Positions 1 to 33,450 of a DNA stretch of 33,450 bases are shown one piece after another. The position numbers and the translations under genes were made by a program. The stretch comes from Actinophytocola xanthii. GTDB lineage: Bacteria; Actinomycetota; Actinomycetes; Mycobacteriales; Pseudonocardiaceae. Under the pieces are notes generated by a model that worked only from the letters and a program-made list of their open reading frames with translations, ran no database searches and was not told the DNA's origin. Each line of letters begins with the position of its first letter. Position 1 is the stretch's first letter. The DNA lies in contig NZ_MSIE01000075.1 in assembly GCF_001921205.1 (NCBI RefSeq), positions 1 to 33,450 of the forward strand, read 5' to 3'.

Positions 1-97
1 CGACGAGCCCGCCGACGGGTCCACCGACGGGTCCACCGACGACGACGCGGACAGACCCGACGGCGGCAGGTCCGACGTCCTGTCCTTCGCCTACTGA
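1..97 (+). CDS. cydA: Cytochrome bd ubiquinol oxidase subunit I, C-terminal end (partial)
   Basis: Only the last 31 codons are in the window (reading frame starts at base 2, stop TGA at 95-97). The visible tail is acidic and low in complexity, with two copies of a DGST-like unit, and ends in LSFAY. Actinobacterial CydA proteins often end in a similar hydrophilic tail. The assignment rests mainly on position, because cydB follows after 15 bases on the same strand. CydA carries the haems and the quinol site of the bd oxidase, but none of that part is visible here. Confidence 0.75.
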   Translation, partial: DEPADGSTDGSTDDDADRPDGGRSDVLSFAY

Positions 98-112
98 CCA
101 CGGGAGAGAGCT

Positions 113-1120
113 GTGGATCTCGCGACAGTCTGGTTCCTCCTCATCGCCCTGCTGTGGCTGGGGTACCTGTTCCTCGAAGGCTTCGACTTCGGCGTCGGCA
201 TGCTGCTGCGGGTGCTCGGTCGCGACGAGCTCGAGCGGCGAGTCCTGATCAACACGATCGGCCCGGTCTGGGACGGCAACGAGGTCTGGTTGATCGTCGC
301 CGGCGGTGCCACGTTCGCCGCGTTCCCCGGGTGGTACGCGGGCCTGTTCAGCGCCGCCTACCTGCCGCTGCTGCTGTTCCTGCTCGCCCTGATCGGGCGC
401 GGCGTCGCCTTCGAGTACCGCGGCAAGGTCGACTCGGTCCGCTGGCGGTCCGGCTGGGACACGGTGATCTCGGTTGGCTCGGCGGTCGCCGCGCTCGGGG
501 TCGGCCTGGTGCTCACCTGGAACGTGCTGGGTCTGCCGATCGACGCGAGCGGCAACCGGGTGGGGTCGCCCTTCGCCGCCATCCGCTGGGACACGCTGCT
601 CGGCGCGCTCGGCGTGGCCGGGTTCGCACTGGTGCACGGCGCGGTGTTCATCGCGCTCAAGACCGAGGGCGAGATCCGCGACCGGGCGCGGCGGCTGGCC
701 CTGCGCATCGCGCCGTTCGCGCTGGCGCCGCTCGCACTGCTGCTGGTGGTGGTCCAGCTGCGCGAGGGCTCGGACTGGACCTGGATCGCGGTGACGGCCG
801 TGCTCGTCGCGGCCGGTGCCGCGCTGCTGCGGCTGGCCGTCGGGCGGGAGGGGCAGGCGTTCGCGTTGCTCGGCGTGGCCGTGGCCGCGTCGGTGACCGC
901 TCTGTTCGGCGCGCTGTACCCGAACGTCCTTCCGTCTACTCTGGACGATTCGTTCTCGCTGACGATCGCCGAGACCGCGTCCAGCCCGTACACGCTGACC
1001 GTGATGACCTGGGTCGCGGTGTTCGGCACCCCGGCCGTCCTGGTCTACCAGGGCTGGACCTACTGGGTGTTCCGCCGCCGGATCGGCACCCGGCACATGC
1101 CAGAGGTGCACGTCCCGTGA
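113..1120 (+). CDS. cydB: Cytochrome bd ubiquinol oxidase subunit II
   Basis: This is an integral membrane protein of 335 aa, the usual CydB length. It supports the haem-bearing CydA in the high-affinity terminal oxidase that reduces oxygen to water with quinol electrons. The N-terminal half carries the family pattern: LFLEGFDFGVGML near residues 20-30, then GPVWDGNEVWLI near 55 and a GRGVAFEYR stretch near 95-105. Several hydrophobic helices follow, and a basic end (FRRRIGTRH) lies close to the C-terminus. The GTG start at 113 sits 7 bases behind a GGAGAG ribosome site. The gene lies 15 bases behind cydA, and its stop overlaps the GTG start of cydDC in a GTGA, so the three should be co-transcribed and translationally coupled. 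Recognition of the family is secure. Confidence 0.95.
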   Translation: MDLATVWFLLIALLWLGYLFLEGFDFGVGMLLRVLGRDELERRVLINTIGPVWDGNEVWLIVAGGATFAAFPGWYAGLFSAAYLPLLLFLLALIGRGVAFEYRGKVDSVRWRSGWDTVISVGSAVAALGVGLVLTWNVLGLPIDASGNRVGSPFAAIRWDTLLGALGVAGFALVHGAVFIALKTEGEIRDRARRLALRIAPFALAPLALLLVVVQLREGSDWTWIAVTAVLVAAGAALLRLAVGREGQAFALLGVAVAASVTALFGALYPNVLPSTLDDSFSLTIAETASSPYTLTVMTWVAVFGTPAVLVYQGWTYWVFRRRIGTRHMPEVHVP

Positions 1121-4100
1121 GCCGCTCCGGCCCGCTGGGTGCACTGAGCCTGTCCAGGACCGCCCGCCGCGCGCTTGTCGGCTGCGCCGCGCTCGCCGTG
1201 GTGCAGGGGATCGCCCTGGTCGTGCAGGCGTGGGCGCTGGCGTCGGTTCTGGCCGACCTCGTCGGCGGATCCACCGCGCCGATCCACGGCCGGCTCGCCC
1301 TGCTCACTGGCGCGGTGCTCGCCCGCGCCCTGCTCGGCTGGGTCACCCAGGTCGTCGCCGCCCGCGCCGCCGCCGACACCAAGGCGGAGCTGCGGGCGGT
1401 CGTCCTGGACCGCGCGCTCGCGGCCGGGCCGGAGTGGATAGTCCACCAGGGGCCCGCCGAGTTGACCGCGCTCGCCACCCGCGGGCTGGACGCGCTCGAC
1501 GCGTACTTCACCGTCTACCTGCCGGCACTGGTGAACTCGGCGGTGCTGCCGCTGGGGGTGGCCGGCGTGCTCCTGCTCACCGACTGGCCATCGGCCGTGG
1601 TGATCGCGCTGACCCTGCCGCTGGTGCCGCTGTTCGCCGCGCTGGTCGGCCTGCGCACCAGGGACCGGGTAGCGGCCGCCGCGGACAGCACGGCGCGGCT
1701 GTCCGGCCACTTCCTCGAGCTCGTGCGCGCGCTGCCGGTGCTCGCCTCGTTCCGCCGGGCCTCCGCCCAGGCGGACGTGGTGCGCCGGGTCTCCGACGCC
1801 CACCGCCGCGCCACGATGGACACCCTGCGGCTGGCGTTCGCCTCGGCGTTGGTCCTCGAGCTCGTGGCCACCCTGTCGGTCGCGCTGATCGCGGTGGTGA
1901 TCGGCGTCCGGCTGGTCTCGGGCGACCTCGCGCTCTCGATCGGCCTGTTCGTCCTGCTGCTGGCGCCGGAGTGCTATCTCCCGCTGCGGGCCGCGGGGGC
2001 TGCCCACCACGCGAGCGAGGACGGCATGGAGGCGGCCCGCCGGATCGCCGAGCTCCCGGTCGCGCCCGAGGTCCCGACCGGGCCGGCCCCCTCCGGCGTC
2101 CTCGAGGTCCGCGACCTGCGCGTCCTCCGCCGCGACGCCTTCGCTCCCGACGGGCTCTCGTTCACCGCCCGCCCCGGCGAGATCACGCACCTGAGCTCAC
2201 CGAGCGGCACGGGCAAGTCGACGGTCTTCTCTGTCCTGCTGGGCTTCACCAGACCGACCGCCGGCACCACCCGGGTCGGCGGCGTCGATCTGTCCACGGT
2301 GGACCCCGAGCGGTGGCGCCGGACGGTGGCCTGGGTTCCCCAGCACCCCGTGCTCACCGCTCCAACCGTCCTCGCCGAGCTCGTCGAGTCGGTCGCCGAC
2401 CTGGTTCCCGAGCCGCCTGCGCGGGCCGAGCTGTCCGCCGCGGCCACCGAGGTGGCCACCGAGGTGGCCGCGGAGCACCTTCTGGACCGGCCCACCGCCG
2501 AGCTCTCGGTGGGCGAGCGGCAGCGGGTGGCCGTGGCCAGGGCCCTGCTTCGGTTGCGCCACGGCGCCACCCTGCTCCTGCTCGACGAGCCGACCGCCCA
2601 CCTCGACGGCGCCACCGCCGGCCGGGTGATGGCCGCGATCGACGGGGCAGCGGCCGCCGGCGCGACGGTCGTCCTCGCCAGCCACCGCATCGCGGAGTCC
2701 AATGTGGATTCGGTACCCGCGCGCCGTCGGGAACGCCTCGCCGGCGCGGTGACCCCGCGCCCGGCCCGCCTGCGTCCCCTGCTCACCCGCCGGCTGCTCT
2801 ACGGCGCCCTTCTCGGTGCCGCGGCACTGACCGCCGGGATCGCGCTCACGGCGACCTCGGCCTGGCTCGTCGCCAAGGCCTCCCAGCAGCCGCCGATCCT
2901 CATGCTCTCGGTCGCCGTCGTCGGGGTCCGCGCGTTCGGTCTCGCCCGCGCCGGGCTGCGCTACGCCGAACGCCTGGTCACCCACGACGCCGCGTTCCGC
3001 GCCGCCGGCGAGCACCGGGTCCGGCTCTGGCGCTCGCTCACCCCCGCCCACGCCGACCGGGCCGACGGCCTGGCCCACGACATCGACACCGTGCGCGACC
3101 TGACGCCGCGCGTGTTGACCCCACCGCTGGTCGCCGGACTGGTGGTGGCCGCGAGCGTGCTCGTCCAGCTGGTGATCCTGCCGGCCGCGGCGCTCACGCT
3201 CGCCATCGCGGTCGTGGCGGCCGGACTGGGTGCACCGGCCGCCGCGACCGCGCTCGACCGGCACGCCGGCAGCGCGCAGGCTGCCGGCCGGCGGCGCCTG
3301 GCGACCGGGATGCTCACGCTGCTGACCGCGGCGGCCGACCTGGTCGCGGTCGGCGCTCACCGCCGCCACCGTGCCAAGCTGGGCCGGGTCGACGCCGACC
3401 TGGCCCGGACCGCACGCCGCGAGGCGTTCGGCGCGGGTGCGGCGACCCTGCTGATCACGCTGGCCACCGGTGCGGCCACGGTCGCCGGCACCTGGCTCGC
3501 CGCCGACGCCGTGGCAGGCGGCACCCTGGACCCCCTGCTGGCCCCGATCCCGGCACTGCTGCCGCTGGCCCTGGCGGAGGTGCTGGCGCTGCTCCCCCCG
3601 GCCGCCCAGCACCGCGACGCGCTGCGCGCGGCCCTGTCCCGTCTCCTCCCGCGGGCCGAGACCGCCCCGGTTCCGCCACCGGTGGAGACAGCCGACATCC
3701 GGCTGCGCGCGGTCGACGCCCGCTGGCCGGGCGCGGCCGAGCCGGTCCTGTGCGACCTCACCCTGGACATCCCGCACGGCACGCACGTCGCCGTCGTGGG
3801 CCCCTCCGGGGTCGGCAAGTCGAGCCTGCTGGCCCTGCTGTTGGGCTTCCTGCCGGCCGAGGGCGGCACTGCCGTGCTGCCGAACCGGGTCGCCTGGTGC
3901 CCGCAGGACCCGATGCTGGTCTCCACGACGGTCCGGGAGAACCTGCGCATGGCCGACCCCACCGCGAGCGACGACCGCCTGCGTGCCGCCCTGCTGCGGG
4001 CCGGCCTCCCCGGCTGGGTCGACCGGCTCGACACCCGCCTGGACGGAGGAGCGGCCTCCGCCTCCGGCGGCGAGGCCCAGCGCCTGGCCCTGGCGAGGGC

Positions 4101-4311
4101 GCTGCTCGCCGACGCCGACGTCGTCCTGCTCGACGAACCGACGGCGCACCTGGACGACGCGACGGCCGCTGCCGTGCTGCACACCGTGCGCACCGCGCTC
4201 GCCGACCGCACCGTCGTCCACGTCACCCACCGCCCTGACGAGGCCGCGCTGGCCGACCTGGTCCTCCGGCTGGACCCGGCGGGCCGCGTGCTCACCCCCG
4301 CCCTGGCCTGA
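1117..4311 (+). CDS. cydDC: Fused CydDC-type ABC exporter for cytochrome bd assembly
   Basis: A single 1064-aa protein carries two complete ABC exporter halves, as is common in actinobacteria; in E. coli CydD and CydC are separate. The complex is needed for bd oxidase assembly and is linked to thiol and haem handling at the membrane. Half 1 has a membrane domain at about 10-310 and a nucleotide-binding domain with SGTGKST (Lys367), LSVGERQR and LLLLDEPTAHLD. Half 2 has membrane helices from about 560 and a second nucleotide-binding domain with GPSGVGKSS (Lys901), ASGGEAQR and VVLLDEPTAHLD. The GTG start at 1117 overlaps the cydB stop. The open frame continues far upstream inside cydB in another phase, but that part is a GC-bias artefact. 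In half 1 the first glycine of the Walker A motif is serine (Ser361), so the two ATP sites may be unequal. Confidence 0.93.
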   Translation: MSRSGPLGALSLSRTARRALVGCAALAVVQGIALVVQAWALASVLADLVGGSTAPIHGRLALLTGAVLARALLGWVTQVVAARAAADTKAELRAVVLDRALAAGPEWIVHQGPAELTALATRGLDALDAYFTVYLPALVNSAVLPLGVAGVLLLTDWPSAVVIALTLPLVPLFAALVGLRTRDRVAAAADSTARLSGHFLELVRALPVLASFRRASAQADVVRRVSDAHRRATMDTLRLAFASALVLELVATLSVALIAVVIGVRLVSGDLALSIGLFVLLLAPECYLPLRAAGAAHHASEDGMEAARRIAELPVAPEVPTGPAPSGVLEVRDLRVLRRDAFAPDGLSFTARPGEITHLSSPSGTGKSTVFSVLLGFTRPTAGTTRVGGVDLSTVDPERWRRTVAWVPQHPVLTAPTVLAELVESVADLVPEPPARAELSAAATEVATEVAAEHLLDRPTAELSVGERQRVAVARALLRLRHGATLLLLDEPTAHLDGATAGRVMAAIDGAAAAGATVVLASHRIAESNVDSVPARRRERLAGAVTPRPARLRPLLTRRLLYGALLGAAALTAGIALTATSAWLVAKASQQPPILMLSVAVVGVRAFGLARAGLRYAERLVTHDAAFRAAGEHRVRLWRSLTPAHADRADGLAHDIDTVRDLTPRVLTPPLVAGLVVAASVLVQLVILPAAALTLAIAVVAAGLGAPAAATALDRHAGSAQAAGRRRLATGMLTLLTAAADLVAVGAHRRHRAKLGRVDADLARTARREAFGAGAATLLITLATGAATVAGTWLAADAVAGGTLDPLLAPIPALLPLALAEVLALLPPAAQHRDALRAALSRLLPRAETAPVPPPVETADIRLRAVDARWPGAAEPVLCDLTLDIPHGTHVAVVGPSGVGKSSLLALLLGFLPAEGGTAVLPNRVAWCPQDPMLVSTTVRENLRMADPTASDDRLRAALLRAGLPGWVDRLDTRLDGGAASASGGEAQRLALARALLADADVVLLDEPTAHLDDATAAAVLHTVRTALADRTVVHVTHRPDEAALADLVLRLDPAGRVLTPALA

Positions 4312-4331
4312 TCGCGGAAGGGGCACACTGG

Positions 4332-5477
<1,146 letters not shown>

Positions 5478-5499
5478 GGCTGGCCCCACCCCGAACCTC

Positions 5500-5513
5500 C
5501 TGGTCTGCACCAG
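5500..5513. promoter_or_regulatory. Palindrome CTGGT-N4-ACCAG, possible activator site
   Basis: A perfect 5-bp inverted repeat with a 4-base centre lies in the 94-base gap before the ABC ATPase gene. It is about 35-48 bases upstream of the predicted transcription start at 5548, which is where activators of the NarL/DevR class often bind. The placement is suggestive, but the short arms mean chance cannot be excluded. Confidence 0.35.
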
Positions 5514-5535
5514 TGTTTCCGCGACGTCCCGCGGC

Positions 5536-5547
5536 CAGGCTTGGACC
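5536..5547 (+). promoter_or_regulatory. Leaderless -10 box for the ABC ATPase gene
   Basis: CAGGCT at 5536-5541 is followed by 6 bases and then the GTG at 5548, so transcription probably starts at the start codon. No good -35 hexamer is seen, which fits a promoter that needs an activator. Confidence 0.5.
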
Positions 5548-6330
5548 GTGCGACGCGACGATGAGAACCAGATGAACGCGGTGGTCCGCGTGGTGGACCT
5601 ACGCAGGACCTACGGTGGCAGGGATACCGGGGTGACCGCATTGGACGGTGTCACCACGGCCTTCGCCAGAGCGAGCTTCACCGCCGTGATGGGCCCCTCC
5701 GGCTCGGGCAAGAGCACCTTCCTGCACTGCGCGGCCGGCCTGGACCGGCCGACGTCGGGGACCGTGCTGCTGGAGGACCAGGACCTCGCCGAGCTCTCGG
5801 AGACCGAGCTGACCCGGCTGCGCCGGGACCGGATCGGGTTCGTCTTCCAGGCGTTCAACCTGCTGCCCGCGCTGACCGTCCAGGACAACGTCACGCTGCC
5901 GCTGCGGCTGGCCGGGCGCCGCCCCAAGCCGGCGCTCGTGCGACAGGTCCTCGAGCAGGTCGGCCTCGCCGAGCGGCGCCGCAACCTGCCGGCCGAGCTC
6001 TCCGGCGGCCAACAGCAGCGGGTGGCGATCGCCCGGGCGCTGGTCACCCGGCCGGCCGTGCTGTTCGCCGACGAGCCGACCGGCGCGCTGGACACCCGCA
6101 CCGCGGCCGAGGTCCTCGGCCTGCTGCGCGCCTCGGTGGACGGGGCCGGTCAGACCGTCGTCATGGTCACCCACGACCCCGTCGCCGCCGCCTACGCCGA
6201 CCGCGTCGTCTTCCTCGCCGACGGCCGGCTGGTCGGCGAGTTGCTCGACCCCACCGCCGAGGTCGTCGCCGAGCGGATGACCCACCTCGGCGCATGGGCC
6301 GACCGCGTCCCGACCGGAGCGCGGCGATGA
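5548..6330 (+). CDS. ABC transporter ATP-binding protein, MacB/LolD type
   Basis: This 260-aa ATPase belongs to the family that pairs with FtsX-like permeases (MacB, LolD, antimicrobial-peptide exporters). Visible motifs are Walker [10 protein letters not shown] near residue 50, the Q-loop region [18 protein letters not shown], signature [15 protein letters not shown], Walker [13 protein letters not shown], and switch histidine VTHD. The GTG at 5548 is preferred because a CAGGCT box lies 6 bases before it (leaderless). The in-frame ATG at 5572 would also keep the whole fold. Its stop overlaps the ATG of the permease gene in an ATGA, so the two form one translational unit. The substrate cannot be read from sequence. 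Possibilities are a peptide, lipoprotein or antibiotic exporter, or a mechanotransmission module. Confidence 0.9.
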
Positions 6331-8837
6331 TCCGGCTCGCGCTGCGCACCCTGCGCCGCCGCAAGGGGTCCTTCGTGGCGACCTTCGTCGCGATGACGTT
6401 CGGCGCGGTGATCGTGATGGCCTGTGGCGGTCTCATGGAGACCGGGATCCGCTCCGACGTACCGCCGCACCGCCTGGCGGGTGCGCCCCTCGTCGTCGCC
6501 GGCGACCAGTCCCACGAGCTGCCAAGGCAGAACCCGGACGACCCCGAGGAGGACGTCGAGTCGAGCACGCTCGTCGAGCGAGTCCGGCTGGACGCCGGCC
6601 TGGTGTCCACACTGGCCGACGTCCCCGGTGTCGAGTCCGCGGTGCCCGACGTCGCGGTTCCCGTCCTGCTCGCCGGTGCAGGTCCGGTCGAGGCACACGG
6701 CTGGGCCTCGGCCGCGCTGAGGCCGTACGCCACCACCGCCGGTGCCGCCCCCGGTCGCGGCGAGGTCGTGCTGTCCGACGGCCACCGGGTCGGCGATCGG
6801 GTCGAGGTCGTCGTCGCCGGCCGCGCCCTCACCTTCACCGTCTCCGGTCTGGTCGACTCGCCGGAGCCGCTGCTCTTCCTCGCCGACACCGACCTCGAAC
6901 GCATCTCCGCCCACCCCGGGAAGGTCGACGCGATCGGCCTGCGGACCGAGCCGGGCGCGGACCTCGGGCAGGTGCGGCACGAGGTCGGCGAGGCGCTGCG
7001 CGGCACCGGCGCCGTCGTGCTGACCGGCGACGACCGCGGTCTGGCCGAGTTCGCCGGGGCCGCCAGGGCGAGTGAGGACCTGATCGTGCTGGCCGGCGTG
7101 TTCGGCGGCATGGCCATCAGCATCGCCCTGTTCGTCGTGGCCACGACGCTTGGGCTGTCGATCCAGCAGCGGCAGCGGGAGCTGGCCCTGCTGCGGGCCA
7201 TCGGCACCACGCCTCGGCAGCTGCGCCGGATGGTGCTCGGCGAGGCACTGGTCACCTCGCTGTTCGCCACCACCCTCGGGTCGTTCCTCGGCGTCCCGTT
7301 CGGACAGTGGCTGTTCGACCGGCTCGCCGGTCGCGGGGTGGTGCCCGAGGCGATGGTGTTCTCCAGCGGGTGGATCCCGATGGTCGTCGCGGTGGGCTCG
7401 GCGTTGCTGATCACCCTGGTCGCCGGGCTCGTCGCTGGCCACCGGGCCGCCCGGTCGCGGCCGACCGAGGCGCTGGCCGACGCCGCCCTGCAGCGGCGCT
7501 GGCTCTCGCCGGTCCGGCTGATCCTCGCCGTGCTCTGTTTCGGCGGCGGGATCGCCCTGTTCATCGTGACGATCGCGGTGATGACCGGCCCGATCGCGGC
7601 CAGTACCGCCGGTCCCTCGGTGCTGCTCTGGGCGGTCGGCCTGGCGCTGGTCGGGCCGGGTGTCACCCGCGTCCTGCTGGCGGTGTTCCGGGGCCCGGTC
7701 CGGCTGGTCGCCGGCGTCCCCGGCTACCTCGCCGCGCTCAACACACGCACGAGGACCGTGCGGATGGCAGCCGTCGTCGTCCCGGTCATGCTCGCCACCG
7801 GCACCGCCACCGCGAACATCTACCTGCAGACGACGATGGTCGCGGTGGCCAACGAGGCCTTCGCCGAGAGCCTGCGGGCCGACCTCGTGCTCACCTCCTC
7901 GACCGGCGGGCTCGACCCCGACCTGGTGGACGAGGTGCGCCGGGTGCCCGGTGTGGCCGCGGCGTCGGAGTTCGCCGGCTCGACGGTCTTCGTCGGCGCG
8001 CCCTACGACGACTCGCAGACCGAGGACGGCTGGCCGGTCCAGGGGATCAGCGCCGAGGGCGCCGCGCTGACGAGTGCGGTGCGGCTGAGCGAGGGGTCGC
8101 TGGAGGACCTGCGTGGCGACACGGTCGTGCTGCCCGTCGAGCAGGCCGCGACGCTGGGTCGCGGGGTCGGCGACGGCATCACGATGCGGATGGGGGACGG
8201 CGCGGAGGTCGACGTCCGGATCGTGGGCCTCTACCCGGCCCGGGAGGGCTTCGAGACGCTGCTCATGCCGGCCGGCCTGGTCGCCGAGCACACCACGCTG
8301 GGCCTGCCCACCCAGATCCTCGTGCGGGCCGAGCCGGGTCTCTCGCCCGCCGTGCTGGCCGAGGAGCTGGGCGGCCTCGCCCCCGGTGTCGCGGTGGCCG
8401 ACCGGGAGGCGGTGACGGCCGGCTACGCCGAGCAGCAGGAGATCGGCGCCTGGATCAACTACCTGATGGCCGGCATGTTCGTCGCCTACACCGCGATCTC
8501 CGTGGTGAACAGTCTGGTCATGGCGACAGCGGCCCGCCGCCGTGAGTTCGGGCTGCACCGGCTGAGCGGGGCCACCCGCGCCCAGGTGATGGGCATGATG
8601 ACGGTCGAGGCGCTGCTGACCGTGGCCATCGGCATCGTGCTCGGCACACTGGTGACGGCCGCGACGCTGCTGCCGTTCACGCTGGTCACCGACGGCTCGG
8701 TGCTGCCGTCCGGGCCGGTCTGGATCTACCTGGCGGTGGCCGGCTCCGCAACGGTCCTCGCCCTGGGGGCCACCCTGGTGACCACCTGGCTCGCGCTGCG
8801 CCCCCGCCCCGCGGAGGCGACCGTCGCACCAGCGTGA
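6327..8837 (+). CDS. FtsX-like ABC transporter permease
   Basis: This 836-aa membrane protein is the partner of the preceding ATPase. It has a helix at about 13-35, a large extracytoplasmic segment, and helices in the first FtsX domain near 255-390, with the typical QQRQRELALLRAIGTTPRQLRRMVLGEAL segment. Further helices near 405-450 come next, then a second extracytoplasmic domain and a second FtsX domain near 710-820 with ARRREFGLHRLSGATRAQV. This duplicated layout is common in actinobacterial permeases of this class. The start is ATG 6327, overlapping the ATPase stop. A frame opens 33 bases earlier inside the ATPase, but it has no better support. The gene ends just before a strong bidirectional hairpin. 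Confidence 0.9.
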   Translation: MIRLALRTLRRRKGSFVATFVAMTFGAVIVMACGGLMETGIRSDVPPHRLAGAPLVVAGDQSHELPRQNPDDPEEDVESSTLVERVRLDAGLVSTLADVPGVESAVPDVAVPVLLAGAGPVEAHGWASAALRPYATTAGAAPGRGEVVLSDGHRVGDRVEVVVAGRALTFTVSGLVDSPEPLLFLADTDLERISAHPGKVDAIGLRTEPGADLGQVRHEVGEALRGTGAVVLTGDDRGLAEFAGAARASEDLIVLAGVFGGMAISIALFVVATTLGLSIQQRQRELALLRAIGTTPRQLRRMVLGEALVTSLFATTLGSFLGVPFGQWLFDRLAGRGVVPEAMVFSSGWIPMVVAVGSALLITLVAGLVAGHRAARSRPTEALADAALQRRWLSPVRLILAVLCFGGGIALFIVTIAVMTGPIAASTAGPSVLLWAVGLALVGPGVTRVLLAVFRGPVRLVAGVPGYLAALNTRTRTVRMAAVVVPVMLATGTATANIYLQTTMVAVANEAFAESLRADLVLTSSTGGLDPDLVDEVRRVPGVAAASEFAGSTVFVGAPYDDSQTEDGWPVQGISAEGAALTSAVRLSEGSLEDLRGDTVVLPVEQAATLGRGVGDGITMRMGDGAEVDVRIVGLYPAREGFETLLMPAGLVAEHTTLGLPTQILVRAEPGLSPAVLAEELGGLAPGVAVADREAVTAGYAEQQEIGAWINYLMAGMFVAYTAISVVNSLVMATAARRREFGLHRLSGATRAQVMGMMTVEALLTVAIGIVLGTLVTAATLLPFTLVTDGSVLPSGPVWIYLAVAGSATVLALGATLVTTWLALRPRPAEATVAPA

Positions 8838-8846
8838 GCCGGGTCG

Positions 8847-8884
8847 GAGCGGGGCGTCGCACCACCTGGTGCGGCGCCCCGCTC
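8847..8884. terminator. Bidirectional hairpin terminator between convergent genes
   Basis: An 18-base arm at 8847-8864 pairs with 8867-8884, with only one U-G wobble and almost no loop. It lies 9 bases behind the permease stop and covers the stop codon of the convergent response regulator. There is no clear T-tract, which is usual in high-GC actinobacteria. Confidence 0.8.
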
Positions 8885-9524
8885 ACCGTCCCGAGCGCGG
8901 CGTCCGGCGGGCAATCCAGGCCACGGCCTGCGTGCGGCGCTCCATGCCGAGCTTGGCGAGGACCGAGGTCACGTGGTTCTTCACGGTCTTCTCCGCCAGG
9001 AACAGGCGTTCGGCGATCTGGCGGTTGGTCAGGCCCTCACCCACCAGCTCCAGCACCGCCCGTTCCCGCTCGGTCAGCGCGGACAGCTCGTCGGCCGCCG
9101 CGTCCCGCCGGACCCGCTCGAGCACCCGGGCCGTGGTGACCGGGTCGAGCAGCGACCGGCCCGCCGCCACCTCGCGGACGGCATCCACCAGGTCCTGGCC
9201 GCGGACCTGCTTGAGCAGGTAGCCCGACGCGCCGGCCAGGATCGCCTCCATCAGGGCCCGCTCGTCGTCGAACGCGGTGAGCACGAGACAGCGCGGCGAC
9301 GGCTCGGTCTCGCGCAGCGAACGGCACAGCGAGATCCCGTCGCCGTCGGGGAGCCGTACGTCGACAACCACCACATCCGGGTTCGTCGCGCCCACCCGGA
9401 CCAGCGCCTCGGCCACGCCCCCCGCCTCGGCGACGACCTCGATCCCCGGCTCGCCGTCCAGCAGGTCCCGCAGACCCCGCCGCACCACCTCGTGGTCGTC
9501 GACGAGCGCCACCCGGACCGTCAT
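8883..9524 (-). CDS. DevR/NarL-type response regulator
   Basis: This 213-aa two-component regulator has a receiver domain at 1-120 with acidic pocket Asp9/Asp10 and phospho-acceptor Asp55 (VVVDVRLPDG). The conserved lysine lies near 105 in SGYLLK. A LuxR-type HTH at about 148-205 reads LTERERAVLELVGEGLTNRQIAERLFLAEKTVKNHV. Stretches such as VDDHEVVRRGL, AGASGY and FLAEKTVKN-LAKLGMERRTQA are very close to DevR/DosR of M. tuberculosis as I recall it, so a role in low-oxygen or NO response is plausible but inferred. The ATG at 9524 has TAGGCT 6 bases upstream, implying its own leaderless promoter. The GAF kinase at 4332 is the best partner candidate; the ABC exporter lies between them. Confidence 0.9.
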   Translation of the reverse strand: MTVRVALVDDHEVVRRGLRDLLDGEPGIEVVAEAGGVAEALVRVGATNPDVVVVDVRLPDGDGISLCRSLRETEPSPRCLVLTAFDDERALMEAILAGASGYLLKQVRGQDLVDAVREVAAGRSLLDPVTTARVLERVRRDAAADELSALTERERAVLELVGEGLTNRQIAERLFLAEKTVKNHVTSVLAKLGMERRTQAVAWIARRTPRSGR

Positions 9525-9536
9525 GGCTCCAGCCTA
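9525..9536 (-). promoter_or_regulatory. Leaderless -10 box for the DevR-like regulator
   Basis: On the minus strand TAGGCT (9536-9531) is followed by 6 bases and the ATG at 9524. The box lies in the short gap behind the upstream minus-strand gene, so the regulator can be transcribed independently. Confidence 0.55.
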
Positions 9537-9548
9537 TTGGCGGCCGCG

Positions 9549-10022
9549 CTACCGCGTCGTGTCGCCGAGGAGCTGCCGCAGCTTGTCGATCACCTTTCGG
9601 TTCTTGTCCAGCTCGACCACGTCGCCCTCCGCTCTGCGCCACAGCCAGCGCAGCACCGCGTCGGCCGTGCCCCCCACCACGGCTTCGGCCGGTACCACGG
9701 CCTCGGCCGCGACGCGCTCCACGGCCGGCTCGCCGGGTGATCGTTCGGCGAACTCCTCGGTGATCTCCCGGTAGGCGGCGGTGAGCGCGGCGAGCGGGTC
9801 CTCGCCGAGGTCGGGCGGCCACGGCTCGGGCAGCTCGCCGCGCCGCATGTGCTCGGTCTTGTTCACGTAGACCAGGGCGACGTGGTGGGCCAGGTCGGCA
9901 GCGGTCCATCCGGGACAGCTCGGTACGGGGTGGTCCAGCGCCTGCGCGGCGACGGCACGCAGGCGTCGGTAGTCGGCGCTCAGGTACCCGAGGTAGGTCG
10001 ACTCGTCCACCGCGCCAGCCAA
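9549..10022 (-). CDS. DinB/maleylpyruvate-isomerase-like protein (short form)
   Basis: This 157-aa protein resembles the DinB-like, mycothiol-dependent maleylpyruvate isomerase N-terminal family. It has a four-helix-bundle pattern with CPGWTAADLAHHVALVY near residues 38-54, where the histidines suit metal binding, and VLRWLWRRAEGD near 130. These families are metal-dependent thiol transferases or isomerases of unknown substrate in actinobacteria. At 157 aa it is shorter than many relatives (about 200-260 aa), because the C-terminal part after the bundle is missing. The start is uncertain: TTG 10022 is used here and GTG 10010 is an alternative, with no clear ribosome site for either. It lies 19 bases behind coaA on the same strand. 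Confidence 0.65.
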   Translation of the reverse strand: MAGAVDESTYLGYLSADYRRLRAVAAQALDHPVPSCPGWTAADLAHHVALVYVNKTEHMRRGELPEPWPPDLGEDPLAALTAAYREITEEFAERSPGEPAVERVAAEAVVPAEAVVGGTADAVLRWLWRRAEGDVVELDKNRKVIDKLRQLLGDTTR

Positions 10023-10041
10023 CCGTGCGGCCCCGACGGTC

Positions 10042-11001
10042 TCACAGCTTGCGCAGTCGCACCCGGCTGATTCGGTGGTCGGCGTCCTTGCGCAGCACGA
10101 GCGTCGCCCGCGGCCGGGTCGGCAGGATGTTGTGCTCGAGGTTCGGCTGGTTGATCTCCTCCCACAGGCGCTTCGCCTCCGCGTCGGCCTCCGCGTCCGA
10201 GAGCGTCGCGTAGTGGTGGAAGTGCGAGCCCGGGTCGGTGAAGGCGGTGTCGCGCAGGGTGCGGAAGCGCTCGACGTACCAGCGGGCGATGTCGTCGGTG
10301 TGCGCGTCGACGTAGATCGAGAAGTCGAACAGGTCCGCCACCGAGAGGCGCTGGCCGGGCAGCAGCACGTTGAGCCCCTCGACGATCAGGATGTCCGGCT
10401 TCCGCACGACCTGCACCTCACCCGGCACGATGTCGTAGGCCAGGTGCGAGTAGACGGGGGCGCGTACCTCGCTGGCGCCGGACTTCACGTCGGAGACGAA
10501 CCGGAGCAGGCCGCGCCGGTCGTAGCTCTCCGGGAAGCCCTTCCGGTGCATGATCCCGCGCCGGGTCAGCTCGGCCTTGGTCAGCAGGAAGCCGTCCGTG
10601 GTGACCAGGTCCACGTGCGGGTGGTCGGGCCAGCGGGCGAGCAGGGTCCGCAGCAGGCGGGCGGTCGTCGACTTGCCGACCGCGACACTGCCCGCGATGC
10701 CGATCACGAACGGCACCTTGGTCGTGTTGTCGCCGTCCTCGCCGAGGAAGGACGTCGTCGCTTCGTAGAGCTGCTGGCGCGCCGCGACCTGCAGGCTGAT
10801 CAGGCGGGACAGCGGGAGGTAGACGTCGACGACCTCGTCGAGGTCCACCGGGTCGCCCAGCCCACGCAGCGCGACCAGCTCGTCCAGGGTCAGCGGGAGC
10901 GGTGTCGCCCGACGGAGCTCGCGCCACTGCTCGCGGCGCAGCTCGACGTAGGGGCTCAGGTCACGACCGGCCCGCACCAGCCGCTGAGGTGTCGCCCGCA
11001 C
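10042..11001 (-). CDS. coaA: Pantothenate kinase, type I
   Basis: CoaA phosphorylates pantothenate with ATP, the first step of coenzyme A synthesis. This version has 319 aa, close to the mycobacterial enzyme (about 312). Visible features are SPYVEL near the start, [16 protein letters not shown] at about 61-76, P-loop GSVAVGKST (Lys110), [12 protein letters not shown], and [31 protein letters not shown] and [10 protein letters not shown] follow, then SHFHHYA and a C-terminal RLRKL. GTG 11001 is chosen because a TACGTT box lies 6 bases upstream (leaderless) and because the length then matches relatives. The frame opens further, with a GTG at 11052, but those 17 extra residues look non-coding. 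It may head a minus-strand unit with the short DinB-like gene. Confidence 0.95.
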
Positions 11002-11013
11002 CTCCCAAACGTA
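11002..11013 (-). promoter_or_regulatory. Leaderless -10 box for coaA
   Basis: On the minus strand TACGTT (11013-11008) is followed by 6 bases and GTG 11001. This sets the coaA start 51 bases inside the longest open frame. Confidence 0.55.
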
Positions 11014-11091
11014 GGGCGTCCGGCCACGATCGGGCACTGTGACGCCGTACACCTCCAGTTGGCCGGCGGGCTTCTTCGGCCCCGCCCCCGG

Positions 11092-11123
11092 TTCACCTCA
11101 GCCCGCGTTCACCTCAGCCCGCG
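11092..11123. repeat. 16-bp tandem duplication at the macro-domain gene stop
   Basis: Two adjacent identical 16-base units (11092-11107 and 11108-11123) cover the last codons and stop of the macro-domain gene. The duplicate leaves a second copy of the stop region just downstream. It looks like a recent slippage duplication. Confidence 0.85.
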
Positions 11124-11729
11124 CGGGTCGAACACCTCGTCCCAGGCGGCCATCACCTGCCGCGCGCAGTTCTGCGGCGGGACGCCGCCAACGCCGGTGC
11201 CGAGACCGGGCAGCGCGATCGTGTGCACGACCTGGCGCACCGGACGCTCGTCCTCCAGCCGGCCGGCACGCCACAGGTGGAACACCGCCCGCGCCGCCAG
11301 GTAGGGGTGCACGGTGTCCGGCGGCAGCCGCTCGCCGGGCTCGCGCATGGTCGGTGCGCTGATCAGCCACGCCGGCGCCGCCACACCGGTCGGCACGATC
11401 AGTGCCTGCCCGACCGGCAGCTCACCGCCGTGGTAGGCGAGCACCGCGCTGCGGACCTGCTGCTCGATGGCGGGGAAGGTCCTGGCGTACACGGCGTCGA
11501 TGCCGCCGCGCATGAGCCCGAACGAGTTCGCCGGGCTGACCACCGCCTGCGCCCCGACCTCCAGCACCGAGCCCCGGTGCACCTCGACGTCCCGGCGCTC
11601 GGCAACGGCCTCGGCCCAGGCGGCGGCGAGCGGCTCCTCCACGGCGCACAGCACGAGGCGCGGTGTTCGCGAAGCTCCCTGCCCTCCGGTCGTGATGCCC
11701 GCGGTGTCAGCTCCCGAGTCGGCGGTCAC
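11109..11729 (-). CDS. Macro-domain protein
   Basis: This 206-aa protein has a macro-domain core. VVSPANSFGLMRGGIDAVY near residues 75-95 matches the ADP-ribose loop of the family, PVGQALIVPTG and LISAPTMREP follow, and IALPGLGTGVGG near 175-187 forms the phosphate loop. Macro domains bind or hydrolyse ADP-ribose and related nucleotides, in ADP-ribosylation reversal or NAD/RNA metabolism. Which activity applies here is unknown. The GTG at 11729 has CATGCT 6 bases upstream. The frame stays open for another kilobase into the antisense of pheA, which I treat as GC-bias noise. The stop lies in one copy of a 16-bp tandem duplication. It precedes coaA on the same strand, with about 107 bases between the two genes. 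Confidence 0.82.
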   Translation of the reverse strand: MTADSGADTAGITTGGQGASRTPRLVLCAVEEPLAAAWAEAVAERRDVEVHRGSVLEVGAQAVVSPANSFGLMRGGIDAVYARTFPAIEQQVRSAVLAYHGGELPVGQALIVPTGVAAPAWLISAPTMREPGERLPPDTVHPYLAARAVFHLWRAGRLEDERPVRQVVHTIALPGLGTGVGGVPPQNCARQVMAAWDEVFDPRGLR

Positions 11730-11741
11730 GGTTCCAGCATG
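11730..11741 (-). promoter_or_regulatory. Leaderless -10 box for the macro-domain gene
   Basis: On the minus strand CATGCT (11741-11736) is followed by GGAACC and GTG 11729. The GGAA could also act as a weak ribosome site, so leaderless initiation is likely but not certain. Confidence 0.4.
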
Positions 11742-12020
11742 GCACCTCGACCACACCGCGCGTAACCATGGGACCTCAACTGATCCCGAGGCCGGTGTGC
11801 TGGGTGTCGGTCGGGGTCGGGCGCGTCCGTCGCGCGGGCCGCTCCCACATCCGGTGGATCTCCTGTGCATCAACGGTTCCACCGCAGGACCGGCGGTGGC
11901 CCCGCCCTCAGCGGGCACCCGTTCGGGGCATCCTGTTGTTCCCCGGCTGTTCACCCAGCGCGACCACCCCGGGTGTGCCGAACGGCAGGTGCCCTTGACC
12001 CGATCGGCCGGCCCTCTGCG
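11742..12020. other. Intergenic region between macro-domain gene and pheA
   Basis: These roughly 280 bases hold the divergent upstream regions of the macro-domain gene and pheA. Frames are open on both strands, but none has a ribosome site, a leaderless box or protein-like composition. I see only a weak 5-bp hairpin (CCCGC/GCGGG) near 11900 and no tRNA-like structure. Confidence 0.4.
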
Positions 12021-12032
12021 TACGCTCTCCCC
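12021..12032 (+). promoter_or_regulatory. Leaderless -10 box for pheA
   Basis: TACGCT (12021-12026) is followed by 6 bases and GTG 12033. A TTGACC lies upstream but about 20 bases away, longer than the usual 17-18. The same TACGCT-N6-GTG pattern precedes serS. Confidence 0.6.
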
Positions 12033-12959
12033 GTGCCGAGCATTGCCTACTTCGGACCGCAGGGGACGTTCTCCGAGCAGGCCGCGCGGGCCCATGCCGG
12101 GGATGAGGACGCGCTGGTGCCGATGCGGACGGTTCCGCTCGCGCTCGCGGCCGTCCGGGCGGGCGAGGCCGACATCGCCTGCGTACCGGTGGAGAACTCC
12201 GTCGAGGGAGCGGTCTCGGCGACCATGGACGCACTGGCCGTCGACGAGCCGCTGGTCGCCGTCGCCGAGGTGGTGCTGCCGGTGCGGTTCTCGGTGTTGG
12301 TGCGCCCGGGCCTGGCGGCCGAGGAGGTGCGCACGGTGGCCAGCCACCCGCACGCCCTGGCGCAGGTGCAGGGCTGGCTCGGCGAGCACCTGCCGGCCGC
12401 GTCGCCCACCGCCGCCACCTCGACCGCCGCCGCGGCGGTCGGCGTGCTCGAGGGGGAGTGGGACGCCGCCGTCACCGCGCCGGTCGCCGCGTCGCACTAC
12501 GCCCTGTCCGTGCTCGCCACGGATGTGGCCGATGTGGACGGCGCGATGACGCGCTTCCTGTTGCTGCGCCGCCCGGGCGAGCTGCCCGCGCCGACCGGGT
12601 CGGACCGGACCTCGATCGTCGTGGTCGCGGCCGCGGAACGCACGGGCGTGCTCGCCGAGATGCTCACCGAGCTCGCCCTGCGCGGCATCAACCTCACCCG
12701 CATCGAGTCCCGTCCGCACCAGGGCCAGCTCGGCCGGTACCGCTTCTACCTCGACCTCGACGGCCACGTCGTCGAGCAGCGGGTCGGGGACGCGCTCGCC
12801 GCGCTACACCGGCGTTGTCAGGAGCTGCGCTTCCTCGGCTCCTACCCGAAGGCCGAACCTTCCCTCGCCGGCGCGGCCGTCCTGACCGGCAACACCGACC
12901 ACGACTACGCGGCGGCGGGGGAGTGGCTCGCCGCCGTGCGCGGCGGCAGCACGCCCTAG
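12033..12959 (+). CDS. pheA: Prephenate dehydratase
   Basis: PheA converts prephenate to phenylpyruvate in phenylalanine synthesis. The 308-aa protein begins IAYFGPQGTFSEQAA, typical of the catalytic domain at about 1-185. It has PVENSVEG near 50 and the essential Thr-Arg-Phe motif at 173-175. A C-terminal ACT domain (about 193-270) contains ERTGVLAEMLTELALRGINL and the ESRP motif at 225-228, used for feedback binding of phenylalanine. There is no chorismate mutase domain, as expected for actinobacteria. The GTG start at 12033 is set by the leaderless box, and upstream in-frame residues are not protein-like. The stop is one base away from the stop of the convergent small membrane protein gene. 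Confidence 0.96.
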   Translation: MPSIAYFGPQGTFSEQAARAHAGDEDALVPMRTVPLALAAVRAGEADIACVPVENSVEGAVSATMDALAVDEPLVAVAEVVLPVRFSVLVRPGLAAEEVRTVASHPHALAQVQGWLGEHLPAASPTAATSTAAAAVGVLEGEWDAAVTAPVAASHYALSVLATDVADVDGAMTRFLLLRRPGELPAPTGSDRTSIVVVAAAERTGVLAEMLTELALRGINLTRIESRPHQGQLGRYRFYLDLDGHVVEQRVGDALAALHRRCQELRFLGSYPKAEPSLAGAAVLTGNTDHDYAAAGEWLAAVRGGSTP

Positions 12960-12960
12960 G

Positions 12961-13356
12961 CTAGAGGTCCGCGCAGAGCTCCTTGACACGTGTCGCCGCC
13001 CGCTCTATCTCGTCCCGGTCGAAGTTCCGCACGGCTCGGGCGGCCTGCTCCAACGCGTCTGCCAGCTCGCGGTACTCGGGTTCCCGCGCGGCCAGCGACG
13101 GTGCTACCTCGGTGACGCCCCACCGCCGCAGCTCCTCCACCGGGGTGTCCTCGCCGGGGATCTCGGTGCGTTCGATGATCCCGCAGACGGCCTCCGCGTC
13201 GGCGTCCGTGCCTTCGTCGGCGGCCACTGCCCAGGCGAGCCCCAGGCTGCCGGCGCCGAGCACCACCCCGGCGAGCAGCCCGAAGAGCATCAGCTGCGCG
13301 CGTCCGGGGCCGCCTGGTTCCGGGAGCGCCGGCTGGGGTGGTGGCAGGTCGGTCAT
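12961..13356 (-). CDS. Small single-pass membrane protein, unknown function
   Basis: This 131-aa protein has a proline-rich cytoplasmic N-terminus (about 1-20) and one membrane helix at about 21-45 (LMLFGLLAGVVLGAGSLGLAWAV). An acidic, helical extracytoplasmic domain follows, with two cysteines near its ends (near 59 and 128) that could form a disulfide. The ATG at 13356 has AGGAGAA about 7 bases upstream. The composition is actinobacterial and I recognise no characterised family. It converges on pheA with a one-base gap and is divergent from the DrrA-type ATPase gene. Confidence 0.75.
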   Translation of the reverse strand: MTDLPPPQPALPEPGGPGRAQLMLFGLLAGVVLGAGSLGLAWAVAADEGTDADAEAVCGIIERTEIPGEDTPVEELRRWGVTEVAPSLAAREPEYRELADALEQAARAVRNFDRDEIERAATRVKELCADL

Positions 13357-13434
13357 GGAGCGTTCTCCTAGGGCGAAAACGACTGGGGTGCCGGGAATCC
13401 TGGCCCAGATCGGGTGGCGGCGGGAGTAAATCGC

Positions 13435-13463
13435 ACGGATTTGTCCGTCCTTGGGTCTAGGCT
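13435..13463 (+). promoter_or_regulatory. Promoter and palindromic operator of the drrAB-like genes
   Basis: A TAGGCT -10 box lies at 13458-13463, about 37 bases before the ATG. ACGGA-TTTG-TCCGT (13435-13448), an inverted repeat with 5-bp arms, covers the expected -35 region, a classic repressor position. GGGGGG at 13490-13495 serves as the ribosome site. The regulator is unknown. Confidence 0.45.
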
Positions 13464-13499
13464 CCTGCCACCATCGAAACGGCCTCCTGGGGGGATCAC

Positions 13500-14495
13500 A
13501 TGCCATCGACCGCGTCCGACGTCGCGGTACGCGCGGAGGCCCTGGTCAAGACCTTCGGGTCGACCCGGGCACTGGACGGCATCGACCTGGAGATCCCGAC
13601 CGGGACGGTGCTCGGCCTGCTTGGTCCCAACGGCGCCGGGAAGACGACGGCCGTGCGCATCCTGACCACGCTGCTGCGTCCCGACTCCGGCCGGGCGTGG
13701 GTGGCCGGGCACGACGTGCTCGCCGAGCCGGACGCGGTCCGCCGGGCGATCGGCCTGTCCGGCCAGTACGCGGCGGTGGACGAGAACCTCACCGGCTTCG
13801 AGAACCTGTATCTGGTGGGCCGCCTGTACGGCAAGAACAAACCCGACGCCCGGGCGCGGGCCAGGGAGCTGATCGGCCGGTTCCGCCTCGACGACGCCGC
13901 CGACCGCCCGGCCAAGACCTACTCCGGCGGCATGCGGCGCCGGCTCGACCTGGCCGGTGCCCTGGTGGCCGAGCCGCTCGTGGTTCTGCTCGACGAGCCG
14001 ACGACCGGGCTCGACCCGCGCGGCCGGCTGGACACCTGGGAGGTGATCGGCGAGCTGGTCGCCGAGGGCGCCACCGTGCTGCTGACCACCCAGTACCTCG
14101 AGGAGGCCGACCAGCTGGCCGACACGATCCTGGTGATCGACCGGGGGCGGGTGATCGCCAGCGGCACGGCGGACCAGCTCAAGGCCGAGATCGGCGGCGA
14201 GCGGCTGGAGATCGTCGTCGCCGAGGAGTCCGAGCTGGGCACGGTCAGCCGGGTCCTGACCGAGATCGGCGCCGGCGAGCCGCTGGTCGAGCAGCACAAC
14301 CGGCGCGCCCAGGTGCTGGTCGACGCGGGGACGAAGTCGCTGATCGAGGCCTTGCGTCGGCTCGACGCGGACGGCGTCGTGGTGCTCGACGTGAGCCTGC
14401 ACCGTCCGACGCTCGACGACGTGTTCCTGTCGCTGACCGGCCACGCGGTCGAGGAGCCGGCTGTCGCCGGCAGCTCCAAGGAGGAGGCGAAGTGA
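13500..14495 (+). CDS. DrrA-type ABC transporter ATP-binding protein
   Basis: This 331-aa ATPase matches the daunorubicin-resistance DrrA family. It has an ABC domain at about 8-240 with GPNGAGKTT (Lys48), GLSGQYAAVDENLTGFENL after the Q-loop, signature YSGGMRRRLDLA from 141, Walker B VVLLDEPTTGLDPRGR and TTQYLEEADQLAD. A C-terminal DrrA accessory domain (about 245-315) contains HRPTLDDVFLSLTGH. The ATG at 13500 follows a purine-rich GGGGGG site. The stop overlaps the GTG of the permease gene in a GTGA. Together they should export a hydrophobic compound, often an antibiotic or lipid. The name drrA refers to one specific case, so no symbol is given. Confidence 0.92.
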   Translation: MPSTASDVAVRAEALVKTFGSTRALDGIDLEIPTGTVLGLLGPNGAGKTTAVRILTTLLRPDSGRAWVAGHDVLAEPDAVRRAIGLSGQYAAVDENLTGFENLYLVGRLYGKNKPDARARARELIGRFRLDDAADRPAKTYSGGMRRRLDLAGALVAEPLVVLLDEPTTGLDPRGRLDTWEVIGELVAEGATVLLTTQYLEEADQLADTILVIDRGRVIASGTADQLKAEIGGERLEIVVAEESELGTVSRVLTEIGAGEPLVEQHNRRAQVLVDAGTKSLIEALRRLDADGVVVLDVSLHRPTLDDVFLSLTGHAVEEPAVAGSSKEEAK

Positions 14496-15292
14496 CGGTC
14501 CTGTCCCAGGGCATCCGCGACGGCGGGATCATCGCCTGGCGCAACCTGCTCAACGTGCGGCGCAACGTGGACTGGTTGTTCGCCGCCGTCATCCAGCCGA
14601 TCATGTTCGTGCTGCTGTTCGCCTACGTCTTCGGTGGCGCGCTCGGCGGGGGGCAGTACCGCGAGTTCCTCATCGCCGGGATCTTCGTGCAGACGACCGC
14701 GTTCAACTCCGCTTTCACGGTGATCGGCCTCTGCAACGACCTGCAGAAGGGCATCATCGACCGCTTCCGGTCGCTTCCCATGTCGCGCCTCGCGGTGTTG
14801 CTCGGTCGGACCACCTCGGACATGGTGGTCAGCTCGATGGCCCTGCTGATCATGTCCCTGTGCGGCCTGCTCGTGGGCTGGCGCATCCGCGGCAGCGTGC
14901 TCGACGCGGTGGTGGCCTACCTGGTGCTGTTGCTGTTCGGGTTCGCCATGTCCTGGATCGGCGCGCTGATCGGCCTGTCCGCACCGAGCGTCGAGGTGGC
15001 CCAGAGCGCCGGCCTGATGTGGCTCTTCCCGGTCTCGTTCATCTCCTCCGCATTCGTCGGCGCCGGCACGATGCCAGGCCCTCTGGCAGCCATTGCCGAG
15101 TGGAACCCCTTCACCGCGGTCATTCAGTCGGTCCGCGATCTCTTCGGCAACGAGGCCCCGCCCGGCATGGCCCCGCCGGCGGGCTGGCCGGCGGACAACG
15201 CCCTGCTCTACGCGGTGCTGTCCTCGGTGCTGATCCTGGCGGTGTTCGTGCCGTTGTCGGTGGCGAAGTACCGCCGGGTGGCGAGCAAGTAG
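14492..15292 (+). CDS. DrrB-type ABC-2 transporter permease
   Basis: This 266-aa ABC-2 permease is the partner of the preceding ATPase. It has a short amphipathic N-terminus, a helix near 30-50 (IQPIMFVLLFAYVFGGAL), and then YREFLIAGIFVQTTAF, followed by the cytoplasmic DLQKGIIDRFRSLPMSR coupling motif near 90-105. Four further helices and a basic end (KYRRVASK) complete it. The GTG start at 14492 overlaps the ATPase stop. Its last 85 bases overlap the 3-prime end of the convergent N-acetyltransferase gene, leaving no space for an intergenic terminator. Confidence 0.92.
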   Translation: MTVLSQGIRDGGIIAWRNLLNVRRNVDWLFAAVIQPIMFVLLFAYVFGGALGGGQYREFLIAGIFVQTTAFNSAFTVIGLCNDLQKGIIDRFRSLPMSRLAVLLGRTTSDMVVSSMALLIMSLCGLLVGWRIRGSVLDAVVAYLVLLLFGFAMSWIGALIGLSAPSVEVAQSAGLMWLFPVSFISSAFVGAGTMPGPLAAIAEWNPFTAVIQSVRDLFGNEAPPGMAPPAGWPADNALLYAVLSSVLILAVFVPLSVAKYRRVASK

Positions 15293-16047
15293 TCGGGAGT
15301 TCGGTCGAGCACGATCCCGAAGTGCTCGCGGTAGGCGGCGAGCACCTGGTCCTCGTCGGTGAGCCGGGTCTCGGTGCGGGTTCCGCCGACCGTGCGGATC
15401 AGGCGCGTACCGGCCAGCGTGATCCGACCGTTCGCCGTGGGCAGCGAACACGTCGGGCCGTGGGTGAAGTGCGAGTCCGGCGAGGTCTGCTGCCACCAGC
15501 AGGTCGGACCGAAGTCGGCGAGCCGCCGCGCCCGTGGCTCCACCCGGTAGCGCGGTGTGCCGTCCTGCAGCACGTCGACCTCCCCCTCGCCCGCGTCCAC
15601 GACCAGGAACTCGCCTTCGGGGTCCAGCTGCGGGTCCGGCCAGTCCAGCCGGAGCGGACGGCGGGCGTGCGCGCCGAAGCCCACGTCGACCAGGTACCGC
15701 TGCTCGAGGTCCACCCGCAGCGCAAGGTGGTCGAACGGGTGGGTGAGCCCGTTCGGCGTGTGCACCAGCGCGGACAGCAGCGTCACCTCGAACCCGAGGG
15801 CGCGCAGCAGCGCGGCGAACAGCCCGTTGAGCTCGTAGCAGAACCCGCCCCGTCGCCGGTCGACGATCTTGTCCACCAGCGCGTCCTCGGTCAGCACGAC
15901 AGGTTCGCCCAGGTGGATCGAGAGGTTCTCGAACGGCACCGTTTCCAGGTGCCTCGCCTGCAGCTCCACCAGGAGGTCCGCGGTCGGTGCGCCGGGCCGG
16001 CGCACGCCGATCCGGTCCAGGTACCGCCGCACTGTCCGCTCGTCCAT
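15208..16047 (-). CDS. nat: Arylamine N-acetyltransferase
   Basis: NAT moves an acetyl group from acetyl-CoA to arylamines, hydrazines or related substrates through a cysteine thioester. With the start at ATG 16047 the protein has 279 aa, the usual length. The catalytic triad is visible: Cys70 in RRGGFCYELN, His107 in HPFDHLAL and Asp121 in YLVDVGFG. An early ETVPFENLSIHLG segment near 35-47 also fits. ATG 16062 would add five residues; 16047 is preferred because MDERTVRRYLDRIG resembles family N-termini, although the GGAGG lies unusually close to it. The 3-prime end overlaps drrB-like coding sequence by 85 bases on the opposite strand. Related NATs act in drug inactivation, cholesterol catabolism or ansamycin ring closure; nothing here points to one of these. 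Confidence 0.93.
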   Translation of the reverse strand: MDERTVRRYLDRIGVRRPGAPTADLLVELQARHLETVPFENLSIHLGEPVVLTEDALVDKIVDRRRGGFCYELNGLFAALLRALGFEVTLLSALVHTPNGLTHPFDHLALRVDLEQRYLVDVGFGAHARRPLRLDWPDPQLDPEGEFLVVDAGEGEVDVLQDGTPRYRVEPRARRLADFGPTCWWQQTSPDSHFTHGPTCSLPTANGRITLAGTRLIRTVGGTRTETRLTDEDQVLAAYREHFGIVLDRTPDYLLATRRYFATDNGTNTARISTEDSTA

Positions 16048-16295
16048 GCCTCCACGTTGCATGCTCGACCGGGGTGGAGGTCAAGCACCGGCACGTGGTG
16101 TTTCCGCCGGTGGGACGGTGACGTCGGAAGTGTTGACGCCGGCCGTTGCTCCGCCGCTAATGAGTGTTCCCATGAATACGCGCTTTCGTCACGATCGAGG
16201 AAACGGTTCGATGTGTTGGGAATGACCTGACGACCCGTTGCACTTCGTGCTGTCCTCGCTCGTCAGAGGCGATCTCGGCAGGAGGTGTGTGCACC

Positions 16296-16727
16296 GTGGA
16301 CGTGTTTCTCCTTGTGTCCGGTTGTTTGGTCTCACTTTCTTTCGTCATCCGTTTGCTGGTCGTCCGGAGGCGCGTTCGCGAACTCGACCGGGATTTCTCC
16401 CTGGAGTTGGTGTGCACCCGCGTCCGCGCGCTGGAGGTTGCCGCGGCCGCCGCTCGCGGCATCATGTGGCAGGTCGAGTTCACCGCCAACGGCCTGTACA
16501 CGCGGCACATCGTCGCCGGCAACGTCGTTCACGTCGCGCTGTCCGACCATCCCGACCGGCCCGGCCGCTGCGCGGCGAAGATATGGACGAGGTGTCGCCT
16601 GGCCGACGACGGGGTGTTCTTTCTCCGGGCGAAGTCGGTGCTCGACACGCGTCGCAAGCGGGACCGGGTCCTGCGACAACTGTCCGCCCACGCCGCCGTG
16701 GCCGGGCGCGCGGCTCCGATCGGGTAA
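16296..16727 (+). CDS. Membrane-anchored protein of unknown function
   Basis: This 143-aa protein has one N-terminal helix (VFLLVSGCLVSLSFVIRLLVV, about 2-23), then a basic stop-transfer RRRVREL. A cytoplasmic mixed alpha/beta domain follows, rich in histidine-, arginine- and valine-containing strands (QVEFTANGLYTRHIVAGNVVHVAL). I recognise no family. The GTG at 16296 lies 10 bases behind AGGAGG (16280-16285); GTG 16287 is an in-frame alternative but sits almost on the ribosome site. The upstream 200 bases and the first codons are less GC-rich than the surroundings, which may mean transfer or a strong promoter region (a TTGACG lies at 16133). The stop codon falls inside the interleaved inverted repeats at 16722-16748. 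Confidence 0.65.
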   Translation: MDVFLLVSGCLVSLSFVIRLLVVRRRVRELDRDFSLELVCTRVRALEVAAAAARGIMWQVEFTANGLYTRHIVAGNVVHVALSDHPDRPGRCAAKIWTRCRLADDGVFFLRAKSVLDTRRKRDRVLRQLSAHAAVAGRAAPIG

Positions 16728-16748
16728 CCGTTTGTTGTTACCCAAACG
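16722..16748. terminator. Interleaved inverted repeats (hairpin, operator or pseudoknot)
   Basis: GGGTAAC (16722-16728) pairs with GTTACCC (16737-16743). CGTTTG in its loop (16729-16734) can pair with CAAACG (16743-16748). The arms interleave, so both stems together would form an H-type pseudoknot, sharing one base. The element overlaps the stop codon of the preceding gene and lies about 100 bases before the lipoprotein gene. Terminator is the most cautious reading; an operator is also possible. Confidence 0.5.
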
Positions 16749-16847
16749 CGGGTAGTAGGTGTGCGGAAGCAACCCCGCCGGGGGTCAGCCGTCCTTATCT
16801 ACAGAAGCATCCAGTGGAGTCGGGGCCAGGTCTGGAGGCAAGGACGA

Positions 16848-17495
16848 ATGCGACGGAACACGTTCGTGGTCGCGGGTGGTATCGCGCTGGTGGTGCTGCT
16901 GGCAGGGTGCGACGGCCAGAACACCGGCGCGGAAACGCCGGAAGTGCCATCGGTGAGTGGGGCGGCAACGCCGTCCTCGGTCGCTCCACCCAGCGGACCG
17001 GCATCCTCGGGAGTGCCGGCCTCCTCGGAGGCGGCTCCGCCGCCCGCGAGCAACAGCACGCCCAAGCCGGCGAGCAATCCCGCGGAGTGCAAGGTCGCCG
17101 ACCTCGAGCTGAGCCTGGCCGACGGCGAGGGCACTGCCGGGAGGGTGTACCGCCAGCTGCGGTTCACCAACGTCGGTGGGCGAACGTGCACCATCCAGGG
17201 TTTCCCGGGTGTGTCCTACGTGACCGGCGAGGACGGGCAACAGGTCGGCCAGCCCGCGTTCCGCGAGGGCGCCAAGGGGCAGGCGATCTCGCTGAAGCCC
17301 GGTCGGACGGTGTTCGCGCCGCTCGGCTTCGTCCAGGTGCGCAACTTCGACCCGGCGGTCTGCAAGCCGACCCCGGTCCGCGGCCTGCGGGTGTACCCGC
17401 CCCACGAGTACGACTCGATGTTCGTGCCGGCGCCCGGTACCGGCTGTGCCGGCAACCCCCCGGGCCACCAGCTCGTGGTCAGGACGATTCAGTAG
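16848..17495 (+). CDS. Secreted lipoprotein with DUF4232-type domain
   Basis: This 215-aa exported lipoprotein has a basic start (MRRN), hydrophobic core VVAGGIALVVLLAGC and lipobox cysteine Cys21. Residues 22-80 form a Ser/Pro/Ala-rich linker. A DUF4232-like beta-sandwich begins near 83 with CKVADLELSL and includes the typical LRFTNVGGRTCTIQGFPGVSYV; four cysteines are likely disulfide-paired. The domain is widespread on actinobacterial cell surfaces and its function is unknown. ATG 16848 is preferred over the upstream frame opening because it gives a clean signal peptide behind GGAGG-containing sequence. Its last 17 bases overlap the end of the convergent response regulator gene. Confidence 0.87.
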   Translation: MRRNTFVVAGGIALVVLLAGCDGQNTGAETPEVPSVSGAATPSSVAPPSGPASSGVPASSEAAPPPASNSTPKPASNPAECKVADLELSLADGEGTAGRVYRQLRFTNVGGRTCTIQGFPGVSYVTGEDGQQVGQPAFREGAKGQAISLKPGRTVFAPLGFVQVRNFDPAVCKPTPVRGLRVYPPHEYDSMFVPAPGTGCAGNPPGHQLVVRTIQ

Positions 17496-18144
17496 TCATC
17501 AGGCCTGTTCGCCAGGCCCATGCGGCGACCTCGACGCGGTTGCGGGCACCGATCTTGGCCTGCACCGCGGCGAGGTGCGTCTTGACCGTCGACAGCGACA
17601 GGTAGAGCTCGGTTCCGATCTCGGTGTTGGTCAGCCCTCGGGCCGCCGCACGCACCACGTCCAGCTCTCGTTCGGTCAGTGGCTCGGCCGGTTGCTCGAC
17701 GGCTGTGGGGGTGGGGGCGGCGCTGGCGAAGTGCCGGAGCAGCCGGACGGTGATCTGCGGGGACACCAGCGCGTCGCCGCGAACCGCCGCGCGGACGGCC
17801 TCCAACAGCAGCGCCGGCCCGGCGTCCTTGAGCAGGAAGCCGTTCGCGCCGTTGGACAGCGCCGCGTTGACGTACTCGTCGAGGTCGAACGTCGTGACAA
17901 CGACGACCTTCAGCGGGTCGGCCACGCCCGGGCCGGCGAGGGCCCTGGTGACCTCGAGGCCGTCCATGCCGGGCATGCGGATGTCCAGCAGGCACACGTC
18001 CGGTCGCAGCTCCCTGGCCTTGGTGACCGCGGACACCCCGTCCGGGACGTCGGCCACCACCTCGATGTCCTCCTGGGTCTCGAGGATCATGCGGAAGCCG
18101 GCTCGCACCATCTCCTGGTCATCCGCGATCAACACCCTGATCAT
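17479..18144 (-). CDS. NarL-family response regulator
   Basis: This 221-aa regulator has a receiver domain with Asp8/Asp9, phospho-acceptor Asp54 (CLLDIRMPGMDG) and VVVVTTFDLDEYVNAAL near 95-110. The lysine is in GFLLKDAG. A variable linker follows and a LuxR-type HTH at about 152-210 (LTERELDVVRAAARGLTNTEIGTELYLSLSTVKTHL). ATG 18144 is chosen because it shares one base with the TGA of the kinase gene (TGATG), giving tight coupling; the frame opens 14 codons earlier inside the kinase but without support. Together they form a two-component system of the type common in Streptomyces and relatives for envelope or antibiotic stress. The target is unknown; the neighbouring exporter or lipoprotein genes are candidates by position only. 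Confidence 0.93.
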   Translation of the reverse strand: MIRVLIADDQEMVRAGFRMILETQEDIEVVADVPDGVSAVTKARELRPDVCLLDIRMPGMDGLEVTRALAGPGVADPLKVVVVTTFDLDEYVNAALSNGANGFLLKDAGPALLLEAVRAAVRGDALVSPQITVRLLRHFASAAPTPTAVEQPAEPLTERELDVVRAAARGLTNTEIGTELYLSLSTVKTHLAAVQAKIGARNRVEVAAWAWRTGLMTTESS

Positions 18145-19850
18145 CAGCCCTCTTTCCGCAGGGGCAGCCATGCCTCGACCGACCATCCGACGTAACCGCT
18201 CGGCCCGGCCTCGAACCGGCCGCCGAGCAGCTCCACCCGTTCCCGCATGCCGACCAGACCGTAGCCGCCGGAGCCGCCGACGGGGTTGACCGGTCGTGTG
18301 GCTCCGTCATCGACGACCCGGATGTGCAGCTGGTCGTCGAGCTGGGCCACCCGGACCCGCACCTCGGTGGCGTCCGGCGCGTGCTTGCCGACGTTGGTCA
18401 GCGACTCCTGCACCAGTCGCAGGACCGACCGGCCTACCTCGTGCGGCAGCGGCGCGACCAGGTGCAGGTCGAGGTCGACCGGGGGGCCGACGAAGTGCTC
18501 CACCACCGCGTGGAGGTCCGCGTTGAGGTCGGTCGTCGCCTGGCCGGCCACCCCGTCCGCGGCTGTTCCGTCGCGGAGGCTGCCGACCAGGGTGCGCATC
18601 GCGGTGAGCGCCTCGGTGCCGCTTCGCTCGATCTTCTCGAGGGCCGTGACGGCGACGTCCGGGTTCTTCTCGGCGACCAGCAGTGCGGCCTGAGCCTGCA
18701 CCACGATGCCGGTGACGTGGTGGGCCACCACGTCGTGCAGCTCTCGGGCCAGGGCCATCCGCTCACTTTGTTGGGCGGAGTTGACCGCGGCACGCACGGT
18801 CTGGTTTCGCTCCCGGTCCCGGGCCCGGAAGTACCAGCCGGTCACGACGGCCACGCCGAGCAGGAACAGCAGCACCAGCCCGGTCTCCGCGTCGCCGATG
18901 AAGTCCATCGAGCGCGTGCCGATGCTGAAGGCGTTCGCCACCGCCAGGGCGGCCGTGGCCCAGGCGGCGTTGCGGCGGGGCAGGTAGCGGACCGCATAGG
19001 CGATCAGCGCCATCGAGGCGGCCAGGTTCGAGAACGGCACCAGCCAGGCGCCGTTGGACTGGATGGCGCCGAGCGCGGGAAGCAGGACGATGGCCGCAGC
19101 CGCGACGAGCGCGTTGCGCAGGGGGTACCTGGGTGCGAAGAAGGCGCAGACACCGGCGACGGCGCCGCTGAAGAGGTAGACAACGCCGGTGCGGTCGGCC
19201 TGGTTGATCTCCAGCAGTCCGATGACCGCCAGCGCCGCTCCGAGCGGCCACTGCTTGCGGACCAACGCGATCATCTCGGTCTCGACCCGCTGCTCGCGGG
19301 TTCGCCGCAGGAAGAGACCGGCGCCCACGCTCGCGGCGAGCAACACGAGCCCGAAGACGCCGGTCGTCAGCATCGCGCGGGTCTCGAGCATGTTGGAGAA
19401 CTCGCCCCCGGACGGAGTGCAGGCGAGCAGGCCGCACTCGCTCACGCCTCGAGCGAGGATCGCGCACCAACAGGCGCCGACCAGCGCGAGCGTGCCCCAG
19501 ATCGCGCCGGCCGGCCTGGCACGCCAGACCACGAGGACCGTCAGCGCGGTGCCGGACACCAGTTCGGTGAGCGTGACGTGGTCCAGCCCGATCGAGTGGA
19601 CCGACGCCCCGACCACCCAGAGGATCGCCGAGGACAGGACCATGACTGCCGCGCCGAGGGCCGCGCCCAGTGCCGCGTGTCGAATGCCGAGGTACGCGCA
19701 CAGTGCCATGGCCGCCGCGCCGGGCAGCGCCAGCACGCCGTCCCCGGAGCGCAGGGAGTCGCTGGACGCTCCCGCGATCAGCAGGTCGAACAGGAAGACG
19801 ACGCCCAGGATCGCCGCCAGCCAGCGGTGCGGCACCGGTATCGGTGTCAT
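18144..19850 (-). CDS. Multi-TM sensor histidine kinase (HisKA_3)
   Basis: This 568-aa kinase has an N-terminal half of many hydrophobic helices (about 10 within residues 10-335). A short cytoplasmic linker (RARDRERNQTVRAAVNSAQQSER) leads to the HisKA_3 segment ALARELHDVVAHHVTGIVVQAQAA with phospho-acceptor His372. The HATPase_c domain has ESLTNVGKHAPDA as N box and VGGSGGYGLVGMRERVELLGG as G region. Large multi-helix input domains in this family usually respond to membrane or cell-wall perturbation. ATG 19850 has a TACCTT box 7 bases upstream, so it is probably leaderless; the 101 codons before it in the same frame are not protein-like. The kinase precedes and overlaps its response regulator by one base. 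Confidence 0.92.
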   Translation of the reverse strand: MTPIPVPHRWLAAILGVVFLFDLLIAGASSDSLRSGDGVLALPGAAAMALCAYLGIRHAALGAALGAAVMVLSSAILWVVGASVHSIGLDHVTLTELVSGTALTVLVVWRARPAGAIWGTLALVGACWCAILARGVSECGLLACTPSGGEFSNMLETRAMLTTGVFGLVLLAASVGAGLFLRRTREQRVETEMIALVRKQWPLGAALAVIGLLEINQADRTGVVYLFSGAVAGVCAFFAPRYPLRNALVAAAAIVLLPALGAIQSNGAWLVPFSNLAASMALIAYAVRYLPRRNAAWATAALAVANAFSIGTRSMDFIGDAETGLVLLFLLGVAVVTGWYFRARDRERNQTVRAAVNSAQQSERMALARELHDVVAHHVTGIVVQAQAALLVAEKNPDVAVTALEKIERSGTEALTAMRTLVGSLRDGTAADGVAGQATTDLNADLHAVVEHFVGPPVDLDLHLVAPLPHEVGRSVLRLVQESLTNVGKHAPDATEVRVRVAQLDDQLHIRVVDDGATRPVNPVGGSGGYGLVGMRERVELLGGRFEAGPSGYVGWSVEAWLPLRKEG

Positions 19851-19863
19851 GACCGGGAAGGTA
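19851..19863 (-). promoter_or_regulatory. Leaderless -10 box for the multi-TM kinase operon
   Basis: On the minus strand TACCTT (19863-19858) is followed by 7 bases and ATG 19850. No convincing -35 hexamer was found. Confidence 0.45.
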
Positions 19864-20036
19864 TTGCAGGACGCGTCCGGTCGCCTCGGCCAACCGGCGC
19901 CCGGAGGTCGGCCGATCGGCCAGGTATCGAGGCCGGCGCGCCGACCAGTCGACCGGCGCGCGCCGTCCCTTCGACCGATCCGCCACCCACCCCTCCGGAG
20001 CGAAGCTGTGAGCAGGACGTTTAGCGGAGGTGGAAG

Positions 20037-20258
20037 ATGTTGCAAGCGATTGCGGTGTGGGCCGGTGCGGCGGTGGCCCTGGGGGTGCTGCTGATCATGG
20101 CCCTGGGGCCGGTCATCGTGGAGGCCGACGCGTGGTTGTTCGAGCGCCGGCACAGTCGCCGGCGGCAGCGTCGGGCGGCTCGTCGAGCGGCTCGTCGTGC
20201 CGCCCGCGCGGCCCTGTCGGCACCGGAGCCCGTGGCGGCCAAGCCCGCGACGGTGTGA
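20037..20258 (+). CDS. Small membrane protein with arginine-rich tail
   Basis: This 73-aa protein has a hydrophobic N-terminal helix (AIAVWAGAAVALGVLLIMALGPVIV, about 4-28), a short acidic turn, a strongly basic region of Arg/Ala repeats (about 36-58) and an Ala/Pro end. The ATG at 20037 has a strong GGAGG site 8 bases upstream, which makes it a believable gene despite its size. The basic region would face the cytoplasm and could contact membrane phospholipid, RNA or DNA. It is divergent from the kinase and converges on the ArsR gene with an 8-base gap. No family is recognised. Confidence 0.68.
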   Translation: MLQAIAVWAGAAVALGVLLIMALGPVIVEADAWLFERRHSRRRQRRAARRAARRAARAALSAPEPVAAKPATV

Positions 20259-20266
20259 GGCGCGGC

Positions 20267-20584
20267 CTACTTGGCGGCGTCGAGCACCGTGGAGACCAGA
20301 CCCGGGAACCGCGCGTCCAGCTCGTCGAGACGCAGCGTGTTCATGCGCTGCCGGCCCTCGTCGTACTGGCGCAGGATGCCGGCCTTGCGCAGGGCACGGA
20401 AGTGATGGCTGAGCGTGGAGGCCGCGACCGGGAGCCCGAACGTGCCGCAGGCGCGGTCACCCTCCGCGAGCAGCATGCGCACGATCGTGCGCCGCGTGGG
20501 GTCGGCGAGCGCGTGTAGGACGTCGTCGAGCTCGACGGCGTCGATCTCCGGGTGGGCGACCGACGCCCACCGGCCGAGTGGCAC
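20267..20584 (-). CDS. ArsR-family transcriptional regulator
   Basis: This 105-aa winged-helix protein is typical of small ArsR regulators. It shows ELDDVLHALADPTRRTIVRMLLAEG near residues 18-42, recognition helix VAASTLSHHFRALRKAGIL near 55-73, and a wing with YDEGRQRMNTLRLDELDARFPGL. GTG 20584 has a near-perfect AAGGAGGA 6 bases upstream, so the longer open frame upstream is rejected. No canonical metal-binding CxC pair is visible; only one cysteine (in ACGTFGLP) is present, so it may sense something other than a metal. On the minus strand it follows the 48-aa protein gene and the sigma factor gene. Confidence 0.88.
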   Translation of the reverse strand: MPLGRWASVAHPEIDAVELDDVLHALADPTRRTIVRMLLAEGDRACGTFGLPVAASTLSHHFRALRKAGILRQYDEGRQRMNTLRLDELDARFPGLVSTVLDAAK

Positions 20585-20701
20585 CGGTGGTCCTCCTTGC
20601 GAGTTTCTGGAGCTACCGAAAACCCTACTCCTCGCTCGGCGTGTTTCCGTCCAGATCGCCGGTGGCACGGACCCCACCTGGCCGCGCCACCGGCCAAAGC
20701 C

Positions 20702-20848
20702 CTAGAACAGCGCGATCAGGACGAGAATGACGATCACGGCGATCACGATCGGCACAATGGGCAGACCGGGCGACCGGCGGTAGTGACTGCGAACCCGAGT
20801 ACTACCGAAAAGCCCAGTCCGACGGCGGTGACTTCTGACCCACGGCAT
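20702..20848 (-). CDS. 48-aa basic/hydrophobic membrane microprotein
   Basis: This is a small ORF read by eye. The ATG at 20848 follows GGAG about 7 bases upstream, and the frame runs 48 codons to a TAG at 20704-20702. Residues 1-26 are very basic (RSHRRR and HYRRS stretches) and 29-48 form one hydrophobic helix (LPIVPIVIAVIVILVLIALF) ending at the C-terminus, so it resembles a tail-anchored peptide. GC-rich third positions and the clean basic-then-hydrophobic split support coding. It lies between the sigma factor and ArsR genes on the same strand. Function is unknown; a role as a membrane partner of the sigma factor is speculation. Confidence 0.6.
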   Translation of the reverse strand: MPWVRSHRRRTGLFGSTRVRSHYRRSPGLPIVPIVIAVIVILVLIALF

Positions 20849-20993
20849 GTCTCGCTCCTGACGTGGCCGGTGTTCCTACGGGGACCGAAAAGGGAGTAAC
20901 CCCGGGAAACGGCGCCTATGCCACTTTCGGGTGGACAGACTCCACTCGGCGTAGCAGGAGGACCCGTTCGGCTCATGCCGGGCAACGTGGTGG

Positions 20994-21022
20994 CCGGCGG
21001 CTGCCCTGGCGACAGCCGCCGG
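20994..21022 (-). terminator. Hairpin terminator behind the SigD-like gene
   Basis: A perfect 10-bp stem (20994-21003 with 21013-21022) with a 9-base loop lies 3 bases beyond the sigma factor stop codon on the minus strand. There is no T-tract. It should limit read-through into the 48-aa and ArsR genes. Confidence 0.75.
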
Positions 21023-21025
21023 AGC

Positions 21026-21670
21026 TCAGCGGGCGACGGTGCGGCGAAGGCGGGTCAGCGCCCGGTGCTGGGCCACCCGGACGGCGTCGGGAGTCGTGCC
21101 GACGGCGTCGGCGGTCTCCTGGGCGGTCATGCCCAGGACGACGCGCATGATCAGGATTTCTCGCTGCCGGGGGAGGAGCGTGCGGAGCAGGCCGCCGGTC
21201 TGCTCCACGAGCTCCCGCCGGAGCGCGATCTGCTCGGGGCTCTCCTCCACGTCGGGTAGGTCGGGGGTCTCGGCGGTGGGGAGGGAGCGGTCCCTGGCCG
21301 CCGCCCGGTGGACGTCGGCGACCTTGTGCGCGGCGACGCCGAACACGAACGACAGGAACGGCCGACCGAGGTGGCGGTAGGTGGGCAGGGCGCGGAACAC
21401 GGCCAGGCACACCTCCTGGGCGACGTCGTCGGGGGAGTTGACCGGACGCATCCGGCCGAGCTTGCCCCGGCAGTACCGGACCATGATCGGACGCAGGAAG
21501 GCGAGCAGCTCGTCGGTTGCCGCGGCGTCGCCGGCGGAGGCGGCCGCGGCAACCGCGTCGATGTTCCCCCGGGTGACCGGGCGCGTCCATGCCGTGGACA
21601 CGGTGGGCAGAGCGCTGAGTTCCGCCTCGAGATCGGCCAGGGCCTCGTCGGGCTCGACAGTGCACAACAT
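21026..21670 (-). CDS. sigD: SigD-like ECF RNA polymerase sigma factor
   Basis: This 214-aa group 4 sigma factor has a sigma-2 region at about 38-110 with IRP-type LRPIMVRYCRGKLG, SPDDVAQEVCLAVFRALPTYRHLGRPFLSFVFGVAAHKVADVHRAA. The sigma-4 region at about 150-212 reads LLPRQREILIMRVVLGMTAQETADAVGTTPDAVRVAQHRALTRLR. The RPFL-FVFGVAAHKVAD and VRVAQHRAL segments closely resemble M. tuberculosis SigD as I recall it. ATG 21670 has GGAGG 6 bases upstream; the frame opens 13 codons earlier without support. In mycobacteria the anti-sigma gene rsdA follows sigD. Here a terminator follows at once, then the 48-aa membrane protein, and no RsdA-like gene is visible in the window. Confidence 0.92.
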   Translation of the reverse strand: MLCTVEPDEALADLEAELSALPTVSTAWTRPVTRGNIDAVAAAASAGDAAATDELLAFLRPIMVRYCRGKLGRMRPVNSPDDVAQEVCLAVFRALPTYRHLGRPFLSFVFGVAAHKVADVHRAAARDRSLPTAETPDLPDVEESPEQIALRRELVEQTGGLLRTLLPRQREILIMRVVLGMTAQETADAVGTTPDAVRVAQHRALTRLRRTVAR

Positions 21671-21828
21671 TCGGTGCCTCCAAGGGGTGCCCCGGGGGTT
21701 GTGGGTCACACCAAGAGAGCACGCACGGCCGGCACAAATACGTCTGTTGCCAACTTCACTCCCCGCTGGCCCAAACTGTCGCCCTTTCGGGCAAACGCGC
21801 AGGACGCGGGGTGTCCGGCCGGTTACCG

Positions 21829-23034
21829 TCAGCGCCGGGTGACGAGCACGTCGACGCGCACCAGGTGGTGGTCGGAGGCGTCGTTGAGCCGGGCGAGGGG
21901 GGAGTCGGAGGTGGGCCAGAACACCTCTCCGCCGACCGGGGCGAGCCCTCGCGACGGGAGTACGTAGTCGACCCGCAGGTTGCCCGGCGCCTGGTCGTTG
22001 AAGTCGGCCGTGTCGAAGTACGGGTTGGTCCGGTGGCCGGCGTTGGCGCCGCCCTGCTCCCGGGCCGCGAGATAGCCGCCTCGGCTGCCCGGCCAGGTGT
22101 CGATGACCCGCGGCGCGTGCAGCAGCTGCTGGATGGCGCCCGGCACGCTGTCCCCGTCGCGGGGGTCGGAGTTGTTGTCACCCGCGACGACGAACCGCTC
22201 GCCGGCGGCCAGCCCGCCGCGGCGCCCGTTGTCGTCGTAGATGTAGCGCCCCTTGCCCGGCGTGACGTAGTCGGCCCAGAACCGGATCTCGTCGTGGTTG
22301 CGGGTGCCGTTGCGGTCCTCGGGGCCGTCGAAGGTGGGCGGCGTCGGGTGCGAAACGAGGAAGTGCACGACCGAGCGGCCGACGCGGACGGGCACGTCCC
22401 AGTGCGACTTCGAGGACAGTCGCAGCACCTGGAGGATCTCCGGCGAGTACCAGTCGCGGGCGGCGGGGGTGGCGGGGTCGTCGGGCAGCATCGCGCCCGG
22501 CATGTCGGCCCACCGGAAGGTCTGGAAGGTCCGCACGTCGTTGCGTGCGATGGGGTACTTGGAGAGGACGAGCATCCCGTACTGCCCCTCGAACAGGCCG
22601 AATCCGTGCGCGTCGTCCCCGGTGCCGACCCGGCCGTCCCGGTTCAGGTCGAAGCCGGTCGGCACGCCGGTGTTGGACGGCGCGACGAAGGCGTACGGGT
22701 AGTCGATCGGCCGGGCGCCGTTCTGCCCGCGTTCGAGGTAGTTGTCCCGGAAGAGGTCGGCGGCCCGGTTGTTCGGGACGTAGTCGAACTCGTTGATCAG
22801 CAGGACGTCGGGCCGGTTGCGCTGGATCACCTCGGCGACCTCGCGGGCCTGCGCGTTGTCCGGGGTGGACAGGTCGGTCACGAGCTGCCCGGCGGCGCCG
22901 CGGTTGAGCGAGGCGTTGAAGGTGGCGAACCGGACCGCGGGTTGGTGCTCACGGTCGGCCTGCGCAGCGGGAGCCGCCAGGACCCCGGCGGCGAGAGCCA
23001 GGGCGGGGAGCAACAGCAGTCGGCCACGGTTCAT
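21829..23034 (-). CDS. Secreted endonuclease/exonuclease/phosphatase-family protein
   Basis: This 401-aa exported protein has a signal peptide at 1-28 (MNRGRLLLLPALALAAGVLAAPAAQA). The catalytic fold starts with VRFATFNASLNRG near 35 and contains PDVLLINEFDYV near 75-85 (the metal-binding Glu), HFLVSHPTPP near 240, FVVAGDNNSDPRDGD near 290 (the catalytic DxN) and SDHHLVRVDV at the end (the catalytic Asp-His). These are the motifs of the DNase I/exonuclease III/inositol phosphatase superfamily; the substrate (extracellular nucleic acid or phosphoester) cannot be told. An EF-hand-like loop DLNRDGRVGTGDD near 153-165 suggests bound calcium. ATG 23034 has GGAGG 7 bases upstream. It is divergent from the TetR gene. 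Confidence 0.88.
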   Translation of the reverse strand: MNRGRLLLLPALALAAGVLAAPAAQADREHQPAVRFATFNASLNRGAAGQLVTDLSTPDNAQAREVAEVIQRNRPDVLLINEFDYVPNNRAADLFRDNYLERGQNGARPIDYPYAFVAPSNTGVPTGFDLNRDGRVGTGDDAHGFGLFEGQYGMLVLSKYPIARNDVRTFQTFRWADMPGAMLPDDPATPAARDWYSPEILQVLRLSSKSHWDVPVRVGRSVVHFLVSHPTPPTFDGPEDRNGTRNHDEIRFWADYVTPGKGRYIYDDNGRRGGLAAGERFVVAGDNNSDPRDGDSVPGAIQQLLHAPRVIDTWPGSRGGYLAAREQGGANAGHRTNPYFDTADFNDQAPGNLRVDYVLPSRGLAPVGGEVFWPTSDSPLARLNDASDHHLVRVDVLVTRR

Positions 23035-23166
23035 TCGTCCACCTCCGGGGTCGCGCGCCACCCTGACATGCCGTGGCCACGAACGGGTGATCTCCGAGTG
23101 AACACCGTACGGCTCGGGCCCGCGATCGCGCCTGCCGAACCGCCCTTGCCGTGGATCGTGGGGCGA

Positions 23167-23179
23167 TACCGTGAGCGAC
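23167..23179 (+). promoter_or_regulatory. Possible leaderless -10 box for the TetR gene
   Basis: TACCGT (23167-23172) is followed by 7 bases and GTG 23180. The box overlaps the earlier in-frame GTG at 23171, so if it is used the protein starts at 23180. TTGCCG lies 15 bases upstream, shorter than ideal. Confidence 0.4.
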
Positions 23180-23872
23180 GTGGTCGAGTCGCGGGAGGCC
23201 GGTGGCAGGACGGTCAAGAGCGAGGCGACGCGGACTCTGATTGTCGAGACCGCGTTGCGCCTGTTCCAGGAGCACGGGTACGCGAAGACCACGATGCGGG
23301 CCATCGCCAGGGAGGCGGGTGTCTCCGTGGGTAACGCCTACTACTACTTCAGCTCGAAGGAGCAGCTCGTCCAGGGGTTCTACGACCGGATAACCGAGCT
23401 GCACGAGCAGGCCTGCGCGGAGGTCCTGCGCACCGAGCGGGAGTTCGCGACCCGGCTGCGGGCGGTGATGCACGGGTGGATCGACGTGGCCGCGCCCTAT
23501 CACGAGTTCGGCAAGCAGTTCTTCGTCAACGCCGTCGACCCGGAGAGCCCGCTGAGCCCGTTCTCCGCCGAGTCGAGCCCCGCCCGAGAGTCCCAGATCG
23601 CCCTGCACCGGCGGGTGCTCGACGGTTCCACGGTCAAGGTCGACACCGAGCTGCGCCCTGAGCTGCCGGAGCTGCTCTGGCTTTACGAGATGGGCGTGGT
23701 CCTCTTCTGGGTGCACGACCGGTCGCCGCAGTGCCGGAAGACCCGGCTCCTGGTGGACCGGACCGTTCCGCTGATCAACCGGGTTGTCGGCCTGTCCCGG
23801 CTCCGCCTGCTGCGCCCGGTGACCAGGGAGATCGTTCAGCTGGTCGGTGAGCTGTCCCGCCCCGACGCTTGA
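23180..23872 (+). CDS. TetR-family transcriptional regulator
   Basis: This regulator of about 230 aa has an N-terminal TetR HTH: KSEATRTLIVETALRLFQEHGYAKTTMRAIAREAGVSVGNAYYYFSSKEQLVQGFY, covering roughly residues 13-68. An all-helical ligand domain follows that I cannot assign to a ligand class. GTG 23180 is favoured by the leaderless box; GTG 23171 would add three residues. The gene ends 76 bases before an AurF-type oxygenase gene, and a GTAAC/GTTAC operator array lies between them, so it probably represses that gene. Control of its own promoter is possible, but I see no matching palindrome in front of it. Confidence 0.9.
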   Translation: MVESREAGGRTVKSEATRTLIVETALRLFQEHGYAKTTMRAIAREAGVSVGNAYYYFSSKEQLVQGFYDRITELHEQACAEVLRTEREFATRLRAVMHGWIDVAAPYHEFGKQFFVNAVDPESPLSPFSAESSPARESQIALHRRVLDGSTVKVDTELRPELPELLWLYEMGVVLFWVHDRSPQCRKTRLLVDRTVPLINRVVGLSRLRLLRPVTREIVQLVGELSRPDA

Positions 23873-23904
23873 CAGGTGAGGGCCTAGCCGTCAATCTACC
23901 AACG

Positions 23905-23930
23905 GTAACTGTTACGGCAGGTAACACTAT
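23905..23930 (+). promoter_or_regulatory. TetR-type operator array and -10 box of the diiron oxygenase
   Basis: Three half-sites alternate in orientation: GTAAC (23905-23909), GTTAC (23911-23915) and GTAAC (23921-23925), with spacers of 1 and 5 bases. A CACTAT -10-like box overlaps the last one (23925-23930), 18 bases before the ATG. Repressor binding here would cover the -35 to -10 space. Confidence 0.6.
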
Positions 23931-23948
23931 CGGGGACGGTGGTCCAGC

Positions 23949-24845
23949 ATGGCGCGCACGCTGCAACCGAAGGACCGTGAAGTCACCGCCGAGCGACTGC
24001 TCGACTCGTCCGCCCGCAACTCCTACTCGCCGGAGTTGGACATCGACTGGGCGGCGCCGCTGCAGGACGGTAAGGCGTTCATGCCGTTCGAGCGGGTGTC
24101 GCTCTACGGAACTGACCTGTGGGAGGGGCTCACCCACGAGCAGCGAGTGGAGCTGTCCCGGCACGAGATCGCGAGTATGGCCAGCGTGGGGCTCTGGTTC
24201 GAGATCGTGTTGATGCAGCTCCTGGCGCGCTACGTGTACGACCTCGACCCGACCACGGCGCATGCCCAGTACGCGCTCACGGAGCTGGGTGACGAGACCC
24301 GGCACTCGATCATGTTCGCGAAGGCCGTGAGCAAGACGGGGGCGCCGCCCTACGGCCCGAATCGGGTGGTGAAGGCTCTCGGCCGGGTGTTCGGGGGTGT
24401 CGCGAGCGGACCGCCGATGTTCGCCTCGGTGCTGGTGGCCGAGGAGACCACGGACCGCGTGCAGCGGTCGATGATGGACGACCCGGACATCCAGCCGATG
24501 ATCAGGATGGTCAACCGGATCCATGTGATCGAGGAGGCCAGGCACGTCCGCTTTGCGCGCGAGGAGGTGGTGCGCGGGCTGAAGGGCGTGGGCCGGCTCC
24601 GGCTCGAGTTCTACCGGCTTGTGACGGCCCTGACCGCCCGGGCCGTGGTGGACTGCATGATTCACCCGAAGGTGTACGCCGCTGTCGGCATCGATCCGCG
24701 CGAGGGACGGAAGGCCGCGCTCGCCAACCCCCACCACCAGCAGCATCGCCGGTGGATGTCGGAGAAGGTCGTCGAGTTCCTCACCGAGGTGGGGTTGATC
24801 GGTGGGTCCAGCAGGTGGCTCTGGAAGCGCGGCTACCTCGTCTGA
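23949..24845 (+). CDS. AurF-type diiron oxygenase
   Basis: This 298-aa protein has the ligand set of the AurF p-aminobenzoate N-oxygenase family (PF11583 type): Glu85 in GLWFEIVLMQ, Glu116 and His119 in GDETRHS, Glu165/166 in VAEETTD, and His192, Glu196 and His199 in IHVIEEARH. These should hold two irons that activate oxygen for N- or C-oxidation. AurF itself turns an arylamine to a nitro compound; the substrate here is unknown. The ATG at 23949 sits 18 bases behind the operator/-10 region. The upstream TetR gene and operator suggest substrate-induced expression. An arylamine N-acetyltransferase lies 8 kb away, but no direct link is shown. The rtcB gene follows after 36 bases with its own promoter. 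Confidence 0.88.
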   Translation: MARTLQPKDREVTAERLLDSSARNSYSPELDIDWAAPLQDGKAFMPFERVSLYGTDLWEGLTHEQRVELSRHEIASMASVGLWFEIVLMQLLARYVYDLDPTTAHAQYALTELGDETRHSIMFAKAVSKTGAPPYGPNRVVKALGRVFGGVASGPPMFASVLVAEETTDRVQRSMMDDPDIQPMIRMVNRIHVIEEARHVRFAREEVVRGLKGVGRLRLEFYRLVTALTARAVVDCMIHPKVYAAVGIDPREGRKAALANPHHQQHRRWMSEKVVEFLTEVGLIGGSSRWLWKRGYLV

Positions 24846-24869
24846 TCGGAAACCGTTCGACCAGGTGTT

Positions 24870-24881
24870 TAGCGTGGAGAC
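24870..24881 (+). promoter_or_regulatory. Leaderless -10 box for rtcB
   Basis: TAGCGT (24870-24875) is followed by GGAGAC and ATG 24882. The GGAG is too close to the ATG for a normal ribosome site, so leaderless initiation is the better reading. Confidence 0.5.
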
Positions 24882-26060
24882 ATGGCACCGACGACGATCC
24901 CGGGACGGCACGTTGACATTCGCCTGTGGACTCGACCGGAGACGGTCGAGGACCAGGCCATGCGCCAACTGCAGAACATCTCCGCGCTGCCCTGGGCCTT
25001 CAAGCACGTCGCGGTGATGCCCGACGTGCACTTTGGCAAGGGCGCGACGGTCGGCTCGGTGATCGCGATGCGCGACGCGGTGTCGCCGGCGGCGGTCGGC
25101 GTGGACATCGGGTGCGGAATGACCGCGGTGCGCACGTCGCTGCGCGCGGAGGACCTGCCGGACGACCTGAGCCGCCTCCGGTCGGGCGTCGAACGCGCGG
25201 TCCCGGTCGGCCGCGACCAGCACCGCGCGACCGCGTTCGGCGAGCGGGACGCGGCGGACTGGGACGCGTTCTGGCGCCGGTTCGACGAGCTGACGCCGGT
25301 GGTGCGGTCGAACGTGGGCCGGGCCCTACACCAGATGGGCACCCTCGGCGGCGGGAACCATTTCATTGAGATCTGCCTGGACACGGACAAGCAGGTGTGG
25401 GTGATGCTGCACTCGGGTTCCCGGGGGATCGGGAACCTTCTCGCCCAGCACCACATCGAGGTGGCCCAGCGGCTGGCGCACAACCAGTCGTTGCCGGACC
25501 CGGATCTGGCGGTGTTCTTGGCGAACACTCCCCAGATGGCCGCATACCGGCACGACCTGTACTGGGCTCAGGACTACGCCCGCCGCAACCGCACGGTGAT
25601 GCTGCGGTTGGTGTGCGACGTACTGCGGCGACAGTTCCCGACGGTGAAGTTCGACGAGCCGATTTCGGCGCACCACAACTATGTGGCGGAGGAGACCCAT
25701 TTCGGGGAGGAGGTGCTCGTGACCCGCAAGGGCGCGATCCGAGCGGGTCGGGGAGACCTCGGAATCATCCCCGGTTCCATGGGCACGGGCTCCTACATCG
25801 TGCGCGGCCTCGGAAACCCGGACTCGTTCGAGTCGGCCTCCCACGGCGCCGGCCGCCGGATGTCGAGAACCCAGGCACGCAAGAAGTTCACCGAAGCGGA
25901 CCTGGCCGCCCAGACGGCGGGCGTGGAGTGCCGAAAGGACTCGGGGGTGGTCGACGAGATCCCCGGCGCCTACAAGGACATCGACGAGGTCATCGACAAC
26001 CAGCGCGACCTGGTAGAGGTAGTGGCGAAGCTGAAGCAGGTCGTCTGCGTCAAGGGTTGA
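24882..26060 (+). CDS. rtcB: RNA-splicing ligase RtcB
   Basis: RtcB joins RNA ends bearing 2-prime,3-prime-cyclic phosphate (or 3-prime phosphate) to 5-prime hydroxyl ends, using GTP and manganese. The 392-aa protein shows MPDVHFGKGATVGSV near 46-60, GVDIGCGM with metal ligands Asp75 and Cys78, GGGNHFIEI near 155, and HSGSRGIGN near 172. ISAHHNYVAEE, GSMGTGSYIVRG and SHGAGRRMSR follow, with His321 as the guanylylated residue. All key residues are present. The ATG at 24882 sits behind a leaderless box. No archease, RtcA or RtcR gene is beside it, so it is a stand-alone RNA repair or ribosome-maintenance ligase here. A GC-rich terminator follows 44 bases after the stop. Confidence 0.96.
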   Translation: MAPTTIPGRHVDIRLWTRPETVEDQAMRQLQNISALPWAFKHVAVMPDVHFGKGATVGSVIAMRDAVSPAAVGVDIGCGMTAVRTSLRAEDLPDDLSRLRSGVERAVPVGRDQHRATAFGERDAADWDAFWRRFDELTPVVRSNVGRALHQMGTLGGGNHFIEICLDTDKQVWVMLHSGSRGIGNLLAQHHIEVAQRLAHNQSLPDPDLAVFLANTPQMAAYRHDLYWAQDYARRNRTVMLRLVCDVLRRQFPTVKFDEPISAHHNYVAEETHFGEEVLVTRKGAIRAGRGDLGIIPGSMGTGSYIVRGLGNPDSFESASHGAGRRMSRTQARKKFTEADLAAQTAGVECRKDSGVVDEIPGAYKDIDEVIDNQRDLVEVVAKLKQVVCVKG

Positions 26061-26104
26061 CGGAGCCCACCAGGCGCCGCCGTTCGCCCCACCCCCAGCC
26101 CTCC

Positions 26105-26141
26105 GGTCCGGTGCGAATGGATCTTCCGTTCGCGCCGGACC
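26105..26141 (+). terminator. Hairpin terminator behind rtcB
   Basis: A 13-bp stem (26105-26117 with 26129-26141) with one wobble pair and an 11-base loop is followed within a few bases by a short TTTT. It lies 44 bases beyond the rtcB stop. Confidence 0.8.
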
Positions 26142-26153
26142 AAGGCCTTTTCA

Positions 26154-26166
26154 GAACACTGTGTTC
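26154..26166. repeat. 13-bp palindrome GAACAC-T-GTGTTC
   Basis: A perfect 6-bp inverted repeat around a single base, just after the rtcB terminator. It looks like a repressor operator, but no gene start lies next to it on either strand. Confidence 0.5.
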
Positions 26167-26578
26167 AGAGGGCGCACGCCGCGCTGCTCAGACCCAGGCC
26201 CGCATCCGGCCGAGCCCGCCCGCCGTCCCCAAGCTGGACCAGGCAGACATAGGCCGCCCGGTCCCTTCCCATCTCGCCACAACGCAGCCCAGCACTCGCT
26301 GCATTCACTCGTTGGCGAGATCGAAGGACGGAGTGCCGAGCGGTGGCCGGACCCTCGCCCCCCGACCACAACCACTCCCCAGGTCCCGGACGGAGTGCCG
26401 AGGGAGTGGCTGGGGTACTGCCGGCACCAGTCGGTGAGCAGGACCTGTCGGAGTGGCCAGAGTGGCCCTGCGGTCGAGCGCGAATCTGCAGGGCCACACC
26501 TGGCCTGGACCTTCCCGCTCGGACCGGCGAGGTAGCGCAGGCCCTCGCCGGAGACCGTCAGCCGGTCGCTCTCACCGG
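26167..26578. other. Gene-poor spacer with a 15-bp direct repeat
   Basis: About 410 bases hold no convincing gene. The unit GGACGGAGTGCCGAG occurs at 26326-26340 and again at 26388-26402, 62 bases apart. The minus-strand frames are open, but they lack ribosome sites, leaderless boxes and protein-like composition. GCACTC near 26292 can pair with GAGTGC in the first repeat copy over a loop of about 33 bases. It may be the decayed remains of a gene or an untested RNA; nothing firmer can be said. Confidence 0.4.
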
Positions 26579-26609
26579 CCACAACGCTGTCTGGGCGTGG
26601 TCGTTGTGG
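26579..26609 (-). terminator. Hairpin behind the VIT/VWA gene
   Basis: CCACAACG (26579-26586) pairs perfectly with CGTTGTGG (26602-26609) across a 15-base loop, 8 bases beyond the stop of the minus-strand VIT/VWA gene. Confidence 0.6.
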
Positions 26610-26617
26610 GCGTCTGT

Positions 26618-29086
26618 TCAGCGTTTCCAGAAGTTCTTTCGGGGGTTGGGCCTGGGCTTGCTGAAGGTGTTGAGCGTCGCTATGGCCATGAACCAGAGGG
26701 AATCGGCCATGTTCGGGTTGTCGGTTGGCTTGGCGAGGTCCTTGGCCAGGGCGGCCAGGGAGGTGCGGGCCAGCTCGTCCTCGCCGGTCTGCTTCCAGTG
26801 GTCGAGGAGGGCGAAGATGCGCTCGGCGAGGGCGGCGAGCAGGGCCGCGCGTGCCCAGACATCCTTTTTGTCGTCGGCGAGCAGTGCGCGCCGTTCGTTG
26901 ATCGCGAAGTCGATCAGCGTGGGCGGGGAAGTGGGCATTGCCGGAGGAGTTGGTTGTGCCTGGGGTGGGTGCACGTCGGGTTGCTGCGGTTTGCGGCCGC
27001 GGGCCTTTCCTTTCAGCGGATCCGGGGCGAGGTCCGCGGCGGTGGGACGGGGTGGGAGCCGACGGCCGACGGTGGGGCGAGGATGCGCGCTCTCGGCGAC
27101 GTAGGTGGTCGCCGCCGGAGCGGCGGGGGACGGTGCGAACGCCAGGGGGACGCCCCGGCCCATGGGGGCACTGGCACTGGCACTGAAGTTGGAGCCGAAG
27201 AGGGCCTGAGGCTCCCACCCGCTTGGTAGGTCGACGGGCTGCGTCACCCGGTGCACCTGGCCGGATTCGTTGACCACGCGCTCGTCGACCGCCACGAAGG
27301 CGGTGAAACGGCACAGCACGCCGAACCCGAGCGAGGTCTCGACGATCCGCTTCTCCAGGTGGGACTGGTCGCCGGTGCCGGATACGTAGCGATCCTCCAG
27401 GTCCCGGATCCTCGACCTGGCCCACAGCGCGCTCAACGCCTGGTTGTCGCTGCGGCTGGCTTCGACCGAGACCTCCCAGCCCTGATCGTTGGTGACCGTG
27501 ACCGTTCCGCTGGGTTCCCCGGTGTACCGGCCCGTCAACACCAGAGGCACGCCTTCGAACAGGTCGGGCACCGGGAACGGAGCGAACGAGTCGGCGTCCA
27601 CCGCGAGGCCGGACGAGGTGAGCCGCAGCCCAGTGACGACGGGGGCCGCGATGCGGCGATGGATGTGCTGCATGACCTCGTCCAGGCGGTCCTCGGACTC
27701 GACCAGCTCGCAGCGCCCGTGGGCACCCGCCAGGCGCTGCAGGAACGCCTCGTTCACTGCCCGGTCGACACCGACCGTGTGCACCCGGACGCCCTGGAGC
27801 TCCGGTGACAACCGTTGCAACACCTGGTCCTCGTTGCCGACCTGCCCATCGGTGACGAGGACGAGCACCCTGTCCTGGGTGCTGTCGGCCCCGAGCAGAG
27901 CCGCGGCTCTGGTCAGCGGCTCCAGCATCTGCGTTCCGCCGTAGGCGTCCACCGTGCCCAGGAACTCGACGGCGCGGAAACGGTTGCGATCGCTGGCCTC
28001 CACCAGGCCCTCGCCCAGCGACGGCGGCGTGACGACGACGTTGTCGAACGCGAGCACCGCGAACCGGTCCGCTGTGTTCAGCGTGTCGATGATGCGGGCG
28101 GCCGCACGCCGGGCGGCCACCATCTTCCAGCCCTTCATCGAGCCCGAACGGTCGAGCACGAGCACCACGTCTCGGGGGGTCGCCTTCGCCGACGCCGTGG
28201 GTGGCAGGACCGTCAGTGCGAACGTGCCCCCGGTGCCCGAATCAGACGAGTCGGGACGCACGGCCAGCGACGAGCGGATCGCCGTGTCGTCGGTGAAGGT
28301 CAGGCGCAGCAGGAAGTCACGGTCGGCACGTTCCCCCGGCTCGAGGCGGACCCGCAGGCCGCCGCTGTCGTCCGCGGTGGTGGCGGTCGAGTGGAGGCTT
28401 GTCGAGACACCGGCGAGTGGAAGGCCGGCCGGGTCGATGTCGACCGCTACGGAAAGGTTCACCGGATTCGGAAAACCGGGCAGTAACACGGGCGGACTGA
28501 TCCTCGAGGCGTCCGGGACGGCGTCCGTGTCCTGCGCGACGCCGTCACCGACCTGCCCGTCGGGGAGCGGCTCACCAGGGATGAAGCGAGGAGCGACCAC
28601 CAACGGGAACCGGAACGTCGCGGACCCGTCCTCGTAGGCGAGGGCGCCGGCCAGCGTCACGTGCACGCTGACCCGCTCTCCGGGCATGATGTTGCCGACC
28701 CGCATCGTGAACACGCCGGGCCGTTCCTCCTCGGCGATCGAGGCACGCTTGCCCTCCGCGACGGCCTGGTCGTAGTCGGCTCGGGCTGCTTCTCGCTCCT
28801 TGAGCACGCCTTGGACGATGCGCCCGTCGGCCTCCATCCGCAGGGCTGTAACCGCGGCCCGGGGCGGCAGCGGGAAGATGAAGGTGGCCTCCAGCGGCTC
28901 GCTGTGGGGGTTGCGAAAGCCCTGCGTCAGCTCGATGGCCGAGGCCAACCCGGTGAGTGCGGCCCGAATGTCGATCGTGTCCAGCGGAAGGTTGCCCCGC
29001 TCGGTCCGCAGGCACCCGAGCCCGTCGTCGTCGCTGGGGCTGGTCGGCGCCTCGGTCAGGTCCATGAGGTCGACGCGCATGTTCAT
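26618..29086 (-). CDS. VIT and von Willebrand factor A domain protein
   Basis: This 822-aa protein has the inter-alpha-trypsin layout. A VIT domain lies at about 20-150 (AIELTQGFRNPHSEPLEATFIFPLPPRAAV, then ARADYDQAVAEGKRASIAEEERPGVFTMRVGNIMPGE). A VWA domain lies at about 305-480 with an intact MIDAS: Asp312-x-Ser314-x-Ser316 in DRSGSMKGWKM, the Thr in AYGGTQML and Asp in VTDGQVG. A proline-rich linker (about 650-725) follows, then a helical C-terminal domain. No signal peptide is visible, so it is probably cytoplasmic. Bacterial VIT/VWA proteins are poorly understood metal-dependent protein-binding scaffolds. ATG 29086 follows AAAGGAA; its ATGA overlaps the stop of the MerR gene, so both are one operon. 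Confidence 0.88.
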   Translation of the reverse strand: MNMRVDLMDLTEAPTSPSDDDGLGCLRTERGNLPLDTIDIRAALTGLASAIELTQGFRNPHSEPLEATFIFPLPPRAAVTALRMEADGRIVQGVLKEREAARADYDQAVAEGKRASIAEEERPGVFTMRVGNIMPGERVSVHVTLAGALAYEDGSATFRFPLVVAPRFIPGEPLPDGQVGDGVAQDTDAVPDASRISPPVLLPGFPNPVNLSVAVDIDPAGLPLAGVSTSLHSTATTADDSGGLRVRLEPGERADRDFLLRLTFTDDTAIRSSLAVRPDSSDSGTGGTFALTVLPPTASAKATPRDVVLVLDRSGSMKGWKMVAARRAAARIIDTLNTADRFAVLAFDNVVVTPPSLGEGLVEASDRNRFRAVEFLGTVDAYGGTQMLEPLTRAAALLGADSTQDRVLVLVTDGQVGNEDQVLQRLSPELQGVRVHTVGVDRAVNEAFLQRLAGAHGRCELVESEDRLDEVMQHIHRRIAAPVVTGLRLTSSGLAVDADSFAPFPVPDLFEGVPLVLTGRYTGEPSGTVTVTNDQGWEVSVEASRSDNQALSALWARSRIRDLEDRYVSGTGDQSHLEKRIVETSLGFGVLCRFTAFVAVDERVVNESGQVHRVTQPVDLPSGWEPQALFGSNFSASASAPMGRGVPLAFAPSPAAPAATTYVAESAHPRPTVGRRLPPRPTAADLAPDPLKGKARGRKPQQPDVHPPQAQPTPPAMPTSPPTLIDFAINERRALLADDKKDVWARAALLAALAERIFALLDHWKQTGEDELARTSLAALAKDLAKPTDNPNMADSLWFMAIATLNTFSKPRPNPRKNFWKR

Positions 29087-29727
29087 CGGCGTTCCTTTCC
29101 TGCGGAGGACGCCAGACCGAGTCGGTCCAGCAGGTCAAGCAACGGGGCGGCGGCCGCCGCCACGGCGGCCAGTTCGTCGGGCTCGAGTGGGCGGGCGGCG
29201 GTGTCGAGCACGACCGTGACTCCATCGCCGAGACGAATCCCGTAAGCGGTCGAGGCCGCTGGCACTGGTTCGTGAGAGCGCGCTGGCCCGCTGACAGTGA
29301 CAGTGTCATCGTCGGCGACGACACTGTTGGCGTCGGAGGTGGGGGTATGGGTCGCCGTCCGCCAGAACGCCCCGACGCGGACCGGTTCACGCGTCCAGGA
29401 CACGTCGATCGGGGAGACCTGGGCGATCTCGGCGAGCTGTCGGTTGCTCGCGCCCACGAGTTCTTCCTGGATCTCGGCGAGGGTGCGTCCGGCGGCCTGA
29501 AGGCGTTTCACGGCGGCGAGTTGGAGCAGGTGGCGGGGGCCGTACAGTGCAGTGCGACCTCGCGCTGCGACGGGCCGGTCGACCAGGCCGATCGTCGTGT
29601 ACCACCGGATGGTGCGACGGTTCGGCAGCTCCCGAACCCGGCCGTTCGACTGCCCGTCGTAGTTGCCCGACAGCAGTTCGGCCACTTGGTCCGGGAGCTG
29701 TTCGATGGTCCACAACTCCTCGGTCAT
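29083..29727 (-). CDS. MerR-family transcriptional regulator
   Basis: This 214-aa regulator has a MerR winged-helix domain at about 5-100: WTIEQLPDQVAELL, an insertion, then NRRTIRWYTTIGLVDRPVAARGRTALYGPRHLLQLAAVKRLQAAGRTLAEIQEEL. The C-terminal region (about 105-214) has no metal-binding cysteines; it ends in a predicted beta segment and a helix (LEPDELAAVAAAAAPLLDLLDRLGL), so it may bind a protein or small molecule. The ATG at 29727 is leaderless: TTGACA, a 17-base spacer, CAAGAT, 6 bases, ATG. The gene is divergent from the NUDIX gene and overlaps the VIT/VWA start by four bases. A copy of the operator palindrome TGACAGTGTCA lies inside its own coding region. Confidence 0.9.
   Translation of the reverse strand: MTEELWTIEQLPDQVAELLSGNYDGQSNGRVRELPNRRTIRWYTTIGLVDRPVAARGRTALYGPRHLLQLAAVKRLQAAGRTLAEIQEELVGASNRQLAEIAQVSPIDVSWTREPVRVGAFWRTATHTPTSDANSVVADDDTVTVSGPARSHEPVPAASTAYGIRLGDGVTVVLDTAARPLEPDELAAVAAAAAPLLDLLDRLGLASSAGKERR
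29298..29308. promoter_or_regulatory. Intragenic copy of the TGACAGTGTCA palindrome
   Basis: TGACAGTGTCA is identical to the palindrome at 29751-29761 in the merR/NUDIX promoter, about 450 bases away. It sits inside a larger imperfect palindrome that runs to an ACACTGT near 29326. It could be an auxiliary operator for looping or a roadblock. Confidence 0.45.
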
Positions 29728-29773
29728 ACTGCAATCTTGACAGTTAACGATGACAGTGTCAAGGTTGCAGTAT
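29726..29773. promoter_or_regulatory. Symmetric divergent leaderless promoter and operator of merR and the NUDIX gene
   Basis: A 17-bp inverted repeat with one mismatch (29726-29742 and 29757-29773) encloses 14 bases. Each arm carries TTGACA or its complement. Plus strand: TTGACA (29737-29742), 17 bases, CAAGGT (29760-29765), 6 bases, ATG 29772. Minus strand: TTGACA (29762-29757), 17 bases, CAAGAT, 6 bases, ATG 29727. Each -35 overlaps the -10 of the opposite promoter. TGACAGTGTCA (29751-29761) is a further inner palindrome, the likely MerR site. Confidence 0.75.
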
Positions 29774-30170
29774 GGCTCCCATCGACAAGATCGCCTGGAT
29801 CCACCTGGTGAACGGCAGGGTTCTCAGTACCCGCTCCCGCGGCAAGGACGTCTTCTACCTGCCCGGAGGTAAGCGCGAGCCGGGGGAGACCGATCTCCAG
29901 ACCCTCGCCCGGGAGATCGACGAGGAGCTCTCGGTCGCCATCATCCCGGACAGCGCGGCTCACGCGGGCACGTTCGAGGCGCAGGCTCACGGTCATGCGG
30001 CGGGCACCACTGTGCGCATGACCTGCTACACGGCCGACTACCGCGGCACACTCGCGCCCAGTAGCGAGATCGCCGAGCTCGTCTGGCTCACCTATGCCGA
30101 CCGGCCCCGCGTGTCCCCGGTCGACCAGGCGATCTTCGACCATCTCTTTCAGGCCGGGCGGCTCTCGTGA
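29772..30170 (+). CDS. NUDIX hydrolase
   Basis: This 132-aa protein is a single NUDIX domain that should hydrolyse a nucleoside diphosphate linked to another group. The NUDIX box is almost intact: Gly33, Glu39, then REIDEELSV from Arg47 with metal-binding glutamates 48, 51 and 52. The glycine near the end of the box is Ser54, a mild change. The substrate is unknown. The ATG at 29772 is leaderless and set by the divergent promoter shared with merR, so expression is probably under MerR control. It ends 17 bases before the stop of the convergent metallopeptidase gene. Confidence 0.9.
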   Translation: MAPIDKIAWIHLVNGRVLSTRSRGKDVFYLPGGKREPGETDLQTLAREIDEELSVAIIPDSAAHAGTFEAQAHGHAAGTTVRMTCYTADYRGTLAPSSEIAELVWLTYADRPRVSPVDQAIFDHLFQAGRLS

Positions 30171-30187
30171 CTCCGGACTCGCAGGGC

Positions 30188-30538
30188 TCAGCCCCAGCCC
30201 AGCTCGTGCAGCCTGGCGTCGTCGATGCCGAAGTGGTGGGCGATCTCGTGTACGACGGTGATCGCGACCTCCTCCACCACGTCCTCCTCGGTCTGGCAGA
30301 TGTCCAGGATCGCCTCGCGGTAGATCGTGATCCGGTCCGGAAGGACGCCGCCGTAGGTCGACGTACGCTCGGTGAGCGCCACGCCGTGGTAGAGGCCCAA
30401 CAGGGTCGGCTGCTCGGGGTCCCGGTCCTCCACCAGGATGACGACGTTGTCCATCGCCGCCGCGAACTCGTCGGGGATCAGGTCCAGGGCGTCGCCGACG
30501 AGCTCCTCGAAGCGTTGGCGGGACATCTCCACCGACAA
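30188..30538 (-). CDS. Zincin-like metallopeptidase family protein
   Basis: This 116-aa protein is of the small zincin-like type (DUF1025/PF06262 style). It has FEELVGDALDLIPDEF near 10-25, VVILVEDRD, LLGLYHGVALTERTSTYGGVLPDRITIYR and the zinc motif His97-Glu98-x-x-His101 in VVHEIAHHFGIDDARLHELG. It is probably a cytoplasmic metal-dependent hydrolase of unknown substrate. The start is uncertain: TTG 30538 is the longest, with GTG 30532 and ATG 30526 as alternatives; ATG 30526 gives MSRQRFEELV, close to relatives. It follows the septum-formation-type gene by 4 bases on the same strand, an order also found beside serS in mycobacteria (Rv3835-Rv3836, from memory). Confidence 0.85.
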   Translation of the reverse strand: MSVEMSRQRFEELVGDALDLIPDEFAAAMDNVVILVEDRDPEQPTLLGLYHGVALTERTSTYGGVLPDRITIYREAILDICQTEEDVVEEVAITVVHEIAHHFGIDDARLHELGWG

Positions 30539-30542
30539 CGGG

Positions 30543-31493
30543 TCACCGGCCGGTGCTGGAGGGCGCGGTGGACGGCGTGGACGGCGTCGACGAGGGAGCC
30601 TTCTCCGCCGCGACGCTGCCGCGGACCGGGCGCAGGGCTCCGTCCGGCTGGCGTGCTCCGACCTTGCAGTTCACCAGGTGGGACCCCGCGTCCCAGCTCT
30701 CCTTCTTCAATGTGTCGGAGTACAGCGAGAGCTGCGTCGCCGCCAGGTTCGCGTTCCCCGTGTACTTGTTCGCCACCGGTGGGCACAGGTCGACCAGCTT
30801 CTCGCGCTGGTCCGCCTCCGCCGGGTACGTCTTCGGGTCGAATGTCTTGCTCAGGTCGACCACCCCGACCACCTCGTAGGCGTGCGCCCGGTCGCAGTCG
30901 ACCGGATCCCCGACCTCGCCTTCGACCAGCGCGAAGCACGTTCCCGGCTCGTACACGTTCGACTGGTCCTGCTCGGCCGCCGCCCCCTTGGTCTGCATCA
31001 GCCGGTCGGCCGACGGCGTCACCCGCTGGAGCCCGCACCGCAGTTGGCGGTCCCCCTCACGCCACTGTTCGGCACTCGGCTTCAACGCACCGGGCGTGTA
31101 CTTGCCGAACGGGTCCAGCGCCCCGCCGAGGTACTTCGCGGCCTCCGCGGTGCACTTGTCGGTGACGATCTGCTGCCACTCCTGCGTGGCCGGCGGCGGC
31201 GAATTGGGGCCGTACTCGCCCTTGATCTCGACGTTGCTCGTGACCTCGAACGTGTGCGGCTTGTCGCAAGGGACTCGGCGCATGTTCTGCGGCTTGTCGT
31301 GCGGCCAGTCAAGGCACGTGCCCGGAGGTGAGTCGAATGCCTCGGCCGCTTCCTCGACCGCGGTGTCCGCCGTGCCCTCCTTCACCGACACCGGCCAGGA
31401 GAACAGCATGCTGCCACTCAGCACGGCCAGCGCACCGATGAACGCACCGGCCATGACCAAGCGGGTACGCACAGTGCTTCCCCGAGAGCCCAT
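30543..31493 (-). CDS. Septum-formation-type membrane protein
   Basis: This 316-aa protein has one N-terminal membrane helix (RLVMAGAFIGALAVLSGSMLFSW, about 11-33) and a large extracytoplasmic part. It contains two copies of a septum-formation-like domain. Each starts with a GTC motif (PPGTCLDWP near 62 and EPGTCFALV near 185), followed by a cysteine and a PH/AH-x-(F/Y)EV strand (CDKPHTFEVTSN and CDRAHAYEVVGV). The end is a Ser/Thr/Pro-rich tail. Relatives (PF13845 type, Rv3835) are envelope proteins of unclear role. ATG 31493 is chosen for a GAGG site 7 bases upstream; ATGs at 31523, 31535 and 31538 are in frame without a better site. It is divergent from serS. Confidence 0.83.
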   Translation of the reverse strand: MGSRGSTVRTRLVMAGAFIGALAVLSGSMLFSWPVSVKEGTADTAVEEAAEAFDSPPGTCLDWPHDKPQNMRRVPCDKPHTFEVTSNVEIKGEYGPNSPPPATQEWQQIVTDKCTAEAAKYLGGALDPFGKYTPGALKPSAEQWREGDRQLRCGLQRVTPSADRLMQTKGAAAEQDQSNVYEPGTCFALVEGEVGDPVDCDRAHAYEVVGVVDLSKTFDPKTYPAEADQREKLVDLCPPVANKYTGNANLAATQLSLYSDTLKKESWDAGSHLVNCKVGARQPDGALRPVRGSVAAEKAPSSTPSTPSTAPSSTGR

Positions 31494-31600
31494 TGGTCTG
31501 CCTCGTTCACTCCTACTGCCCATGACGGCGTCCATCATGCCAGCGACCACTCCAGGCGTCGGGGCGAACCGCATTGTGGCCCTCGATCCGCGTCGGCCGA

Positions 31601-31612
31601 TACGCTCCGGCG
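31601..31612 (+). promoter_or_regulatory. Leaderless -10 box for serS
   Basis: TACGCT (31601-31606) is followed by 6 bases and GTG 31613, the same arrangement as for pheA. No T-box-like leader is possible with so short a transcript start. Confidence 0.6.
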
Positions 31613-32869
31613 GTGATCGACCTGAGGACATTGCGGGAGAACCCGGCGGCAGTACGTGCTTCCCAGCGCGCCCGCGGCGAGGACGAAGGCCTGGTCGATG
31701 CCCTGCTGGCAGCCGACGACCGCCGCCGGGCGGTCGTCGCGAGGGCCGACGCGCTCCGCGCCGAGCAGAAGCAGCTCGGCAAGCAGGTCGGCCGGGCCCG
31801 CGGCGAGGAGCGTGACCGGCTGCTCGCCCGCGGCAAGGAGCTGGCCGCCGACGTCCGCGCCGCGGAGGCGGAGCAGTCGGAGGCCGACGCCGACCTGGCC
31901 GAGCGGCACCTTGCCGTGTCCAACGTCGTCCACCCGGAGGCTCCCGCCGGCGGCGAGGAGGACTACGTGGTGGTCAAGGAGGTCGGCACCCCACCGACCT
32001 TCGACTTCGAGCCTGCCGACCACCTCGACCTCGGCGTGCGTCTCGGCGCACTGGACACCGAGCGTGGTGCGAAGGTGTCCGGCGCGCGCTTCTACTTCCT
32101 CACCGGGGTCGGCGCCCAGCTGCAGCTCGCCCTGCTCAACCTCGCCGCGGCGCAGGCAACCGCGAACGGCTTCACGCTGATGATCCCGCCGGTGCTGGTC
32201 CGGCCGGACATCATGGCGGGCACCGGCTTCCTCGGCGCCCACGCTGCGGAGGTCTACCGGCTCGCCGAGGACGACCTCTACCTGGTCGGCACGTCGGAGG
32301 TCGCGCTGGCCGGCTACCACGCGGACGAGATCCTCGACCTCTCCGCAGGCCCGCGCCGCTACGCCGGCTGGTCCTCCTGCTTCCGCCGCGAGGCCGGCTC
32401 CTATGGCAAGGACACCCGGGGGATCATCCGGGTGCACCAGTTCGACAAGGTCGAGATGTTCGTCTACTGCCGCCCGGAGGACGCCGAGGCCGAGCACGCC
32501 CGGCTGCTGGCCTGGGAGGAGCAGATGCTCGCGACCATCGAGGTCCCCTATCGGGTGATTGACGTGGCCACGGGAGACCTCGGCAGCAGCGCGGCCCGCA
32601 AGTTCGACTGCGAGGCCTGGCTGCCCAGCCAGCAGCGATACCTCGAGCTCACCTCGACCTCGAACTGCACCACGTTCCAGGCCCGCCGCCTGTCCGCGCG
32701 CTACCGGGACGAGAACAACCGACCGCAGGTCGCGGCCACCCTCAACGGCACGCTGGCCACCACGCGCTGGCTGGTGGCACTGCTCGAGAACCACCAGCAG
32801 CCCGACGGCTCGGTTCGGGTGCCGGAGGCGCTGCGCCCGTTCCTCGGCCGGGACGTGCTCACACCGTGA
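31613..32869 (+). CDS. serS: Seryl-tRNA synthetase
   Basis: SerS charges tRNA-Ser and tRNA-Sec with serine in the cytoplasm. The 418-aa protein has the N-terminal coiled-coil arm (about 1-105) that grips the long variable arm of tRNA-Ser, with an Arg/Glu/Ala-rich pattern. The class II catalytic core contains [17 protein letters not shown] near 228-244, motif 2 [26 protein letters not shown] near 260-285 and motif 3 [19 protein letters not shown] near 380-400. [14 protein letters not shown] lies before motif 3, as expected. GTG 31613 is set by the leaderless box and gives [18 protein letters not shown], a standard N-terminus. Confidence 0.97.
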
Positions 32870-32898
32870 ATTCGCTCGCTCCGCCGGGCTCCGCCTCC

Positions 32899-32910
32899 TA
32901 TCGTGCCCGC
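32899..32910 (+). promoter_or_regulatory. Leaderless -10 box for a 13-codon leader ORF
   Basis: TATCGT (32899-32904) is followed by 6 bases and ATG 32911, exactly the spacing seen before several full-size genes in the window. Confidence 0.45.
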
Positions 32911-32952
32911 ATGCACCGCATGTTTCCGATCACCCCGCCGCCCCGCGCCTGA
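32911..32952 (+). CDS. Possible 13-aa leader peptide (MHRMFPITPPPRA)
   Basis: A 13-codon ORF starts right behind a leaderless -10 box and stops with TGA at 32950-32952. It contains three consecutive prolines, which slow ribosomes. The 5-prime arm of an 11-bp hairpin lies in its last codons and the 3-prime arm starts at the base after the stop, so ribosome position would decide whether the hairpin forms. This is the geometry of a translational attenuator. It could also be chance, since nothing confirms translation. Confidence 0.4.
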   Translation: MHRMFPITPPPRA

Positions 32953-32963
32953 GCGGGGTGATC
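32928..32963 (+). promoter_or_regulatory. 11-bp hairpin spanning the leader stop codon
   Basis: GATCACCCCGC (32928-32938) pairs perfectly with GCGGGGTGATC (32953-32963), leaving a 14-base loop that ends in the leader TGA. The 3-prime arm includes a GTG at 32958 that opens a 59-codon frame. It could act as attenuator, start-codon mask or serS terminator. Confidence 0.6.
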
Positions 32964-33137
32964 CAGCGACGGACACGGCCGACTCCGACCGCGCTGACGC
33001 CGCCGAAGCTGACCGTGATCGAGCAGTTGACGACCGGCTGGGCAGCGTGGACGTGGGCCGACCGCTTGGACGGCCGCCGTCCGCTATGGCTCAACACGGA
33101 CGGCGTGGCTGAGCAACGGCACGGACGGCGTGGCTGA
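32958..33137 (+). CDS. Possible 59-aa tryptophan-rich small protein
   Basis: A 59-codon frame starts with the GTG at 32958 inside the 3-prime arm of the hairpin, 5 bases after the leader stop. The first 18 residues are Arg/Thr/Pro-rich. The middle (LTVIEQLTTGWAAWTWADRLDG) looks protein-like, and most third positions are G or C. The end runs into a 25-base tandem repeat. No ribosome site is clear, so translation would depend on coupling to the leader. It is no known family; the alternative is that it is simply untranslated leader for the EamA gene. Confidence 0.3.
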   Translation: MIQRRTRPTPTALTPPKLTVIEQLTTGWAAWTWADRLDGRRPLWLNTDGVAEQRHGRRG

Positions 33138-33140
33138 GCA
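33095..33140. repeat. Tandem repeat, 21 identical bases with 25-base period
   Basis: Bases 33095-33115 and 33120-33140 are identical. They begin CACGGACGG and end GGCTGAGCA. The second copy contains the stop of the 59-codon frame. The repeat is probably slippage-derived. Confidence 0.8.
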
Positions 33141-33248
33141 TCGGCGTCGCTGAGGACGGTCCGGCGCGGCCGATCAACGGACCACGGGACCACGCGAGCA
33201 CCCCGCGAACGAGGACATCACCACTCTTCGACTCCGGGAGCGCTCTCC

Positions 33249-33450
33249 ATGTCCACGCGCACGTCCACCTTCCTCCTGGCCTGTGCCGGCCTCCTCTGGG
33301 GCACCGGCGGCCTGACCGGCGCCCTCCTCCAGTCCCACGGCGGCCTCGCCCCCATCCCCGTCGCCGCCTATCGGCTGCTTGTCGGCGGGCTCGTCGCCAC
33401 CGCGACCCTCGCCTGGTTCGGTCGGCTCCACCCCCTCACCGACCCCGCCG
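33249..33450 (+). CDS. EamA/DMT-family transporter, N-terminal part (partial)
   Basis: The first 67 codons of a membrane protein run off the window end. The start ATG 33249 has GGGAG about 8 bases upstream. Helix 1 (FLLACAGLLWGTGGLTGALL) carries the LLWGTGG motif typical of EamA drug/metabolite exporters, and the second helix begins IPVAAYRLLVGGLVATATLAW with the family pattern P-x-x-x-A-x-x-R. Substrates of this family include amino acids and drugs. The gene is 379 bases from serS, with the leader/hairpin region between them. Confidence 0.85.
   Translation, partial: MSTRTSTFLLACAGLLWGTGGLTGALLQSHGGLAPIPVAAYRLLVGGLVATATLAWFGRLHPLTDPA

Follow-up and report, generated by a model that had tools for sequence, protein, structure and literature searches.

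The window analysed here is a stretch of 33,450 nucleotides from Actinophytocola xanthii (contig NZ_MSIE01000075.1), with a GC content of 68-77% per 2-kb block. On its minus strand lies a gene for a MerR-family regulator of 214 aa (merR, 29083-29727), followed on the same strand by a gene for a VIT/VWA protein of 822 aa (26618-29086; PF08487 and PF13768), which overlaps the end of merR by 4 bp. On the other side of merR a NUDIX hydrolase gene (PF00293) runs along the plus strand (29772-30170), and beyond it are genes for a zincin-like peptidase and a septum-formation domain protein (minus strand), then seryl-tRNA synthetase (plus strand). The regulator is placed in the MerR family, which is defined by an N-terminal winged helix-turn-helix of the MerR type, by a match to PF13411 (40.8 bits, cut-off 21.6), and the best fold neighbours of its structural model are MerR proteins, none of them at E <= 0.001. 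The Pfam match begins only at residue 37, and residues ~20-36, ahead of the recognition part, are presumably an insert relative to ordinary MerR proteins. PADLOC returned no match for the MerR or the VIT protein; the NUDIX protein matched the candidate model PDC-S07 (E 2.5e-12), which may reflect merely the NUDIX domain.

A merR ortholog is found in all five other genomes sampled from the same genus (E 1e-49 or better). A named genome collection yielded 17 merR loci, five labelled Actinophytocola and the others Kibdelosporangium, Rhodococcus, Actinosynnema, Frankia, Actinoplanes, Kutzneria and a Streptosporangiaceae. One contig, labelled Rhodococcus rhodnii NRRL B-16535 (L035), groups inside Kibdelosporangium in the merR tree, and its label is perhaps wrong. 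Weak loci (L012-L030) were left out before counting, and several loci of the named collection come from genomes that the other samples also contain. From 92 merR records, removal of 21 with an identical merR body left 71 distinct orthologs, among which the distant, long-branched L105 and L106 are counted throughout. In 66 of the 71 loci merR is followed on the same strand by the VIT/VWA gene; a VIT/VWA match is absent in two rows, one of which has no sequence left.

Between merR and the NUDIX gene is an inverted repeat (29726-29773), with 17-bp arms (29726-29742 and 29757-29773) of which 16 of 17 positions pair around a 14-base centre, as the preliminary description of this DNA had claimed. 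The arms can be extended to 18 bases (29725-29742 and 29757-29774, 94% pairing). When the window was scanned for 17-bp arms with at most one mismatch and a gap of 0-30 bases, comparable repeats appeared in two other places, near 3207 and 8847, both GC-rich. Also as described, the repeat carries TTGACA-17-CAAGRT-6-ATG on both strands. The predicted leaderless merR promoter (29727-29762, minus strand) consists of TTGACA at 29762-29757, a 17-base spacer, CAAGAT at 29739-29734 and 6 bases to the ATG and start at 29727; its mirror before the NUDIX gene (29737-29772, plus strand) consists of TTGACA at 29737-29742, 17 bases, CAAGGT at 29760-29765 and 6 bases to the ATG and start at 29772. CAAGRT is a weak -10 box, and an AAGG 7 bases before the NUDIX ATG could also serve as a weak ribosome site. 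The identical geometry and the overlap of each -35 with the opposite -10 (3 bp) hold as first described, but the promoters are not face to face: they are divergent and overlapping and point outward, with predicted starts 45 bp apart. Within the repeat, the reported inner palindrome TGACAGTGTCA was located at 29751-29761.

The palindrome at the merR promoter

The conserved unit among relatives is an 11-bp palindrome, TGACASTGTCA. In 69 of the 71 orthologs an exact copy is present no more than 230 bp upstream of the aligned part of merR, and the remaining two (L066 and L093) carry variants. The preliminary description would have looked for loss of the repeat in relatives that keep the divergent merR/NUDIX pair, but none of the 71 loci other than the window has that pair. 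Two or more exact promoter copies are present in 24 rows and one in 45, many of the latter with a second, imperfect copy whose centre is 13-14 bp away. Commonly, the first unit sits on the -35 TTGACA and the second stops at the -10, while a group of seven rows has an extra unit upstream of the -35 instead. In the window, the complete putative operator (O1, TGACAGTGTCA, 29751-29761) overlaps the merR -35 and the spacer/-10 edge of the NUDIX promoter, and a degenerate second site (7/11, 29738-29748) overlaps the NUDIX -35 and the merR -10; some relatives have this second site complete or as a 10/11 match.

The leaderless geometry predicted for merR is likewise conserved. The form TTGAC-spacer 16..19-nAnnnT was matched in 69 of the 70 orthologs with a located core (L045 has no located core and L064 no promoter match), including L105 and L106, which match only with implausible -10 boxes. 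Spacers are 17 or 18 bp in nearly all of these 69 rows, and the start codon is mostly 6 bases past the -10. This differs from classical MerR activators, which have a spacer of 19-20 bp with the operator inside it.

The tandem pattern TTGACASTGTCAN{2,6}CASTGTCA occurs in 24 of 249 genomes of the family, at one place each (one of them read on both strands). All 24 genomes are among the 40 with a merR ortholog, every place is the merR promoter, and the pattern was not found in the 209 family genomes without a merR match at E 1e-25. It is strict enough to miss 16 of the 40 merR-positive genomes, including that of the window, whose second unit is degenerate. Among 296 genomes of the class, of which 17 are merR-positive, the pattern occurs in 12, all merR-positive and always beside merR. 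A wider regulon was considered and set aside, as the tandem motif was seen only at merR in the genomes of both samples. The distribution in the family makes it very probable that the MerR protein binds the element.

Exact single copies of the 11-mer outside merR number 0-4 in 21 of 22 genomes searched, and a reversed control pattern gave 0-3 per genome in the same 22. The 8.34 Mb genome of the window holds three exact copies, namely the merR promoter site, one inside merR and one in a gap between tetR-like and SDR-like genes. Palindromes such as GTTGACAGTGTCAAC lie in gaps whose flanking genes were identified by eye as tetR and SDR in two genomes, G000 and G005 (L048:1500-1512 and L156:1623-1660), and are perhaps a TetR protein's own operator with the same core; the core motif is therefore not exclusive to MerR. 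A single genome, G172, contains 26 exact copies, often clustered in or beside unrelated long genes (L153, L154, L155 and L157; five copies within ~230 bp in L153), and its merR has three intragenic copies. These may represent either a dispersed repeat or an enlarged regulon. Among the matches listed from the open-access literature, a scope mostly without subscription papers, no paper links TGACASTGTCA to a MerR protein and none describes the merR-VIT/VWA pair; matches for the 11-mer itself, judged by title and the start of the abstract, named no MerR regulator among those listed, and MatP appears there.

A copy within the merR coding sequence

A putative intragenic operator, an exact TGACASTGTCA at 29298-29308, lies inside merR in the codons for DTVT, 453 bp from the promoter site. 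A 10/11 copy (29292-29302) overlaps it, and 29298-29312 pairs with 29747-29761 at 93% over 15 bases. The site also falls within a 12-bp inverted repeat (29300-29327, 92%, 4-base gap), a possible hairpin in the merR message.

Exact intragenic copies are present in 21 of the 71 orthologs, where 0.16 would be expected from synonymous codons (400 codon shuffles per gene, with usage taken from merR and the following frame). Of 60 palindromes of the same letters sought inside merR, the motif was found in 21 of 71 rows and each of the other 59 in none, and downstream of merR, up to 1.4 kb, the exact motif occurs in 0 of 71. The copy usually encodes D-S-V-T-V. In 24 rows examined for codon choice, the serine codon AGT is used at 21 of 22 D-S-V places as against 14 of 187 other serine codons, and the threonine codon ACT at 10 of 10 D-T-V places as against 39 of 322 elsewhere. 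Together, these comparisons show selection at the DNA level on the intragenic motif, which is best read as an auxiliary operator. The place that encodes D-S-V in relatives reads D-G-V (GAT GGA GTC) in the window, and the window's copy is instead at D-T-V-T (residues 141-144), within a stretch (107-158) left disordered in a structural model of mean pLDDT 68.

On a tree of the 71 proteins, built from every well-filled column, those encoding the intragenic site among them, one branch (support 99/97) has the copy in 19 of its 24 rows; L114 and L085 have it as well, and six changes are needed. In five of the 22 genomes searched (G001, G002, G003, G168 and G215), the promoter and intragenic sites are the sole exact copies in the genome. 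The other 50 orthologs have no exact intragenic copy, and hence the family at large manages without one. No clear trade-off with the number of promoter copies was seen, the intragenic copy being present in 15 of 45 rows with one promoter copy, 5 of 24 with two and 1 of 2 with none. An internal promoter for the VIT gene at this site was also considered and set aside, as no convincing -10 could be seen by eye in eight orthologs.

The intragenic copy lies ~420-680 bp downstream of the promoter site, with one row having further copies out to 916 bp. Repression by looping calls for a distant second copy under selection at the DNA level, and such a copy is present (21 of 71 against 0.16). Helical phasing was not seen in the spacing of the two sites (R 0.15-0.29, 19 of 21 rows), so looping is without positive support from it, and at this range the absence of phasing neither proves nor excludes a loop. 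The lac operator O2, inside lacZ, is an auxiliary operator ~400 bp downstream in coding sequence; the difference here is that the operator lies inside the regulator's own gene.

The NUDIX gene and the outward promoter

The preliminary description took the repeat to serve the merR/NUDIX pair, a view that comparison with relatives does not support. A tblastn search with the window's NUDIX protein, with no fewer than 707 bp of upstream sequence available for every row, found NUDIX adjoining merR at 1 of 71 loci, the window's own, and mirror arms occur without NUDIX; on the same count, the idea that the repeat exists for a NUDIX promoter was rejected. Close homologs (69-79% identity) lie elsewhere in G001, G002 and G004, with no exact 11-mer in the stretches examined near them. 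G003 and G005 have weak NUDIX matches only, and there is no other close copy in the window genome.

Three Actinophytocola relatives (L031, L032 and L033), all without NUDIX, nevertheless have the outward promoter with an ATG at 6 bases, so the mirror promoter is independent of the NUDIX gene. In L032 and L033 the operator directly adjoins the zincin gene, which lies upstream of it, and the outward TTGACA-17-CAAGGT-TGCAGT-ATG is nonetheless intact; the outward frames there overlap the oppositely oriented zincin gene and are not read as genes. L031 has perfect arms and no zincin match upstream. The outward ATG has been lost in L038 and is absent in L041, which has a short GTG frame only. The arrival of NUDIX in the window seems to need fewer events than its loss in the relatives. 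Outer-arm symmetry beyond the operator consensus, in differing letters, is also seen in the promoters of L081, L083, L084, L046 and L114.

Proposed self-control of merR and its alternatives

The mirrored stretch looks like a self-control site of the regulator gene, placed before a merR-VIT/VWA operon. We consider it probable that it is the operator with which a distinct actinobacterial subfamily of MerR proteins controls its own gene, with co-repression of NUDIX and an auxiliary intragenic site. MerR dimers would bind TGACASTGTCA units ~13-14 bp apart over the merR -35 and -10, and would so keep polymerase off the leaderless merR-VIT/VWA promoter. As the unit is itself palindromic, two in tandem make a near-symmetric promoter that should be able to fire outward. 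NUDIX begins exactly at the outward start codon, and it is therefore predicted to be repressed together with merR. The complete site lies on the merR -35 and in the NUDIX spacer and reaches 2 bp into the NUDIX -10, and for this reason an occupied site should block both promoters. The intragenic copy most likely strengthens repression, either through a loop to the promoter site or by acting as a roadblock. MerR binding, repression on binding, the transcription starts and looping or roadblock are what we infer from a motif whose position is conserved, and whose tandem form is restricted to the merR locus in the genomes searched.

The preliminary description had suggested that MerR chooses the direction of transcription. 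This is not indicated here, since the complete site spans both promoters and joint repression is predicted. A directional switch, in which MerR on the complete site shuts merR and lets or helps polymerase move toward NUDIX, would draw on the asymmetry of that site, which sits on the merR -35 and in the NUDIX -35/-10 spacer, the position from which classical MerR proteins activate. SoxR offers a precedent, as at a bidirectional promoter of E. coli it activates soxS and directly represses soxR (PMC12825309, in the portion drawn on here). However, the complete site also touches the NUDIX -10, spacers of 17-18 bp in nearly all orthologs need no untwisting, and a gene found at 1 of 71 loci cannot explain conservation across the family, which leaves the switch improbable. 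Ownership of the motif by another DNA-binding protein, such as a TetR regulator, is more improbable still: forms like GTTGACAGTGTCAAC in the gaps of G000 and G005 between genes identified by eye as tetR and SDR point that way, but the tandem form is restricted to merR across 249 family and 296 class genomes. The lowest probability of all falls to the idea that the intragenic copy is kept for the protein, as a conserved D-S-V-T-V strand, and not as a DNA site. D-S-V-T-V is well conserved within its branch and lies at a predicted beta hairpin (162-174, in a low-confidence model), and yet AGT and ACT, the less used codons, are retained at nearly every place, 21 copies are observed against a synonymous expectation of 0.16, and in the window the motif sits in a disordered linker instead.

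A stronger challenge, although we still judge it unlikely, is that the outward promoter arose as a by-product, as did the longer outer arms, with NUDIX expressed weakly or by other means. The symmetry would then have arisen because tandem palindromes are symmetric anyway, or because template switching homogenised the arms. Outward promoters are found at 12 of 70 loci by loose criteria (L105 with an implausible -10), but an outward ATG at 6 bases at only four of 70, the window included. The arm letters vary by lineage while the symmetry stays (L031, L046, L114 and the Frankia loci L081, L083 and L084), the outward frames of L032 and L033 overlie the zincin gene, which is oppositely oriented, L038 has lost its outward start, and L041 retains nothing beyond a short GTG frame. 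Against this, NUDIX starts exactly at the outward ATG, 6 bases past the -10 as in merR, and the arms of the window and of L031 match beyond what an operator needs.

For self-control by MerR, the nearest worked example that we found is CvkR, a MerR-type repressor of type V-K CAST systems with a leaderless message (PMC9938897, as far as the sections used here describe it). Its palindrome, AnnACATnATGTnnT, is compact with a one-base centre, and at its tnsB target, with a 17-nt spacer, the site reaches over the start and into the -10 (PMC9938897). The motif described here has the same geometry, a compact palindrome with a single central base, and is predicted to be bound; the message is also predicted to be leaderless, with the geometry in 69 of 70 rows. 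The target genes and the motif differ, the cas12k target of CvkR has a spacer of 21 nt, and those sections of PMC9938897 mention no intragenic operator. The CvkR structure 7xn2 ranked fourth in the fold search, a weak match (E 0.066, 14% identity over 105 columns, from a model of mean pLDDT 68).

The bidirectional promoters of E. coli, including soxS/soxR, are similar in that one symmetric stretch drives transcription in both directions, with room for polymerase in only one orientation, and soxS/soxR also in that a MerR-family protein is involved, but they share a -10, and the distance between their starts is commonly 18 bp, with 10 or 23 bp also occurring (PMC12825309, same portion). Here there are two separate -10 boxes, and full promoters overlap from -35 to -10. 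The Rco switch of pLS20 likewise combines overlapping divergent promoters, a second operator, a DNA loop and a regulator that controls itself (PMC4207663, in the part consulted). It differs in that its regulator is unrelated and its loop has been shown while ours is proposed, and in that the second operator here lies within the regulator gene.

A fuller account of self-control by MerR, which we offer tentatively and at somewhat less than even chances, is that the repressor bridges promoter and intragenic operator, that the latter has moved within the gene, and that a travelling NUDIX gene took up the outward promoter. NUDIX would have joined the regulon through a ready-made leaderless promoter, with no new regulatory sequence. 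If in the window genome the operator did leave the D-S-V-T-V strand for the disordered linker, part of the protein sequence would be dictated by DNA binding.

The locus is a natural case of a regulator gene that carries an operator-like site under selection at the codon level. As relatives lack, shift or multiply the site, the role of intragenic operators could be tested by synonymous changes. Symmetric operators are also suggested to create spare outward promoters, which may serve as landing places for a gene. Finally, an uncharacterised VIT/VWA protein is encoded behind the regulator in several families of actinobacteria, so the motif would give a handle on when that protein is made.
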